The position numbers and the translations under genes were made by a program. From positions 269,527-333,526 of the forward strand of contig CAMAVS010000002.1 of assembly GCA_945861665.1 (NCBI GenBank): a stretch of 64,000 nucleotides of DNA, read 5' to 3'. Shown here piece by piece: positions 1 through 64,000 of the stretch. The notes beneath the pieces are model-generated. The model searched no databases. It saw only the letters and a list, made by a program, of their open reading frames with translations, and had not been told where the DNA came from. Positions within the stretch are counted from its first letter, which is position 1, and every line of letters starts with the position of its first letter. This stretch comes from Chitinophaga pinensis (GTDB lineage: Bacteria > Bacteroidota > Bacteroidia > UBA4408).

Positions 1-958
1 CAAATTTAACATCGAGATTTAATTTTTCGCATACAGTCATAATATATTCAAATTCTTTTACATGAACTTTGCCATCTCGTTTAGCTAAAGAAATCATGTC
101 TATTAATAAGCTGTCTTTATCAGATTTACTTGATAGTTCAAGTAATTTAAAATCAACCTTACTTTGCGAACTTAATTCTAAATCAACTTTAAGTTTAGCT
201 GATGTGTAATAGCTAAAATCAATGTTATCAATTATTTGTTTAATATATTCTTTTTCTTTTTCATTAGATTCATCATCAACTTTCATTAAGTTCATCAAAA
301 CAATAACTTTGTTTTCTAGCACTTCTATTGTTTCTTCAGGATCTAATTGGTATTCATCTATTTGATCAGTCTCTTGCACATCTATATCTTTGCTTAATAT
401 TAGCGCTGAATTTTCTCCGATTTTTGCAGTTGTATATTTTACCCATATTCCAATAGCCAAACCACCTAGTACAGGAACAAATTTTGCTACTGCAGATTTT
501 ACTACTCCTGCAGAAAGCTTAATTCCTAATACTTTAGCCATTTGTTGAAATACTTTAACACTTGCTTTTTTAATCAGTATTTTTTCCCCTTGCCTTGCAA
601 CTGCATTTATGCCAGCTGAACCAAAACCAGATTGCATGGCGAGTGCTAAAACCGTTTCTTTTGACATATGCTCTTCCTTTCCATTCGCAACGCCAATGTC
701 ATAAATCATTGCAATCTGATTTTCAATGGTAAATTTTAATTCAGGAATAATTGCTAATAACCCAGCGGGGCCAGGAATCATTCCAGATATACCTGAAATT
801 GCCCCATTAGTTTTGCTACAAGAACTAATGATGTCTTCAACATGTTCTTTACTAGGCTTTTCATTTTCTAAGTAATATTTTTTTCTATCCTCAATTGATC
901 CCTCAAAAAGTGGGATAATTATTTGAATAAATTTCTCTTGGAATTTTTCTATTGCCAT
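1..958 (-). CDS. EcsC-like protein with C-terminal TerB-like domain (partial, cut by left edge)
   Basis: An uninterrupted minus-strand frame runs from an ATG at 958 off the left edge (319 codons visible, C-terminus missing). The first ~200 residues are Ala/Gly-rich and resemble the EcsC family: GAISGISGMIPGPAG near residue 53, then LLAIIPEL, and a hydrophobic stretch KFVPVLGGLAIGIW near residue 163. After an acidic linker the visible end (LLIDMISLAKRDGKVHVKEF) resembles a TerB/tellurite-resistance helical domain. TerB-type domains are known from stress and defence contexts, and EcsC proteins are poorly characterised. It is the last visible gene of the accessory operon and starts 16 bases after the glycosylase-like gene ends. 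The domain calls are by eye. The open frame itself is certain, the function is not. Confidence 0.7.
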   Translation of the reverse strand, partial: MAIEKFQEKFIQIIIPLFEGSIEDRKKYYLENEKPSKEHVEDIISSCSKTNGAISGISGMIPGPAGLLAIIPELKFTIENQIAMIYDIGVANGKEEHMSKETVLALAMQSGFGSAGINAVARQGEKILIKKASVKVFQQMAKVLGIKLSAGVVKSAVAKFVPVLGGLAIGIWVKYTTAKIGENSALILSKDIDVQETDQIDEYQLDPEETIEVLENKVIVLMNLMKVDDESNEKEKEYIKQIIDNIDFSYYTSAKLKVDLELSSQSKVDFKLLELSSKSDKDSLLIDMISLAKRDGKVHVKEFEYIMTVCEKLNLDVKF

Positions 959-974
959 TTTATTAATTTGTTTA

Positions 975-1811
975 TTATATAAATAATTGTTTTTTAAAGT
1001 GTTGAATTTTTTTTCCTAATTCATTCATTTCATTATTGTTTTTAAGTAATCCTATTGAAATAAATAAATTAGCAATGGTTTGAATATTTTGAGTTACTGT
1101 TCTTGAAATATGAGGCATAAATAAATAGGTGATGTTGTTTATGGTTTCTAATATTTCCTTTGACTTTATATTTTGTATTGTTTTTAAGGCGTTTGCCGAT
1201 TCGATGCCTAACGTAATAATCATATCAGGTTGAATGATTTTAATTTCTTCATTCAATATAAATTTATGTAGCGCATAATACTCACTATTATTACCTGTAA
1301 AACTTTTGTCCTTATTGCTTAGTAGTGTTTTGTTTTGTTCTTGATATTCATAATAAAGTTTATATACATCAGTGATATAAACTAAATTGTTTTTTGTAAG
1401 TGGTTCTATAAAACGCCAATAATCATTTTTCTTAGTATTTCTATCATTTTTGTTATGAAGGCTAAATACAGTGCTTAAGCTAATTTCATCATGATGCTGC
1501 GCATTGCGTTTTGGATCCATCGCAACAATCATTATTTTTTTTTGGAATGAATTTGTGTTTCCTAATAATATAGGAAAATCAATTCCGCAATTACTTAAGT
1601 TAACTTTTTGTTGTGCTATGTTTGAAAATAGATTTAATTCTTTAAACAAAACATTATTTAAAATTAACCTATCTTCTTTTTCAAACTCGAAATTATTGTA
1701 AATACATTCATAATAATTTTCTAATGTATTATGAAAACTAGTATTAAATAAATTCTCCGAAAGTACTACCGTAATCTTTTTCTGAAGATCTTTATGGTTA
1801 AGTTTATTCAA
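975..1811 (-). CDS. Uracil-DNA-glycosylase-superfamily-like protein
   Basis: A 278-residue protein. The core looks like the UDG fold: IMIVAMDPKRNAQHHDE near residue 93 (motif-A-like strand then a DP pair), DMIITLGIESANAL near residue 195 (the strand and LG turn typical of UDG-like proteins), and YLFMPHISRT near residue 230 (a PH motif at the position of the leucine-loop histidine). The N-terminal ~80 residues do not resemble anything I recognise. Classical UDGs excise uracil from DNA. UDG-like members also occur in defence islands, so repair is not guaranteed. It lies between the zinc-ribbon gene and the EcsC/TerB gene on one strand. A decayed copy of its 3' half lies just upstream at about 2037-2262. 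Family assignment moderate, reaction uncertain. Confidence 0.6.
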   Translation of the reverse strand: MNKLNHKDLQKKITVVLSENLFNTSFHNTLENYYECIYNNFEFEKEDRLILNNVLFKELNLFSNIAQQKVNLSNCGIDFPILLGNTNSFQKKIMIVAMDPKRNAQHHDEISLSTVFSLHNKNDRNTKKNDYWRFIEPLTKNNLVYITDVYKLYYEYQEQNKTLLSNKDKSFTGNNSEYYALHKFILNEEIKIIQPDMIITLGIESANALKTIQNIKSKEILETINNITYLFMPHISRTVTQNIQTIANLFISIGLLKNNNEMNELGKKIQHFKKQLFI

Positions 1812-1912
1812 TTTTATTTTTATTTAAACTTGTCCTTTAATGCTTTTTATATATCCGTTAATGCGCTCTATATCGTTCTTTTAAGATTCAATTTGGTTTA
1901 CAATGCTGTTTA

Positions 1913-1973
1913 CTCTTCCGATTTTTGTTTTTACTAATATGCCAGTTTTTTTTAGTGGATTCTGGACTCCACA
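1913..1973 (-). repeat. Hairpin repeat, copy 1 (divergent)
   Basis: This is the most diverged of three related intergenic elements (others at 2639-2684 and 4367-4413). The shared core on the + strand is a T-run, AGTGG, a 10-base loop and CCACt/a. Here the arms are 1954-1958 and 1969-1973, with loop bases at the same spacing as in the other copies. Confidence 0.55.
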
Positions 1974-1994
1974 GAATTACATTACAGTTTTAAT

Positions 1995-2262
1995 TAATTG
2001 TACAAATTTTTCTAATGCCATTTTATTAATTTGTTTTTAATTTGTTTTTAAATCTGTAGAATTTTTTTTTGCTAATTCATTCATTTCATTATTGTTTTTA
2101 AGTAATCCTATTGAAATAAATAAATTCGCAACGGTTTGAATATTTTGAGTTACTGTTCTTTAAATATGAGGCATAAATAAATAGGTGATGTTGTTTATTA
2201 ATTCTAATATTTCGTTTGACTTTATATTTTGTTTTTCTTTAAACGGTTTGCAGATTTGTGAT
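1995..2262 (-). pseudogene. Decayed partial duplication of the UDG-like gene 3' end
   Basis: About 220 bases (2037-2262) are near-identical to the 3' part of the gene at 975-1811, in the same orientation. The similarity continues into its 3' flank and the start of the next gene (1995-2036 matches the region around 925-970). In the copy a Ser codon has become TAA (2160-2162), and the upstream part diverges beyond about 2230. The last ~40 codons still read like the parent's C-terminus. The segment from 1812 to 2381 therefore holds a broken tandem copy and a hairpin repeat rather than a gene. Confidence 0.8.
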
Positions 2263-2381
2263 GTGGCAGACTTAGTAGAATTATCTTTCATGCTACCATA
2301 AATGTTTATAATCCAGATTGTTTATTTTAAAACTAAACCTCGCCTATTGCAAATGTGCTGTTATAGGCAGACTAATTTATG

Positions 2382-2606
2382 TTAAGGTTTAAAATTTATT
2401 TTCTTTTCGCCATGTTTTTTTTCAAAATTTCCAGCCATCCAATCCTTATCACCATTAGATTTGCAACCACTAGTGCAAAAAACCCAATAGTCTTTTTTTC
2501 CAAGCAGCAAATCGGAAAAATTTGATGAGTTAAGCCGATAGGACGAATAAACATATTGCCCTTTTTTCCTCATGTCTAACTTAATACCACAACTTGTACA
2601 TTCCAT
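2382..2606 (-). CDS. Small zinc-ribbon-like protein, unknown function
   Basis: A 74-residue protein beginning MECTSCGIKLDMRKKG, so a CxxC pair lies at residues 3-6. A second pair, CTSGC, lies near residues 44-48 after an aromatic-rich middle. Two such pairs about 40 residues apart suggest a small metal-binding ribbon. I recognise no family. It sits in the accessory operon between the OmpA-domain gene and the glycosylase-like gene. The Cys spacing, the ATG and the operon position support it as real. Confidence 0.55.
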   Translation of the reverse strand: MECTSCGIKLDMRKKGQYVYSSYRLNSSNFSDLLLGKKDYWVFCTSGCKSNGDKDWMAGNFEKKHGEKKINFKP

Positions 2607-2638
2607 AATTAAAATTTTAAATTCCCCTACTCGTTTGA

Positions 2639-2684
2639 CTTTTCGGATTACGCCCCGTTTTTTTAGTGGGTTCTGGTCTCCACT
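2639..2684 (-). repeat. Hairpin repeat, copy 2
   Basis: Read on the + strand: CTTTTCGGATTACGCCCCG, a T-run, then AGTGG (2665-2669), a 10-base loop and CCACT (2680-2684). It is nearly identical to the element at 4367-4413. It lies between two genes of the same minus-strand operon, so it would be part of the transcript. There is no T-tract downstream on the coding strand, so it does not look like an ordinary terminator. Confidence 0.7.
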
Positions 2685-2751
2685 TTTTAGTCTATCATTT
2701 TATTTGGCCTAAAGGCCTTAAACTGCTATATCTTTTAAACTTGCTATAAAA

Positions 2752-3876
2752 TTATTTATTTCCATCATCAGTTATAATAAACTGTATTCTTCTATTTTTT
2801 TGCTTATTTTCATCAGTATCATTTTCAGCCACTGGTTCAGAACTTCCTTTTCCTTCTGCATTCATCCTGTCTTCTGATATTCCTTTACCTACTAAATAAT
2901 TTAAAACAGCAACTGCTCTTTTTTTAGATAATTTCTCATTATACTTTGCCTTGCCCTCGTTACTTGTATGCCCAACTATTTTAACTTTTAATTGAGGTAT
3001 ATCATTTAAAAATGAAAAGGCTTCATTTAGTGATTCGTTTGATTCAGTTAAGATAGAATCACTATCATATTTAAAAAGTATATCGTTGAAATTAATAGAA
3101 CGGTTTTCTGTGCTTATCCCTGCTGCAATTGCATTTTTAATTACGGTAATCGTATCAACTTCTGGTTGTATCTCCAAACTTTTTGCTACCACTGGTGCTA
3201 TAGTTGGAGTTGTAATTGCAACTTGAGGAGCTGCAACAACTTGAGGTGTTGATTTTTTGCTTAATAGAAAATAAGCCAATATGCCTAATAATAAGAGTGC
3301 TAAAATAATTATCCACCATGGAAATTTTTTCTTTTCCTCTGGATTTGTTATTCGTTTAAATAAAATAGGATTAATAATCTCTAAATTATATTCGCCCTTA
3401 TTAAACGCTTCTTTCTTCTCTACTTTTGTAACCACAACTCCATATTGTGAAACATGGTTAATTAAGTTTTGTAAATCATTTTCACTAGTTGATGTATCGG
3501 TTGATTCCCAAGATTTTGAAACCAAAACTTCAACATCGTCACTAGTTTTAAATGTTTCCTCAGGTTTTATAAAATGCGAAGCGTTAATATCTAATCCTTG
3601 TGCTTCGCATTCTGATTTTATACTTCCTGGTTGAATAACACCATATAATCTTTCGGTATATGGTTTAAATAAGGATTTATAGTTTTTAGGCGCAGCAGTA
3701 TTAATTGAATCTGGCAGCATCTCTTTTAACTCCTCAAAAGTTGCTTTAGGATATAGTTGTATCATTGCGTCAACTACACCTAAAGCAGTTCTGTTCATAG
3801 CTTTACCCGTAACTTCAATTATGCCAGTTTTTAATTCACTCTTTTCTTTTTCAGTTAAGCTATTTAATACTTTCAT
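2752..3876 (-). CDS. Single-span membrane protein with C-terminal OmpA domain
   Basis: A 374-residue protein without a signal peptide. Residues 1-~185 are soluble and presumably cytoplasmic. A lysine-rich stop (NPEEKKKFPW) precedes one transmembrane helix at about 188-206. A Pro/Val/Ala-rich linker follows. Residues ~258-370 form an OmpA/MotB-type peptidoglycan-binding domain (INFNDILFKYDSDS, VKIVGHTSNEG, KNRRIQF). This architecture anchors an inner-membrane protein to the cell wall, as in MotB-like and some secretion-associated proteins. It is not the usual outer-membrane OmpA. It lies second in the accessory operon. The N-terminal domain is unrecognised and may bind a partner encoded next door. 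The OmpA domain call is firm, the role is not. Confidence 0.8.
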   Translation of the reverse strand: MKVLNSLTEKEKSELKTGIIEVTGKAMNRTALGVVDAMIQLYPKATFEELKEMLPDSINTAAPKNYKSLFKPYTERLYGVIQPGSIKSECEAQGLDINASHFIKPEETFKTSDDVEVLVSKSWESTDTSTSENDLQNLINHVSQYGVVVTKVEKKEAFNKGEYNLEIINPILFKRITNPEEKKKFPWWIIILALLLLGILAYFLLSKKSTPQVVAAPQVAITTPTIAPVVAKSLEIQPEVDTITVIKNAIAAGISTENRSINFNDILFKYDSDSILTESNESLNEAFSFLNDIPQLKVKIVGHTSNEGKAKYNEKLSKKRAVAVLNYLVGKGISEDRMNAEGKGSSEPVAENDTDENKQKNRRIQFIITDDGNK

Positions 3877-3946
3877 AATTTGATTTTTTTAAGGTTGGCT
3901 ATTTATTACTTTTGAAAATGATAATTTATTTTAAGCAAACTTTTAA

Positions 3947-4327
3947 TTATAATTTAATTATATCAGCACCTTCATTTTTTAATAAAGCGTTTGCTTCGTT
4001 TAAGGTCATACCATCATATTTTGCACCTGTAGCAGCCCATTTTCCATTCTTTTTAAAATGAACTTGGCATGTAATAGAAAATATTTCCTTAAAACGCTTT
4101 TCAAAGGTGCCAATATTTAAATTGCCTCTTACTGAAAGGTCTGCTTCTTTTGTTGGCGTGTAATCACCCCCCTTAGATAACGACCTTGCATTTGCAAGGG
4201 AAGATTCAGCATCTACAGGTTTTCCATCAGGATATTTTAAGCCTGCATGTAAATAAGGATAAGCTTTTAAAAACGCACTGTAAAATGATTTTACTTTTGT
4301 TCTTCCAGATACTTCGATGTCTGCCAT
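3947..4327 (-). CDS. Small protein made of two related halves, unknown function
   Basis: A 126-residue protein and first gene of the accessory operon. The two halves look like diverged copies. The first reads VSGRTKVKSFYSAFLKAYPY then a Gly turn and SSLANAR. The second reads VRGNLNIGTFEKRFKEIFSI then a Gly turn and MTLNEAN. Each half fits strand-turn-strand, an amphipathic helix, strand, turn, then a short helix, which would suit a small beta-grasp-like fold (inference). I have a general memory of similar two-repeat hypothetical proteins in Bacteroidota but cannot name a family. It has no signal peptide or membrane segment, so it is probably cytoplasmic. Confidence 0.6.
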   Translation of the reverse strand: MADIEVSGRTKVKSFYSAFLKAYPYLHAGLKYPDGKPVDAESSLANARSLSKGGDYTPTKEADLSVRGNLNIGTFEKRFKEIFSITCQVHFKKNGKWAATGAKYDGMTLNEANALLKNEGADIIKL

Positions 4328-4366
4328 AATGTTTTAGTTTAGTTTTTTTATTTCCTACTCTATTAG

Positions 4367-4413
4367 CTTTTCGGATTCCGCCCCGTTTTTTAAAGTGGTG
4401 TCTGAACTCCACT
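4367..4413 (-). repeat. Hairpin repeat, copy 3, in the 5' leader of the accessory operon
   Basis: + strand: CTTTTCGGATTCCGCCCCG, a T-run, AGTGG (4394-4398), a 10-base loop, CCACT (4409-4413). It lies between the predicted promoter at 4555-4585 and the first start codon at 4327, so it would form a stem in the leader RNA. Sequence and loop length are shared with copy 2. Confidence 0.7.
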
Positions 4414-4554
4414 TACATTTAATAAATATCAAGTTCAACTTAGGTCAAGTATTATTCAGTATTAACCTTATCTCAAAAAAGTCAATACTAGTTTTAGTAA
4501 AATAGCGTCCTAATATGTAGTTGTTTTTTGATTGTTTATATGTTTAGTTCATAG

Positions 4555-4585
4555 CAAATATATGAAAAGTGTGCAATAATACAAA
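4555..4585 (-). promoter_or_regulatory. Promoter of the accessory operon
   Basis: On the minus strand TTTG (4582-4585) is followed after exactly 19 bases by TATATTTG (4555-4562), matching the Bacteroidota sigma consensus. Transcription would begin near 4548 and give a leader of about 220 bases that contains the hairpin repeat. Confidence 0.65.
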
Positions 4586-4619
4586 CTAAAGGTATTGCTT
4601 TTAAGTAAAAGCCACTTGT

Positions 4620-4874
4620 TTAGAAGAGATGTCTATAATTTCTGATCTTTCGTGGGCTGAGTGAGTGAAATTTCCAGCTATTGCTTTGACCTACAAGATT
4701 CAACTGCACATTTCTGAGAGCAAAACTCATCGGTATATCCCCAAACACCGAACATATATTCCTGTGATTGAACTTCACATCATTTTCACGTTTTGCTAAT
4801 TTCTTAATCGCTTGGCGATCAATATAAGCATTGTGCCTGCAAAGGTTAGGGCAGAATTTAGTTGGTGCTTTATG
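4620..4874 (-). other. Open frame of 85 codons without a start; possible gene remnant
   Basis: The stretch 4328-4869 has no convincing gene apart from the promoter and hairpin above. On the minus strand an 85-codon frame runs from 4874 to a stop at 4620-4622. It contains FCPNLCRHNAYIDRQAIKK, a Cys-x3-Cys-Arg pattern with basic helix residues. A TGA lies just upstream in the same frame and there is no ATG near its beginning. It could be the tail of a decayed gene or chance. Confidence 0.2.
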
Positions 4875-5202
4875 AAAGGTTTTTAATCATCGCATAAAGA
4901 ATTCTTGAAAGCTCATCTGCTTTAGCACTAAATACCGCAAATTCTTCCTTTTGTAATATTCCCTGATCGCACAAAATATCCAAAACGGCTACACATTCAA
5001 ATACTGACCCTCGAGCGGTGGTGAAATAGTTTTTTCTATCAGCCTTGGAAAATTTCCCGGATCCTTCAGCAATACTAAATGATGCTCGGCCTAATTGATC
5101 TTTAACATACGAATCCGGTTTAACTTTAACTATAAAGCTTTTGCAATCCAAATGAAAAACTTTTGCCTTTTTATATACTTCAAGTTTTTGAAAATCGAAC
5201 AT
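4870..5202 (-). CDS. Four-helix-bundle protein (S23/IVS-encoded type)
   Basis: A 110-residue all-helical protein starting MFDFQKLEVYKKAKVFH, the standard opening of the family first found in 23S rRNA intervening sequences. Further family signatures are DQLGRASFSIAEGSGKFS near residue 36 and then ARGSVFECVAVLDIL. Length is normal. Members are small pentameric-type helical bundles with no established biochemical role. It lies downstream of tRNA-Leu on the same strand and is separated from it by a hairpin terminator. Family call firm, function unknown. Confidence 0.85.
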   Translation of the reverse strand: MFDFQKLEVYKKAKVFHLDCKSFIVKVKPDSYVKDQLGRASFSIAEGSGKFSKADRKNYFTTARGSVFECVAVLDILCDQGILQKEEFAVFSAKADELSRILYAMIKNLS

Positions 5203-5242
5203 TTCTATAATTTAAGAGCGAGAAACAGAATGAGAATGAAGA

Positions 5243-5292
5243 AAAATCAGAGTTCGAAACTTCGCTCCCGCTCTGTTTCTCACTCTGATTTT
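5243..5292 (-). terminator. Terminator of tRNA-Leu
   Basis: On the minus strand, directly after the tRNA, AAAATCAGAGT (5282-5292) pairs with ACTCTGATTTT (5243-5253) across a loop that holds an inner GAAAC/GTTTC pair. The right arm runs into T-rich sequence. Confidence 0.6.
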
Positions 5293-5293
5293 G

Positions 5294-5373
5294 TACCCAG
5301 TGCCGGAGTCGAACCGGCACAGTTTCCTACTGGTGTTTGAGACCAGCGCGTCTACCAATTCCGCCAACTGGGC
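5294..5373 (-). tRNA. tRNA-Leu (anticodon CAA)
   Basis: Minus strand. The acceptor GCCCAGT pairs with ACTGGGT (one G-T) plus discriminator A. The D-arm is of leucine type (GGCGGAATTGGTAGACGC). The anticodon stem is CTGGT/ACCAG with loop CTCAAAC, giving CAA. A short variable arm is followed by T-arm GCCGG-TTCGACT-CCGGC. CCA is not encoded. Confidence 0.95.
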
Positions 5374-5397
5374 ATTTAATTATTGGTTTAGGGACTG

Positions 5398-5428
5398 CGA
5401 AAGTACTTATTTGTTTTGTTTTGGCAAA
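5398..5428 (-). promoter_or_regulatory. Promoter of tRNA-Leu
   Basis: Minus strand: TTTG (5425-5428), 19 bases, then TACTTTCG (5398-5405), one mismatch to TAnnTTTG. It lies 24 bases upstream of the mature tRNA 5' end. Confidence 0.6.
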
Positions 5429-5446
5429 ATTGTACCCCTCAACAAA

Positions 5447-6082
5447 CTATAAAAAGGGATTGTTTTCCTTTTCATAGCCAATGGAAGTTTCGGGCCCGTG
5501 ACCGGAATATACTACCGTTGCATCGTCCAATAAGAACAACTTGTTTTTTATGCTTGAAATTAAGTCGTTGTGGTTACAACCTGGAAAATCAGTACGGCCA
5601 ATGCTTTCACGAAACAAAACATCGCCACTTATTGCAAATTTTTGAACTCTATTGTAAAAAATAATACTGCCGGGTGAATGCCCAGGGGTAAATAGCACCT
5701 CCAATTGGGAATTTCCAAATGAAACGATATCGCCCTCTTCAATAAATTTTACGGGCAAAGGCGACTCAGCATAATTAAGTTGATAAAGTTGGGCTGTTCG
5801 CATACCATTCTGCAATATCACCAAGTCTTTTTGGTGTATTTGAGGGCTTAGCTTATAGGTATCGTACACAAATTTATTCCCTAAAATGTGGTCGATGTGG
5901 CAATGGGTATCTAACAGCAATACAGGTTTTAATTGCCTGCCTGAAATAAATTGCACCAATTGTTGTTGCTCACTAGTATTGCTGCAACCCGGGTCAACTA
6001 TTGCACATTCATTGCTTTCATCAAATAAAACATAGGTATTTTCTTGAAAGGGATTAAAAGTAAAGCGGTGTATTTGTATCAT
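5447..6082 (-). CDS. MBL-fold metallo-hydrolase (glyoxalase II-like)
   Basis: I place the start at the ATG at 6082, because the protein then begins MIQIHRFTFNPFQENTYVLF, the usual opening of this group. The longer frame adds seven residues. THCHIDH (residues 59-65) is the metal-binding HxHxDH motif. TPGHSPGSIIFY and a C-terminal SGHGPETSIGYE supply further ligands. At ~211 residues it matches short YcbL-type hydroxyacylglutathione-hydrolase-like enzymes rather than full GloB, so the substrate is not assured. It is cytoplasmic and divergent from purQ. Confidence 0.9.
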   Translation of the reverse strand: MIQIHRFTFNPFQENTYVLFDESNECAIVDPGCSNTSEQQQLVQFISGRQLKPVLLLDTHCHIDHILGNKFVYDTYKLSPQIHQKDLVILQNGMRTAQLYQLNYAESPLPVKFIEEGDIVSFGNSQLEVLFTPGHSPGSIIFYNRVQKFAISGDVLFRESIGRTDFPGCNHNDLISSIKNKLFLLDDATVVYSGHGPETSIGYEKENNPFL

Positions 6083-6144
6083 AATCTGTTCAAAAATAAA
6101 CATTAAAACCTGTTTTCTTGTATAAAACTATATTGGGCAAATTG

Positions 6145-6152
6145 TACTTTTG
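6145..6152 (+). promoter_or_regulatory. Probable -7 element upstream of purQ
   Basis: TACTTTTG fits TAnnTTTG and lies 15 bases before the purQ ATG. No well-spaced -33 TTTG was found. Confidence 0.4.
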
Positions 6153-6167
6153 TAAAAAACAAAAAAT

Positions 6168-6860
6168 ATGAAATTTGGTGTAGTAATATTCCCGGGATCG
6201 AATTGTGACCAGGATATGATATATGTTCTTAAAAATATACTGAAACAAGATGTAGTTGAATTGTGGCACAAGGATACTGATTTACAAGGTTCAGATTTTG
6301 TGGTATTGCCGGGAGGTTTTTCCTATGGCGATTATTTACGCTCAGGAGCCATTGCTCGTTTCTCGCCCATTATGGAAAGCGTTATTGCTTTTGCTGCTAA
6401 AGGGGGATGCGTATTGGGTGTGTGTAATGGGTTTCAAATTTTGTGTGAAGCAGGATTATTACCGGGGGCTTTATTGCACAACAACAATCAGAAATTTATT
6501 TGTAAAAATGTATTTATCAAATCGCAAGATAAAAACACCTTATTGACCCAAACAATACCGCAGGAAAAAGCACTAAAAATACCCATTGCACATGGCGAAG
6601 GAAGGTATTACGCTGATACCGACACCTTGAAAAAATTAAACGCGAACGGGCAAATTCTATTCCGTTACTGTGATGAAAATGGTGTTGTAAATGAAGTTGC
6701 CAATCCGAATGGAGCTATTGAAAACATTGCAGGAGTGTGTAATGAAGGTAAAAATGTTTTTGGTATGATGCCTCACCCCGAAAGAGCTGCCGATACAGAA
6801 TTAAACAATACGGATGGTTTGTATTTGTTTAAATCGATCATTGCAATGGTAACTGCGTAA
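6168..6860 (+). CDS. purQ: Phosphoribosylformylglycinamidine synthase subunit PurQ
   Basis: The glutaminase subunit of FGAM synthase, which supplies ammonia for the fourth step of purine synthesis. It starts MKFGVVIFPGSNCDQDM. The class I amidotransferase nucleophile is Cys86 in GVCNGFQ, with the triad partners His203 and Glu205 in MPHPER. PGGFSYGDYLRSGAIA is the family's glycine-rich segment. The 230-residue length is normal for a stand-alone PurQ, so PurL and PurS must be encoded elsewhere. It is monocistronic here, between the MBL hydrolase (divergent) and a gene remnant (convergent). Confidence 0.97.
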   Translation: MKFGVVIFPGSNCDQDMIYVLKNILKQDVVELWHKDTDLQGSDFVVLPGGFSYGDYLRSGAIARFSPIMESVIAFAAKGGCVLGVCNGFQILCEAGLLPGALLHNNNQKFICKNVFIKSQDKNTLLTQTIPQEKALKIPIAHGEGRYYADTDTLKKLNANGQILFRYCDENGVVNEVANPNGAIENIAGVCNEGKNVFGMMPHPERAADTELNNTDGLYLFKSIIAMVTA

Positions 6861-6873
6861 ATGTATAATAATA

Positions 6874-6909
6874 ATAAAAAATAGAGGGCGGACTTATTAT
6901 AAGCCCGCC
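6874..6909 (-). terminator. Intrinsic terminator of the 6939-7217 frame
   Basis: Hairpin 6887-6909 with arms GGCGGaCTTA and TAAGcCCGCC. On the minus strand it is followed by TCTATTTTTTATT. It therefore terminates minus-strand transcription, although it also lies just behind purQ. Confidence 0.7.
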
Positions 6910-6938
6910 ATCTAAGGGTACAAATTATTTTCTACTCC

Positions 6939-7217
6939 TTAATTGCCATTCCATTCAGGAAGTCGGCCTGGAGAATAAGGGGCATTTATTATATCCAATT
7001 GCTTTTCCAACAATTTTACTTCTTCTGTTACTCCTTTAAGATCGGCTATTACACTTACTAATTGTTTACTTGCAGTTGTATAAGATTGCTTGCTCAATTC
7101 GGTTGGAGTACCTTGAAAAATTACATATCCTATTGTGTTTAATAAAGGATACTTGCCAGAGATGGAGTGGAAAACACTTGGGGTAATAATGATATTTCCT
7201 GCAATTTTTCTTGCCAT
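6939..7217 (-). pseudogene. Possible C-terminal remnant of a VPS10-type glycosyl-hydrolase-like protein
   Basis: A 92-residue frame that ends in APYSPGRLPEWNGN after a long amphipathic helix (SVIADLKGVTEEVKLLEKQL). This closely recalls the extreme C-terminus of large (~1000-residue) VPS10-domain proteins annotated as glycosyl hydrolases in Bacteroidota. An in-frame TAG lies seven codons upstream of the ATG, and no matching upstream sequence is present, so the rest of such a gene is gone. A terminator follows it. It could still be an expressed short protein. I rate remnant as more likely. Confidence 0.45.
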
Positions 7218-7448
7218 AAGAATTGCATACCACAGCTATAAAACAGATCGTTTTTTTCTAATTTGGCGGTTTGCTTTTGGGTAGGAGCAAATGCATATTG
7301 GACGTTATGTGAGGTCATTTTTAACAATGTTGGCAAACAATATGCTTTGGTTTTATTTGTGACAGGATTATTGGTGATTTTTCGCTATTATTTCAATAGA
7401 ATAAGGCAACGGGAAAGCTTTCCTTCATGACAATTACAAGTTATTTCT

Positions 7449-7478
7449 TTTGATTCTGCTAAAACTTCCGTACATTTG
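7449..7478 (+). promoter_or_regulatory. Promoter of the SAM riboswitch-metH transcript
   Basis: TTTG (7449-7452), 18 bases, then TACATTTG (7471-7478). Transcription would start about 7 bases on, immediately before the riboswitch P1 stem. The sequence between 7218 and 7448 holds nothing else I can name. Confidence 0.7.
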
Positions 7479-7496
7479 CTCCAGTTCTTTATTATT

Positions 7497-7609
7497 ACTT
7501 ATCCAGAAAGGTGGAGGGACTTGCCCAATGAAACCTTAGCAACCCTGGTTGAAATTTATTTCTTCTAGAAGGTGCTAAATCCTGTTCGCAATTTGCGAAG
7601 CAGATAAGT
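7497..7609 (+). ncRNA. SAM-I (S-box) riboswitch
   Basis: A typical SAM-I aptamer. P1 is formed by ACTTATC (7497-7503) and GATAAGT (7603-7609). The conserved core GAGGGACTTGCCCAATGAAA is followed by CCTTAGCAACC, the J3/4 segment GGTGCTAAATCC, and an apical hairpin TTCGCAATTTGCGAA. It senses S-adenosylmethionine and sits directly upstream of metH. High SAM is expected to stop transcription at the terminator at 7649-7684. Confidence 0.95.
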
Positions 7610-7648
7610 CAGAGTATATTTTTAAAAATAAATAAGAAAAACATATAC

Positions 7649-7684
7649 ACTCCTCTGACTGTAAAAAGTGAGAGGAGTTTTTTT
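7649..7684 (+). terminator. Riboswitch expression-platform terminator
   Basis: ACTCCTCT (7649-7656) pairs with AGAGGAGT (7671-7678) and runs into seven to eight T residues. CAGAG just after the aptamer P1 could compete for the terminator arm, as expected for a transcription-attenuating switch. Confidence 0.85.
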
Positions 7685-7755
7685 ATGCTGTAGCTTCAGC
7701 TTTATGATGAAAAAAAAAGAGATTTAAGATTGGGCAGAATATAAGAATAGTATTT

Positions 7756-10700
7756 ATGGCAGACATTAAAAAAGAATTAGAAAAGCGAATTTTGGTGATT
7801 GACGGTGCAATGGGCACTATGATTCAGCAATACCAACTGGAGGAAAAGGATTTTAGAAGCAAACGCTTTGCCGATTGGCACAAAGATTTGAAGGGGAATA
7901 ATGATTTGCTTTCTATTACTCAGCCACAAATGATTAAAGCCATACATAAAGAATATTTGAAAGCAGGTGCTGACATTATTGAAACCAATACATTTAGCGC
8001 AACTACCATTGCAATGGCGGATTATGATTTGCAAGATTTTGCGTATGAGTTAAATTACGAATCAGCAAAAATTGCAAAGGAGGCGGTGGAAGAATTTCAA
8101 AAGGAATCAGTAGATAAAGCACCAAAATTTGTAGCGGGAGCATTTGGTCCGACAAATCGTACACTGTCTTTATCACCAAATGTTAATGATCCCGGATTTC
8201 GCGCCACTACGTTCGATGAATTGGTAATTGCATATTCGGAGCAAGCACTTGGATTAATTGAGGGTGGCGCTGATTTATTATTGGTAGAAACTGTTTTTGA
8301 CACATTAAATGCAAAAGCAGCGTTGTTTGCCATTCAAAATGTATGCAAAGAAAAAAACATTAAGATGCCTGTGATGGTTTCCGGTACAATTACGGATGCC
8401 AGCGGTAGAACCTTATCTGGACAAACAACCGAAGCATTTTTGAATTCCATTTCACACGTTGATTTATTGAGTGTAGGTTTAAATTGCGCATTGGGCGCAA
8501 AAGATATGCGACCATATTTAGAGGAACTTTCAAATAAAGCCCCTTTCTATGTGAGCGCTTATCCAAATGCAGGATTACCAAATCAGTTTGGGGAGTACGA
8601 CCAAGATGCGCATGAAATGGGACACCAGATTGAAGATTTTTTAAAAGCGGGATTCTTAAACATTGTAGGTGGTTGTTGTGGAACAACCCCTGCGCATATT
8701 AAACGCATTGCTGAATTGGCGAAAGAGTCAAAGCCACGTAAAAAACCTGCTGCAGATACATTGATGCATTTGAGCGGATTGGAACCTTTGACACTTCGTC
8801 CGGAAAGTAATTTTTTGAATGTGGGTGAGCGAACAAATGTTACCGGCTCAAAAAAATTCTTACGATTAATCAACGAAGGAAATTACGAAGAGGCATTATC
8901 GATTGCAAAGGACCAGGTAGATGGCGGAGCGCAAGTGATTGATGTGAATATGGATGAAGGAATGTTGGACAGTGAAGCAGCAATGACAAAATTCTTAAAC
9001 CTCATTGCGTCTGAACCTGATATTTGCAAAGTTCCAATTATGATCGATTCTTCGAAGTGGTCAGTGATTGAAGCAGGATTGAAATGTGTGCAAGGAAAAG
9101 CAATTGTAAATTCTATTTCTTTAAAAGAAGGAGAAGAAAAATTTATTGAACACGCAAACAAAATAAAGCAATACGGAGCAGCTGTAATTGTCATGGCTTT
9201 TGATGAGCAGGGACAGGCAGATACCTTGCAGCGCAGAATTGATATTTGTAAACGAGCGTATGATGTCTTAGTAAATAAAGTTCACTTTACTCCTCAAGAT
9301 ATTATTTTCGATCCTAATATTTTTCCTGTTGCAACCGGAATGGATGAGCATCGTTTAAATGCGCTCGATTTTTTTAATGCAACAAAATGGATTAAGGAAA
9401 ATTTACCGTTTGCAAAAGTGAGTGGTGGAGTAAGTAACGTTTCGTTTTCTTTTCGCGGTAACGACCACGTGCGTGAAGCCATTCATGGTGCATTTTTATA
9501 CCACGCTGTAAAAGCAGGAATGGATATGGGAATTGTTAATCCTGCTCAACTGCAAGTGTACGATGATATTGAAAAAACATTGTTGGAACTTGTTGAAGAT
9601 GTATTGTTGAACAGAAGAGAAGATGCAACTGAACGGTTGGTTGAACATGCTGAATCATTAAAAGGAGTTACAAAAGAAAAAGCAGAGAAAAATGAGGCCT
9701 GGAGAAAAGGGACAGTAGAGGAAAGATTGAGTCACGCATTGGTAAAAGGTTTGGTAGAGTACATTGATGTTGATACAGAAGAGGCAAGATTAAAACTTGG
9801 CCGGCCGTTGCACGTTATTGAAGGACCATTGATGGATGGAATGAATGTGGTGGGTGATTTATTTGGTAGCGGAAAAATGTTTTTACCGCAAGTAGTAAAG
9901 AGCGCACGCGTTATGAAAAAGGCGGTTGCTTATTTAGAGCCTTATTTGCAAGCCGAAAAGGACGCAAATAAATTAGCAGGTATTGTGGGTGACGGGAGAA
10001 CGAATGCAGGGAAAATATTAATGGCAACTGTAAAGGGGGATGTGCACGATATTGGAAAAAATATTGTGGGAGTGGTGTTGGCTTGTAATAATTATGAAAT
10101 CATTGATTTAGGTGTAATGGTTTCAGCAGATAAAATTTTAGAAGAAGCGAAAAAGCACAATGTTGATATTATTGGTTTGAGCGGATTGATTACTCCATCC
10201 TTGGATGAGATGGTTCACGTTGCCAAAGAAATGGAACGCCTAGGATTTAAAACTCCTTTGTTGATTGGTGGTGCAACAACTTCTAAAGTGCATACGGCTG
10301 TTAAAATTGCGCAAAATTATTCAGGACCCGTTGTACACGTGAACGATGCCAGCAAGTCGGTACCTGTTGCCAGTAGTTTAATTTCGAATGAATTGCGAGA
10401 TGCGTTTATGGTTGAAATTACAAAAGATTACGATCGTGTTCGCGAACAAAACAAAAATGCACAATCGCAAAATAAATTTATTTCAATTGAAGAAGCGCGT
10501 GAAAATAAATTCCCTATTGATTGGACAAAAACTGAAATAGTGAAACCGTCCTTTATCGGAAATAAGGTTTTTACCGATTACTCGATTAAAGAAATAGCTG
10601 AGTACATCGACTGGACGCCTTTCTTCATCTCTTGGGAAATGAAAGGCTCGTATCCGAAAATTTTGAAAGATCCAACGCGCGGTGAAGAGGCACGCAAATT

Positions 10701-11442
10701 ATTTGAAGATGCACAAACCCTGTTGAAAAAAATTATCAACGAAAAATGGCTTCGCGCAAATGCGGTGATTGGAATTTATCCTGCGAAGGCTGTCGGGGAT
10801 GATATTGAAGTTTGTGAAGATGAAACAGGTAAAAAAGTAAAAACTGTTTTTCATTCATTACGCCAACAAACTAAAAAACCTGCCGGGCAATACAATGTTG
10901 CCTTATCGGATTTTGTGAATCCGAACGGGAACGACTACATTGGTTCTTTTGCCTTGACCACAGGACTTGGCATTGATGAACACGTGGCTCGTTTTGAAAA
11001 AGATCACGATGATTATTCGGCTATTATGTTAAAAGCATTAGCAGACAGATTAGCGGAAGCATTTGCTGAATTGATGCATAAGAAAGTGCGTAAAGAATTT
11101 TGGGGATACGCAAAAGAAGAAATCCTGAGCAATGAAGATTTAATAAAAGAAGAGTATGCGGGTATTCGTCCGGCACCTGGTTATCCTTCACAACCAGACC
11201 ATACAGAGAAACCTGCCTTGTTTAAATTGTTAGAAGCAGAAAAAAATACAGGAATAATATTAACCGAAAGTATGGCGATGTTTCCTACAGCAGCAGTAAG
11301 TGGTTTGTATTTTGCTCATCCACAATCACATTATTTTGGCATAGGAAAAATTAAGAAAGATCAAGTTGAAGATTATGCTAAACGCAAAGGGATGAGCATT
11401 AAAGATACTGAACGTTGGCTAGGGTCTAACTTAGCATACTAA
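7756..11442 (+). CDS. metH: Cobalamin-dependent methionine synthase
   Basis: A full-length 1228-residue MetH that transfers methyl from methyltetrahydrofolate to homocysteine. Domains in order: homocysteine-binding barrel ([13 protein letters not shown] at the start; zinc ligands in VGLNCALG and [11 protein letters not shown], the latter near residue 308); pterin-binding barrel ([16 protein letters not shown] to ~615); helical cap and B12-binding Rossmann domain ([12 protein letters not shown] near residue 762, the DxHxxG cobalt ligand, and [13 protein letters not shown]); C-terminal reactivation domain binding AdoMet ([14 protein letters not shown] near residue 1135). All four modules are present. 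It is governed by the SAM-I riboswitch upstream. No metF lies nearby. Confidence 0.98.
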
Positions 11443-11523
11443 GAAAGAAAAATAACAAAAGTTAAATTTTGTGTTAGGACTAAAATAAAAAGGCAATTGA
11501 TGTAAAATTACTAAGCTTATTAT

Positions 11524-12642
11524 ATGAAAAAATACATTTTAATTGGGTTAACTATTGCTGCAAGTCATTGTAACGCACAAACAACAGTTATAGACAGTAT
11601 ATTTTATGGTGGGCAATATAGAAGTTACATTGCATACATTCCTGCTATATACAACGGAAATACTGCTGTGCCATTATTGTATAATCTTCACGGATATACA
11701 AGCAACGCTGCACAGCAAATATATTATGGCGATTTCCGACCCATTGCCGATACTGCCAATTTCATCGTTGTTCAACCCAATGGTACATTTAGTCAAGGAT
11801 TACGATTCTGGAATGCTTTTTATCAAGGTCCTCCCAACGATTTAGCATTTTTAAATGCATTGGTAGATTCGCTTAAACTCTCGTATTCAATTGATGAAAA
11901 CAGGTTGTATATGTGTGGAATGAGTAATGGAGGAATTATGTCATACTATGTGGCTTGTGACCCCAACAATCGTTTTGCTGCAGTAGGTTCCGTTACCGGA
12001 ACAATGGACACTGCTTTTTTCGCAGGGTGTAATCCATCGCGACCAACTCCCGTTATTGAAATTCACGGAGATGCCGATGGAACGGTTCCGTTTGGAGGAG
12101 GTGCTTCTTTTGTTGCAATAGATACAGTAATGAAATACTGGTCGAATGTAAATGGAACAAACAATGCTCCTATGATAAGTAATTATCCCGATATAGTTTT
12201 AAATGATTTTTGCACTGCAACCGAGTATGCCTATTTAAATGGAATAAACAACAGCGAAGCCGTTTTGGTGAAAATAAACGGTGGTGCGCATACTTGGCCT
12301 GGTGCTTCTATTATTTTTGCGGTTACCAATCAGGATTTTAGTGCAAGTGTTCGTATTTGGAATTTTTTCAGGAGATATAAAAAGAACTTGTTGAGTGGTA
12401 TAAGTGAGTCATTGCCAGTTACAGATGAATTAAAAATTTATCCCAATCCAAGTCAAACAACTATTTCAATACAATCTTCAAGCAATCGAAAAAAAGAGAT
12501 AATGATTTTCGATATGTATGGAAATAGTGTGAAAACTATATCGAGTGTTGATGCCCAAAAGCCAATATACATCGGAAATCTAGCTTCCGGCATTTATACT
12601 GTTGTAGCAGGTAGCAGCATTATTAAATTTATTAAATACTAA
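11524..12642 (+). CDS. Secreted esterase/PHB-depolymerase-like hydrolase with type IX sorting domain
   Basis: A 372-residue protein with an N-terminal signal peptide ending near residue 18 (ASHCNAQ). The alpha/beta-hydrolase core carries LLYNLHGYTSNA (oxyanion region), GMSNGG (nucleophile Ser near residue 139), EIHGDADGTVPF (acid) and NGGAHTWPG (His near residue 255). This order matches LpqC/feruloyl-esterase/PHB-depolymerase family enzymes. Residues ~300-372 form a type A C-terminal sorting domain (LKIYPNPSQTTISI, then LASGIYTVV and a basic end), which targets proteins through the type IX system and is then cleaved. The substrate, probably an ester in plant or storage polymer, cannot be read from sequence. 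It stands alone between metH and gltX. Confidence 0.88.
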   Translation: MKKYILIGLTIAASHCNAQTTVIDSIFYGGQYRSYIAYIPAIYNGNTAVPLLYNLHGYTSNAAQQIYYGDFRPIADTANFIVVQPNGTFSQGLRFWNAFYQGPPNDLAFLNALVDSLKLSYSIDENRLYMCGMSNGGIMSYYVACDPNNRFAAVGSVTGTMDTAFFAGCNPSRPTPVIEIHGDADGTVPFGGGASFVAIDTVMKYWSNVNGTNNAPMISNYPDIVLNDFCTATEYAYLNGINNSEAVLVKINGGAHTWPGASIIFAVTNQDFSASVRIWNFFRRYKKNLLSGISESLPVTDELKIYPNPSQTTISIQSSSNRKKEIMIFDMYGNSVKTISSVDAQKPIYIGNLASGIYTVVAGSSIIKFIKY

Positions 12643-12667
12643 GTCGGAGATAATAGGCAACAATCAA

Positions 12668-12675
12668 TATCTTTG
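12668..12675 (+). promoter_or_regulatory. Probable -7 element upstream of gltX
   Basis: TATCTTTG fits TAnnTTTG and lies 16 bases before the gltX ATG. No clear -33 TTTG at the expected spacing. Confidence 0.4.
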
Positions 12676-12691
12676 CAGTACAATTTTAAAA

Positions 12692-14242
12692 ATGGAAAAT
12701 AAGAGAGTAAGGTTACGTTACGCACCGAGTCCAACAGGTCCTCAACACATAGGTGGAATACGCACAGCATTGTTTAGTTATTTGTTTGCAAAAAAACACG
12801 GTGGCGATTTTATATTGCGCATTGAAGATACCGACCAAACACGCTTTGTAAAAGGGGCAGAAGAGTATATTATTGAATCGCTTAATTGGTGTGGGATTAA
12901 AATAGATGAAGGAGTTAGTGTAGGTGGTCCACACGCACCATATCGTCAATCGGAAAGAAAAGCCTTGGGCATTTACCAAAAATATGCGGAGCAATTGGTG
13001 AAAGACGATTTTGCCTATTATGCATTCGATACAGGAGAAGAATTGGACGAAATGCGTAAACGCTTGGAGGCAGCAAAAGTGGTAGCTCCCCAGTACAATT
13101 CGGTGTCGCGACAAAATATGAAGAACTCCTTGACGCTTTCGGAAGACGAGGTGAAAAAATTGTTATCCGAAAATGTACCATATGTAATACGTTTGAAAGT
13201 TCCACGCAGCGAAGAAATACGTTTTCACGATATTATTAGGGGGTGGGTTGTGGTAAATTCATCGCAAGTTGATGATAAGGTATTGCTTAAAAGCGATGGT
13301 ATGCCTACCTATCATTTGGCGCACATTGTGGACGATATTTTAATGGAAATTACACACGCAGTGCGTGGCGAAGAGTGGTTGCCATCAGCGCCTGCACATA
13401 TGCTTATTTACCGTTATTTAGGATTGGAAAGCACAATGCCGCAATATGCGCATCTGCCTTTATTATTGAAACCCGATGGAAATGGTAAATTGAGTAAACG
13501 TGATGGCGACAGACTTGGCTTCCCTACTTTTCCACTCGACTGGACCGATCCTGCGACAGGAGAACTATCATCGGGTTATAGAGAAAAAGGATATTTCCCC
13601 GAAGCCTTTATAAATATATTGGTATTGTTGGGATGGAACCCCGGTACAGTACAAGAATTATTTACCTTGGAAGAATTAGCGCAACTATTTACCTTTGAAA
13701 GAGTGAGTAAATCAGGCGCAAAATTTGACCCTGAAAAAGCAAAGTGGTTCAATCAACAATACCTGCGAAAAAAATCGGATGAAGAAATTGCGGCATTATT
13801 TTTACCCCTTCTTAAAGAACATTTACCTGCGGGTTCTCCTTTATTAGAGAGCAAGTATGTGACTACCTTTTGCAAATTGATAAAAGAGAAGGCTCATTTT
13901 GTAAATGAATTTTGGAGTTTGGGTTCTTACTTTTTTATCGCTCCAGAAAGCTATGATGCCGATGTATTGAAAAAACGTTGGAACGAGCAATCTGAAAAAT
14001 TTATGTTGGTGCTAACAGATAATTATAAAGCAATAGACAATTTCACAGCGGCTGAAACCGAAAATATTTTCAAGCAAACAGGTGAGCAAACGGGAGTTGC
14101 TGTTGGAACTGTAATGCAGTTGTTACGTGTTTTGCTAACCGGAGTAGGGGGCGGACCAATGCTTTTTGAGATGATGGAACTGTTAGGGAAAAAGGAAACC
14201 TTACAACGTTTGGAAACAGCTTTAACGAAAGTTAAAAATTAG
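12692..14242 (+). CDS. gltX: Glutamyl-tRNA synthetase
   Basis: A class I synthetase of 516 residues. The HIGH motif is QHIGG (residues 18-22) within YAPSPTGPQHIGGIRTALF. The KMSKS motif is KLSKR (266-270). The anticodon-binding helical C-terminus follows. It charges tRNA-Glu. Its product also feeds tetrapyrrole synthesis through HemA, whose gene is at 48674. Complete, with an ATG start and its own promoter element. Length and motifs fit the discriminating or non-discriminating bacterial enzyme; I cannot separate the two. Confidence 0.97.
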   Translation: MENKRVRLRYAPSPTGPQHIGGIRTALFSYLFAKKHGGDFILRIEDTDQTRFVKGAEEYIIESLNWCGIKIDEGVSVGGPHAPYRQSERKALGIYQKYAEQLVKDDFAYYAFDTGEELDEMRKRLEAAKVVAPQYNSVSRQNMKNSLTLSEDEVKKLLSENVPYVIRLKVPRSEEIRFHDIIRGWVVVNSSQVDDKVLLKSDGMPTYHLAHIVDDILMEITHAVRGEEWLPSAPAHMLIYRYLGLESTMPQYAHLPLLLKPDGNGKLSKRDGDRLGFPTFPLDWTDPATGELSSGYREKGYFPEAFINILVLLGWNPGTVQELFTLEELAQLFTFERVSKSGAKFDPEKAKWFNQQYLRKKSDEEIAALFLPLLKEHLPAGSPLLESKYVTTFCKLIKEKAHFVNEFWSLGSYFFIAPESYDADVLKKRWNEQSEKFMLVLTDNYKAIDNFTAAETENIFKQTGEQTGVAVGTVMQLLRVLLTGVGGGPMLFEMMELLGKKETLQRLETALTKVKN

Positions 14243-14270
14243 GATTAGTAATTTGGAAGTGTGCATTTAA

Positions 14271-14732
14271 TTATTTGAATTTCTTCAAATAATCGTCTAC
14301 TTGTTTTTGCATCCATTTTTTATCGGAATCACTTAGATGCTCCTTTTCGTCCCAATTGACGAGTTTCCCATTTTCATCTAAACGATAACCCTGGACTTTC
14401 TTATTCTCTATTTTCGTTATTTGATAGCGGCAGCTTTTGTCTGCGTTATAATAAACGTAAAGAAGATCGAGGTGCAAGCCTTTTGATTCGTTAAATCGAA
14501 CAATGTAAATGTTGTTTAAGGAGTCTTTACGCAGGCTAACACCATCTGCATTACAGTGTCGGGCATCTTCTACATCAGTTATAGCATTGCCATAATTTAT
14601 TTTACCATTCTCTACCAATGGCTTTATAATTAATTTACCTATGCGCGTATTTTCGCAAGGATATTCATGCTGTGCGAATAGCAGGTTGCAAAACAGTATC
14701 CCTATAATTGTAAAAGAGGAGCTTGCTCTCAT
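14271..14732 (-). CDS. Small secreted protein of unknown function
   Basis: I prefer the ATG at 14732, which gives 153 residues starting MRASSSFTIIGILFCNLLFAQ, a clear signal peptide. A frame extending to 14771 would bury it. The mature part has two Cys (PCENT and ARHCNAD) and mixed beta-type sequence, ending in a charged helix (KKWMQKQVDDYLKKFK). No family recognised. It follows the RND pump gene by about 55 bases on the same strand and may be the last gene of the efflux operon. Confidence 0.6.
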   Translation of the reverse strand: MRASSSFTIIGILFCNLLFAQHEYPCENTRIGKLIIKPLVENGKINYGNAITDVEDARHCNADGVSLRKDSLNNIYIVRFNESKGLHLDLLYVYYNADKSCRYQITKIENKKVQGYRLDENGKLVNWDEKEHLSDSDKKWMQKQVDDYLKKFK

Positions 14733-14786
14733 TAGATTTTGTTTATTGGTTGTTTCCTTTAACGAAAACAATCAATATAAGTTTCA

Positions 14787-17700
14787 CTAGTAATCCAAAT
14801 TCCCGTAATCCAATTTAGTTCCTCTTATATAAAGCATTAAGCGGGTAATCAATATAAAAAATGGGATATACATCACAACAGAAGGCAAGCCCAAGTGTTT
14901 TAAGAGGATTTCTGATTTGCGTTTTAAACGCTCTGCAATAAGGTACATTGCGGGTACCAACAACAAGGTTAAGAAAGTTGCAAAACTCAATCCGAATATC
15001 ATTGTCCAAGATAATGGTCCCCAAAACACAACGCTGTCACCACCAAAATAAAGATGTGGATTACCGTGTGAAAACAAGGTTTCAAAATCGATGTTTAAGC
15101 CAACTGCCAATGGAATTAAACCAAGTATAGCAGCCGTAGCCGTTAATATTACAGGTGTCATACGCGTACGTCCTGCATTTACCGTTGCATCCCATAAACT
15201 TTTCCCATCAGCTCTTTCCACTTCGGCAAACTCCACCAACAATATACCGTTTCTCACCACAATACCCGCTAATGCTATAATACCAACACCTGTCATTACA
15301 ATACTCATATCCATTTTAAACAACGCAGTACCTAACAATACACCAATAATACTGAAGAGTATTTCGGTTAAAATAATGAATGGCTTTCCAATGGAATTAA
15401 ATTGAGTTACTAAAATCAACAATATAAGTCCCAATGAAAACAACATTGCCTTTCCTAAAAAAGCACCTGTTTCAGCTTGCTCCTCTTGTTGTCCGGTCAT
15501 TGCAACAATTACATTTCCAATAGGTTTATATCCTTTCGTTGCTTTTTGAACTGCAGCAGCCACTTCATTTTCATTGTTTCCTGCTGTTACATTTGACGAA
15601 AGTGAAATAACACGTTTTTGCATTTTACGCTTTATACCACCATAGGTATTGCTGTATTGAACTTCACAAAATGATGACAATGGAACGCTTCGCAAAATAC
15701 CACCCATATTCATGTCTCGGAACGTAATTTTTAAATTTCTCAGCGCCTCAATATTATTTCTTTGATCGTATTTATAGCGCATTTGAATAGGGTATTCATC
15801 ATTTGCATCACGGAATTTACTTACTTCAGCACCAAACACGGCATTTCGAATTTCCATACCAATTGTTCCTGTTGAAACACCTTCTCTGTTGGCTCTTTCT
15901 CTGTCAATATTAAAAACAATTTCCGGCTTATTACTTTCAAAATCCGATTTCAAATTTTCCACTCCGGTAATTTTTTGCTCATCCAAAAAGCGTTTTAAGT
16001 GAATCGCATTTTTAACCAAGTCGTCAAAATTATCACCTCGCACTTCAATGTTTATTGGTTTTGAAACAGGTGGACCTGCTTGTTCTTTAGAAACGCTGAT
16101 TTCAGCTCCCGGGATTCCCCAATTCAACTTTTGCAATGCTGTTAAATAGTCCATCGTAGATTCACCGTGTCTTGCTTCAAAGCCAACAAATGAAATGGCT
16201 ATTTTACCACGATTCGGATAATTGTTTTGATCTTGGTCTTGGGGGTCGGTAGTTCCTCTTGTAACATTTGTTATGATTGAGCTTACAATTTTGTTTGAAT
16301 CACCCAATACGGTATTTACTTTTTGTTCCACCTGCATCATTACTTTATTGGTCTTTGCAGGATCGGTACCAACGGGCAGTTTAACGTATACATAAACAAA
16401 GTTTGGGTCGCCTTGAGGAAAAAATACCACTTTAGGACTGCGTATGGCAAAGAATACGAACGAAAAAACAAACAGCGCTAATGTTCCGGCTAAGGCTGTC
16501 CAAGGACGCTTTAAAAAGCGCAACAACAGTTTTGTATACCCTTGTTGAAAGGCAGGCCAAGTTTTGGTTTGAAATTTTTCAATCACTTTGTGCAACCAAA
16601 AGCGGTGTACTAGCATAAAAAAGGCAAAGAATAAAACTAAGTTTCCAAAGGCAGGATGTCCCATTAGATGAGAAAGAATTGCTGCAACTATATATAAACC
16701 TAATTGGATTTTCCCTAACTTATTTAGTTTACCATACTTTGCTTTTTCTTCTTCGTGCGTTTTCATAAAATCAACTGCAAAAACAGGATTAATGATATAG
16801 GCAACCAATAGCGATGCGAGTAAGGTAATAATCAAAGTAATCGGTAAAAAGAACATAAACTTACCGATGATACCTGTCCAGAATGCAAGTGGAATAAAGG
16901 GAGCAAGGGTTGTAAGGGTTCCACTCAAGACGGGTAAAAACACTTCACCGGCAGCCATTTTTGCCGCGGTTTTAATATTCCTCTTGCCATTTTCGAACAA
17001 GCGATGCGTATTTTCTATTACTACAATGGCATCATCCACTACAATACCTAAGGCAAGTAAAAAGGCGAACAATACAATCATATTTAATGTGAAGCCAATG
17101 CTTGGCATTATTAAAAATGCGATGAACATCGATAAAGGAACAGAAGATGCCACAAATATGGCATTTGTAACACCCATAAAAAACATCAAAATAAAAGTCA
17201 CCAAAATAAATCCAATGATGATGGTATTTATTAAGTCGTGAAGTGTACTCCTTGTTTTTTCTGATTGGTCACCAGTAACAGTTATTTTTAGATCTTTAGG
17301 AAAATCGGTTTTCTTCATTTCCTTAATCATTGCTGTAATCTTATCAGAGGCTTCAATTAAATTTTCGCCCGATCGTTTAACGATGTTCAACGTAATTACA
17401 TTTTTTCCTTCCAAACGGGCATAGCTTTCTTGTTCTTTATTGGCATCTACCACTTCAGCAATATCTCTTAAATATAATTTTGCTCCTGAACCTGAAACAA
17501 CTACTAAGTTTTTTATTTCCTCTACAGTTTTAAACTCTGCCTTCACAGAAATCGTACGTTTCATTCCTTCCATTGGCACAAGCCCACCAGAAATATTCAT
17601 ATTCTCATATTGTACAGCACGTTGAATGTCTCCCAATGAAAGCGATGCTGCCTGCAATTTATACATATCCACATTTATCTGAATTTCTCGCTCCAAATCA

Positions 17701-18245
17701 CCCACCATTACCACCTTTGATATTTGTTTCATTCCCTCGATTTTATCTTTCAAATCATCGGCATAGGTTTTAAGTTTGTTTAAATCCATATTACCGGCTA
17801 TGTTAACATACATAATTGGCAAATCGGAAAATGCCACTTCCATTACATTTGGTTGGCGTGTTAAATCTTTCGGTAAATCTGTCGAAGCTTTATCAACAGC
17901 ATCCTTTACTTTTTGTTTTGCAAGAGCCACATCCACATTGGTATTAAATTCAACCAAAATAACAGACACGTCTTGTAGGGAAGTGGAGTTTAGTTTTTTT
18001 ACTCCTGAGATTGATTTTAGCTGTTTTTCAATTGGTTTCGTAACAAGGTTTTCGATGTTTGTCGGGGAGTTTCCAACGTAAACAGTGTTTACATAAATAG
18101 TAGGTACAACTATATCGGGAAAACTTTCCTTGGGCAAACTGTTGTATGACATAATACCTGCAATGGTAATAAATGCAGTAAGTACGTATACACTTATTTT
18201 ATTATCGATTGCCCAGCTTGAGGGTTTAAATTCTTTAAAGTTCAT
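14787..18245 (-). CDS. RND-family efflux pump inner-membrane subunit
   Basis: A 1152-residue AcrB/HAE1-type permease. One N-terminal TM (VYVLTAFITIAGIMSY) precedes the first porter domain (GVKKLNSTS; DVALAKQKVKDAVDKA). TM2-7 follow with LGIVVDDAIVVIENTHR, which carries the paired Asp of the proton relay in TM4. The second half repeats the layout and contains ILVTQFNSIGKPF and GIVVRNGILLVEF. About 110 residues are inserted after TM6 (EEEKAKYGKL to VIEKFQTKTWP), longer than in E. coli AcrB but common in Bacteroidota homologues. It is the pump of a tripartite system with the MFP and TolC-like genes upstream. The exported substrate is unknown. Confidence 0.95.
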   Translation of the reverse strand: MNFKEFKPSSWAIDNKISVYVLTAFITIAGIMSYNSLPKESFPDIVVPTIYVNTVYVGNSPTNIENLVTKPIEKQLKSISGVKKLNSTSLQDVSVILVEFNTNVDVALAKQKVKDAVDKASTDLPKDLTRQPNVMEVAFSDLPIMYVNIAGNMDLNKLKTYADDLKDKIEGMKQISKVVMVGDLEREIQINVDMYKLQAASLSLGDIQRAVQYENMNISGGLVPMEGMKRTISVKAEFKTVEEIKNLVVVSGSGAKLYLRDIAEVVDANKEQESYARLEGKNVITLNIVKRSGENLIEASDKITAMIKEMKKTDFPKDLKITVTGDQSEKTRSTLHDLINTIIIGFILVTFILMFFMGVTNAIFVASSVPLSMFIAFLIMPSIGFTLNMIVLFAFLLALGIVVDDAIVVIENTHRLFENGKRNIKTAAKMAAGEVFLPVLSGTLTTLAPFIPLAFWTGIIGKFMFFLPITLIITLLASLLVAYIINPVFAVDFMKTHEEEKAKYGKLNKLGKIQLGLYIVAAILSHLMGHPAFGNLVLFFAFFMLVHRFWLHKVIEKFQTKTWPAFQQGYTKLLLRFLKRPWTALAGTLALFVFSFVFFAIRSPKVVFFPQGDPNFVYVYVKLPVGTDPAKTNKVMMQVEQKVNTVLGDSNKIVSSIITNVTRGTTDPQDQDQNNYPNRGKIAISFVGFEARHGESTMDYLTALQKLNWGIPGAEISVSKEQAGPPVSKPINIEVRGDNFDDLVKNAIHLKRFLDEQKITGVENLKSDFESNKPEIVFNIDRERANREGVSTGTIGMEIRNAVFGAEVSKFRDANDEYPIQMRYKYDQRNNIEALRNLKITFRDMNMGGILRSVPLSSFCEVQYSNTYGGIKRKMQKRVISLSSNVTAGNNENEVAAAVQKATKGYKPIGNVIVAMTGQQEEQAETGAFLGKAMLFSLGLILLILVTQFNSIGKPFIILTEILFSIIGVLLGTALFKMDMSIVMTGVGIIALAGIVVRNGILLVEFAEVERADGKSLWDATVNAGRTRMTPVILTATAAILGLIPLAVGLNIDFETLFSHGNPHLYFGGDSVVFWGPLSWTMIFGLSFATFLTLLLVPAMYLIAERLKRKSEILLKHLGLPSVVMYIPFFILITRLMLYIRGTKLDYGNLDY

Positions 18246-18260
18246 AACTATGGTTTTTAC

Positions 18261-18286
18261 AACTAAGTCACTAAGAGCACTTAGTT
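18261..18286 (-). other. Intercistronic hairpin
   Basis: AACTAAGT (18261-18268) and ACTTAGTT (18279-18286) form a perfect 8-bp stem in the 139-base gap between the MFP and RND genes. There is no T-run on the transcript side, so it may affect mRNA stability or polarity rather than terminate. Confidence 0.4.
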
Positions 18287-18384
18287 ATTTTATTTTTAAC
18301 TTTTTATTTTCACTCTTTTTGTAATTCTGTCCACTCATATTATACTTTGTATTCTGGATAGAAGCGAATGTATAAAGAGTGTGT

Positions 18385-19491
18385 TTATTTTTTGTATGCA
18401 ATGGCATCTCCATCGTTTACTAAGTCGTAACCACTATCAAGAAGCAGATCGCCAGCTTTTAATCCGCTTGTAATTTCGGCTTTCCCATTGTATTGTTTAC
18501 CAAGAGTTACAATTTGTTTTTTTGCATTATTTCCTTGTGCGATAAAAACAAAAGAAGCATTGTTTTCATCTTTTTGAATTACGTTCACCGGAATAATTAT
18601 TACAGGTTGTGCCGACAGGTAATCGTTGATACTCAATCTTGCAACCATATTTGGGTGGTACTCTTTTGACTTGTCTAGTAAAATAACTTCTACATTAAAA
18701 GTACGTGAACTAGCATTTATTGCGCGTGAAACAAAACTCACTTTTCCTATTATGGAATCTTGCATATCTGGAAAATGTACAATTACTTCGTTGCCTTTTT
18801 TAATTTTCGAAGCATAGCTTTCAGCAACGTCAGCTTTTACTTTTAAGTTAGAGAAATTAATGACCCGTATTGCAGGTAATCCTGGTGCAACAGCCTGACC
18901 TAATTTAATATCTACAGCATCAATAGTACCGCTTATTGGAGATATAATTTTACTCATACGAACTTGCTCTTGCATCGTAATTAACTTTTTTTCTAAACTC
19001 TCTTTGTTTGTTTTTGACTGTAAGTATTGAACTTCGGTTCCAATTTTTTGATCCCATAAGTTTTTTTGTTTTGTATAAATTTGGTTCACCAATTCGTAAT
19101 TGGTTTGTAAATCCGAAATGGATTCATTTAATACACGAACATCCGTTTCGGCTAATACTTGCCCAGCATTTACTTCATCGCCCACCTTTACATTAATTTT
19201 AGTAATGGTTCCCGGCATTTCTGTGCTTACGGCAACATTTTCATCCGCATCTACTTTCCCTTGTACGTCAATGTAATTTTTAAACTGCTCGGCCTTTAAT
19301 GTAAAAACAGAAACTACCAATCCAGTTGGAGTACTATCATTACTTGCTAATTCTGTTTCAAGCACCAGTATTTTTGCTTTTAACTCTGCTTCTTTTTTTT
19401 TTAGTGTTTCAAGCTCTGCTTTTTTGTCCTTCGGACCGGAACAAGATGTGAATATTGATAGTACACTTACTAGTATTATGACCTTTTTCAT
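18385..19491 (-). CDS. Efflux RND periplasmic adaptor (MFP) lipoprotein
   Basis: A 368-residue HlyD/AcrA-type adaptor. The signal IILVSVLSIFTSCSGPKD has a lipobox Cys at residue 17, so it is lipid-anchored. A short coiled coil (residues 24-52) precedes the barrel-sandwich halves: PGTITKINVKVGDEVNAGQVLA near residue 92 and ISPISGTIDAVDIKLGQAV near residue 188. An alpha hairpin (residues ~120-185) lies between them. The C-terminal beta-barrel and membrane-proximal domain end with VTLGKQYNGKAEITSGLKAGD. It links the RND pump to the outer-membrane channel. It lies in the operon between the TolC-like and RND genes. Confidence 0.94.
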   Translation of the reverse strand: MKKVIILVSVLSIFTSCSGPKDKKAELETLKKKEAELKAKILVLETELASNDSTPTGLVVSVFTLKAEQFKNYIDVQGKVDADENVAVSTEMPGTITKINVKVGDEVNAGQVLAETDVRVLNESISDLQTNYELVNQIYTKQKNLWDQKIGTEVQYLQSKTNKESLEKKLITMQEQVRMSKIISPISGTIDAVDIKLGQAVAPGLPAIRVINFSNLKVKADVAESYASKIKKGNEVIVHFPDMQDSIIGKVSFVSRAINASSRTFNVEVILLDKSKEYHPNMVARLSINDYLSAQPVIIIPVNVIQKDENNASFVFIAQGNNAKKQIVTLGKQYNGKAEITSGLKAGDLLLDSGYDLVNDGDAIAYKK

Positions 19492-19514
19492 TGGATTTTA
19501 TTTTTCTTTTTTAA

Positions 19515-20864
19515 TTATTTACTATTTCCTGTAGCTTTATCGTAGTCTACTTTAGCAACTAATGCATCGTACAATGCACTGTAATAATTTGCCTGTGATT
19601 CTTTCAAAGCCGTTTCAGCAGTTATAACTTCTATATTAGAGCCAATGCCTTGGTCGTATTTTAATTTCGAAACACGAAAAACTTCTTCAGCCAAAGCAAT
19701 GTTTTGTTTTTGCATATCTAAACTTTGAGATGAGTTTTGTAAAAGTGTTTTCGCATTTGCAACATCTAAGTCAATCGCACTTTCAATCGATTTTAAATCG
19801 TTTTCCGATTTCATCAAGTTAAGTTTTGATTGTTGTATGCGGTGGTGTTTTTGTAGTCCATCAAAAATGGGAACGTTTATGGTAGCACCTACTATTCCGA
19901 TAGGGTACCAGCTTTTTTTAGTATCAAAAAAGTCAAATTCATCACGTTGTGCATTTGCATTTGCTGCGGCATAAGCAACAACAGTTGGGAAATATCCGAA
20001 TCTATGTCTTTTTAAATCCAATTCATTTGCTCTTTTTTGGGAAGTAAGAATGGAATATTCAACTCGCTTTTTATAATCAACTTTTTCGGCACTCACATCC
20101 ATCACTTGAAAAGTGATATCGCTCAACTTATCCGTTAATGTTAGTGCAGCAATTTGTTCCATTCCCATTTGGAATTTCAACAAGTTAAGACTTAAGTCTA
20201 AAAAGCGTTGCACTTTTTCTTTCTCTACCATTAAATTATTATATGCCAACGTAATTCTATCGACATCAATTTTTTCTACAAAGCCATTTGCATTTAGTGC
20301 TTTTGTGTCCTCCGATAATTTTTTTATTCTCTCCACATTTGCAATCATTAGTTTCATTCTTTCATCGCCAATCAGTACAGAATAGTATGCTTTTCGAACG
20401 TTTGTGGCAATTTCAATTTTAGTACGGGTAGTAAGTTGTTTACTAAGTTCACTTACTAATTTAGTTGCTTGAAGCGCTACTATATACCCACCATCGAATA
20501 ATAATTGAGAAGCGGAAAGTCCTGCAGTAGCATTGTACTGTGTTCCAAATTTTACAGGAATATAGGTTCCTGGAGAAGCTCCAAAAAATTGTCCTGGAAG
20601 CAATGATGTAGGTATTTCTACATAATCTTTTATATCGAAATTACTGTTTAGTTGCGGTAAACCTATACTGGTAAATTCCTTCACTTTTTGATTGGCTATT
20701 TGCTCATCAAGTAATGCGTTTTTTACCTTGACTTGCTTTTGATAAGCAAAATCCACCGCTTGCTGTATGGTAAAATTATACGATTTCGTATCGGCATTTT
20801 GCGCATTTACACTACCTATAATCAAAGGAATACTGAGCATAATGATTGTTTTTTTTGTTTTCAT
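19515..20864 (-). CDS. TolC-family outer-membrane efflux channel
   Basis: A 449-residue protein with a signal peptide (MLSIPLIIGSVNAQ). Two homologous halves of long helices with short strands are typical of TolC. The first begins FTIQQAVDFAYQKQVKVKNA and contains the NKVKEFTSIGLP-like turn. The second carries RANELDLKRHRFGYFPTVVAYAA and ends with KYDQGIGSNIEVITAETALKESQANYYSALYDALVAK (shown here in part). It forms the exit duct for the RND pump. It starts 6 bases after the TetR stop, so the four genes are tightly coupled. Confidence 0.93.
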   Translation of the reverse strand: MKTKKTIIMLSIPLIIGSVNAQNADTKSYNFTIQQAVDFAYQKQVKVKNALLDEQIANQKVKEFTSIGLPQLNSNFDIKDYVEIPTSLLPGQFFGASPGTYIPVKFGTQYNATAGLSASQLLFDGGYIVALQATKLVSELSKQLTTRTKIEIATNVRKAYYSVLIGDERMKLMIANVERIKKLSEDTKALNANGFVEKIDVDRITLAYNNLMVEKEKVQRFLDLSLNLLKFQMGMEQIAALTLTDKLSDITFQVMDVSAEKVDYKKRVEYSILTSQKRANELDLKRHRFGYFPTVVAYAAANANAQRDEFDFFDTKKSWYPIGIVGATINVPIFDGLQKHHRIQQSKLNLMKSENDLKSIESAIDLDVANAKTLLQNSSQSLDMQKQNIALAEEVFRVSKLKYDQGIGSNIEVITAETALKESQANYYSALYDALVAKVDYDKATGNSK

Positions 20865-20870
20865 TGCGAC

Positions 20871-21485
20871 TTACTCTTCTTCTGTTATTTGTTGGTATTT
20901 ATTCATTAATTTATGTCCTTTTAAGGTGCAAATTCCACGTAAAAAATGGTCTAGTAATTCCACTTGCACTTTTGTTAAGTTGAATTTATCCAAAGGAAAA
21001 ATATTATGGTCCATTGCCATTTCAACCTGTTCTATTCTAAATTTTGCCAATATTTTTAGGTCAATGGTGTTTCTGTACAATCCTACTTTAATTCCCTTTT
21101 CCAAATTGGTTACAATCATCTCAAAAATGCACTTCTCTTTAAACTGTCTGAATTGAATCCAAGCTTCGGGGTAATATTTTTTCATATCGCTAAAAACTAT
21201 CGGATTTATTTGAGTAAAAATATTCCGCATATGTTCAGCCGTTAAAACAATTTCGTGAATGGGATCTTTTGCAGATTTAGAAATTGCATCAAAATTACTT
21301 TGATTGATAATCAAGGTTTGATTCATTAGGGATAACACAATTTGATCTTTGTCATCAAAAAATTGGTAAATGGTTTTTTTTGATATCCCAAGGTGTTTGG
21401 CTATATCATCCATTGTAATGCTTTTAATGCCATACTTGAAGAACAGCTCTCTAGCACCTAAAACTATTCTATCTTTTGTTTCCAT
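20871..21485 (-). CDS. TetR-family regulator of the efflux operon
   Basis: A 204-residue protein. The N-terminal HTH (residues ~6-52) reads LGARELFFKYGIKSITMDDI then AKHLGISKKTIYQFFDDKD, a textbook TetR recognition helix. The helical ligand-binding domain is diverged, as usual. It is first in the operon and therefore likely autoregulated. An inverted repeat overlapping its own promoter (21501-21538) is the expected operator. The inducer is probably a pump substrate (inference). Confidence 0.93.
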   Translation of the reverse strand: METKDRIVLGARELFFKYGIKSITMDDIAKHLGISKKTIYQFFDDKDQIVLSLMNQTLIINQSNFDAISKSAKDPIHEIVLTAEHMRNIFTQINPIVFSDMKKYYPEAWIQFRQFKEKCIFEMIVTNLEKGIKVGLYRNTIDLKILAKFRIEQVEMAMDHNIFPLDKFNLTKVQVELLDHFLRGICTLKGHKLMNKYQQITEEE

Positions 21486-21500
21486 TTTTCAATTTCGGCG

Positions 21501-21538
21501 CAAAACTATGGAAACATTTTTAATTTACAAAGTTTCCA
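21501..21538 (-). promoter_or_regulatory. Efflux-operon promoter with overlapping TetR operator
   Basis: Minus strand: TTTG (21528-21531), exactly 19 bases, TAGTTTTG (21501-21508). The inverted repeat TGGAAAC (21509-21515) and GTTTCCA (21532-21538) fits within the spacer and just outside the -33 box, so repressor bound there would block polymerase. The promoter match is strong. Operator function is inferred from position. Confidence 0.7.
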
Positions 21539-21615
21539 ATAAAAAATATTGATTTTTGTGCTGTAGGTGCTTCTTCCCCTACTATTTTATACCTTTATAT
21601 TCTTAAAATTATTTT

Positions 21616-22584
21616 ATGGCAAGAATTTTAACAGGCATACAAAGTACAGGAATACCTCATTTAGGAAACATTTTGGGCGCAATAAAGCCTGCTATTGAGC
21701 TTTCTAAAAAGGCTGAGAACCAATCTTTATTCTTTATTGCCGACCTGCATTCTTTAACTACAATACGGAATGCAGAGGAACTCAAAAGGAATACCTTTTC
21801 GGTAGCTGCTGCTTGGTTGGCTTTTGGCTTTGATATTGATAAAAATATTTTTTACAGACAATCGCACGTACCACAAGTATGCGAGCTATATTGGCACTTG
21901 TGCTGCTTTGCCCCTTTTCCAATGTTGGCAAATGCACATTCATTTAAAGATAAATCAGATCGTTTGGCGGATGTAAACGCAGGACTTTTTGCTTATCCCG
22001 TGCTGATGGCGGCCGACATTCTTTTGTACGATGCTAATTTTGTACCTGTAGGTAAAGATCAAGTTCAGCACCTGGAAATGACGCGTGATATTGCCTCCAA
22101 GTTCAATCATATTTATGGAGATACATTTGTATTGCCTGAAGGACTTACGGATGAAAAGGTAATGAGTGTGCCGGGGGTTGACGGACAAAAAATGAGTAAG
22201 TCCTACAACAATTTCATCAATATTTTTCTTCCTGAAAAAGAACTGAAAAAAGTAATCGGGACTATAGTAACGGATAGCAAAGCATTGGAAGAATCTAAAA
22301 ATCCGGATACTTGCAATGTATTTAATATATATAAATTAATTGCGGCTGAACAACAGGTGCAAGATATGCGCAGCAATTATATTAAAGGCGGCTATGGATA
22401 CGGGCACGCAAAAAACGCCTTGTATGAATTGATATTGGATAACTTTAAAAATGAGCGGGATTCATTTACCTATTATATGAACAATGTTGATGAGCTTGAG
22501 AAAAAGTTACAAGTGGGTGAAGCAAAGGCTGCCATTATTGCGAATGATGTATTGAAACGCGTTAGAGCTAAAATAGGGTATTAA
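21616..22584 (+). CDS. trpS: Tryptophanyl-tRNA synthetase
   Basis: A class Ic synthetase of 322 residues. The HIGH-equivalent is HLGN (15-18) in TGIQSTGIPHLGNILGAI. The KMSKS motif is intact at 192-196 (GQKMSKSYNNF). GKDQVQHLEMTRDIA is the conserved tryptophan/ATP-site segment. Length is normal for a bacterial enzyme. It is divergent from the TetR/RND operon and lies just upstream of the tRNA-Arg cassette. Confidence 0.97.
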   Translation: MARILTGIQSTGIPHLGNILGAIKPAIELSKKAENQSLFFIADLHSLTTIRNAEELKRNTFSVAAAWLAFGFDIDKNIFYRQSHVPQVCELYWHLCCFAPFPMLANAHSFKDKSDRLADVNAGLFAYPVLMAADILLYDANFVPVGKDQVQHLEMTRDIASKFNHIYGDTFVLPEGLTDEKVMSVPGVDGQKMSKSYNNFINIFLPEKELKKVIGTIVTDSKALEESKNPDTCNVFNIYKLIAAEQQVQDMRSNYIKGGYGYGHAKNALYELILDNFKNERDSFTYYMNNVDELEKKLQVGEAKAAIIANDVLKRVRAKIGY

Positions 22585-22611
22585 TTGTTTTAATGCTTAT
22601 TTTCGCAGCTT

Positions 22612-22626
22612 TATTGGGTCCGTAGT
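22612..22626 (+). repeat. Left direct repeat: tRNA-Arg 5' end fragment
   Basis: The 15 bases TATTGGGTCCGTAGT are identical to 22975-22989, which comprises 4 bases of leader and the first 11 bases of tRNA-Arg. The two copies are 363 bases apart and enclose the GIY-YIG gene. Confidence 0.8.
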
Positions 22627-22665
22627 CGCGAGGCGGGCTCGCGATGGCGAGAAACCCTCGCCATT
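22627..22665. repeat. Two adjacent GC-rich hairpins
   Basis: CGCGAG/CTCGCG and ATGGCGAG/CTCGCCAT form two stems in tandem, immediately after the tRNA fragment. They stand out by GC content from the surrounding AT-rich DNA. There is no T-run, so they are not simple terminators. Confidence 0.6.
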
Positions 22666-22690
22666 CAAATTGATGTTGTTTTGATTCGAT

Positions 22691-22951
22691 ATGCATTTTT
22701 ACGTTTATATTTTACAATCTGTTCACCATAATAGATTTTATATAGGTCAAACAAATGATATTTCTGTTAGGTTGGAAAACCATAATTCTGGATTGACCAA
22801 ATCGACAAAGCCATATTTGCCTTGGAATTTAGTTGGTGTAATTGAAAAAGAAACTCGTTCTGAAGCGATGATTCTGGAGAAAAAATTAAAAAATTTAAAT
22901 TCCCCTGATTTAAGAAAATTCATACTTAAATATTTTAGTAAAGAAACTTAG
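22691..22951 (+). CDS. GIY-YIG nuclease-domain protein (UPF0213/YhbQ-like size)
   Basis: An 86-residue protein that is almost entirely one GIY-YIG domain: YVYILQS (residues 4-10, the GIY-equivalent strand) then RFYIGQTNDISVRLENHNSG with the YIG strand, the catalytic-type Arg (RLENH) and a downstream Glu (RSEAMILEKKLK). Family members cleave or are predicted to cleave DNA; short stand-alone ones are common in Bacteroidota and their role is unclear. Here the gene sits between direct repeats of the neighbouring tRNA-Arg 5' end, which suggests a mobile cassette. Confidence 0.88.
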   Translation: MHFYVYILQSVHHNRFYIGQTNDISVRLENHNSGLTKSTKPYLPWNLVGVIEKETRSEAMILEKKLKNLNSPDLRKFILKYFSKET

Positions 22952-22958
22952 ATAATAA

Positions 22959-22966
22959 TAACTTTG
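22959..22966 (+). promoter_or_regulatory. -7 element of tRNA-Arg
   Basis: TAACTTTG, 12 bases before the tRNA 5' end. It lies inside the segment bounded by the direct repeats, so the tRNA is now expressed from a promoter in the inserted segment. Confidence 0.55.
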
Positions 22967-22974
22967 CATAAAAA

Positions 22975-22989
22975 TATTGGGTCCGTAGT
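22975..22989 (+). repeat. Right direct repeat, overlapping the tRNA-Arg 5' end
   Basis: Identical 15-base partner of 22612-22626. It regenerates the intact 5' end of the tRNA. Confidence 0.8.
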
Positions 22990-23052
22990 TCAACTGGATA
23001 GAATGACAGATTTCGGCTCTGTTGGTTGGGGGTTCGAATCCCTCCGGACTCA
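22979..23052 (+). tRNA. tRNA-Arg (anticodon TCG)
   Basis: The acceptor GGGTCCG pairs with CGGACTC (one G-T) plus discriminator A. D-arm GTTC/GAAT. Anticodon stem ACAGA/TCTGT with loop TTTCGGC gives TCG, reading CGN-type Arg codons. T-arm GGGGG-TTCGAAT-CCCTC. The 74-nt length is normal. CCA is not encoded. Confidence 0.93.
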
Positions 23053-23110
23053 CTGATGATTAAAATCACCAAACTTGTATAAAACGAAACAAAGTTCAAG
23101 TTTACTTGAA

Positions 23111-23174
23111 TCTTTGTGAAGTGAAATACAAAAAAATGCGTAGCATTTTGTGATTTTAATCCACTGCACGGACT
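23111..23174 (+). repeat. Direct repeat unit A downstream of tRNA-Arg
   Basis: Runs from TCTTTGTGAAGT through AAAAAATGCGTAGCATTT and TGATTTTAATCC to CACTGCACGGACTA. It matches unit B at 23313-23374 with few differences, at an offset of about 200 bases. The region 23053-23413 has no gene. It holds these repeats, several small hairpins (e.g. AAATGC-GTA-GCATTT) and tRNA-like fragments. Confidence 0.75.
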
Positions 23175-23312
23175 AGGAAGGATCAGCGAAGCTAATCCTT
23201 CTTAATTTATTTGAAATTTTTGAAATGATGAGTAACAAGATGCAAAGCATCTAAGCTTTTGATCCAATCGCGGAAAAGGAGGGATCAACGGAGTTAATCC
23301 CTTTTATTTCAA

Positions 23313-23374
23313 TCTTTGTGAAGTATTAAAAAAAATGCGTAGCATTTGGTGATTTTAATCCACTGCACGGACTA
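23313..23374 (+). repeat. Direct repeat unit B downstream of tRNA-Arg
   Basis: Partner of unit A. Within it TTTGGTGATTTTAATC (23345-23360) is the exact reverse complement of GATTAAAATCACCAAA at 23058-23073 just after the tRNA, so the block is bounded by an inverted repeat. Confidence 0.75.
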
Positions 23375-23389
23375 AGTGAGATCAACGAT

Positions 23390-23416
23390 TAATCCCTTCG
23401 GACTCACAAATGATTA
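23390..23416 (+). repeat. Decayed tRNA-Arg 3' end copy
   Basis: AATCCCTTCGGACTCAC, a two-base difference, then ATGATTAAAA matches the T-arm/acceptor end of tRNA-Arg and its flank at 23038-23063 with one difference inside the tRNA part. It resembles the residual attachment site left when an element integrates at a tRNA 3' end. Confidence 0.65.
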
Positions 23417-24538
23417 AAACTTATAAAATCCTGATAGCATTGGAACAGGAAATGATATTGACCTGCCAGATTCCGGAATAATAGTAACTCCCGCCAAAGA
23501 TACTTGCACTGCCGATCGATCTGAACTTTGGAAACGCATTCCAGGCATAATCATTATTGCAGCAGACATTAATTTTTTCTTAGTATTAATAGTTGTATAT
23601 TCAATAACAGCAGGAACGTAAGGGCTCAATTGAACCCATACATTATTGGCGACATAACCAACTGCTTCTATGGCTGGCGAAATTTCTTTTTCCGATGTCT
23701 TAGTTGAAGTTGTTTCCTGAGCAAAATAGCCAAACATCGAATCGAAAATCAAACTGGCTTTAGCACCAACTTTGAATATCCCAGCTACTGAAACGATAGG
23801 TCCTTGCGTTAGGGCTGCCAGTCCTTGATGACTATGAGAAACGTAACCATAATTATTAGAAGTTGAAAGATCAGTATAAGTTCCCTCCTCATAGATTTCG
23901 ATCATTCTTCCGGTTTTTAAATAAGTATAACCACCCGCAAAAGTGATGTTGTTTTGTCGGCTACCATAAGTAATATTTGCAAAGTGCAAGCCTAAAAAAC
24001 CTCTAAAACCAAATAGATATCCTGATGAGCCCATTAATGTGCCCACTGAATAGTTTAGTTTTTCATTTTTAGTTTTGAACGAGTATTTTGCTGCCAGCAT
24101 TAAAGGGCTACAAATCCAGGTAGACATAAAGCCTAAAGAAAAATTATCTGTAAGGGCAAAATGCACCTCCGGACCATACACACTAATTTTTGTATAATTT
24201 TCTCCTTTCTTTATTGACAGGGCATTGGTTGTGAAACAATATCGAGTTGTAAATGGACCTGCTACCACGTATTTCCCTTCAACAATTTTCGACTTATCCT
24301 GAATTTTAACCATACTTTTTATATCCGATTTAGGGATATAAATTTTACCCAGTGTTTCAGTTTCTATTAGCACTTCACGACCATCATCCTTTAGTATTTT
24401 TCCAATATATTCTGTGTTGTCGTTTTTTGTAATTACATATAGTTGTGTACTAGACGAGTCTTTGACATATTCTTGAGCAATTGCCAAATTAGAAATAGAC
24501 AAAAATAAAACAGAAGCAAAAAGTAAAAGGGATTTCAT
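23414..24538 (-). CDS. Predicted outer-membrane beta-barrel protein of unknown function
   Basis: A 374-residue protein with a signal peptide (LLLFASVLFLSISNLAIAQ). Residues ~30-80 (LYVITKNDNTEYIGKILKDD then VLIETETLGKIYIPKSDIKS) form a small SH3-like beta unit often seen at the start of Bacteroidota surface proteins. From ~95 onward alternating hydrophobic strands and glycine/aromatic pairs suggest a barrel, ending in an aromatic (SGFYKF), as expected for BAM substrates. No named family recognised. Monocistronic with its own promoter. Confidence 0.7.
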   Translation of the reverse strand: MKSLLLFASVLFLSISNLAIAQEYVKDSSSTQLYVITKNDNTEYIGKILKDDGREVLIETETLGKIYIPKSDIKSMVKIQDKSKIVEGKYVVAGPFTTRYCFTTNALSIKKGENYTKISVYGPEVHFALTDNFSLGFMSTWICSPLMLAAKYSFKTKNEKLNYSVGTLMGSSGYLFGFRGFLGLHFANITYGSRQNNITFAGGYTYLKTGRMIEIYEEGTYTDLSTSNNYGYVSHSHQGLAALTQGPIVSVAGIFKVGAKASLIFDSMFGYFAQETTSTKTSEKEISPAIEAVGYVANNVWVQLSPYVPAVIEYTTINTKKKLMSAAIMIMPGMRFQSSDRSAVQVSLAGVTIIPESGRSISFPVPMLSGFYKF

Positions 24539-24630
24539 ATCAAAATATTAAGTGTTTGTTTAATTATATTAGTAAAGTTAACAGTATTTACAATGGCTAG
24601 GGCGTTCTTTACTCATTAACATGTTTCGGT

Positions 24631-24660
24631 ACAAAAGTAAAAAAAATTAAAGAACTACAA
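24631..24660 (-). promoter_or_regulatory. Promoter of the barrel-protein gene
   Basis: Minus strand: TTTG (24657-24660), 18 bases, TACTTTTG (24631-24638). It gives a leader of about 85 bases. The remaining intergenic sequence to 24830 shows nothing else. Confidence 0.65.
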
Positions 24661-24830
24661 AAACGGAATAACACAATATTGGAGATGCATAATTGCGATT
24701 ATTACTAAAAGGGTGCTTAAGTTTTTTTAATTTAACTGTATTCGGCAATTGTTGCAATATCAATCGTGCTTATTTGCAAATTGTACTAAAAGTAAACTTG
24801 TCTAAAATTGATTTTTACTAAAAGTATAAG

Positions 24831-24865
24831 CAAAAAAATGGAGGGGTTAAATTGTTAACCCCTCC
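24831..24865 (-). terminator. Terminator of the HWPGA membrane-protein operon
   Basis: GGAGGGGTTAA (24840-24850) pairs perfectly with TTAACCCCTCC (24855-24865). On the minus strand it is followed by ATTTTTTTG. It lies just downstream of the gene ending at 24898. Confidence 0.9.
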
Positions 24866-24897
24866 TAGAAAGCTCAGGCGAATATGTTACATTCGAA

Positions 24898-25857
24898 TTA
24901 CTTCACCGCCAACAACTCCGATTCCACCAACCTCACATTGCTTTGAATTTGCGTAAGCGCATCCAATACCACTATTAACTGGTAAGCCCCAAATGTACGT
25001 TGCTCCCAAGTCATTTTACCATCTTCAGTATCTTTATCGCTCACATCAAATATAGTACTACTTAACTCACTTAGTTCGGGACTTATCTTTTCGGATGCCA
25101 AAACGGATTCGCGGTAGCTATTAATTTTTGATTTAAGCTCTTCCATTTTATTGTTAGAATCATCGCCTAATAATATATGCACCGGAATATTAGAATTTTC
25201 CATATTTGCCATCTGCGTTATATCAAGTGATGCTTTACCATCCACCGTATTATCAGATGCAATTAATAAATGATCTTTCAAACCTTCTATGTAAACACAT
25301 AGCTTATCGGATTCCTCCAAAATTGGATTTTGTTTATCGGTTACATTTATTGTAGCCATGTTAAAGGCTGATGCCTCACTACTCATCCGTAAGCTTGTTC
25401 CAATCTTTAAAATTATACTTTTGCTCACGTTAAGAGCCAGTAAAACACTAAAGACTGCAAGAAAGGTTAATCCAAACATGATGGCAGAAAAATTCATGGT
25501 TTCTTTATTTTTTTCATTTCTGGTTTGATAGAGGTAAACCGGAAGAAATAAAATGAATGGTAAAGTTATACCAAATGGTAAGAACATACCTGCCCCTGGC
25601 CAATGTTGTACTTTAAAAATTACCCCCATCATAGAAATGAAAAAAACAAAGAAAGTAACAGCGTGCAAGGCTTTGTATTTTTGTCCGCCTTCATTGTAAC
25701 TGTTTATAAGTGCCATAGGTAAAAACACAAAACAAAAAAGGAATACAGCAAGTACCAGCATAACTGACGCTCCTGGCCAGTGCTGAATTTTAAAAAGGGA
25801 ACCAAATAACATTAGGTTAGCACAAGCTATTCCTAAATAATAAATTGACTTTTTCAT
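24898..25857 (-). CDS. GldL-like HWPGA-repeat membrane protein (two repeats)
   Basis: A 319-residue protein. LFKIQHWPGAS (residues 21-31) and IFKVQHWPGAG (80-90) recur at a period of about 59 residues. Each ends a TM helix and is followed by a second TM helix. A fifth helix lies near residues 125-145. Residues ~150-319 are soluble, helical and Ser/Asn-rich. The K-x-x-HWPGA motif is the hallmark of the N-terminal part of GldL, the gliding/type IX motor stator-like protein, but GldL has only one copy and this protein lacks its usual C-terminus. It lies 25 bases after the larger paralogue in a PadR-headed operon. Function unknown. Confidence 0.8.
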   Translation of the reverse strand: MKKSIYYLGIACANLMLFGSLFKIQHWPGASVMLVLAVFLFCFVFLPMALINSYNEGGQKYKALHAVTFFVFFISMMGVIFKVQHWPGAGMFLPFGITLPFILFLPVYLYQTRNEKNKETMNFSAIMFGLTFLAVFSVLLALNVSKSIILKIGTSLRMSSEASAFNMATINVTDKQNPILEESDKLCVYIEGLKDHLLIASDNTVDGKASLDITQMANMENSNIPVHILLGDDSNNKMEELKSKINSYRESVLASEKISPELSELSSTIFDVSDKDTEDGKMTWEQRTFGAYQLIVVLDALTQIQSNVRLVESELLAVK

Positions 25858-25882
25858 AGTTTCTATTTTTATTGAGTTAGTT

Positions 25883-27322
25883 CTATTGATTTATATATTG
25901 AATCGTTGAAGACTCGACCATACTAACATTTTTTTCAAGAGCAGTTAACAGAGCCAGGGTGCTGATTAGAGGATTGTGTTTAAAGTTATCTTCTTCCCAG
26001 CTAACCATAGTATTATAATTCTTCTTAGAAGAGGTATCAAGTATCCTTGAAATACTTTCGGAAAGTTCTTTGTTAGAAGTCGTTAATTTTAAAATTAGTT
26101 CTCTATATGTATCTAATTTCCCTTTCAACGAATTTGCCAAACCATTTCCATTCTGATCAAAGAGTATATGGTCAATTATATCGTAATTATCCTTTTTACT
26201 TATTTTAACCGATTCTGATATAGCTGCAAGAGCCGTTTGTTTATCCACCTGCTCTATTTCCTGAACAAGGTTCAGTTTTAAATTTTGAATCTCATTTTTT
26301 ACTTTGGCGGTTTCCTCGGAAACATGCTTTATCTTCTCGGCATTCATCATTACAACACTGTCTTTAACAGTATTACTTGCAGCAAGAATTCTTTCCTTTT
26401 GCTCAAAATAATGATTGATTGCTGTTCCATTATCTTGCGATCTAACAAAGCAGCCAAGTATATCCTTAGAAACATTCATTGCCAACAATGCAGTCAACAC
26501 AACAGCATACATAGAAATAGTAATAAGGTAAATGAACTGTCCTGTTTTTAATTCGACATTTTTAAACCTCATATTAGTATAAAGAGGCAGAAATACTGCA
26601 ACTAACAGTAGGGAACCCAATATCATTAGCGGTCCCGCACCCGGCCAGTGCATCATTTTAAACATCGTTGCCAATTCAAAAATAATTAATGCAACTACTC
26701 CTAGTACATATACTCGTTTTTCAAAACCACTTTTCGCATCTTTTAATTTTGCATAAAGTAGAGTAGGAAGGAAAATAAATAAAATAAAGAACCACCCCCC
26801 CAATAGTAACATACTTGCTCCCGGCCAATGCATTACTTTAAATAAAATCCCCGCCATTAAACCAACGCCACCAACTAGGATGGAGAAGTTCATTATGGGG
26901 CCTCCTTTTGATTTACCTTCACGGTGATTGATGTAAACCACTGCAGGAAAGAAGAAAAGACATAATAGTGCGAAGCCAAGCACAAGGGCCGGACCGGCAC
27001 CCGGCCAGTGGAATATTTTCATTACTGTTCCCATTCCCAATAGGGCTAGGGCAACATTTCCGGTAATTTTCATTGTTGTTTTCATAAGTCTGTATTTTTT
27101 ATCGGTTAGGTAAAGGGTATTCTCTTGTATACTCTGCAATACTTTTATTCCTGTTTGTTCTTTTAAAAGAGCGTATGCTTCATCAAAACTTTTTCCGTTT
27201 CTCATTTGGTCTTCAATAGCACAACATATATGATCTACCAACTCATCCGAAAGATTGTACAAGGTGATACGAGCGCTTTCAACGTCCGATTCAATAAGTT
27301 GTATTTGAGTTGTATCAAGCAT
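25883..27322 (-). CDS. HAAS-like domain plus three HWPGA repeats, membrane protein
   Basis: A 479-residue protein. Residues 1-~60 (LYNLSDELVDHICCAIEDQM then GKSFDEAYALLKEQTG) resemble the helical HAAS-type domain commonly found downstream of PadR genes. KIFHWPGAG, KVMHWPGAS and KMMHWPGAG start at residues 102, 162 and 222, exactly 60 apart, each at the end of a TM helix in a two-helix unit. A further TM (~264-283) precedes a soluble helical tail that parallels the neighbour's. The start overlaps the PadR stop by 8 bases, indicating translational coupling. Probably a membrane-embedded sensor or assembly; function unknown. Confidence 0.82.
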   Translation of the reverse strand: MLDTTQIQLIESDVESARITLYNLSDELVDHICCAIEDQMRNGKSFDEAYALLKEQTGIKVLQSIQENTLYLTDKKYRLMKTTMKITGNVALALLGMGTVMKIFHWPGAGPALVLGFALLCLFFFPAVVYINHREGKSKGGPIMNFSILVGGVGLMAGILFKVMHWPGASMLLLGGWFFILFIFLPTLLYAKLKDAKSGFEKRVYVLGVVALIIFELATMFKMMHWPGAGPLMILGSLLLVAVFLPLYTNMRFKNVELKTGQFIYLITISMYAVVLTALLAMNVSKDILGCFVRSQDNGTAINHYFEQKERILAASNTVKDSVVMMNAEKIKHVSEETAKVKNEIQNLKLNLVQEIEQVDKQTALAAISESVKISKKDNYDIIDHILFDQNGNGLANSLKGKLDTYRELILKLTTSNKELSESISRILDTSSKKNYNTMVSWEEDNFKHNPLISTLALLTALEKNVSMVESSTIQYINQ

Positions 27323-27665
27323 GGCTAAACTTTAGTCCAAAATTTGGTTTAAAGAAAATTTTCAATGTCTTTACAAATTCTTCCAGCTCTGCAATTTTTT
27401 CTTGCGCTAAACTGTTTCCTTTTGGAGTAATGGAATAATAAATTCGGTTTCGGTTGTTTATTACTTCCGATTCTGTTTGAACAATTCCCTCTTGCTCTAG
27501 TTTATGCAGAATAGGATAAAGCGCTCCGAATGTAAGTTCAATTTCACCTGCCGAAATTTCTTTCACCAGTTGGGTTATCTCATAACCGTACATAGGTCCT
27601 TTTTCAAATAAAAGTTTCAAGATAATTGGTTTGAGCATTCCTTTAAGTAAATCGTTTGATGCCAT
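27315..27665 (-). CDS. PadR-family transcriptional regulator
   Basis: A 116-residue winged-helix protein: MLKPIILKLLFEKGPMYGYEI (the PadR opening, with MYGYEI at the recognition region), then ELTFGALYPILHKLEQEGIV and RNRIYYSITPKG for the wing. The C-terminal dimerisation helix is short. It heads the HWPGA operon, and PadR/HAAS-membrane pairs are a known regulatory arrangement. A perfect 23-bp palindrome overlaps its promoter (27715-27737), so it is probably autoregulated. The inducing signal is unknown. Confidence 0.93.
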   Translation of the reverse strand: MASNDLLKGMLKPIILKLLFEKGPMYGYEITQLVKEISAGEIELTFGALYPILHKLEQEGIVQTESEVINNRNRIYYSITPKGNSLAQEKIAELEEFVKTLKIFFKPNFGLKFSHA

Positions 27666-27710
27666 AATGATTGTTTTAGACTATATAACGTAATTAATAA
27701 TATAAGGTTA

Positions 27711-27743
27711 CAAATATATATAAGTATCTTATATATAAACAAA
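27711..27743 (-). promoter_or_regulatory. PadR operon promoter overlapped by a perfect palindrome
   Basis: Minus strand: TTTG (27740-27743), 21 bases, TATATTTG (27711-27718). Arms TATATATAAG (27715-27724) and CTTATATATA (27728-27737) are perfect inverted copies around TAT and fill the spacer and part of the -7 box. This is an ideal place for a dimeric repressor. The site is AT-only in large part, so chance is a real alternative. Confidence 0.65.
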
Positions 27744-27933
27744 TAAAATTATATTGTGTGCTGATAATCAGTTATTTATTTTTTTGAAAGCAGATTAGCC
27801 GTTAACTAATAAAAGTGGAACAGTTTAAACCATTGGCTAATTAAAATGTAACAGGATGCATTTTAATATTCAGTAAACATTAAAATCAGAAAATCAGTTT
27901 GTACTCTTGTTACAGAAATTAATACAATATCCT

Positions 27934-28134
27934 ATGAGAAAGTTATACATATCAATCGCAGAGCTAATAAAATCAATTTTTTCAAATCTAAGGATGAACA
28001 ATCAAAAACATCCTATTGGTCTTGATTGTTCAGATACAAATAGCGTAGAAATTCTCGTTCCTATAAAAAACATTCGACAATCGTTTAACGAATTAGGTAC
28101 TTCGTTCTTGAATAACAAAACATTTGTTTTTTGA
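27934..28134 (+). CDS. Doubtful small hypothetical protein
   Basis: In the 480-base gap between the PadR promoter and the anti-sigma-like gene, one plus-strand frame from ATG 27934 encodes 66 residues (MRKLYISIAELIKSIFSNLR onward). The composition is protein-like but there is no recognisable motif and no clear promoter. A TTG nine codons upstream is an alternative start. Otherwise the gap shows nothing. Confidence 0.25.
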   Translation: MRKLYISIAELIKSIFSNLRMNNQKHPIGLDCSDTNSVEILVPIKNIRQSFNELGTSFLNNKTFVF

Positions 28135-28148
28135 TAAACGAGTCGGTT

Positions 28149-29375
28149 TTATTTCAACTCCTTTAGCTTTGTTGAAGCATCTGTAGCTTTACGTCCTTTT
28201 AAGTCGACTAATTGTTGCAACAATTTTTTTGCCTCTTTCACTTTTTTCTGATTGATTAATGCCAATGCCTTATGGTATAAAGCATCTTCATAATAAGTAG
28301 ATTGCTTTTTAGGAATAATTTTATCAAAATACTCAATTGCCTTTTTATACTCCTTCAAGGTACTGCTACTAATCCCTGCATAAAACAGCGCTTCATCGTT
28401 GGCAGGGTCTTTTTTAAGAACCTCTAAACTCATTGCCAATTTTGTTTTTGCTCCGGCAGCAGTTTCATCTTCTCGTCTGTTTATAATTTCTTGTTCATTA
28501 TTGGCTCCTGCGCCCGACTGAACAGAAGATGGCATCGGTGCCGATTTTGACTCAGTATTTGCCCTGGTTTTTTCTTTCTTTCTACTTTCTGCGGATTTTT
28601 TTGGCGAATCATTTTTCGAGTTTGCGTTGAATTCTTTCATTTTATCATCATCTGCAATGGCTTCCCCTTTTGCATCTTTATCCATCTCTTTTAAAGGTTG
28701 AAGCTTGGCCTTACCCATACTTAAGTTTGCATCAATGCTCTTCTTTGATTCATCGGCAGCAATTTCCGAAACAGATCTTTCTACAGATTCACTAGGAACC
28801 GTTTCTGCATCTTCTAAAACGTTATTGTCTTGGCCCACAACCTTATTTGTAGCTCTTTCTCCTTTTGGATCTATAGCAAAAGCTTTTTGTCGTTCCTGAT
28901 TTTCGCCAGTTGTAACATCTTTAGAAGCTTCGCTTATAGTTGCGTTCTCATTCAATGATTCAGGAACGGCAGGCTCTTCTGTTTTTTGTTCATCCGTTTT
29001 GTTTTCGGCAACCTCTTTTTGTTCTAACCCTTTTAAAAAAACGTTAAAGAAAAAGGATATACATATTATCAATAAAATAGTAGCCGCAATTGCATATTTT
29101 ACGCTAGGGTGTAACACTATTAACTTCGGCTTCTTCGACTTAGTTTTTTCGTTAATTTTTTTGTTGATTTCAATAATGGTTGGGCTCAGTTTCTCCTTAT
29201 TATTCATCATAGAAAGCCCTTCCATTGCCTCTTCTGTAAATTCATCTTCCGATAAATACTTCTCTACACGGTGCATATCCTTAGGTGAAAGTTTTCCTTC
29301 GAAGTATTGGATAATCATATCTTGATAGATATGCTCATCGTCACCAAATATGCTATTTAATTTATTTTTATCCAT
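28149..29375 (-). CDS. Anti-sigma-like membrane protein with C-terminal TPR repeats
   Basis: A 408-residue protein. Residues ~15-55 (YQDMIIQYFEGKLSPKDMHR then EDEFTEEAMEGL) form the small helical domain seen at the N-terminus of Bacteroidota anti-sigma-type proteins. One TM helix (~91-111, YAIAATILLIICISFFFNVF) follows. A long low-complexity, charged linker rich in Glu/Lys/Ser (115-300) leads to TPR-type helices (~305-405, DEALFYAGISSSTLKEYKKA). It overlaps the sigma gene by 8 bases, which supports a sigma/anti-sigma pair. The TPRs may sense envelope state (inference). Confidence 0.75.
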   Translation of the reverse strand: MDKNKLNSIFGDDEHIYQDMIIQYFEGKLSPKDMHRVEKYLSEDEFTEEAMEGLSMMNNKEKLSPTIIEINKKINEKTKSKKPKLIVLHPSVKYAIAATILLIICISFFFNVFLKGLEQKEVAENKTDEQKTEEPAVPESLNENATISEASKDVTTGENQERQKAFAIDPKGERATNKVVGQDNNVLEDAETVPSESVERSVSEIAADESKKSIDANLSMGKAKLQPLKEMDKDAKGEAIADDDKMKEFNANSKNDSPKKSAESRKKEKTRANTESKSAPMPSSVQSGAGANNEQEIINRREDETAAGAKTKLAMSLEVLKKDPANDEALFYAGISSSTLKEYKKAIEYFDKIIPKKQSTYYEDALYHKALALINQKKVKEAKKLLQQLVDLKGRKATDASTKLKELK

Positions 29376-29961
29376 TTGCTAATGCCAACATGTTGTTTTT
29401 TAAATTTCTTTTTCCATTTTGTATAAAACTCTTTATCTGATTCAGTGTATAACCGGTTGTATCTGATATTTCCTGATAACATTTTTCTTTTAAATAAAAC
29501 AAATCAACACACACACGCTGCTCTTTATTCAGTTCCAACAATGCTTTTTCCAACTGCTGCAAAGTGCCTTCTTTTTGTACTTCGTTCTCTTGATGCGCAT
29601 ATTGTTTAAATTCCATAATAGGGGTAATAATTTCTGCCGCTTCCCCTCCAATTACATAAATCCCTTTCTCCTTCCTTATTGCCATCAAGCAATGATTGCG
29701 CGTCACACTAAACAGCCAACTTTTAAAGTTTGCGACTTCGTGTTTGATCAAGTCCGACAATAATTTTTCAAAAATATGCATTACAGCATCCTTGCTTTCG
29801 TCTTCGTCCTTTAAATACTTCATACAAACACCAAATACAAGGACAGTGTAGCGTTCATACAAAATTCCAACGCATACATTATCACTGTTTAGCTTATAAT
29901 GTGCTATCAATTCAATATCGGAAAGTAATTTTAGTTCGCTCTGATTCAATTTCAATTGCAA
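29368..29961 (-). CDS. ECF-type RNA polymerase sigma factor
   Basis: A 197-residue sigma-70-family protein. Region 2 reads LYERYTVLVFGVCMKYLKDE then ESKDAVMHIFEKLL (residues ~34-70), followed by WLFSVTRNHCLMAIRKEK. Region 4 (~135-190) reads LNKEQRVCVDLFYLKEKCYQ then EISDTTGYTLNQIKSFIQNG, a helix-turn-helix for the -35 element. It is probably released by the anti-sigma-like protein translated from the overlapping gene. Targets cannot be deduced here. Confidence 0.92.
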   Translation of the reverse strand: MQLKLNQSELKLLSDIELIAHYKLNSDNVCVGILYERYTVLVFGVCMKYLKDEDESKDAVMHIFEKLLSDLIKHEVANFKSWLFSVTRNHCLMAIRKEKGIYVIGGEAAEIITPIMEFKQYAHQENEVQKEGTLQQLEKALLELNKEQRVCVDLFYLKEKCYQEISDTTGYTLNQIKSFIQNGKRNLKNNMLALANG

Positions 29962-30010
29962 ATTGCGTAAACAAATTTAATAATTAACCGCAAACGGTCT
30001 TATTTTATTA

Positions 30011-30018
30011 TAATTTTG
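30011..30018 (+). promoter_or_regulatory. Probable -7 element of the amidohydrolase gene
   Basis: TAATTTTG lies 16 bases before the ATG, in the divergent gap with the sigma gene. No convincing -33 box. Confidence 0.4.
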
Positions 30019-30034
30019 CTCTAAATAATTTTCT

Positions 30035-31048
30035 ATGCTTAAAATTGATTCTCATGCGCATATTTTACCTCCAACTTGGCCTAGTTTGAAAGACAAATAC
30101 GGCTATGGAGGCTTCATTTACCTCGATCACCATAAAGAGGGGGCTGCGAAAATGATGCGCGATGATGGAAAATTTTTCCGTGAAATACAACAGAACTGTT
30201 GGGACGCTGAAAGTATATTGCTGGATATGAAACAGCACAATGTAGACGCAATGGTACTTTGTACCGTGCCTGTGTTGTTTAATTATTGGATAAAACCTTT
30301 AGATGGACTAGACTGGAGTATGTTCCTAAACGACCATTTGGTTGGTGTGCAACAACAATACCCTAAAAAATTCATTGGATTGGGAACATTGCCAATGCAA
30401 GATGTAACACTTGCCATCAAAGAGTTGGAAAGATGTAAGAAGATTGGATTACCTGGTGTGGAAATAGGTTCGCACATTGAAAATAAGAATTTAGATGATG
30501 CTAGTTTTTTTCCTTTGTGGGAAGCTGCACAAGATTTAGATATGGCAATTTTTGTTCATCCTTGGGATATGATGGGACAGGAGAAAATGCCCAATTATTT
30601 TTTGCCCTGGTTGGTGGGTATGCCTGCCGAAACATCTTTGGCAATTTGCTCAATGATTTTTGGAGGTGTTTTCGATAAATTTCCGAAATTAAAAGTAATG
30701 TTCGCACATGGGGGAGGGTCTTTTCCGCATACACTTGGTAGGGTTTCGCACGGTTGGCATTGCCGACCCGACCTATGCAATGTAAACAATATCAAAGATC
30801 CGGTGGAGTATGTTGGTAAATTTTGGGTGGACGGTATTACACACAACCAAGATGCATTGCGTTATTTAATACAACTATTTGGTGCAGAAAAAATAATGTA
30901 TGGTACTGATTACCCTTTTCCATTGGGCGATTTAGAACACGGTAAATTTATTGAAGAGATGAAGGATATTTCGACCGCAACAAAAGCGCAGCTTTTTGAA
31001 GGATCTGTTTTAAATTGGCTTGGACTTAAAAAGGAACAATTTCAATAA
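30035..31048 (+). CDS. ACMSD-like amidohydrolase (aminocarboxymuconate-semialdehyde decarboxylase family)
   Basis: A 337-residue amidohydrolase-2 TIM barrel. Metal ligands are visible: His7 and His9 in IDSHAHILPP, HPWDMMG (His ~176), FAHGGGSFPHTLGR (His ~227), and YGTDYPFP (Asp ~294). The overall layout, with RPDLC and FWVDGITHN, closely matches 2-amino-3-carboxymuconate-6-semialdehyde decarboxylase, which diverts the kynurenine pathway from quinolinate. No other tryptophan-catabolism gene is in view, so the substrate is inferred from family resemblance only. It is followed after 15 bases by the MBOAT gene, which may share the transcript. Confidence 0.88.
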   Translation: MLKIDSHAHILPPTWPSLKDKYGYGGFIYLDHHKEGAAKMMRDDGKFFREIQQNCWDAESILLDMKQHNVDAMVLCTVPVLFNYWIKPLDGLDWSMFLNDHLVGVQQQYPKKFIGLGTLPMQDVTLAIKELERCKKIGLPGVEIGSHIENKNLDDASFFPLWEAAQDLDMAIFVHPWDMMGQEKMPNYFLPWLVGMPAETSLAICSMIFGGVFDKFPKLKVMFAHGGGSFPHTLGRVSHGWHCRPDLCNVNNIKDPVEYVGKFWVDGITHNQDALRYLIQLFGAEKIMYGTDYPFPLGDLEHGKFIEEMKDISTATKAQLFEGSVLNWLGLKKEQFQ

Positions 31049-31063
31049 TTGAAACGGATGTAA

Positions 31064-32461
31064 ATGCTGTTCAATTCACTCCACTATATTTTCTTTTTAC
31101 CTGCAGTAGTTATACTGTATTATTTATTAGCGAACCGATTCCGTTGGATTCTATTGTTCCTTGCCAGCTGTTTCTTCTATATGGTATTCAAGCCGGAATA
31201 CATACTTATTCTGTCTGCAATTATACTTATCGATTATTTTTCGGGAATATACATTGAGCAAGCAGAAGGTAGAAAAAGAAAAACACTCCTCATTGTAAGT
31301 ATTCTTTCCAATGTTTCGCTGTTGGCATTTTTCAAATACTACAATTTTGCCAATACATTATTTGGCACATTGATGTGGAAATTGGGTAGTGCTACTCCTT
31401 TTCCTTTTATGGAAATTATTTTGCCTATAGGACTTTCTTTTCATACTTTTCAATCAATGAGCTATACCATTGAGGTGTATCGGGGAAATCAAAAAGCAGA
31501 AAGGCATTTAGGTTATTTTTCGGTGTATGTATTGTTCTTCCCGCAAATGGTGGCTGGTCCGATTGAACGTTTTGCATCCCTTGGTAGACAATTGAAAGAA
31601 GATCATCGCCTCACTTATGAGAACATTGTAAATGGTCTTCGTCTTATACTCTATGGTTTTTTTGTAAAAATGGTAATTGCCGACAATCTTGCACCGATTG
31701 TGAATGAAGTGTATGCGAATGTAGGAATGCTCAACAGTAAGCACATTCTAACAGGTATCTTCTTTTTTTCACTTCAAATTTATGCCGACTTCTATGGCTA
31801 CTCACTTATTGCAGTGGGCAGTGCGCGTATGTTGGGAATACAGTTGATGGACAATTTTAAGACACCTTATTTAGCAAAAAATATACACGAATTTTGGCAG
31901 CGTTGGCATATATCGCTCAGCACCTGGTTTCGCGATTACTTGTATATTCCTTTGGGAGGAAGTAAGGTGAAAGTAAGCCGGTGGATGTTTAATATTCTTG
32001 TTGTGTTTACAGTAAGCGGACTTTGGCACGGTGCCAACAAGACTTTTATTATTTGGGGTTTTTTGCACGGAGCAATATATTTAATTGAACACTTTACGTC
32101 ACGTTTTATCAAATTGCCTTCATTCAAATTAATGAATGTGTTTTTAGTCCTTAAGAATTTTGTATTGGTTAGTTTTATCTGGGTGTTTTTTCGAAGCGAG
32201 AACCTAACAAAAGCGAAACAAATATTTAATTCACTGTTTCACAATACATCCGTTGCCGATAATTTTGTTGTGGATGTTCGTATATGGATATTGCTTTTGT
32301 TATTTATAATCAGCGACTTTTTATTGTTCAATAACCGAGCAGATGTTTATATGAGCAAGCTTAAAACACCTATACGTTGGGTTGCATACGCATTATTGTT
32401 GTTTTGCATTTTAGCTTTGGCGGGAGTTGAAAAACAAGCATTTATTTATTTTCAGTTTTAA
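31064..32461 (+). CDS. MBOAT-family membrane O-acyltransferase (AlgI/DltB-like)
   Basis: A 465-residue polytopic protein with about ten TM helices. The AlgI/DltB signature is clear: YFSVYVLFFPQMVAGPIERF (residues ~148-167), WQRWHISLSTWFRDYLYIPL (~280-299), and VSGLWHGANKTFIIWGFLHG (~318-337) with the catalytic-type histidine. These enzymes move an acyl group (usually acetyl) across the inner membrane to a surface polymer. The next gene encodes the extracytoplasmic SGNH-type partner expected for such systems, so the two probably act together. Confidence 0.93.
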   Translation: MLFNSLHYIFFLPAVVILYYLLANRFRWILLFLASCFFYMVFKPEYILILSAIILIDYFSGIYIEQAEGRKRKTLLIVSILSNVSLLAFFKYYNFANTLFGTLMWKLGSATPFPFMEIILPIGLSFHTFQSMSYTIEVYRGNQKAERHLGYFSVYVLFFPQMVAGPIERFASLGRQLKEDHRLTYENIVNGLRLILYGFFVKMVIADNLAPIVNEVYANVGMLNSKHILTGIFFFSLQIYADFYGYSLIAVGSARMLGIQLMDNFKTPYLAKNIHEFWQRWHISLSTWFRDYLYIPLGGSKVKVSRWMFNILVVFTVSGLWHGANKTFIIWGFLHGAIYLIEHFTSRFIKLPSFKLMNVFLVLKNFVLVSFIWVFFRSENLTKAKQIFNSLFHNTSVADNFVVDVRIWILLLLFIISDFLLFNNRADVYMSKLKTPIRWVAYALLLFCILALAGVEKQAFIYFQF

Positions 32462-32463
32462 CG

Positions 32464-33525
32464 ATGAGCATTAAAAGCATATCTATAAAAGTAATTGCAC
32501 TGTTACTATTGTTGGTGGGATTAAATATGCTTTATAAGGGTACCCTCTGGAAAAAGGATTTGGATAAGGAAGCTGATATGTTGTTGGAATTGCTTAACAA
32601 ACAAGACACTTGCGATATTCTTTACTTTGGTGAATCGTCAAACTGTACAACCGATAGTTTTGAGTTGTGTAAAAAATACATCAGCGAATTAACTGCCGAA
32701 TATTATCCTTCTTTGCGCTTGGCCTCTGTCGACAGACCGGCAATGCACGCAGGAATTTATTTATCCGTTATAAAAAATATTCCTGCTACAGCGAAAGTTA
32801 AAACATTAATAGTTACAATGAACTTACGTTCCTTTGGTGCCAATTGGATACATTCTAAATTGGAAACTCCCCTGCAAAAAAGCAATGTGATGTATCAATT
32901 GTATCCTCCTTTGGTAAATAGGTTTATGCTTTCTTTAAATTGTTACGAGAAGAAAAATGAAGTTGAACGAGATGCGGATATGAAAAGGCAGTGGGCAAAT
33001 GAACCTTTTCACTTTCCCTATCCGTTTAAATACCAAACAGTAATTGAATGGGATAACGGAGTAGGAAACGGCAGTTTTTTAAATCCTGACGGCTCTTGGG
33101 ATATGCTTAAAATAGGACTTGCTACTAGCTACATTAAAACATACGGATTTCAAATAAACACCGAGACTAATCCCCGTATAAAAGATTTTGATAAAATTGT
33201 AGCCGTTGCAAAACAGAAGAAATTGAATGTAGTATTTAACTTACTGGCAGAAAATGTTACATATGCCGATTCATTGGTTGGCAAAGATCTTGTTTTTTTA
33301 ATGCAACAAAACAAGCAATTACTCATTGACCGTTATACTAAAAAAGGTGCTTTGGTAGTTGATAATTTTGAGGTAGTACAAGGGAAGGATTTTATAGACC
33401 AGCGTTGGACTACAGAACATTATAAAGAAAGAGGGAGAAGGGAGATTGCTAAAAATGTAGCAGAAGAACTGAAAAAGATTTATTCGAGAGAATTTGTGGA
33501 AGAGTTTAAAAACCAAAGTGACTGA
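32464..33525 (+). CDS. SGNH-like extracytoplasmic partner of the MBOAT (DltD/AlgJ-type role)
   Basis: A 353-residue protein with an N-terminal signal anchor (ISIKVIALLLLLVGLNMLY). ILYFGESSNCTTDSF (near residue 55) has the nucleophile-Ser block of GDSL/SGNH proteins (F-G-x-S-x-N as in DltD). DQRWTTEHYKERGR (near residue 309) provides the C-terminal Asp/His pair. It starts 2 bases after the MBOAT stop. By analogy to AlgJ/X or DltD it would hand the acyl group to the acceptor in the periplasm. Overall sequence is diverged, so the family call rests on these motifs and on position. Confidence 0.75.
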   Translation: MSIKSISIKVIALLLLLVGLNMLYKGTLWKKDLDKEADMLLELLNKQDTCDILYFGESSNCTTDSFELCKKYISELTAEYYPSLRLASVDRPAMHAGIYLSVIKNIPATAKVKTLIVTMNLRSFGANWIHSKLETPLQKSNVMYQLYPPLVNRFMLSLNCYEKKNEVERDADMKRQWANEPFHFPYPFKYQTVIEWDNGVGNGSFLNPDGSWDMLKIGLATSYIKTYGFQINTETNPRIKDFDKIVAVAKQKKLNVVFNLLAENVTYADSLVGKDLVFLMQQNKQLLIDRYTKKGALVVDNFEVVQGKDFIDQRWTTEHYKERGRREIAKNVAEELKKIYSREFVEEFKNQSD

Positions 33526-33561
33526 AAATAATGTTATTTTTACGTTGTAAAATTGAAAGAA

Positions 33562-34302
33562 ATGAGCGTTGTAATTAAAAAGTTATCCATTGTTATTCCT
33601 GCTTATAATGAAGCAGCAACCATACACTTAATTTTAAACAAAGTTGCTGCCGTAAACTTGATGAGTGGAATTGAAAAGGAAGTGATTATTGTAAATGATT
33701 GTTCAACAGACACTACTGCTGAAACTATTGAAAAATACATCAGTGAAAATAATCAAGCAGGAATTAAATTATTTAATCAGCTTGTGAATATGGGAAAAGG
33801 AGCCGCTTTGCACAAAGGGATATCCTTAGCTACCGGAGAGTACCTTATTATACAAGATGCCGATTTGGAATACGATCCGGAGGAATATAATATGCTTCTC
33901 AAACCTGTTGTGGATGGATTTGCAGATGTTGTGTATGGCTCTCGTTTTTTGGGAGGCCATCCGCATCGCATATTGTTTTACTGGCATACGCTTGGAAATA
34001 AATTTCTTACTGCACTTTCAAATATGTTTACCAATTTGAATTTAACGGATATGGAAACTTGCTATAAACTGTTTAAGACTTCAATAGTGCAGAGTCTTTT
34101 ACTGAAAGAAAATAGATTTGGATTTGAGCCGGAAGTAACAGCGAAAATTTCAAGAGTGCCAAACATAAGGATATACGAAGTAGGAATCTCGTATTACGGC
34201 AGAACCTATGAGGAAGGTAAAAAAATAGGGTGGAAAGATGGTTTCAGAGCTATATACTGCATATTGAAGTATAATTTATTCAGTACAAAAGCGTTTAAAT
34301 AA
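33562..34302 (+). CDS. Family 2 glycosyltransferase (polyprenyl-phosphate sugar transferase type)
   Basis: From ATG 33562 the protein has 246 residues starting [24 protein letters not shown] at 33553 would add three residues. GT-A features: VNDCSTDTT near residue 50, [12 protein letters not shown] near 80, and [11 protein letters not shown] near 97 (metal/nucleotide-binding DxD type). [13 protein letters not shown] is characteristic of dolichyl-phosphate mannose synthase-like enzymes. No TM helices at the C-terminus. It probably makes a lipid-linked sugar donor for the GT-C protein encoded next. Confidence 0.92.
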
Positions 34303-34318
34303 ATTTTAGGCATACTAA

Positions 34319-35947
34319 ATGCAAATAAATAAAAAGTATTACATCCTCTTTTTTGCTACTGTTTTAGCAATGTCCATACATTTCAAATACCAGGATATTT
34401 TATTTTACTATCCGCAGTCGGCCGATATGTGGCGACAAGCCGATTGTGCTTCTTTTGCTTTTAATTACTATCAAAACGGCATGCATTTTTTTGAGCCTGA
34501 AATTCACAATTTGTTGAGTGGAAGCGGAAAGGCTGTGGGTGAATTTCCCATTATTTATTATTGTGTTGCTTTTTTGTATAAGATTTTTGGCCCTCATGTT
34601 TTTATTTTTCGCCTATTCAATTTGGTGATATTTTACCTTGGGCTAACTGCACTTTTTAAACTTACCCATCGCTTAACAAATGATATATTCTTTGCCATCG
34701 TAACACCTTTATTATTTTTTTCAACGCCATTGGTTTTGTTTTATGCCAATAATTTTTTAAGCGATGTGCCCTCTGTTTCATTTGTGTTTATTGCTTTTAA
34801 TTATATTTTAAACTACAAGGAAAGCCATAAACTGAAGCACTTTTGGATATCGATGTTGTTTTTTACTTTGGCGGCATTACTGAAAGCTAATTCTATTATT
34901 GTTTTTGTTGCACTTGGCTCCTTATTTTTTATTGAATGGAACAATTGGGGAGTAAAGGAGAAAACGAAAATATTTAAACATAATTTAATCAATGCCTTGG
35001 GATTTGTTGCCTCTTTGCTTCTTGTAATTGCTTGGTACCGATGGGCGATACACTATAATGAAGCGAATCATTCTGTTTTTTTAGGGACCCAGGCTTGGCC
35101 GGGGTGGCCACTTTGGGAAGTAAGCAATGAAGATTTCATATCTTCCTTGGTTGTTTTTTTTCATAATCTTAACGAACTTTTTACATTGCCTTTATCGGTG
35201 CTTTTCTTTTTCCTTCTGCCCTTTGTTTTGTTTAATATAAGTAGTCTTCCTTATCTACTTAAAGGAATTTTTATTTTACTAATAACAGGAATGGTAGTAT
35301 TCTATATGTTTTTTTACGTTGGTTTCCGCAATCAAGGCTATTATTATATTAATTTATTGGTGTTGCCTATTTTTGCATTTATCTGCTCTGCTATTATTGT
35401 GAGTAAAAAATTGCCACTTGTATTTAACTCTAACGTTTTTCGATTTTTAATTTTTGGATTATTGCTTGTGAGTATTTATAATGGTAATGCAAGCACTAAA
35501 GTTTTTTATCGAAATGGCTGGAAGCACGCTCAGCTCAATAAAAATTTTTACAATCCCGCCTTCCCTGCTTATTTGAAATCCATAGGAATTAATCCTAGTG
35601 ATACCGTGCTTAGTATTCCTGACGATACACCAAATGCATCCTTGTATATGATTAATACCAAAGGGTGGAGCAATTATGGTTTTGAATATAGTAAACTAAA
35701 TACAAGAGCAATAGAGAATAAAATTAAAAAGGGCTGCAAATATTTGGTAGTAAGTGATAGTACATTGCTTTCGGACAGTACGTTAATTCCATATTTAAAT
35801 ACTCCGATAGGAAAGTTTTACAATATTTACTTTTTTAAATTATGCAGTTCAGAAAAACCTATTTGCCTTAAAAGCAAAAATGAAAATTTTGTCGGAGTGA
35901 ACAATAATCTATTACGTGCTGACAAGAAGGGTGTTATTCAGCATTAA
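34319..35947 (+). CDS. GT-C/PMT-type membrane glycosyltransferase
   Basis: A 542-residue integral membrane protein with about eleven TM helices. After TM1, YPQSADMWRQADCASFAFNY carries acidic residues in the first periplasmic loop, as in GT-C (PMT/ArnT) enzymes that use polyprenyl-phosphate sugars. NNFLSDVPSVSFVFI and NYKESHKLKHFWIS follow the family pattern. The C-terminal ~130 residues are a soluble periplasmic domain. It follows the GT2 gene by 16 bases; the pair is a common donor-synthase plus transferase arrangement. The acceptor is unknown. Confidence 0.85.
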   Translation: MQINKKYYILFFATVLAMSIHFKYQDILFYYPQSADMWRQADCASFAFNYYQNGMHFFEPEIHNLLSGSGKAVGEFPIIYYCVAFLYKIFGPHVFIFRLFNLVIFYLGLTALFKLTHRLTNDIFFAIVTPLLFFSTPLVLFYANNFLSDVPSVSFVFIAFNYILNYKESHKLKHFWISMLFFTLAALLKANSIIVFVALGSLFFIEWNNWGVKEKTKIFKHNLINALGFVASLLLVIAWYRWAIHYNEANHSVFLGTQAWPGWPLWEVSNEDFISSLVVFFHNLNELFTLPLSVLFFFLLPFVLFNISSLPYLLKGIFILLITGMVVFYMFFYVGFRNQGYYYINLLVLPIFAFICSAIIVSKKLPLVFNSNVFRFLIFGLLLVSIYNGNASTKVFYRNGWKHAQLNKNFYNPAFPAYLKSIGINPSDTVLSIPDDTPNASLYMINTKGWSNYGFEYSKLNTRAIENKIKKGCKYLVVSDSTLLSDSTLIPYLNTPIGKFYNIYFFKLCSSEKPICLKSKNENFVGVNNNLLRADKKGVIQH

Positions 35948-35962
35948 AATTTTAAATCATAA

Positions 35963-36058
35963 ATGAATAAAAGAAATTGTTTTTTAGCAGCTTTTGTTCC
36001 CACAGCGTCAGTCTTTGTGCTCTTCTTTTTGCTTTTCATTTTTTATTTTAGCAATTAA
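35963..36058 (+). CDS. Possible 31-residue membrane peptide
   Basis: An ATG 15 bases after the GT-C stop opens a short frame: MNKRNCFLAAFVPTASVFVL then nine hydrophobic residues ending FYFSN. It would form one TM helix with a basic N-terminus. It overlaps the end of the convergent gene by four bases. Too short to be sure. Confidence 0.2.
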   Translation: MNKRNCFLAAFVPTASVFVLFFLLFIFYFSN

Positions 36059-36663
36059 TCATTTACTTTCCCTCTGTAAGCATTAGAGAAAAATAAATCT
36101 ATGCGTACTCCAACAATGGGATAATCGGGGTTAAAATCAATAAATGCCGTAGCTCCAATTCCTACATCGTACACTATTTTTTTTACCAGTTGTATTTCGC
36201 TATAAACGCCTATTGTGCTGTAGCTTGATGTATCTGTTTTTAATCCCTTTGATTTCGAAATACCTGCAAAATAAGCAAAGTGGGAGTTCGTGTTTTCTGA
36301 GCGAACACCGTAACAAAAGTGCACTGCGCTGAGGTAATCTCCTGTAAGGTTTCCAAAAGCACCGCTAACCTCCGAACGTAAATAGCCAATTTTAAAATAT
36401 TGTTGTTTTATATGAAAGTTGTATCCGATACCAATAGGGACGGAGTTTTTTCCGTAACTTAATTTTGTGCAGGTACCTATGCCTCCATTCAGCCAATTAT
36501 TGAGGGATTTAAATTTTTTACCGTTTACCACTATATAATCCGGGGAATCCTTTTTTTGTTTCTTAAGCAATAGCTGTCGCTGTTTTAAGGAGTCGACTTG
36601 TGAAAAAGCAAGTGTTTGGCTCAGTAGAAACAAGAACAATAAAATACCATTTTTTAAATGCAA
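36055..36663 (-). CDS. Predicted outer-membrane barrel protein, unknown function
   Basis: A 202-residue protein with a signal peptide (LLFLFLLSQTLAFSQ). The mature part begins with a charged helix (SLKQRQLLLKKQKKDSPDY). Alternating strands with Gly/Tyr follow (GIGYNFHIKQQYFKIGYLRS, VGIGATAFIDFNPDYPIVGV), suggesting a small beta barrel. No family recognised. It starts 8 bases after the fumC stop on the same strand, so it is probably co-transcribed, although a functional link to fumarase is not apparent. Confidence 0.6.
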   Translation of the reverse strand: MHLKNGILLFLFLLSQTLAFSQVDSLKQRQLLLKKQKKDSPDYIVVNGKKFKSLNNWLNGGIGTCTKLSYGKNSVPIGIGYNFHIKQQYFKIGYLRSEVSGAFGNLTGDYLSAVHFCYGVRSENTNSHFAYFAGISKSKGLKTDTSSYSTIGVYSEIQLVKKIVYDVGIGATAFIDFNPDYPIVGVRIDLFFSNAYRGKVND

Positions 36664-36671
36664 AACAAAGT

Positions 36672-38069
36672 TTATTTAAGTGAGCCAATCATATCCTCGG
36701 GCTTCACCCAATTATCAAATTGTTCTGCGGTAAGCAATCCAAATTTAAGGGCTTCTTCTTTTAAAGTAGTGCCATTTTTATGCGCTGTTTTAGCAATTTT
36801 AGCAGCATTTTCATATCCAATATGTGGGTTAAGTGCTGTAACCAGCATCAAGGAATTGTCAACGTGTTTTTTTATGGAAGCTAAATTTGCTTCAATTCCA
36901 ATAGCACAGTGGTCGTTAAAGGAAACACAGGCGTCCCCTAACAGTCGTGCCGACTGTAAAACATTATAGGCTATCATTGGTTTGAAAACATTTAATTCAT
37001 AATGTCCGCTCATTCCGCCAATAGTAATAGCAACATCGTTGCCCATAATTTGAGCACACACCATTGTTAATGCTTCATTTTGTGTGGGATTCACTTTTCC
37101 GGGCATAATGGATGAACCGGGTTCATTTTCCGGAATGTTTATTTCTCCAATACCGCTTCTAGGGCCCGAAGCAAGCATACGAATATCGTTTGCGATTTTC
37201 ATCAAAGAAACAGCCAATTGCTTAATAGCTCCGTGTGTTTCTACAATTGAATCGTGCGAGGCAAGTGCTTCAAACTTATTGGGTGCCGTAACAAATGGAA
37301 GTTCCGTAAAGGAGGCAATTTTTTTAGCAACCAAAACATCATAACCTTTCGGGGTGTTAATGCCTGTACCCACTGCAGTGCCCCCCAATGCTAATTCCGA
37401 CAAATGCGATAAGGTGTTTTCTAATGCTTTAATTCCATACTCCAATTGAGCAGCATAGCCGCTAATTTCTTGTCCTAAGGTTAAAGGTGTTGCATCCATT
37501 AGGTGTGTGCGACCAATTTTAACAACGTTTTTAAATTCTACGACTTTTGCTTTTAGTGTTAAAAGAAGTTTTTCTACTCCGGGAATAGTAGTTTTAACTA
37601 CCATTTTGTAGGTTGCAATGTTCAATGCAGTTGGATAAGTATCATTTGAAGATTGTGATTTATTTACATCATCGTTTGGATGAACAAAAGGTTTCCCGTC
37701 TCCTAATTTATGGCCCTGTATTACGTGCGTACGATTTGAAATTACTTCATTCAAATTCATATTGGATTGTGTGCCGGAGCCTGTTTGCCAAATTACCAAA
37801 GGGAATTCTTCTGATAATTTCCCTGCAAGTATTTCGTCACAAACTTGGGCAATGAGGTCTCTTTTTTCTACAGGCAGCACTCCTAACTCAGCGTTTGCGT
37901 AGGCGGCCGCTTTTTTCAAATAAGCAAATGCTTCTATTATTTCATGAGGCATAGATGCTTCCGGACCAATTTTAAAATTGTTTCGAGATCGTTCGGTTTG
38001 TGCACCCCAGTATTTTTGAGCAGGCACATTGACGTCCCCCATTGTATCTTTTTCTATTCGGTAGTCCAT
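36672..38069 (-). CDS. fumC: Class II fumarate hydratase
   Basis: A 465-residue member of the fumarase/aspartase superfamily, cytoplasmic, interconverting fumarate and malate in the TCA cycle. It starts [25 protein letters not shown]. Substrate-binding segments are [15 protein letters not shown] (residues ~97-111), [19 protein letters not shown] (~132-150) and [18 protein letters not shown]. The signature [16 protein letters not shown] lies near residue 318 with the mobile catalytic Ser loop. The motif set matches FumC rather than aspartase. Complete. Confidence 0.95.
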
Positions 38070-38124
38070 ATTTTTGAAAGATTAATTGTTTGTTTTATGC
38101 AAAGTTCGTAATTCATTAATAACA

Positions 38125-38466
38125 TTACAATAATTTATAGATATTTTCGGGTGGGCGTCCCAGCACAGCTTTGTTCCCTTTTACAATAATAGGTCTTTCA
38201 ACGAGAATAGGGTTGTTGGCAAGGATTTTTACCCATTGCGATTCTGTTCGCTTTATATTAGCAAAATTTTCTTTAAAAAGCGACTCATCTTTTCGTATTA
38301 TTTGTTCTGCTCTCATTCCTAATTTTACAAGCAAGCTCTTAATTTCATGCTCTTTTAGAGGCGCCTTCAAATAATCTACAATTTGCAATTTGTTACCTGT
38401 TTCTATTATAATGGAACAGGCTTCTCTACTTTTAGAGCAACGGGGATTGTGGTATATTTTTAACAT
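38125..38466 (-). CDS. ArsC-family arsenate reductase-like protein
   Basis: A 113-residue thioredoxin-fold protein. IYHNPRCSKSREA has Cys10 at the position of the ArsC active-site cysteine, and NNPILVERPIIV with VLGRPPENI matches the arginine-containing second half of glutaredoxin-dependent ArsC/YffB/YfgD proteins. No other arsenic gene (arsB, arsR, acr3) lies nearby, so a housekeeping YfgD-like role is equally possible. Normal length. Monocistronic or in a loose group with fumC. Confidence 0.88.
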   Translation of the reverse strand: MLKIYHNPRCSKSREACSIIIETGNKLQIVDYLKAPLKEHEIKSLLVKLGMRAEQIIRKDESLFKENFANIKRTESQWVKILANNPILVERPIIVKGNKAVLGRPPENIYKLL

Positions 38467-38645
38467 TTTTGGTTTACTATTAAATAAATTAAGGCTAAAT
38501 GTTTAAAAAAGCAAGACTACCGTTTAATAAATAAAGTGTAACCTTTTATTGATTATATGCAAAAGTCGACTTTTATTCAAAAATTGTTGTATATATTTAT
38601 AAAATATTTAACAAAACAAGGAATTGGTACTTAAATTTCAATACA

Positions 38646-41600
38646 ATGAAAAAATATTATAAATCAATCGCATTAACAACTTTAGCGGCTGTTTCTGTTT
38701 TATGGGTAAGTGCCCAGGTGCCCCAAAAAGCAAACCCACACAACCATAAGCAACACAGTGCAGAGGATGCTTTATTGTTAAAAGGCTTTAACGCTCAACC
38801 CTTCATTGACAAAGCACAAGAGAATCACATAGCCCCTTGGGAAATCGAAAAATATGTTGAAGCAAAGCAAGAAGCATTTTTAGACAGCGTAAAAGGTGCT
38901 AAATGGCAAAAGAAATTGTTGCCCCCGAATCCAACTCCTCAGGCACCGGGACAGCCTTGCGATAACGTTGACTTTGAATATGGAGCTTTAATTAATTGGG
39001 ATTGTTTTGTTGGGTCGTATGGAAACTGTACTGTTACTATGGGGCAGGTAAATGCTGTCGTAGCTGGTCGTCACACAATGATGAATGGAAATGGGTATGA
39101 CCCACAAGTAGGCGGAGTTTTACTGCCTGAAGTAGATCCTCAAAGTGGAACTTTCTCTTGCCGATTAGGAAACAGTGGAACGGGCGCAGAGGCAGAACGA
39201 ATAGAACAAACCTTTATGGTTTCTAACAATACAACCAGTTTTACATACCGATATGCTGTAGTTTTAAATGACCCTCAGCACGATTATTGTAATCAACCGC
39301 GTTTTATGATTGATATGGTGGATGCTAACGGAGTACCTATTAACTGTGCAGCATATGATGTTTCCGCAGGACAAAATATTCCTGGATTTCAACTTTATGG
39401 AAACGGCATTGGTAGTTGGAAAAACTGGACAACCGTAAACATTGACTTAACAGGTTATGTAAACCAAAATGTTACCATCCGTTTTACTACCTGTGATTGT
39501 GGTTACGGTGGACACTATGGTTACGCATATTTAGACGGTTCTTGTTTGCCGTTTTACATCTCAGCTAGTGACACTTTGTGTTCAGGGGAGTGTGTAAACT
39601 TAATAGCGCCTCCGGGAGCCCAATCGTATTTATGGTCAGGACCCGGTGCTGCACAAGGTGCCGCTACCCAAATCATCACTACTTGTTTGCCGGGTCAATA
39701 TACAGTACAATCAACATCAGTAACAGGTTGCCCAAATCCAACTTTATGGTACACCTTAAGTTTATATCCCGATCCAATCGCAGCTATCACAGCAGCTCCA
39801 ATACCTTGTACTTTAACTGTAAACTTTACAGATGTGAGTACTATTCCAAACAACTTTAACAATACCACAATTACCCAATGGGCTTGGGATTTTGAGAACG
39901 ATGGAACGATGGATACTACCATGCAAAATCCAGCCCATACGTATAATTTACCGGGTAACTACACTGTGTTATTAGCTGTTCAAACAGCTAACGGGTGTAG
40001 AGATACTATCACCTTACAAGTATCTGTGTTTGACAACCCAATAGCATTGTTTACAGCAACAACAGTGTGTCAAGGCACAGCAACACAGTTTACCGATCAA
40101 TCAACCACAACGGTAGGAGTACTTAATCAATGGGCTTGGGACTTTGACAATAACGGAACAACCGATAATGTTACGCAAAACCCAACGTATGTTTTCCCAA
40201 CAGCAGGAACATTTTTAGTAAAATTAACCGTAACCAATAGCTTTGGTTGTATAGGTGACACACTGATGAGTGTAACAGTACATCCAAATCCAACGGCAAT
40301 CTTTACAGCACCTGCAGTATGCCAAGGTACAGCTACGGTATTTACTGACCAGTCGACTATCATCGGAGCAGGAAATAACATCACTACTTGGAGCTGGACT
40401 TACGGTGACGGAACGCCAAATGGCAATATCCAAAACCCGACCCATACCTATGCAGCCGCAGGAACGTATGTAGTCATACTAACAGTAACTACCAACAATG
40501 GCTGTACAGGCACCATTCAACAGAACGTAATAGTACACCCAAATCCAACAGCAGACTTTACTTTTAATGCACCTTGCTTAGGACAAGCAACCAGCTTTAC
40601 AGATATATCGGTAGTTGTAGGAAACGGAAACAATATAAACGGATGGAGCTGGAACTTTGGAGATGGTCAAAATGGCAACACCCAAAACCCATCCCATACT
40701 TATGCCAATCCAGGAAATTACAACGTAACACTTGTTGTAACAACTAACAACGGTTGTACATCAACCATTACGCATCCAATAGTAGTAAACCCAACAGCCA
40801 ATGCTACGTTTATCTACACAACCGTATGTCAAGGAACAGCAACACAATTTACAGATCAATCAGCAGTAGGAAACGGAAATACGATAACAGTTTGGGCTTG
40901 GGATTTTAATGCCGATGGCATCACAGACGATGTGAATCAAAACCCAACGTATGTATTCCCAACACCTGGCAGCTTCCCTATTATGTTAACAGTAACCACA
41001 AACAACGGTTGTCAAGGACAAATGGTAATTCAGGTAACGGTAAATCCGAATCCGGTAGCATTGTTTGCTCAAACAAATGTATGCTTGGGAGCGGGAATGT
41101 CTTTTACAGATCAATCCACGATAACCAATGGTAATACGATAACAGGTTGGGCTTGGGATTTTGATAACAATGGCAGCATAGATGCCAACTCACAAAACCC
41201 AACGTATAACTATGGAGCAGTAGGAACGTATACAGTAGTGTTAACAGTAACAAGTAACAACGGTTGTACCGGAACAATAAGTCAACAAGTAACAGTTCAT
41301 CCAAATCCAACTGCTTTGTTTATAAACACGACCGAGTGTTTTGGAACAGCGACAGTATTTACTGACCAATCAACAGTAATCGGCGTAGGGAATACCATTA
41401 CTACTTGGGCATGGGATTTTAATAACGATGGCACAGTAGACAATAATACTCAGAATCCAACGTATGTATTCCCAGCAGCAGGGACTTATACTACTCAACT
41501 TACTGTAACTACAAACAATGGTTGTATAGCTGTAACTACTTTACAAGTAGTAGTAAACCCAGCACCACAACCGAGTTTTACAGCAAGCTCAGTTTGTTTA

Positions 41601-42872
41601 AACAACCTTACGTCTTTCACCGATGGAACAATAATTGGTAACGGAAACAACGTAACTGGTTGGGATTGGGATTTTGGCGATGGCTCACCCCACGATATGA
41701 CCCAAAATCCAGTACATATGTATTTTACGGCAGGAGTCTACCAAGTAAAATTAATAGCCACTTCTAACAATGGATGTCCGAATGATATAACCATAGCAGT
41801 AACAGTTTATCCATTGCCATTGGCTGGATTTACTGCAATAGATGTGTGTTTATTAAAAACAATGAACTTTACAGATGTCTCAACAGTAAACGGAGCAGGT
41901 AATACAGTAACAAGTTGGGATTGGAATTTTGGTGATGGAGCAGCACACAGTTTCGCACAAAATCCAAGTCACTTATATCTTAGTAGTGGAGTATATAACA
42001 TTATCCTAATCGTTACTACCAATAATGGCTGCAAGGACACCGCTATCAAACAAGTGATGGTATATCCAAACCCAGTTACCTCTTTCACAGGAACAAACTT
42101 GACAGGTTGTGGACCGCTGAATGCTATATTTAAGGATCGTTCAACCATTACATCAGGATCGATAACAGGTTGGGATTGGGATTTTGGCGATGGCACAACA
42201 CACGGCAATACACAAAACCCAACACACAGTTACAGTGTACCGGGAACCTATACAGTAACATTAACAGCAACTAGTGATAAAGGCTGTGCCTCCTCATACA
42301 CTATTACTGATATGATACGCGTAGACCCTTATCCAACAGCATTTTTTTCAGTGTTTCCGCAACCGACTACCATCCGTAACCCCAAAATTACTTTTTCGGA
42401 TATGTCGTTGGGCACAACAAAATGGGCTTGGGATTTTGGCGACTTACCCCCGAATGATATATTCGATGTAAGCACAGAACAAAACCCGATGTACATATAC
42501 AGACAACCGGGCACATATGATGCAACGTTGTTGGTAACGAACCAATTTGGTTGTACAGATACAATAACAATAAAAATAACAATCGGTCCAGACTTCTCTT
42601 TCTATGTACCAAGCGCCTTTACTCCAAACGGTGATGGTGTGAATGATAGCTTCAATGGAAAAGGAGAAGGGATAGCAGAGTATGAAATGAACATTTTTGA
42701 CAGATGGGGGGAGTTAATCTTTAGATCACAAAGCTTAACAGACAATTGGGATGGTACAGCAAAATTCAGAACCACACAATGTCAGCAAGATGTATATGTG
42801 TATAAAATCAGAATCAAGACAAATTTCGGAGAATCATTTGAAAGGGTAGGAAATGTTACACTTATTAGATAA
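38646..42872 (+). CDS. Giant PKD-repeat surface protein with type B type IX sorting tail
   Basis: A 1408-residue protein. Signal peptide (SIALTTLAAVSVLWVSAQ); a ~190-residue lectin/jelly-roll-like region (residues ~100-300, VDFEYGALINWDCFVGSYGN onward); then eleven PKD domains of about 80-90 residues. Each starts with a Pro-x-Ala-x-Phe and a Cys, then FTDQST-like, then WxWDFxxDGxxxxxTQNPxH/TY. The C-terminus (VPSAFTPNGDGVNDSF, IFDRWGELIF, DVYVYKI) is the gliding-motility-associated CHU_C domain, which marks cargo for the type IX system and attachment to the surface. Repeats are similar at DNA level. It is probably an adhesin. A SprF-type gene lies 2.7 kb downstream. Confidence 0.93.
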   Translation: MKKYYKSIALTTLAAVSVLWVSAQVPQKANPHNHKQHSAEDALLLKGFNAQPFIDKAQENHIAPWEIEKYVEAKQEAFLDSVKGAKWQKKLLPPNPTPQAPGQPCDNVDFEYGALINWDCFVGSYGNCTVTMGQVNAVVAGRHTMMNGNGYDPQVGGVLLPEVDPQSGTFSCRLGNSGTGAEAERIEQTFMVSNNTTSFTYRYAVVLNDPQHDYCNQPRFMIDMVDANGVPINCAAYDVSAGQNIPGFQLYGNGIGSWKNWTTVNIDLTGYVNQNVTIRFTTCDCGYGGHYGYAYLDGSCLPFYISASDTLCSGECVNLIAPPGAQSYLWSGPGAAQGAATQIITTCLPGQYTVQSTSVTGCPNPTLWYTLSLYPDPIAAITAAPIPCTLTVNFTDVSTIPNNFNNTTITQWAWDFENDGTMDTTMQNPAHTYNLPGNYTVLLAVQTANGCRDTITLQVSVFDNPIALFTATTVCQGTATQFTDQSTTTVGVLNQWAWDFDNNGTTDNVTQNPTYVFPTAGTFLVKLTVTNSFGCIGDTLMSVTVHPNPTAIFTAPAVCQGTATVFTDQSTIIGAGNNITTWSWTYGDGTPNGNIQNPTHTYAAAGTYVVILTVTTNNGCTGTIQQNVIVHPNPTADFTFNAPCLGQATSFTDISVVVGNGNNINGWSWNFGDGQNGNTQNPSHTYANPGNYNVTLVVTTNNGCTSTITHPIVVNPTANATFIYTTVCQGTATQFTDQSAVGNGNTITVWAWDFNADGITDDVNQNPTYVFPTPGSFPIMLTVTTNNGCQGQMVIQVTVNPNPVALFAQTNVCLGAGMSFTDQSTITNGNTITGWAWDFDNNGSIDANSQNPTYNYGAVGTYTVVLTVTSNNGCTGTISQQVTVHPNPTALFINTTECFGTATVFTDQSTVIGVGNTITTWAWDFNNDGTVDNNTQNPTYVFPAAGTYTTQLTVTTNNGCIAVTTLQVVVNPAPQPSFTASSVCLNNLTSFTDGTIIGNGNNVTGWDWDFGDGSPHDMTQNPVHMYFTAGVYQVKLIATSNNGCPNDITIAVTVYPLPLAGFTAIDVCLLKTMNFTDVSTVNGAGNTVTSWDWNFGDGAAHSFAQNPSHLYLSSGVYNIILIVTTNNGCKDTAIKQVMVYPNPVTSFTGTNLTGCGPLNAIFKDRSTITSGSITGWDWDFGDGTTHGNTQNPTHSYSVPGTYTVTLTATSDKGCASSYTITDMIRVDPYPTAFFSVFPQPTTIRNPKITFSDMSLGTTKWAWDFGDLPPNDIFDVSTEQNPMYIYRQPGTYDATLLVTNQFGCTDTITIKITIGPDFSFYVPSAFTPNGDGVNDSFNGKGEGIAEYEMNIFDRWGELIFRSQSLTDNWDGTAKFRTTQCQQDVYVYKIRIKTNFGESFERVGNVTLIR

Positions 42873-42895
42873 ATAAAATAAAAAATAGCATCATT

Positions 42896-42933
42896 ACGAG
42901 CGGTCCGTATTACACGGACCGCTCGTTTTTTTT
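42896..42933 (+). terminator. Strong intrinsic terminator after the PKD adhesin
   Basis: ACGAGCGGTCCGT (42896-42908) pairs perfectly with ACGGACCGCTCGT (42914-42926) and runs into eight Ts. It insulates the adhesin from the methyltransferase gene that starts 15 bases later. Confidence 0.95.
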
Positions 42934-42947
42934 AATATAAAGTGATT

Positions 42948-43748
42948 ATGGCTGAAATTATTACAAGTTTACAAAATACAAAGATAAAGAACATTATTAA
43001 GCTTGAAAAAACAGCCGAAAGAAAAGCACAAAATCTTACAAAAATAGAAGGACTTCGAGAGTTCTTCATTGCACTTGAAGCAGGTATCGAAGTTAAAACG
43101 GTATTCATTTGTTCCGAAATAATAGATGAAAAATCAAAAACTAAAATTGAAAAATCAATACATAATTCTAACATAATTTATATCACAAAAGCCGTATTTG
43201 AGAAAGTAGCTTACCGTGAAAATTCAGATGGCATAATTGGCTTAGTGACACCTAAAGAATTAAAATTTTCGCAAATAAAATTAAGTGCTAATCCGCTAAT
43301 AATTATATTAGAATCGGTTGAAAAACCGGGAAATTTGGGAGCCATTCTAAGAACTGCCGATGCTGCAAAAGTGGATGCCGTAATCATTTGCGACCCAAAA
43401 ACAGACACCTATAATCCAAATACTATTCGTTCAAGTGTGGGATGCGTGTTTGCCAACCAAGTTGTTGTTTGTACAACCGATGAAGCTATTGTATGGTTAA
43501 GAAAAAACAATATTCGTAGCTATGCAGCTGCCTTAACCTCAAAACAACACTATCACCAAATGAATTTGTCAGGTTCTGTAGCTTTTGTGATGGGGACAGA
43601 AGCGCTTGGCCTTTCAGAAAAGTGGTTAAAAGGGGCCGATGAACAAATAAAAATACCAATGGCTGGAAAAATTGATTCATTAAACGTTTCTACAAGTTGT
43701 GCTATATTGGTGTTTGAAGCAATGCGACAAAGAGGCTTTAATCACTAA
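42948..43748 (+). CDS. TrmH/SpoU-family RNA 2'-O-methyltransferase
   Basis: I choose ATG 42948 (MAEIITSLQNTKIKNIIKLE); a GTG two codons earlier is possible. The N-terminal substrate-binding domain (residues ~5-95) is L30e-like: AQNLTKIEGLREFFIALEAG. The SPOUT domain follows with the three motifs: ESVEKPGNLGAILRTADAAK (motif 1), SVAFVMGTEALGLSEKWL (motif 2) and IPMAGKIDSLNVSTSCAILV (motif 3), forming the knotted AdoMet site. It methylates ribose in rRNA or tRNA. I cannot tell whether it is RlmB-like or another member. Confidence 0.92.
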   Translation: MAEIITSLQNTKIKNIIKLEKTAERKAQNLTKIEGLREFFIALEAGIEVKTVFICSEIIDEKSKTKIEKSIHNSNIIYITKAVFEKVAYRENSDGIIGLVTPKELKFSQIKLSANPLIIILESVEKPGNLGAILRTADAAKVDAVIICDPKTDTYNPNTIRSSVGCVFANQVVVCTTDEAIVWLRKNNIRSYAAALTSKQHYHQMNLSGSVAFVMGTEALGLSEKWLKGADEQIKIPMAGKIDSLNVSTSCAILVFEAMRQRGFNH

Positions 43749-43768
43749 GATACCTTGCTTAAAGTTTT

Positions 43769-43776
43769 TATCTTTG
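43769..43776 (+). promoter_or_regulatory. Probable -7 element upstream of ettA
   Basis: TATCTTTG fits TAnnTTTG, 24 bases before the ATG. A TTG lies closer than the usual spacing, so the -33 box is unclear. Confidence 0.4.
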
Positions 43777-43799
43777 CATTTCAATAATATTTAGAATAT

Positions 43800-45485
43800 A
43801 TGGCAGACGATAAAAAGGTTATTTTTTCGATGGTGAAGGTGAGTAAGATATTTCCACCTCAAAAGCAAGTACTCAAAGATATTTACCTCTCGTTTTTTTA
43901 CGGTGCAAAAATTGGCATCATAGGATTGAATGGTTCTGGAAAGTCTACTTTATTAAAGATAATTGCTGGTATAGAAAAATCTTTTCAAGGCGATGTTGTT
44001 TTTTCACCCGGCTACTCAGTTGGCTATTTGGAGCAGGAGCCGCACTTAGACGAAACCAAAACAGTAAAGGAAATTGTGATGGAAGGAGTACAGGAAACGG
44101 TTGATTTGTTAAAAGAGTTTGAAGACATTAACAATAAGTTTGGTTTGCCTGAAGTATATGAAAATGCTGATGAGATGGAGAAGTTGATGAACCGGCAAGC
44201 AATTATTCAAGACAAAATTGATGCTGCGAATGCTTGGGAATTAGATAATCAATTGGAAAGAGCAATGGATGCTTTGCGTTGCCCTGAAGGAGATACTTCT
44301 ATAAAAGTATTATCAGGTGGTGAAAGAAGACGAGTTGCTTTATGTCGTTTGTTGTTAAAAAAACCATCCATATTATTACTTGATGAACCTACGAATCACT
44401 TGGATGCTGAGTCGATAGATTGGTTGGAACAATTTTTACAAAACTATGAAGGAACTGTAATTGCCATAACCCACGATAGATATTTCCTTGATAATGTAGC
44501 CGGTTGGATATTGGAGTTAGATAGAGGTGAAGGTATTCCTTGGAAAGGAAATTATTCATCTTGGTTAGATCAAAAAGGAAAGCGTTTGGCACAAGAAGAA
44601 AAAACAGAAAGTAAGCGTCAAAAAACATTGGCTCGTGAGTTAGACTGGGTTAGGCAAGGTGCAAAAGGCCGACAAGCAAAATCGAAAGCGCGTTTGCAGA
44701 ATTACGATAAAATGATGGGTGAAGATGTAAAACAAAAAGAGGAGAAGTTGGAAATATTTATTCCTAATGGTCCAAGATTAGGAAATGAAGTAATAGAATC
44801 GATTGATATCTCTAAAGGATATGGCGATAGATTATTATACGAACACCTCAGTTTCAAGCTGCCTCCCGCAGGTATTGTTGGAATTATTGGTCCCAATGGT
44901 GCAGGAAAAACTACTTTATTTAAAATGATAATGGGAATTGAAAAGCCTGATAGTGGTGAATTCAAGGTAGGTCCAACGGTTAAGATAAGTTATGTAGATC
45001 AGTCGCACGATGGTATCGATCCAAGCAAAACTGTTTATGAAATTATTACAGGAGGCAATGAAGTAATTGAAATGGGCGGAAAGAATATTAATTCCAGAGC
45101 TTATGTGTCTCGTTTTAATTTTAGTGGGGCCGACCAAGGAAAAAAATGTGGAATACTCTCCGGAGGGGAACGCAATCGTTTACATCTTGCAATGGCTTTA
45201 AAAGCCGAAGGCAATGTGTTGCTGCTAGATGAACCAACCAACGATATTGATATAAATACTTTGAGAGCATTGGAAGAGGGATTGGAAAATTTTGCCGGAT
45301 GTGCCGTAATTATAAGTCACGATAGATGGTTTTTAGACCGTGTTTGCACACACATACTTGCTTTTGAAGGAGAGTCGTCCGTATATTTCTTTGAAGGAGG
45401 ATATACCGAATACGAAGAAAACAAAAAGAAAAGATTGGGCGATGTAGAACCTCGAAGAATACGATACAAAAAGCTTGCAGTTTAA
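43800..45485 (+). CDS. ettA: Energy-dependent translational throttle protein EttA (ABC-F)
   Basis: A 561-residue ABC-F ATPase without TM segments. Two nucleotide-binding domains: Walker A GLNGSGKST (near residue 42) and GPNGAGKTT (near 362); signatures LSGGERRRVALCR and LSGGERNRLHLAM; Walker B LLLDEPTNHLDAES and LLLDEPTNDIDINT. The linker (SKRQKTLARELDWVRQGAKG) and the short arm insert after the first Walker A match EttA rather than Uup or antibiotic-resistance ABC-Fs. EttA binds the ribosomal E site and gates the first elongation step according to ATP level. Complete. Confidence 0.95.
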   Translation: MADDKKVIFSMVKVSKIFPPQKQVLKDIYLSFFYGAKIGIIGLNGSGKSTLLKIIAGIEKSFQGDVVFSPGYSVGYLEQEPHLDETKTVKEIVMEGVQETVDLLKEFEDINNKFGLPEVYENADEMEKLMNRQAIIQDKIDAANAWELDNQLERAMDALRCPEGDTSIKVLSGGERRRVALCRLLLKKPSILLLDEPTNHLDAESIDWLEQFLQNYEGTVIAITHDRYFLDNVAGWILELDRGEGIPWKGNYSSWLDQKGKRLAQEEKTESKRQKTLARELDWVRQGAKGRQAKSKARLQNYDKMMGEDVKQKEEKLEIFIPNGPRLGNEVIESIDISKGYGDRLLYEHLSFKLPPAGIVGIIGPNGAGKTTLFKMIMGIEKPDSGEFKVGPTVKISYVDQSHDGIDPSKTVYEIITGGNEVIEMGGKNINSRAYVSRFNFSGADQGKKCGILSGGERNRLHLAMALKAEGNVLLLDEPTNDIDINTLRALEEGLENFAGCAVIISHDRWFLDRVCTHILAFEGESSVYFFEGGYTEYEENKKKRLGDVEPRRIRYKKLAV

Positions 45486-45534
45486 AATAGTATCTTGGAT
45501 CAGCTAGAGAACTAGAATATATAGGGCTGCTCTT

Positions 45535-45564
45535 TTTGTTTTAAAAGTAAAATCGCTATCTTTA
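45535..45564 (+). promoter_or_regulatory. Promoter of the sprF-like gene
   Basis: TTTG (45535-45538), 18 bases, TATCTTTA (45557-45564), one mismatch at the last base. It lies 15 bases before the ATG. Confidence 0.55.
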
Positions 45565-45579
45565 ATAAAAAAAGAGTCT

Positions 45580-46596
45580 ATGCTTCGATTGGCTTACTTG
45601 CAAATTTTTGTTTTGTTTTGCTTTGTGAATGAGGTTGTTTTTGCGCAAGACATTCATTTTTCACAATTTGCTAATTCGCCTCTCAATTTAAATCCTGCTC
45701 AAACCGGACTTTTTAACGGAGACTATCGCATTATGGCGAATCAGCGAAGTCAGTGGAGTGCTGTCCCTATTCCCTACAGTACATTTTCTTTAGGGGCAGA
45801 TATGCGAAATCCAATACGTTTAAAAAATCAAACTACAGGTGCGGGCTTGGTTCTGAACTCAGATAAAGCCGGAGATTCGGATATGCGGATCACTCAAGCG
45901 ATTAGCTCATTTAGTTGGTTAAAAAAATTAACGCCCGATTCATCACATATACTATCAATAGGAATTCAAACAGGGGTTACCAATAAAAGTTTTAATACGT
46001 CAAAACTTACTTTTGACAGTCAGTACAATGGCGACACATACGATGCCTCTATGGCAAGCAACGAAGCTTTTGCCAAATCGCAAATTACCTATCTAGATTT
46101 CGGAGCAGGACTAAATTATGTTTTCAGAATAAAAGAAAGAATGTCTTTTTCTATAGGAACATCGTTCTTTCATTTAAATACACCCAAGCAATCCTTTATG
46201 CAAAATTCGGATGTGAAGTTGGGTAGAAAGATGGCTATAAATACATCCTGTCAATTTAAAATAGCAGAGAAAATGGATATGATTATTTCGTCTATTTTAT
46301 CCACGCAAGGAAAGTACAAAGAAATTGTTGCTGGTACAGCTTTTAAATATATTATTGACAATGCCGATAATATCAATGCATATCTTGGAAACTATTATCG
46401 TGTGGGCGATGCCGACATCATTATAGTGGGAATGGATTATAAAAATATGTATGCGGGGTTGAGTTACGATATAAATCTTTCGTCCTTAAAAATTGCCACA
46501 AATGGTCGTGGAGGATTTGAACTTTCTTTTATTTACATTCTTCAAAAATTTGTTCCAATCCGGGCACGTAAAACACTATGTCCGATATATATGTAA
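45580..46596 (+). CDS. PorP/SprF-family type IX secretion membrane protein
   Basis: A 338-residue protein with a signal peptide (IFVLFCFVNEVVFAQ). The mature start DIHFSQFANSPLNLNPAQTG then NGDYRIMANQRSQWS is the unmistakable opening of PorP/SprF proteins, followed by barrel strands to the end. SprF-type proteins are needed for surface delivery of type B CTD cargo such as SprB and bind the secretion machinery in the outer membrane. The type B adhesin at 38646-42872 is the obvious candidate partner. It is co-transcribed with the PorE-like gene that follows after 7 bases. Confidence 0.95.
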   Translation: MLRLAYLQIFVLFCFVNEVVFAQDIHFSQFANSPLNLNPAQTGLFNGDYRIMANQRSQWSAVPIPYSTFSLGADMRNPIRLKNQTTGAGLVLNSDKAGDSDMRITQAISSFSWLKKLTPDSSHILSIGIQTGVTNKSFNTSKLTFDSQYNGDTYDASMASNEAFAKSQITYLDFGAGLNYVFRIKERMSFSIGTSFFHLNTPKQSFMQNSDVKLGRKMAINTSCQFKIAEKMDMIISSILSTQGKYKEIVAGTAFKYIIDNADNINAYLGNYYRVGDADIIIVGMDYKNMYAGLSYDINLSSLKIATNGRGGFELSFIYILQKFVPIRARKTLCPIYM

Positions 46597-46603
46597 GCCT
46601 AAT

Positions 46604-48565
46604 ATGTATCGTGTGGTAAAAATAAAACACCTGTTTCGAACACTTTTTTTTCTTTTGTCAATACCCCTTTTTGGAACTTCTCAAAACATTAAAAACTATA
46701 TACGTGAAGCAGATGCAATGTTTCAAAAAGGAGAATATTACAATGCAGCTTTGAATTATAAAAAAGCGCTTGAGCTAGATTCTTCTTTGTTAGATATTCA
46801 ATATCGATATGCAGATATGTTGCGGGAAGTAAACGACCATAAAAAGGCAGCATATTGGTATAATAAAGTGTATCTAAAAGATAAGGGAGTAAAATATCCT
46901 GATGCTCCTTTTTGGATGGCAATGTGCAAAATGTACGAAGGGAAATACAAAGAATCGAAAAAATTATTCGACAAGTATGCAAAAAAGTTCAAGAAAAAAA
47001 AGACGTACCTTGCTTTGAAAGCACAGCAACAATCATTGGCTTGTGACTTTGCGCAGTTGGCAATGGCAAGTAAAAGCGATGTTGCAATTACTCATTTAGA
47101 CAATCACGTAAACAGTGTTCACGCAGAGTTTGGAGCCTATGAGCTCTTTGATACCTTATTGTATTTTTCTTCTTTACGCGACAATGTTGATTCAAAAAAT
47201 GCGAAGTTGTATACGGTAAACGACAAAAAAGATACCTTACGCGATACGCAAGTATTGGATGAATTATTTAATAATCCCGAATACCACAATGTAAACACCG
47301 CATTTAATCACAATTTTACACGATTTTATTTCACCCGTTGTAAAAATGAATCGCCTATCGAAGTGAGGTGCGAAATTTATGTACGCGAATTAAAAGACGG
47401 TAAATGGCAGGATGCAGAAAAGCTCCCTGAACAAGTAAATGCTGAAGGTTACACTACTACGCAACCTAATATTGGCTACAATGATTCTACCAAGCAAGAA
47501 ACACTATATTTTGCGTCCGACCGATCAAACGGAGAAGGGAAAATGGATGTTTGGGGAAGTATTATTTGGGAAGATGGGACCTATGGAAAACCGTTTAATT
47601 TGGGTAAAAAAGTAAATTCAATCGACAATGAGGTTACACCGTATTATTGTAATCGATGCCAGGTACTCTTTTTTAGTTCCGATTGGCACAAAGGCTTGGG
47701 GGGCTTTGATATTTTTTCGTCCAAACAAATTAAAAGTGATTTTTCAGAGCCCGAAAATATGGGCTATCCAGTTAATTCGTCAGAGAATGATTTGTATTAC
47801 ACAATCAATACAAAAGGAAATAAAGCTTATTTTACTTCAAACCGAGACGGTGCCTTGTTCCTTAAGAATGAGAATTGTTGCAATGATATTTGGAAGTATA
47901 AACTTCCATTTTTGGAAGACACCATCTTGCCCCCTGTTAAAATAATAGTGGACAGTACACTGGTTTTTATCAAGCAAATGAAATTATTGGTGCCGCTTAC
48001 TTTGTATTTCCACAACGATGAGCCCGATAACAAAACACTGAACATTACTACCACAAAAAATTACAAAAAAACATACGAAGACTATAGCGTATTGCGTGAT
48101 AAATACAAAACAGAGTACAGCAATGGACTTTCAGGCGAATCAAAAGAAAAAGCCCAATTCGACATCGATAATTTTTTTGAAGATTCGGTAGATGCCGGTA
48201 TGCAAGACCTTGAAAAATTTGCAAAATTGATGGTCAAAGTATTGTTGGATAGTGAACACGTTAAAATAACAATGAAAGGATATTGTAGCCCCTTGGCTTC
48301 TAACAGTTACAATGTTAACTTAGCAAAGCGCAGAATTTCCAGTTTACGTAACTATTTTATGGAGTACGATAACGGTTATTTTAAAAAATATATGGACAAT
48401 CCCAATCCGAATGCAGGAAGTATAGAGTTTTTTAACGAAGATATAGGGGAATTAAAAGCCAGTCCAAATGTAAGCGACAACCCCAATGATCAAAAAAATT
48501 CGGTGTATAGCCGCGCTGCTGCTGTGGAAAGGAAAATTCAGATTATTGCAATCTCAACGCAGTAA
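46604..48565 (+). CDS. PorE-like lipoprotein/OmpA protein (TPR, beta-propeller, OmpA domain)
   Basis: I choose ATG 46604, giving 653 residues that start MYRVVKIKHLFRTLFFLLSI, a signal sequence; a longer frame would hide it. TPR helices (~25-130: ADAMFQKGEYYNAALNYKKA) precede a propeller of WD40/PD40-type blades (~160-430: LYFASDRSNGEGKMDVWGSI, VLFFSSDWHKGLGGFDIFSS, KAYFTSNRDG). A C-terminal OmpA-like domain (~540-650) holds VKITMKGYCSPLASNSYNVN and AAAVERKIQII. This order matches PorE of the type IX system, which anchors it to peptidoglycan. It forms an operon with the PorP/SprF gene, so the two probably make an accessory surface-export or anchoring module. Confidence 0.85.
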   Translation: MYRVVKIKHLFRTLFFLLSIPLFGTSQNIKNYIREADAMFQKGEYYNAALNYKKALELDSSLLDIQYRYADMLREVNDHKKAAYWYNKVYLKDKGVKYPDAPFWMAMCKMYEGKYKESKKLFDKYAKKFKKKKTYLALKAQQQSLACDFAQLAMASKSDVAITHLDNHVNSVHAEFGAYELFDTLLYFSSLRDNVDSKNAKLYTVNDKKDTLRDTQVLDELFNNPEYHNVNTAFNHNFTRFYFTRCKNESPIEVRCEIYVRELKDGKWQDAEKLPEQVNAEGYTTTQPNIGYNDSTKQETLYFASDRSNGEGKMDVWGSIIWEDGTYGKPFNLGKKVNSIDNEVTPYYCNRCQVLFFSSDWHKGLGGFDIFSSKQIKSDFSEPENMGYPVNSSENDLYYTINTKGNKAYFTSNRDGALFLKNENCCNDIWKYKLPFLEDTILPPVKIIVDSTLVFIKQMKLLVPLTLYFHNDEPDNKTLNITTTKNYKKTYEDYSVLRDKYKTEYSNGLSGESKEKAQFDIDNFFEDSVDAGMQDLEKFAKLMVKVLLDSEHVKITMKGYCSPLASNSYNVNLAKRRISSLRNYFMEYDNGYFKKYMDNPNPNAGSIEFFNEDIGELKASPNVSDNPNDQKNSVYSRAAAVERKIQIIAISTQ

Positions 48566-48673
48566 GTCCTTCCCTCTATTTAAACCTTTTCTAAATAAGT
48601 GTTTATGACAATGCTGTGACAAACAAATCACCTTTGTTTACCACATTTGTAGTGTTAAATAGGGATAAAGAGC

Positions 48674-49900
48674 GTGAACAGATTTAAAATTATAGCATTT
48701 ACACATAAGCAAATTGATGTAAAGGAAATTGGGCGATTACATCTGCCTGATACTGAACAGCAACACCAATTGTCAGCCCTAAAAAAATCGCTTCGATTAG
48801 ATGAGTTAATGTACCTGTCAACCTGTAACAGGGTAGAGTTTTTGTTAAATACAAGAGAAGAAATATCGAATAATTTTTTACATTCTTTTTTTACAGCATT
48901 TAATGCGGGTTGGGATGCAAATGAAATAAAATGGGCAATTGACAATGCAACGGTATTTCAAGGTGATGAGGCTTTAACACATTTGTTTAATGTTGCATCG
49001 TCCATTGATTCGTTGGTGGTTGGTGAGAGAGAAATTATAACCCAGGTACGTAACAGCTACGATCGTTGTAATGAGTACAAACTTACCGGTGACCTTATTC
49101 GCATTGTAATTAAAAAAACAATTGAAGCAGCTAAACAAGTATATACTGAAACGAGTATTGCCGAAAAGCCTGTGTCTGTAGTGTCTTTGGCTTATCGAAA
49201 GTTGAAAGATTTGAATGTAAAGTTGGATGCTCGTTTTTTAATTATTGGAGCAGGGCAAACAAATGTGCTAATGGCTAAGTTTCTTAAAAAACACGGCTTC
49301 AATAATTTTACTGTTTTTAATAGAACTCTTTCAAATGCCGAAACACTTGCGCAAGAGTTAAGCGCAAAGGCGCTGCCCCTAAGCGAATTAAAAAACCATA
49401 AAGGAGGTTTTGATGTTATACTTACTTGTACTGCCGCAGCTGAGCATATAATTACTCTTGAAATGTATAGAACATTATTACAAGAGCAAACCAATAAAAA
49501 AATTATTATTGACTTGTCTGTTCCTAATGATATTGACCCTTCAGTTGTTGGGCAATTTAATGTTGATTTAATTGATGTAACATCACTTCAAGCGATTGCT
49601 AATATTAATATACAAGCACGTAAAAAAGAGTTGGTTGCTTGCGAAAAAATAATTGCTCAAAACATACAGGAATTTAAAATGTTATTGAAAGTGCGAAAGG
49701 TAGAGTTAGCAATGAGTGAAGTTCCTAGAAAAGTAAAAGAAATACACCAAACAGCAATTCAAAGGGTATTTGCAAAAGACATTGAAAATCTAAACGAGCA
49801 GTCGAAAGAAGTACTCGAAAAGATATTGGCTTATGTTGAAAAAAAATACATCAGCGTGCCAATGAAAATTGCGAAGGAAGTATTATTGAATGAATCTTAA
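48674..49900 (+). CDS. hemA: Glutamyl-tRNA reductase
   Basis: A 408-residue enzyme for the first step of the C5 tetrapyrrole route, reducing Glu-tRNA to glutamate-1-semialdehyde. The catalytic Cys51 lies in LMYLSTCNRVEFLL. SIDSLVVGEREIITQVRNSY is the family hallmark, and LIIGAGQTNVLMAKFL is the NADPH-binding turn (GAGQ). The C-terminal dimerisation helices are complete. The start is a GTG, fixed by the N-terminus MNRFKIIAFTHKQIDV. It is followed after 14 bases by hemCD, so it begins the haem cluster. gltX is elsewhere in the window. Confidence 0.95.
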   Translation: MNRFKIIAFTHKQIDVKEIGRLHLPDTEQQHQLSALKKSLRLDELMYLSTCNRVEFLLNTREEISNNFLHSFFTAFNAGWDANEIKWAIDNATVFQGDEALTHLFNVASSIDSLVVGEREIITQVRNSYDRCNEYKLTGDLIRIVIKKTIEAAKQVYTETSIAEKPVSVVSLAYRKLKDLNVKLDARFLIIGAGQTNVLMAKFLKKHGFNNFTVFNRTLSNAETLAQELSAKALPLSELKNHKGGFDVILTCTAAAEHIITLEMYRTLLQEQTNKKIIIDLSVPNDIDPSVVGQFNVDLIDVTSLQAIANINIQARKKELVACEKIIAQNIQEFKMLLKVRKVELAMSEVPRKVKEIHQTAIQRVFAKDIENLNEQSKEVLEKILAYVEKKYISVPMKIAKEVLLNES

Positions 49901-49914
49901 TCAACAATAATTAA

Positions 49915-51543
49915 GTGGCTAAAAATTCAATTGTAATAGGTTCAAGAGGCAGTGAGCTTGCATTGTGGCAGGCTAATTTTATTATGTCTGAACTTGAAAA
50001 GTTGGGCGAAACCGTTGAATTGAAAATCATTAAAACACAGGGAGATAAAACACAAGATTTAAGTTTTGATAAACTTGAAGGAAAGGGTTTTTTTACTAAA
50101 GAAATTGAAGATGCATTACTCAACAAGTCAATTGATTTAGCAGTACATTCTCACAAAGATTTATCGACAGAATTGCCAGAAGGATTAATTATTGCCGCCG
50201 TTTCAGATAGAGAAGACCCTTCTGAGTTAATCTTGATAAACAAGAATGCTGTAGATGAAAAGCAAAAATTTTGCATTAAAAAAAATGCTATTATTGGAAC
50301 ATCCTCTGCGCGTAGAAAATCACAGTTGCTTGCCTTTAGAGACGATTTGCAGATACAAGATTTGCGTGGAAATGTACCTACACGCATTCAGAAATTACGT
50401 GAAAAAAGGTACGATGCGATTATGTTGGCAGTAGCTGGTGTAGAGCGTTTACAAATAAACCTTTCGGAATTTTATTATCAAAAATTAAATCCAAAAGAGT
50501 TTGTTCCTGCGCCTGCACAAGGGGTGTTAGCCTTGCAAATAAGAGAAGAGGATAAATTGCTTTTCGAAACACTTCAATCAATAAACAAACCGGAAGTAGC
50601 GACAAGTATAGCTATCGAACGCAAAGTGTTAAATTTGTTTGATGGCGGTTGCCAATTGCCTTTGGGAGTATATTGTGAAAAGGATGTGAACGAAGAAGAT
50701 GAAGTAATATATAAGGTGTGGACATCAAGAGCCAAAACCTCCGATAGTGCTCCTGTATTTTTGTATAGTGAAAATCAAAAACCGGAAGGGTTTGCTGAAA
50801 AAATTGTAAATAAAATAAACTGCATACAACCCACTTCTGTTTTTATATCACGCAATTTACACCCTAACAGTTTGTTCTTAAGAAATCTTTCGAAGTTTGG
50901 ATATGAAGTAAAAGGAGAAACATTGATTGAGTTTAAAAAAATTGAATACAAGCAACTTCCGCAAACCGAATGGATATTTTTTTCGAGCAAACACGCAGTA
51001 GAATATTTTTTTGATCAGCAACCACAATTAACAAATCAGAAAATAGGAACGGTTGGAAAGGGGACATCCGATGCGATTCGTAAGTACGGTAAAAGAGCAG
51101 ATTTTATTGGCTACTCAACCGATACAAAATTAACAGGAAAACAATTCGCCTCGCAAGTAAAAGGCGGAACGGTATTGTTCCCACAAGCAAAAGAAAGTTT
51201 AAGAAGCATACAAAAGCAGTTTACTGATGTTTCAAAAATTACGGATTTGCCCGTGTACCAAACTATCTTGTATGATGATGTGGAAGTGCCACAAGCTGGA
51301 ATTATGGTATTTACAAGTCCTTCCAATGTGGATGCTTTTTTCAAAAAGAATAAATTGTCTTCCTCTCAACGTATTGTTGCGATGGGTGGAGCAACCGAAC
51401 ACGAACTTAGCAAACACGGTATAAAAAAATGTGTAATGCCCATAACCTTTGATGATTTGGGTTTGTTACAAGCCGTATTTGAGCAATCTGTTATATATCC
51501 TGAAAAACAAAATTATGATACACCGCCCTCGCAGAAATCGTAA
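49915..51543 (+). CDS. hemCD: Fused hydroxymethylbilane synthase and uroporphyrinogen-III synthase
   Basis: A 542-residue fusion. Residues 1-~295 are HemC: IVIGSRGSELALWQANFI at the start, SSARRKSQLLAFRDDLQIQD, APAQGVLALQIR, and Cys246 in FDGGCQLPLG, which carries the dipyrromethane cofactor. Residues ~300-542 are HemD-like: VFISRNLHPNSLFLRNLSKF, WIFFSSKHAVEYFF and VFTSPSNVDAFF. The fused enzyme would turn porphobilinogen into uroporphyrinogen III without releasing the linear intermediate. The start is GTG. Its last 29 bases overlap hemB. Confidence 0.95.
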   Translation: MAKNSIVIGSRGSELALWQANFIMSELEKLGETVELKIIKTQGDKTQDLSFDKLEGKGFFTKEIEDALLNKSIDLAVHSHKDLSTELPEGLIIAAVSDREDPSELILINKNAVDEKQKFCIKKNAIIGTSSARRKSQLLAFRDDLQIQDLRGNVPTRIQKLREKRYDAIMLAVAGVERLQINLSEFYYQKLNPKEFVPAPAQGVLALQIREEDKLLFETLQSINKPEVATSIAIERKVLNLFDGGCQLPLGVYCEKDVNEEDEVIYKVWTSRAKTSDSAPVFLYSENQKPEGFAEKIVNKINCIQPTSVFISRNLHPNSLFLRNLSKFGYEVKGETLIEFKKIEYKQLPQTEWIFFSSKHAVEYFFDQQPQLTNQKIGTVGKGTSDAIRKYGKRADFIGYSTDTKLTGKQFASQVKGGTVLFPQAKESLRSIQKQFTDVSKITDLPVYQTILYDDVEVPQAGIMVFTSPSNVDAFFKKNKLSSSQRIVAMGGATEHELSKHGIKKCVMPITFDDLGLLQAVFEQSVIYPEKQNYDTPPSQKS

Positions 51544-52489
51544 ATCAGGAGCCGTTAGAGGACTTGTACAAGAAACATCTGTGTCTGTCAGCGATTTAAT
51601 ATTTCCTTTATTTTTAACCGAGGGAAAAAACACAAAGACTGAAATTAAATCGATGCCTGGCACTTACCGATTTACAGTAGATAATTTACTAAAGGAAATT
51701 GATGCTTGTATGAATTTGGGAGTGCATTCTTTTGCATTGTTCCCAAATATTGCAGAAGCTCTGAAAGACAAGTACGCTGTTGAGAGTTATAATGAAAAGG
51801 GGTTGTATTTGAGAGCCATTCGTGAAATAAAAAAGGAATTTCCAGAGAGTTGTATCATCAGTGATGTAGCAATGGATCCTTATAGCAGTGATGGACATGA
51901 TGGCATTGTGGAAAATGGGGAAATACTAAATGATGAAACATTAGAGGTTTTGGGGCAAATGGCATTGGTACAAGCACAATCAGGTTCCGACATAGTGGCG
52001 CCATCTGATATGATGGATGGAAGAGTAGGTTTTATACGTGATATTTTGGACGATGGCGGATTTACCAAAGTTTCCATTATGGCATATACTGCAAAATACG
52101 CCAGTGCTTTTTATGGACCATTTCGCGATGCCTTGGAGTCTGCACCGAAGTTTGGCGATAAAAAGACCTATCAAATGGATCCTGCTAATCAGCGAGAAGC
52201 ATTGATAGAAGCGGAATTGGATTACAGCGAAGGAGCCGATTTTTTAATGGTGAAACCCGCCTTACCTTATTTGGATGTGATAAAATTATTAAAAGACAAT
52301 TTTGATATTCCTATTGCCGCTTTCAATGTAAGCGGAGAGTATGCAATGGTAAAAGCTGCAGCAGCGAACGGCTGGATAGATGGAGATAAAGCAATGGTAG
52401 AAAGTTTAACTTCTATAAAAAGAGCCGGAGCAAAAGTTATCCTAACATACTTTGCAAAAGAATACGCCACCTACATTCGTAGTAAGTAA
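51515..52489 (+). CDS. hemB: Delta-aminolevulinic acid dehydratase (porphobilinogen synthase)
   Basis: From ATG 51515 the protein has 324 residues starting MIHRPRRNRKSGAVRGLVQE. Condenses two ALA to porphobilinogen. Schiff-base lysines lie in MAYTAKYASAFYGPFRDAL and FLMVKPALPYLDVI. The metal-site loop reads DVAMDPYSSDGHDG, with aspartates where the zinc enzymes have three cysteines, so this is the Mg/K-dependent type. The longer frame upstream would overlap hemCD by 95 bases and lacks conservation. Cotranscribed with hemA and hemCD. Gene order A-CD-B skips hemL, hemE and hemN, which are absent here. Confidence 0.95.
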   Translation: MIHRPRRNRKSGAVRGLVQETSVSVSDLIFPLFLTEGKNTKTEIKSMPGTYRFTVDNLLKEIDACMNLGVHSFALFPNIAEALKDKYAVESYNEKGLYLRAIREIKKEFPESCIISDVAMDPYSSDGHDGIVENGEILNDETLEVLGQMALVQAQSGSDIVAPSDMMDGRVGFIRDILDDGGFTKVSIMAYTAKYASAFYGPFRDALESAPKFGDKKTYQMDPANQREALIEAELDYSEGADFLMVKPALPYLDVIKLLKDNFDIPIAAFNVSGEYAMVKAAAANGWIDGDKAMVESLTSIKRAGAKVILTYFAKEYATYIRSK

Positions 52490-52495
52490 TATACA

Positions 52496-53101
52496 TTGCG
52501 CACTATTCTATCGCTTTTTTGCTTTACTTTTATCATTGTGGGTTCAATTGCATTTAAAGCACCTATAGTAAATTGTAATTTGCTTGTGAAGGATACATTG
52601 AAAGTTACCAAAGAATTAAAACAAATAAAGGATTTCGATCAAACGTACCGAACACGCTACTATCTTAGTTACCGCGATTCGTTTCAGTATTTAAAGGATT
52701 CTATTGAAGCTTTACAAGAAGTGATAGATAGAAAGAATCACGTAAAATTAACGACACTTATTAATAAGTACAGCTACAACTGTTTGGCAGCAAAATATTA
52801 TGAACGTTTTTTTGTTTCTATTTTTTCGCATATGCCCGATGATATTATGGAACCTTATTATCAACCAAAGGTATTAGAGGCCGTAAAAGCAAAAATTCAG
52901 AAACCTTATGATTATGCAGCTTTGGTTGATTGGATGTACTTTCGTAGGGGAGATAATCAAATGTATGGCACCTATCAGTGCGGACTTAAAACTTTATGCG
53001 TAATGCAAGATAGAAAAAATATAAATAAAATTCGTGCGCAGATTGGATTAGAAAGCATCGAAGAATATTGCCGTAAAAACAATTTTACGATGCCTGAGTA
53101 A
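52496..53101 (+). CDS. Secreted protein resembling the DUF6624 type
   Basis: A 201-residue protein. The start is a TTG seven bases after hemB; it is fixed by the signal peptide MRTILSLFCFTFIIVGSIAF, since no ATG precedes it. The C-terminal half (ALVDWMYFRRGDNQMYGTYQ then INKIRAQIGLESIEEYC) and the DQTYRTRYY block near residue 48 resemble DUF6624-like proteins, in which an R-x-x-Q-x-YGT-Q motif recurs. The role is unknown. It may simply ride on the haem transcript. Confidence 0.6.
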   Translation: MRTILSLFCFTFIIVGSIAFKAPIVNCNLLVKDTLKVTKELKQIKDFDQTYRTRYYLSYRDSFQYLKDSIEALQEVIDRKNHVKLTTLINKYSYNCLAAKYYERFFVSIFSHMPDDIMEPYYQPKVLEAVKAKIQKPYDYAALVDWMYFRRGDNQMYGTYQCGLKTLCVMQDRKNINKIRAQIGLESIEEYCRKNNFTMPE

Positions 53102-53200
53102 TTCTTGATAAAACCAACATTGTAAATCGTCAACATAAAGTGAACTAAATTTAATTAAAAATAAGATAGTGTTTCCAATAAACCTTAAATTGATAATAAT

Positions 53201-54187
53201 ATGGAATATAGAAGATTAGGAAAATCGGGATTGCAAGTAAGTGCTTTATCTTTCGGCTCGTGGGTAACTTTTGGCGCACAAATAGACGATAGCATTGCCG
53301 AAAAATGTATGATAAAAGCATACGATGAAGGTGTGAATTTTTTCGATAATGCAGAGGCATATGCAAGTGGGAAATCAGAAATTGTGATGGGCAATATACT
53401 GAAAAAGGTAGGCTGGGACAGAACAAGTTATATCGTTTCAAGCAAAGTGTTTTGGGGAGGAAAGTTGCCTACCCAAATGGGCTTAAGCCGCAAGCACATT
53501 GTCGAGGCATGCAATGCAGCATTAAAAAGATTGCAAGTTGAGTACCTTGATTTATTTTTTTGTCACCGACCGGATAAAAATACACCCGTTGAAGAAACCG
53601 TTCGTGCGATGAGTGATTTAGTTGCTCAAGGAAAAATTTTGTATTGGGGAACCAGTGAATGGAGTGCCCAACAAATTATGGAAGCATACAGTGTAGCCCG
53701 TCAGTACAATTTGATGCCGCCAACAATGGAGCAACCTCAGTATAATATGTTTCACCGCGAAAGAGTAGAAGTAGAATACAGTCGTTTGTATGCTGAGATA
53801 GGAACAGGAACAACAATATGGTCGCCCCTTGCTTCGGGCTTACTTACCGGAAAATACAACAATGCAGTACCTGACGATACACGTATTAACCGACCGGGGA
53901 TGGAATGGTTAAAGGAATCAATGATCGGTGAATTGGCGAAACCGAAAATAGAAATAGCAAAGCAGTTAGGGAATTTAGCAGCAGAAATTGGCACTAATTT
54001 ACCTCGTTTAGCATTGGCTTGGTGTTTAAAAAATCCAAACGTTAGTACCGTTATAACAGGTGCTTCAAAGCTTGAGCAGTTGGTCGACAATATATATGCT
54101 ATAGAAGTAGTGGAAAAAATCACCCCTGAAATAATTGAAAAAATAGAAACTATACTTGCGAACAAGCCCAAGCAACCTGTTTTTTAA
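53201..54187 (+). CDS. Aldo/keto reductase (Kv-beta-like)
   Basis: A 328-residue NADPH-dependent TIM-barrel oxidoreductase. Start MEYRRLGKSGLQVSALSFGS. Catalytic tetrad positions: Asp in FFDNAEAYA (with Tyr), Lys in YIVSSKVFW, and His in FCHRPDKNTPVEETV. YWGTSEWSAQQI and WSPLASGLLTGKY match the voltage-gated K+ channel beta-subunit branch of bacterial reductases. NPNVSTVITGASKLEQLVDN supplies the cofactor phosphate site. The physiological carbonyl substrate is unknown. Monocistronic. Confidence 0.92.
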   Translation: MEYRRLGKSGLQVSALSFGSWVTFGAQIDDSIAEKCMIKAYDEGVNFFDNAEAYASGKSEIVMGNILKKVGWDRTSYIVSSKVFWGGKLPTQMGLSRKHIVEACNAALKRLQVEYLDLFFCHRPDKNTPVEETVRAMSDLVAQGKILYWGTSEWSAQQIMEAYSVARQYNLMPPTMEQPQYNMFHRERVEVEYSRLYAEIGTGTTIWSPLASGLLTGKYNNAVPDDTRINRPGMEWLKESMIGELAKPKIEIAKQLGNLAAEIGTNLPRLALAWCLKNPNVSTVITGASKLEQLVDNIYAIEVVEKITPEIIEKIETILANKPKQPVF

Positions 54188-54417
54188 CAAATTGCAAAAA
54201 TCAACGGACTACTTTTTTTGTAAGTCTCATTGGTTTTATCTTATACCCACAACACTTCTATTCACTTTTTTGTGTTGTATGAATTTTAGTTTTGGAAAGA
54301 TATATCTTGTTGAGGAAGCTAATACTCTGATTCCTTTGGGGAGAATGAATAGGGCTGACACAAAAAATTAGTAAAGCAACAATAAGCCTTCCGATAATTT
54401 TTTTATACTATCACACA

Positions 54418-55455
54418 TTAATTTGTCTCTAGCACTTTCAAGATTTCGTCTAATTTTGGTGTTAAAATTATTTCAGTTCTTCTGTTCTTTTTCCTTGCCT
54501 CGGCAGTATTGGCAGCATCTAAAGGGAAAAATTCACCTCGGCCTGCGGCTGTTAATCTCGCTGCATCTATTTTGCTATTATTTGTAATTATCTTTACCAC
54601 AGAAGTTGCTCTCATTGCACTTAAATCCCAGTTATCTTTTATTTCCCCTTTACCTATCATTGGAACATTGTCAGTATGGCCTTCTACGAGTATATTTATG
54701 TCGACATTTTGCTCCAACACTTTTGCTAATTTTTTTAAAGGCTCAATTCCTTTTTGGTCTACAACCGTGCTACCTGAAGCAAATAATAATTTTTCATCCA
54801 ATGAAACATACACTTTGCCATTTTTTTGTTGAATCGTTAAACCGTTTCCCTCAAAACCGAGCAAAGCATCCGATACTTTTTTCTTAAGTGCCATCACAAT
54901 AGAGTCTTTTTTAGCCAACACACCCTCTAACTCGTTTACCCTGGCTTCGCGTTTTGCTAACTCCATTTTGTTTTTTTCTAATTCCAACAGCAGCGCATCC
55001 AAATTTTTCTTTTTTAAATCAAGTTCTTTCTCTAATACTTTAAGCGCATCTTGCTTTCTTAACAATTCTTCCTGTGTCATTTGTAAATCCCCTACCAACT
55101 TTTTGTTTTCGACAGCATTTCCGGCAAGGAGCTCTTTGTTTTTTTGCAATAACAATTCATATGTTTGATACAATTTGTCGTAGTTTACAGCGGTTAATCG
55201 AAGTGATTTTCCTTGAATAGAAGTATCATTTTGCAAGTTGTTAATGCGCCTTTTAATATCCGTCATCTGATCGGTTATTTCCGTCAACTTAGTATTCCAG
55301 TCTTGGTTTTGTGTTCTTAGTGCACTGTTGTCTTCCTCGCATTTTTTTTGTTTATCTTTTATGTCTTGGAATTGGCGTTGAGGAACGCAAGAAACCATTA
55401 TGACGCTTACTCCTAAAAGCAAAAATGCGAAGTGTTTGAACAATGTTTTTTTCAT
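54418..55455 (-). CDS. OmpA/MotB-type lipoprotein with long coiled coil
   Basis: A 345-residue protein. The signal LLGVSVIMVSCVPQRQF gives a lipobox Cys at residue 23. Residues ~33-195 are a long coiled coil (KQKKCEEDNSALRTQNQDWN; LRKQDALKVLEKELDLKKKN). Residues ~200-330 are an OmpA-like peptidoglycan-binding domain (VDINILVEGHTDNVPMIGKG, LTAAGRGEFFPLDAANTAEA, KKNRRTEIIL). It probably ties the outer membrane to the wall across the periplasm. No flagellar genes are present. It has its own promoter and is divergent from metG. Confidence 0.9.
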   Translation of the reverse strand: MKKTLFKHFAFLLLGVSVIMVSCVPQRQFQDIKDKQKKCEEDNSALRTQNQDWNTKLTEITDQMTDIKRRINNLQNDTSIQGKSLRLTAVNYDKLYQTYELLLQKNKELLAGNAVENKKLVGDLQMTQEELLRKQDALKVLEKELDLKKKNLDALLLELEKNKMELAKREARVNELEGVLAKKDSIVMALKKKVSDALLGFEGNGLTIQQKNGKVYVSLDEKLLFASGSTVVDQKGIEPLKKLAKVLEQNVDINILVEGHTDNVPMIGKGEIKDNWDLSAMRATSVVKIITNNSKIDAARLTAAGRGEFFPLDAANTAEARKKNRRTEIILTPKLDEILKVLETN

Positions 55456-55479
55456 AAAATGGTTGTTTTATATAGGAAA

Positions 55480-55508
55480 CAAAATTAAGCTTTAATGTCT
55501 GCCACAAA
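55480..55508 (-). promoter_or_regulatory. Promoter of the OmpA lipoprotein gene
   Basis: Minus strand: TTTG (55505-55508), 17 bases, TAATTTTG (55480-55487), about 25 bases before the start codon. Confidence 0.6.
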
Positions 55509-55589
55509 GTTCCATAATAAAACAAGTTAGTAACAATCTTTTGTTAAACAGGTCCTTATTTTGTATGATTAATAAACGCAACAAACTAC

Positions 55590-55597
55590 TATATTTG
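55590..55597 (+). promoter_or_regulatory. Probable -7 element upstream of metG
   Basis: TATATTTG fits TAnnTTTG, 21 bases before the TTG start. No well-spaced -33 box. Confidence 0.4.
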
Positions 55598-55618
55598 CAC
55601 TATATTTAATTCAAAAAA

Positions 55619-57664
55619 TTGAAATTTAAACGATATACCATAACTGCCGCATTGCCTTATGCAAACGGACCAAAACACATTGGACATTTAGCAGGAGCTT
55701 ATTTGCCTGCCGATGTTTACGTGAGGTACTTGCGTTCAAAAAGGGAAGATGTTATTTATGTGTGTGGCAGCGATGAACACGGAACAGCCATTGCAAATCA
55801 AGCAATAAAAGAAAATACTACCCCTCAATCCATCATCGATAAGTACCATATTTTGATGAAAGAGAATTTCGATAAACTCGGTATTTCTTTTGATATTTAT
55901 CACCGTACCAGCAGTACTTTACACCATCAAACAGCACAAGATTTTTTTACCGTATTATTTAACAATGGAACTTTGGTGAAGGAAACCACCGAACAGTATT
56001 TTGATGAAAGAGCACAACAGTTTTTAGCCGACAGATACATCATTGGCATTTGCCCAAATTGCAGTCACGACAGTGCTTATGGCGATCAATGTGAAAAATG
56101 TGGAAAGTCGCTAAGCCCTACTGACCTTATAAATCCTAAGTCGACACTTACCGGAGAAAAGCCTGTTTTGAAAAGAACAAAAAATTGGTTTTTACCGATG
56201 GATAAGCTGCAGCCAAAAATTGAAGCCTATATTGAATCGCACAAAGATTGGAAAGTGAATGTATACGGACAATGTAAAAGTTGGCTCAACCAAGGATTGC
56301 AGCCGCGTGCAATGACCCGTGATATTAACTGGGGAGTAAAAGTTCCTTTGCACGATGCCGAAGGGAAAGTGTTGTATGTATGGTTCGATGCACCCATAGG
56401 ATACATTTCGGCAACAAAGCAGTGGGCAATCGATAATAAAAAAGATTGGGAACCTTATTGGAAAGATAAAGAAACCCGTTTAGTTCACTTTTTAGCAAAG
56501 GACAATATTGTGTTTCATTGCATTACTTTTCCATTGATGTTGATGCAACACGGAGAGTTTATACTTCCCGACAATGTGTCCGGAAACGAGTTTATGAATT
56601 TGGAAGGCGATAAAATGTCAACCAGCCGTAAATGGTCGATTGAAATGCACGAATACAATCGTGATTTTCCCGATAAACAAGATGCATTAAGGTATTGTTT
56701 GCTTTCCATTTTACCCGAAACAAAAGACAGCGAATTTACTTGGAAGGATTTTCAGGCACGTAACAACAATGAGTTGGTTGCCATATTGGGAAATTTTGTA
56801 AACCGCACTTTGGTGCTAACGCATAACTATTACAAGGGAGTAGTTCCTTCGGCAGATACTTACATAAAAGAGGATTTACACTTGTTGGAGGAAATAGCGA
56901 AGTTTCCGGATAGAATTGCAACCTCCTTGGATCAATTTCGTTTTCGAGAAGCACTATCAGAGCTGATGAATTTAGCACGCTTGGGCAATAAATACTTAGC
57001 CGACAATGAACCTTGGAAGCTTATTAAAACAGACGAGAACAGGGTGCTTACCATTATGAACATATCTTTGCAGATATGTGCTAATTTAAGCATATTGATG
57101 GAGCCGTTTATTCCATTTACTGCTAAAAAGTTAGCCGACATGTTAAATGTTTCGGGTAAGTTTTGGAACGATGCAACACGCACTGATTTACTTACAAACG
57201 GACATAAAATTAGAGAAGCAAGTTTGTTGTTTAAAAAAATTGAAGACGATGTTATTGCCATTCAATTGCAAAAGTTAGAAGTAGTAAAAAAAATGATAGA
57301 AGCTTCCACACCCACAACAATTGAACCTGCAAAAGCAAATATTAGGTTTGATGATTTTGCAAAAACAGATATCCGAGTAGGCACCATTTTGGAAGCCGAA
57401 CGTGTCCCTAAAACAGACAAGCTATTGAAACTTAAAATTGATACCGGAATAGACCAACGTACAGTTGTTTCGGGCATTGCAGCATACTATAAACCGGAAG
57501 ATATCATTGGTAAAAAGGTTTCTATACTGGTGAATCTTGCTCCGCGAAACATAAAAGGAATTGAATCGCAGGGGATGATTTTAATGGCAGAGAATAGCAA
57601 AGGCGAATTATCTTTTGTTGCACCCGATAAAGATGTAATGAATGATGGGAGTGGGGTGAGGTAA
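55619..57664 (+). CDS. metG: Methionyl-tRNA synthetase
   Basis: A 681-residue class Ia synthetase. The start is TTG at 55619, because the conserved opening [20 protein letters not shown] must be kept and no ATG lies upstream. The HIGH motif is in [11 protein letters not shown]. The zinc knuckle has CPNC and CEKC (residues ~145-162). The KMSKS motif is KMSTS ([10 protein letters not shown]). A C-terminal EMAP/Trbp111-like tRNA-binding domain (~575-681) reads [20 protein letters not shown], with [16 protein letters not shown]. Complete. Confidence 0.97.
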
Positions 57665-57994
57665 TTACTTTTACTTTTCTATTTTCCTGTTCTATAAATA
57701 AATGAATTAGCTTGCATATAGCTTCGAAGAAAATATATCATCCTATCTTGTATTGTTTTATTAATCTTATCTATGTTATGTTTGTCGTACTTCATCGCTT
57801 CGTGGACTTCAAAGTTAATTATTTAGTTTTTTTCTTTCAAAACAAATTAAATCCTTATTATAATTCTATTATAATTCTTGGTTGGTCGATTTATTGCACA
57901 TATTGGTAGATTACTTTGCAAGTGTGCACAATTATAAGTCGTAATTTGGATTAATTTAGTTCACTAAGAATAAACTAAATAACATATAAATCAA
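57665..57994. other. Intergenic region without recognised feature
   Basis: A 330-base gap between metG and the ChaN-like gene. A 65-codon plus-strand frame from 57712 is rich in Ile/Tyr/Phe and AT-driven, with no promoter, so I do not call it. No hairpin with a T-run was seen. TACTTTG near 57912 is one base short of the -7 consensus. Confidence 0.6.
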
Positions 57995-58936
57995 ATGAGA
58001 AAAACAATTTTAGGATGTAGTATTTTATTAATATCAACAGCTTTTAGTACTAAAGTAGATAATGATTCTGCTGCAAAAAGCTATAAGATTTATTCAAAAC
58101 AAGGAAAAGAAGTAACGCTTGATTCTATCGTTAATTCGTTTAAAAACTATGATATTGTTTTATTTGGCGAAGAACACAATGATTCCATTGCTCACTATTT
58201 GCAAATGGAGCTTTTAGAGAAATCGCATAAAAAATATGGAGAGTCAATCGTTTTATCTATGGAAATGTTTGAACGTGAGTCCCAACCTATTCTTGACGAA
58301 TATCTTCATGGATACATTAAAGAAAGTCATTTTAAAAAGGATGCAAAGGTTTGGAGCAATTACAAAGATTATCGCCCTATGGTAGAATTTTCAAAAGCAA
58401 AAGGAATAAAAGTTGTTGCAGCAAATGCCGCAATGCGTTATGCCAGCATTGCAAACCGTAAAGGGGTTAAGGAACTTGAAATGCTTGCACCGGAGGCAAA
58501 AAAATGGATTGCACCTTTGCCATTTGATACTGCAACAGGAAAGTATTATGAAAAATTACGTGAAATTATGGGGTATAATATGTCTCAAGGCGGACACGAT
58601 GAAAAAGGAAAAACAGGATCTTCCGTTGCTGTGCAAAGTATGATGCCCAAAAGCTTAAGTGGACAATCTTTATGGGATGCTACAATGGCATATTCAATTT
58701 CTGCTGTTTATAAAAAAACACGCGATGCAAAGGTGATTCATTTAAACGGAAGATTTCATAGCGATGAGTTTTTGGGGATTTATCAACAGCTTCAAAAGTA
58801 TGCTAAAGGAAAAAAGGTATTGGTAATATCAACTGTATCGGACCAAGATTTAGCTTCAATTGACTTTAAACAGTTTAATACGTTAGCCGACTTTGTAATT
58901 TTTACAGATCCAAGTATTCCGAAGTCGTTCAAATAA
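57995..58936 (+). CDS. ChaN-family haem-binding-type protein
   Basis: A 313-residue protein with an N-terminal hydrophobic signal (GCSILLISTAFS). Residues ~52-75 (IVLFGEEHNDSIAHYLQMEL) carry the GExH motif and SMEMFERESQPILDEYL follows, both signatures of the ChaN/DUF399 family. VIHLNGRFHSDEFLGI (near residue 245) supplies a second histidine. ChaN of Campylobacter binds haem and is linked to iron uptake. The gene is followed after 22 bases by a TonB-dependent receptor, as expected for a haem/iron acquisition pair. The Cys at residue 8 does not sit in an ideal lipobox, so lipidation is uncertain. Confidence 0.88.
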   Translation: MRKTILGCSILLISTAFSTKVDNDSAAKSYKIYSKQGKEVTLDSIVNSFKNYDIVLFGEEHNDSIAHYLQMELLEKSHKKYGESIVLSMEMFERESQPILDEYLHGYIKESHFKKDAKVWSNYKDYRPMVEFSKAKGIKVVAANAAMRYASIANRKGVKELEMLAPEAKKWIAPLPFDTATGKYYEKLREIMGYNMSQGGHDEKGKTGSSVAVQSMMPKSLSGQSLWDATMAYSISAVYKKTRDAKVIHLNGRFHSDEFLGIYQQLQKYAKGKKVLVISTVSDQDLASIDFKQFNTLADFVIFTDPSIPKSFK

Positions 58937-58958
58937 TAAAAAAGAAGTTTTTAAATAA

Positions 58959-61469
58959 ATGTCAGAATTGATAAAAAAGTTTGTATTCCTGTTTTGCTTA
59001 ATTGTTTTTGTTATTGATGTTTCGCAAGTAAATGCGAGAGAAATTGCAAAAGCGCATGCTAGTCCCAATATTGGTCGCTTGTATGGAAAAGTTGTTGATT
59101 CTAAAACAAAAAAACCGGTAGAATTTGCATCGGTACTTTTATTTTCTTTTGATAAAGACAGTTTAATTTCGGGGGTACTTGCAAAGGAAAATGGAGACTT
59201 TTCCCTTGAAAAATTACCCTATGGGAACTTCCGTTTAAGGATAAAAAATTTGGGTTACAAAACGGTTGAAATGAAGGTTGAAATAGCATTGCCTAGTAAA
59301 ATAGAGACCGATTTAGGAAATATAAAGTTAGAAGCGAATGAAGAGTTGTTAAAAGGAATAGAGGTAACAGCAGAGAAAAGTGTTTTTGAAATGAATGTAG
59401 ACCGAAAAAGTTATAATGTAGGCAAAGATTTATCTTCGAAAGGCGGGACGGCCTTGGATGCTATGAAGAATATTCCAACTATTACAGTTGATATTGATGG
59501 AAACGCAACGTTAAGAGATAATAATGTTGAAATTTATGTTGATGGAAGGCCAACGACTTTGACTTTGCAGCAAATACCGGCCGACCAAATTGATCGTATT
59601 GAAGTTATATCTAATCCATCTGTAAAATTTACTGCAAATACCACAGGTGGCATTTTGAATATTATATTAAAAAAGAACACAAAGCCGGGATACAATGGTA
59701 CGGTGATGGGGAATGTGGGAACTGGTGACCGATATGGCTTTATGGGGAATATGAGTGTAAAAGAAAATCCATTAAATTTATCGTTAATGTACTCGGCAAA
59801 TTCGCAAATAAATGACAACGATGGCTTTACAAAAAGCACAGATTTAGAAAATAAAAAAGCAACAGGACATTATATTCAGGATAATATTACACGTACAAAA
59901 AGTATGTTCCAGTTCGGAAAAATAAGTTTAGATTATAATGTAAATAATAGAAACACGCTTACATTATCGGGAAGTGGAGTTGCGGGGGATTTTAAGACAA
60001 GTGATGTACAAAATTTCGAATATTCAAATGATAACACATCATTTGGTGAAGGGTACAGAGTAAATGATTCTAAGAGCGGGTTTCAAAATTATACGACTCA
60101 ATTGCTCTACCGAAAAATATTCCCAACAGCAGGAAAGGAGTTAACTATTGATGCAAATCACAACTATTCTTCCGCAGCAAACTGGTATACTTTTACTACT
60201 CATAACCAAGATGCCAATGGATACGACTTGCCCTTTTCTCCGGAATTTCAAAAAAATGTAGGTGGAGGTAAGTCCAACCAGTATATTTTTCAATTAGACC
60301 TAATAAACCCTAAAACGGAAAAATCAAAAATTGAAATGGGTATCCGTTCCTTTTATAAAAATTGGTTGCGATTTAATAATACGTCAAATTATAGTTATAC
60401 AACAAATAGTTATGATAAGGATACCATAATGAGTAATAATTACGTAATTGACGATGTGGTTAATGCAGCCTATATTAGCTGTTCTAATTATATTCCCTGG
60501 AATGTAGGCTATCAAGCCGGTTTGCGTTTCGAACAAACGTTTTATAAAGGGACCCTTACTGACAAAAATCAGTCGTTTAAATACTTCTACCCTGGTAATT
60601 TCAATAACCTACACAATTCTCTTTTCCCTGCCATTTATTTGTCAAAAAAAAGAGGTGAAAAAAAAGAGGTGCAGTTCAATGTTTCAAGAAAAATCGAACG
60701 CCCCAATTTTTTTCAAACTATGCCCTATGTGATGTTTGCGGACAAAAAAAATATACGAACAGGAAATCCGGCATTAAAACCCGAATTTATAAGTATAGCA
60801 GAAGTAAATTACAATCAAGTATTTAAAAATGGAAACTGGTTAAGCGCATTGTATAGTCGTTATTCTGAGCAACCGATAACAAATAAAATATATCCATCAT
60901 TACAGGATTCTACAATGTTGATAAATACCTATGTGAATGGCAAAAGTAGTTTGCGTTATGGTATGGAAAATACTGTTAAATATGTTTTTTTTAAAAAGCT
61001 AACTATCACATTTAATGTGGATGTGTTTTATGTTTCATTGACAAGCGACATAGTAAATAATGAAGCATCAACCATTACAAAAGGTTGGAGCGACAAAGGA
61101 AAACTGAGTGTAAGTTATAGTTTTCCTTGGGAGATAACCCTGCAAGTAAACGGGACTTATGAAGCCCCTAAGGTAATTATCAATGGCAAAACTCTGCCTG
61201 TGTATTTTATGGATGTTTCGTTAAACAAAGCCGTTGGAACAAAGTGGGCTTTCAACTTAACCTTAAACGATGTCTTTGACTCTAAGCGTATGGGGACAAC
61301 GCTAGAAACAGATTATTATATTCAGGATTTGTCGAGAAGAAGAGAAACTCGTTTTTTGCGTTTTAGCCTGACGTATTCATTTGGAAAATTTGATTCATCT
61401 ATCTTTAAACGAAAAGGTTCAAAAGGCGGTTCAAGGAATATGGATGGGGGTGATGGATTGGATTTTTAG
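58959..61469 (+). CDS. TonB-dependent receptor-type outer-membrane protein
   Basis: An 836-residue protein. Signal peptide (FLFCLIVFVIDVSQVNA); a CarboxypepD_reg-like beta-sandwich (residues ~25-110: GRLYGKVVDSKTKKPVEFAS); a plug domain (~130-235: VEIYVDGRPTTLTLQQIPAD then IDRIEVISNPSVKFTANTTG and GILNIILKK); then a long barrel ending RFLRFSLTYSFGKF before a glycine-rich tail. It belongs to the outer-membrane beta-barrel (OMP_b-brl_3) branch of TonB-dependent receptors. Placed directly behind the ChaN-like gene, it probably imports haem or another iron source (inference). Confidence 0.9.
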   Translation: MSELIKKFVFLFCLIVFVIDVSQVNAREIAKAHASPNIGRLYGKVVDSKTKKPVEFASVLLFSFDKDSLISGVLAKENGDFSLEKLPYGNFRLRIKNLGYKTVEMKVEIALPSKIETDLGNIKLEANEELLKGIEVTAEKSVFEMNVDRKSYNVGKDLSSKGGTALDAMKNIPTITVDIDGNATLRDNNVEIYVDGRPTTLTLQQIPADQIDRIEVISNPSVKFTANTTGGILNIILKKNTKPGYNGTVMGNVGTGDRYGFMGNMSVKENPLNLSLMYSANSQINDNDGFTKSTDLENKKATGHYIQDNITRTKSMFQFGKISLDYNVNNRNTLTLSGSGVAGDFKTSDVQNFEYSNDNTSFGEGYRVNDSKSGFQNYTTQLLYRKIFPTAGKELTIDANHNYSSAANWYTFTTHNQDANGYDLPFSPEFQKNVGGGKSNQYIFQLDLINPKTEKSKIEMGIRSFYKNWLRFNNTSNYSYTTNSYDKDTIMSNNYVIDDVVNAAYISCSNYIPWNVGYQAGLRFEQTFYKGTLTDKNQSFKYFYPGNFNNLHNSLFPAIYLSKKRGEKKEVQFNVSRKIERPNFFQTMPYVMFADKKNIRTGNPALKPEFISIAEVNYNQVFKNGNWLSALYSRYSEQPITNKIYPSLQDSTMLINTYVNGKSSLRYGMENTVKYVFFKKLTITFNVDVFYVSLTSDIVNNEASTITKGWSDKGKLSVSYSFPWEITLQVNGTYEAPKVIINGKTLPVYFMDVSLNKAVGTKWAFNLTLNDVFDSKRMGTTLETDYYIQDLSRRRETRFLRFSLTYSFGKFDSSIFKRKGSKGGSRNMDGGDGLDF

Positions 61470-61538
61470 TGAGAATTCAATAAGAGTAATCTTCTAGAAA
61501 AAAGAAACTTCCCCTTTTTAAATGGCAAGTCCCTTCGA

Positions 61539-61624
<86 letters not shown>

Positions 61625-61645
61625 GTTTGTTAATTTTCAGGATTG

Positions 61646-61673
61646 CAAATGTAACAAAACTAGCTTAAATCAA
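61646..61673 (-). promoter_or_regulatory. Promoter of tRNA-Ser
   Basis: Minus strand: TTG (61671-61673), 17 bases, TACATTTG (61646-61653), about 20 bases upstream of the tRNA. It overlaps the 3' end of the CPBP protease gene, which is on the same strand. Confidence 0.5.
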
Positions 61674-62561
61674 TAGTGTTCGTTTTTTTTCGTTTTTATA
61701 AACCAAATAAATTAATGCACCTACTATGAAAATGCTGAACAAAACAAGAATTGACTGCTTGTTGCCAACTCCAATATTTTCAACATTGTCAGAAATTAAC
61801 CCTTTTTTATTGAGCCAAAATAATAGTGTTGCGATTCCATTGTTAATAAAATGTGCCAACATTGAAGGCCATAAAGAGCCGCTCCACAAATATAAATAGC
61901 CTAAAAAGGCACCCATAATCATTCGTGGAAAAAAGCCAAAAAATTGCATATGAAAAGCACTGAAAAGAATTGCTCCAGTCCACACCGCTATGTGCATATT
62001 TTTTAAACACTCTACTAACACATTTTGAACTATTCCTCTAAAAAATATCTCTTCGCTCAAAGCTGCCATAAAGGCTACTACAAAAAAATTTAGCAACAAT
62101 CCTTTTACTGAAGTTGTATTCATAAATGCCTCAGTTAATTTTGCAGATTTTTCTTCACTATTCCTCATCCAGGTTTCTATGTTATTAAATGATTCGGGGA
62201 AATTCATTTGTTGATTTAGTTCGGAAAGCCAATTTATTAATGGCATAGCAAATAGCATAGCAAATAACGCATAAAGTATAGTAGTAGTGTGTGGAATTTT
62301 TGTTAGTCCTAAATAATGAATTTTTTTTGTTGTCCATAATTGTGCAAATAGTACTGCTGGTAAAATGAAAACAATGATTACGCTAATAACTTGACCAATT
62401 TTAAGCAAGTTTATCATTTTACTTTTGTTAAAATCAATAGGAAGTTCCGAATCACCACCCATAATATTTAACACACCATAGCCAATTATAAATACAAGTA
62501 TGACTAATAGCTTAAGCCAAGAATTTTTTTCTGATGATTGACGTAGGTTCGTTGCGTTCAT
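61665..62561 (-). CDS. CPBP-family intramembrane metalloprotease (CAAX-protease-like)
   Basis: A 298-residue polytopic protein with about eight TM helices. The family motifs are present: EEIFFRG with Glu170, Glu171 and Arg175; FSAFHMQFFGFFPRM (His near 204); and LWPSMLAHFINNG (His near 237). These ligate zinc in Rce1-type proteases. Bacterial members are linked to bacteriocin immunity or membrane protein processing; the substrate here is unknown. It is divergent from the dihydrouridine synthase gene and shares a compact promoter region with it. Confidence 0.92.
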   Translation of the reverse strand: MNATNLRQSSEKNSWLKLLVILVFIIGYGVLNIMGGDSELPIDFNKSKMINLLKIGQVISVIIVFILPAVLFAQLWTTKKIHYLGLTKIPHTTTILYALFAMLFAMPLINWLSELNQQMNFPESFNNIETWMRNSEEKSAKLTEAFMNTTSVKGLLLNFFVVAFMAALSEEIFFRGIVQNVLVECLKNMHIAVWTGAILFSAFHMQFFGFFPRMIMGAFLGYLYLWSGSLWPSMLAHFINNGIATLLFWLNKKGLISDNVENIGVGNKQSILVLFSIFIVGALIYLVYKNEKKRTLLI

Positions 62562-62566
62562 TTTGG

Positions 62567-62585
62567 TAATTTTGCAGCAAAAATA
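62567..62585. promoter_or_regulatory. Divergent -7 elements between the CPBP protease and dus genes
   Basis: Plus strand TAATTTTG (62567-62574) faces dus. Minus strand TATTTTTG (62578-62585) faces the protease gene. The whole intergenic gap is 35 bases, so both promoters overlap coding ends. Confidence 0.45.
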
Positions 62586-62596
62586 CAGTTTTTATT

Positions 62597-63598
62597 GTGA
62601 TAAAAATAGGCAACATACTACTACCCAACAAAGCTTTGCTTCTTGCTCCTATGGAGGATGTAAGCGACCCCCCGTTTCGTTCGGTTTGTAAATTGTATGG
62701 TGCCGATATGATGTATACAGAGTTTATTTCGTCAGAAGGACTTATTCGAGATGCCGCTAAAAGTGTTCAAAAGTTAGATATATTTGATGAAGAACGCCCC
62801 ATTGGAATACAAATATTTGGCAGTGATATTGATTCTATGCGCGAATCGGCTATTATTTCGACAAAGGCAAATCCCGATTTAATAGATATTAATTACGGTT
62901 GTCCGGTAAAAAATGTAGCCTGCAAAGGTGCAGGGGCTGCATTGTTGCGTGATATTCCTAAAATGGTGCAAATGACATCCGAAATTGTGAAGGCAACACA
63001 CTTGCCGGTAACAGTTAAAACCCGCTTGGGTTGGGACGACAGTACAAAAAATGTTACTGAGGCTGCCGAAAGATTGCAAGATATAGGAATACAAGCCCTC
63101 ACTGTTCATGGTCGCACCCGTGTGCAAATGTATAAGGGAAATGCCGATTGGAATTTAATTCGAGAAATAAAAAACAATCCGCGTATACGCATTCCGATTT
63201 TTGGAAATGGCGATGTTGATTCACCCGAAAAAGCAAAACAAATGTTTGATGAATATGATGTGGATGGCATTATGATTGGTCGTGCCAGCATAGGTTCCCC
63301 TTGGATATTCAATGAGATAAAACAGTATTTGAAAGATGGAACACATTTACCAAAACCAGGCATTAAGGAAAGGGTAGAAGTGTGCAAAAAACATCTTGAT
63401 TATTCTATTAAGTGGAAAAAAGAAGTATTAGGGCTGCTGGAAATGCGAAGGCATTATGCAAACTATTTTAAGGGGCTCGATCATTTTAAAGAGTACCGTA
63501 TGCGCCTTGTTACAAGTAATAATAAAGAAACAATTTACGATACTCTGCAAGAAATCATAGAGCATTACTCAGAAGAAGGAGCAATACTTAAATGTTGA
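62597..63598 (+). CDS. dusB: tRNA-dihydrouridine synthase (DusB-type)
   Basis: A 333-residue FMN enzyme reducing uridine to dihydrouridine in the tRNA D-loop. The start is GTG. LLAPMEDVSDPPFRSVCKLY near residue 15 is the family opening. DINYGCPVKNVACKGAGAAL (~95-115) holds the catalytic-type Cys and flavin contacts. VTVKTRLGWDD, ALTVHGRTRVQMYKGNADW, GNGDVDSPEKAKQM and GIMIGRASIGSPWIF complete the barrel. The C-terminal helical domain is present. The DusB label is by length and motif; close paralogues cannot be excluded. Confidence 0.93.
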   Translation: MIKIGNILLPNKALLLAPMEDVSDPPFRSVCKLYGADMMYTEFISSEGLIRDAAKSVQKLDIFDEERPIGIQIFGSDIDSMRESAIISTKANPDLIDINYGCPVKNVACKGAGAALLRDIPKMVQMTSEIVKATHLPVTVKTRLGWDDSTKNVTEAAERLQDIGIQALTVHGRTRVQMYKGNADWNLIREIKNNPRIRIPIFGNGDVDSPEKAKQMFDEYDVDGIMIGRASIGSPWIFNEIKQYLKDGTHLPKPGIKERVEVCKKHLDYSIKWKKEVLGLLEMRRHYANYFKGLDHFKEYRMRLVTSNNKETIYDTLQEIIEHYSEEGAILKC

Positions 63599-63748
63599 TT
63601 TAAAAGAAAATATTTATCGAAACATTCTCCTTCGTAGTTGGTAAAGTCCCATAACGATAAAACGCACCACAAAACAAGCATATCATTTGTGAATTGAGTA
63701 GGTTATTTATTAAAATTTCGCTTCCAAAATTGGAAGTAATCGACATTG

Positions 63749-64000
63749 TTAATGCTGTTTTTTAATAATGTCTTTAAGGTTAGGTCTTAATCTGCTTTTA
63801 TACACCGAAAGCGAGTCCTCTTTTTTTCGACATCTTCTAATTTTTCTTTGTTCTCCCAGGGGAAGTTCAATAATAGCAACACACTTTGGTAAACAGCACC
63901 CTTTCATTTTTTTAGAACAATTCGGACATTGTATAAATAATAAATGGCAATCATCGTTAGCACAGTTTACGTGTGTGTCGCATACCACACCGCATTGATG
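63749..64000 (-). CDS. trhO: C-terminal part of tRNA uridine-34 hydroxylase TrhO (rhodanese-like), cut by right edge
   Basis: An 84-codon minus-strand frame runs in from the right edge (reading [20 protein letters not shown] and onward) to a stop at 63749. The Cys-rich block [15 protein letters not shown]-like, then [11 protein letters not shown] and [11 protein letters not shown], is the distinctive tail of the Bacteroidota UPF0176/TrhO proteins (rhodanese-domain enzymes that hydroxylate U34 of tRNA). The rhodanese domain with its catalytic Cys lies outside the window. A GTG at 63988 could be misread as a start; the conserved sequence continues upstream of it, so this is an internal codon. 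The gap 63599-63748 holds nothing recognised. Confidence 0.75.

Follow-up and report, generated by a model that had tools for sequence, protein, structure and literature searches.

Organization of the tRNA-Arg locus

The window, that is, the whole 64-kb stretch of DNA analysed here, contains an intact tRNA-Arg(TCG) gene that is preceded by a 363-bp unit, in which a GIY-YIG nuclease gene is the sole gene and no integrase gene is present, and followed by repeats that lack a nuclease gene. The features of the locus are as follows:

22598..22606, plus strand: TATTTTCGC, a TAnnTTTG-like -7 element ahead of both the displaced fragment and the nuclease gene, presumed to be the original tRNA promoter
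22612..22626, plus strand: displaced tRNA-Arg 5' piece, with 4 nt of leader and tRNA positions 1-11, an exact match to 22975-22989
22626..22644, plus strand: hairpin 1, TCGCGAG-GCGGG-CTCGCGA, GC-rich, after tRNA position 11, read from the sequence
22645..22663, plus strand: hairpin 2, TGGCGAG-AAACC-CTCGCCA, GC-rich, adjoining hairpin 1, read from the sequence
22664..22690, plus strand: probable decayed rest of the displaced tRNA 5' half, alignable with a related locus (L060) that keeps CTCAACCGGGAGAGTGTC there
22691..22951, plus strand: gene of an 86-amino-acid GIY-YIG nuclease (Pfam PF01541, E = 1.7e-15)
22959..22967, plus strand: TAACTTTGC, a -7 element of the Bacteroidota type, candidate promoter supplied to the tRNA by the cassette
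22975..22989, plus strand: second copy of the 15-nt repeat, the rebuilt tRNA 5' end, with 4 nt of leader and the first 11 nt of tRNA-Arg(TCG)
22979..23053, plus strand: intact tRNA-Arg(TCG) (ARAGORN; Rfam tRNA, 63.1 bits)
23130..23388, plus strand: GIY-less repeat units 23130-23189 and 23329-23388 (90% identical), 3' of tRNA-Arg
23181-23197 and 23283-23299, plus strand: hairpin motif GATCAACGNAGTTAATC, within the GIY-less region
23391..23407, plus strand: displaced tRNA-Arg 3' end AATCCCTTCGGACTCAC (16/17 identical), with the hairpin-like GATCAACGATTAATCC just before it

The window contains two copies of the 15-nt direct repeat TATTGGGTCCGTAGT, starting at 22612 and 22975, and no others; when the 461-nt region was shuffled 1000 times (first-order), a repeat of at least 15 nt never arose. 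The first-pass annotation had described both copies, the second as the start of tRNA-Arg, and between them a 363-base unit holding two hairpins, a GIY-YIG gene, and a -7 element, all of which are present; it overlooked the probable decayed remainder of the 5' piece past the hairpins, as well as the displaced tRNA 3' end and the nuclease-free repeats on the other side of the gene. The segment 22612-22670 folds with z = -2.7, and its minimum-energy structure retains hairpin 2, with the first segment paired otherwise. TAnnTTTG is the established -7 consensus of Bacteroidota; simple promoter and terminator scans returned nothing exceeding chance. No intron match was obtained with Rfam in 22400-23600, which argues against reading the cassette as a group I intron.

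The closest homologue of the cassette lies at a tRNA-Arg(CCG) gene (L061), where a tRNA 5' fragment, two hairpins, a GIY-YIG gene, a TAnnTTTG element, and the tRNA follow one another in the same architecture. There, a TAnnTTTG element precedes the displaced piece and also the rebuilt tRNA, the one before the displaced piece, TACCTTTGC, being a clearer match than its counterpart in the window. Both in L061 and in L060, hairpin 1 is kept at the equivalent place with altered stem letters. Comparison with these two loci suggests that the displaced 5' piece of the window probably continues, in a decayed form, beyond the hairpins; taken by itself, the stretch 22664-22690 is not significant as a tRNA remnant (shuffle p = 0.44), and a displaced piece reaching as far as the anticodon is backed through L060 and L061 rather than demonstrated in the window.

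Downstream of the window's tRNA-Arg, the motif GATCAACGNAGTTAATC is a T-arm-like hairpin and, allowing up to two mismatches, has four copies in the 2.49-Mb genome, all of them 3' of tRNA-Arg genes and on the tRNA strand, namely of tRNA-Arg(TCG) and tRNA-Arg(ACG) only (L005, 1507-1523 and 1577-1593). Among 295 genomes of the class, 17 of 20 exact matches are 3' of a tRNA on the same strand, and in other Bacteroidia the motif follows Ser, Pro, and Cys tRNAs on their 3' side, within GIY-less arrays (L241, with units of ~98 bp). Judged by these features, the GIY-less units look like non-autonomous relatives of the elements described below.

The nuclease and its lineages

The 86-amino-acid protein corresponds to the catalytic domain alone and, in contrast to I-TevI, has no separate domain for DNA binding. 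Residues Y6, Y17, G19, R27, H31, and E63 are invariant in an alignment of 19 relatives, so that the Tyr-Tyr-Arg-His-Glu core of the GIY-YIG superfamily (PF01541) is present as Y6, Y17, R27, H31, and E63, and the AlphaFold model (pLDDT 93) confidently adopts the GIY-YIG fold. By both sequence and fold, the nearest solved structures are UPF0213 BH0048 (1zg2) and Slx1, with I-TevI as a weak match, and the homing endonucleases of PHROG give only short, weak matches to the single domain. Moreover, no relative was found in phage (tblastn), plasmid, or viral collections, and a phage, plasmid, or viral origin was rejected on that account. Ratios of dN/dS, finite for 16 close pairs, range from 0.05 to 0.29 and indicate purifying selection, and stop codons are present in some of the copies retrieved in the class search.

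In a protein tree built from 84 sequences sharing less than 65% identity, many forks of which are poorly supported, the tRNA isotype changes 42 times, compared with 62.5 in shuffles, and 0 of 300 shuffles gave a value as low. Nearest neighbours have the same isotype in 34 of 84 cases (8% expected), and the isotype is common to cross-phylum pairs from Parcubacteria and Ignavibacteriota (Ser) and from Fidelibacterota and Bacteroidota (Asn). These isotype clusters are those of a nuclease that would inherit its target specificity across unrelated hosts.

Extent of the family and association with tRNA genes

The first-pass annotation had proposed looking for similar cassettes at other tRNA genes of the same genome. 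At the DNA level, the cassette is single-copy; the only other small GIY-YIG gene of the genome, a distant relative (L003), does lie at a tRNA gene, on the 3' side, in the order tRNA-Asn, nuclease gene, hairpin, and copy of the tRNA-Asn 3' end. With one cassette and one distant gene, a dispersed multi-copy family inside this genome was discarded. Since the second gene sits 3' of tRNA-Asn, insertion at the 5' end of a tRNA, which the first-pass annotation had considered unusual, constitutes one of two regular modes.

In a first search of the phylum, nearly all of the relatives adjoined tRNAs, of differing isotypes. An unselected scan of a genome collection, performed with a 4-row alignment (the 19-row alignment being too diverse), gave 80 loci, at 66 of which a tRNA lies within 1 kb of the nuclease gene, always on the same strand, whereas the chance expectation is at most 5% even when estimated generously (p ~ 1e-71). 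Most of the 14 loci without a nearby tRNA lie at the end of a contig or contain tRNA pieces. When 145 loci were pooled, a tRNA lay no more than 1 kb from the nuclease gene at 125 of them, and the tRNA-linked copies are all on the tRNA strand (166/166). In the class Bacteroidia, 157 of the 395 genomes searched (40%) have a match at E <= 1e-18, with up to 13 copies in some of them, tRNA adjacency being checked at sampled loci among them, and relatives were also present in Patescibacteria, Ignavibacteriota, Chlorobiota, Balneolota, and Fidelibacterota. The elements reside beside almost every tRNA isotype across Bacteroidota and some other phyla. In two loci from Patescibacteria (L113, 3001-3255; L123, 2525-2779), the nuclease gene lies between imperfect inverted repeats of ~20-25 nt with no tRNA pieces, possibly a second mode of insertion.

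Displaced tRNA pieces and hairpins

At 85% of the 124 testable loci, the side of the nuclease gene that faces away from the tRNA holds a piece of that same tRNA; the control with another isotype's tRNA gives 4%, and shuffled regions give 0%. In the 5'-type, the nuclease gene is upstream of the tRNA, and the piece begins at tRNA position 1 in 38 of 44 cases and often stops at positions 29-37, near the anticodon. In the 3'-type, the nuclease gene is downstream, and the displaced piece extends to the tRNA 3' end from start points scattered over tRNA positions 3-72. A single insertion point common to all elements finds no support in these scattered starts and in the 5'-type ends, often near the anticodon.

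The 72 interruptions found between matched tRNA pieces are mostly palindromic hairpins situated in the D loop, the anticodon arm, and the T loop; for instance, TCCCGACTTGTCGGGA stands in for the entire anticodon arm in L040, and CCTGCCTGCCGGCAGGCAGG sits in the D loop in L087. Hairpins vary in sequence among loci, and it is the hairpin character that recurs. In a Mucilaginibacter (L133, upstream of 3001), the hairpin of the displaced piece is expanded to a long CCTG repeat, and in L134 it is a short palindrome. The whole unit measures ~310-450 bp, and arrays of nuclease-free units also exist.

tRNA genes are classical attachment sites of integrases, and rebuilt tRNA ends together with displaced copies are typical of integrase integrations, so that the GIY-YIG gene could be a cargo, and the units remnants or passengers of elements integrated by an unrelated recombinase. 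However, units of this size are too small for an integrase, no gene but that of the nuclease is constant, and the nuclease is under purifying selection, tracks the tRNA isotype while both tRNA ends are used, and is without relatives in the phage, plasmid, and viral collections, which makes such a cargo role highly improbable.

Occupied and empty sites

Same-family relatives are not syntenic at the trpS-tRNA-Arg locus of the window, where a syntenic empty allele was sought; in one of them (G007), a tRNA-Arg(TCG) gene situated at another locus lacks the fragment. Occupied and empty alleles, as required of a homing gene, were found for both the 5'-type and the 3'-type in family relatives at loci other than that of the window. 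In the genus of G036, the tRNA-Arg(TCG) gene follows a gene whose product was named a YqeY/GatB-domain protein from its translation alone, and 5 of the 29 inspected loci are occupied, whereas 24 are nuclease-free. These sites in another genus, of the same type as that of the window, lend support to the earlier proposal that the unit inserted between repeats derived from the tRNA and regenerated the 5' end of that tRNA. At one of the 24 nuclease-free loci (L259), a solo tRNA-Arg 5' fragment upstream of 1922 is folded back on its own inverted copy. In L258, 24 of the 75 positions of the rebuilt tRNA deviate from the genus consensus, compared with 2-11 in the others, and the displaced piece retains the native GTTCAACTGGATAGAA; the intact tRNA is foreign and arrived with the element. 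For the 3'-type, in the genus of G064, the tRNA-Pro site is occupied in L216 and empty in L201, L203, L204, L205, and L198, with flanks 79-85% identical on both sides and a spacing of 404-424 nt versus 43-123 nt. In a Flavobacteriaceae-like pair (L189 and L190), the tRNA-Pro segment is inverted between collinear flanks, one locus having a cassette and the other lacking it.

These alleles bear on three further explanations. A repeat of 15 nt is short, and the window's repeat might be due to chance or, as the first-pass annotation had allowed, belong to a conserved tRNA leader; the shuffles, the 85% versus 4% in the displaced-piece control, the empty alleles elsewhere, and the matching architecture of L060 and L061 rule this out for practical purposes. 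More substantial is the idea that a nuclease already resident beside tRNAs gave rise to pieces and arrays by unequal recombination or by segmental duplication that the nuclease stimulates, in the manner of SegB amplification, with no gain from other genomes. Near-identical units do occur in tandem (five of 350 bp in L196; four of 404 bp in L172), the copies of the tRNA 3' part and of the terminator in L216 are nearly identical and thus compatible with local duplication too, and, in phage T6, SegB is reported to produce tandem copies of a tRNA segment (PMC13096335). Nevertheless, clean orthologous empty sites, the foreign tRNA of L258, and isotype-specific nuclease lineages common to Parcubacteria and Ignavibacteriota, Fidelibacterota and Bacteroidota, and others stand against it, and duplication alone leaves the hairpins unexplained; we regard it as unlikely. 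Finally, the elements could be tRNA-linked regulatory or defensive modules, acting on tRNAs or incoming DNA through the nuclease or through hairpin-bearing pseudo-tRNA RNAs, for example by guarding attachment sites at tRNAs, and kept beside the tRNA for expression. Purifying selection, hairpins that retain an arm-like shape where the D, anticodon, or T arm would be, and the constant co-orientation with the tRNA would suit such a function, whereas the patchy presence at a given tRNA within one genus, the stop codons in some copies, the arrays of nuclease-free units, and the lack of a constant partner gene make it very unlikely.

Proposed mechanism

Comparison of sequences establishes the association with tRNA genes, the orientation, the same-tRNA pieces, the hairpins, and the occupied and empty sites of both types, together with the arrays, one foreign tRNA, the isotype-specific lineages across phyla, and the purifying selection. 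The cassette is probably a minimal tRNA-targeted mobile element of homing type, whose carried tRNA part rebuilds the tRNA; the first-pass annotation had already likened it to a minimal homing element, and this is the best-supported reading, in which cleavage and mobility are what we infer. The one-domain GIY-YIG nuclease would cut the tRNA gene, and repair from the tRNA homology arms would insert the element, which would bring its own copy of the severed tRNA part so that an intact tRNA is rebuilt alongside. Insertion and tRNA reconstruction would be one event, because the nuclease gene in the donor lies between two tRNA-derived arms. The original tRNA end of the host would be left behind, usually broken by hairpins, which may prevent the displaced piece from being cut, from recombining, or from being read as a tRNA; inactivation of the displaced piece is the most economical reading of the hairpins. 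The 5'-type seen here consists, in order, of the presumed original promoter, the displaced 5' piece with its hairpins, the nuclease gene, a candidate new promoter, and the intact tRNA-Arg, an arrangement in which the old tRNA promoter would be placed for expression of the nuclease gene. The 3'-type consists of the intact tRNA, often a terminator, the nuclease gene, and the hairpin-broken tRNA 3' part.

Several observations count against homing. Classical homing escapes self-cutting by splitting the target site, and in the occupied alleles the displaced copy is hairpin-broken while the rebuilt tRNA is complete, so that a nuclease recognising the tRNA body alone would cut its own host. The missing separate DNA-binding domain and the scattered starts of the 3'-type point in the same direction. 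A more specific and rather doubtful variant is that the nuclease, in the manner of SLX1 and UPF0213, is structure-specific and recognises hairpins, both single-stranded tRNA arms and its own palindromes; isotype-tuned, hairpin-directed jumping would then leave hairpin-for-arm scars, and the elements would represent a mobile class distinct from introns, integrases, and REP/RAYT.

Relation to known systems

UPF0213 proteins, which with SLX1 provide the nearest solved structures, likewise consist of a single GIY-YIG domain; neither UPF0213 nor SLX1 is known to be mobile or tRNA-linked. Integrase islands share with them the restoration of the gene by a tRNA part that the element brings along, and the tRNA end displaced to the far side, but the present elements have no integrase, measure ~0.3-0.45 kb, use both tRNA ends, and carry hairpins in the displaced piece.

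The fungal mitochondrial mORFs, described for atp6 in Allomyces and for atp6, atp9, cox2, and nad3 in Glomus, consist of a free-standing endonuclease gene (LAGLIDADG; GIY-YIG in atp9) and a foreign replacement gene end, and their insertion displaces the native gene end, with empty alleles in relatives (PMC3630166). The elements described here resemble them in carrying a replacement end and displacing the native one, and in the foreign tRNA with a native piece of L258. Unlike the mORFs, which occupy mitochondrial protein genes and are mostly LAGLIDADG, they occupy bacterial chromosomal tRNA genes, either end of which can be replaced, and their displaced piece is broken by hairpins, a feature that the accessible part of the report does not mention for displaced mORF ends (PMC3630166).

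SegB of the T4 and T6 phages is a GIY-YIG homing endonuclease closely linked to tRNAs of many isotypes, with tandem amplification, and is implicated in double-strand breaks in tRNA-containing DNA (PMC13096335). A GIY-YIG nuclease beside tRNAs of many isotypes and tandem arrays are shared with that system. SegB, however, is phage-encoded, the paper covering phage and archaeal-virus proteins, and displaced or hairpin-broken tRNA pieces like those of the present elements are not mentioned in its accessible text.

If this tRNA-targeted homing reading is correct, single-domain nuclease elements of 300-450 bases have spread into tRNA genes of nearly all isotypes, by a route into essential RNA genes that dispenses with self-splicing and by which a host tRNA can be replaced by a foreign one (L258). 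It would also account for broken tRNA pieces beside real tRNAs and for small proteins annotated as 'GIY-YIG nuclease family protein'. Novelty is provisional because the literature search was limited to open-access publications, in which no description of these bacterial elements was found.

Group I introns with homing endonucleases also occupy bacterial tRNA genes and survive there by self-splicing (review PMC3984707). Both are selfish nuclease elements in essential tRNA genes, but no intron RNA is present here and the tRNA would be rebuilt from the carried piece. Intron matches were encountered at two loci of the family: a group I intron match lies beside tRNA 3'-like sequence and a nuclease gene in L138 (2662-2878), and a group II intron match lies upstream of a nuclease gene with tRNA-Pro pieces on either side in L098 (565-1140).
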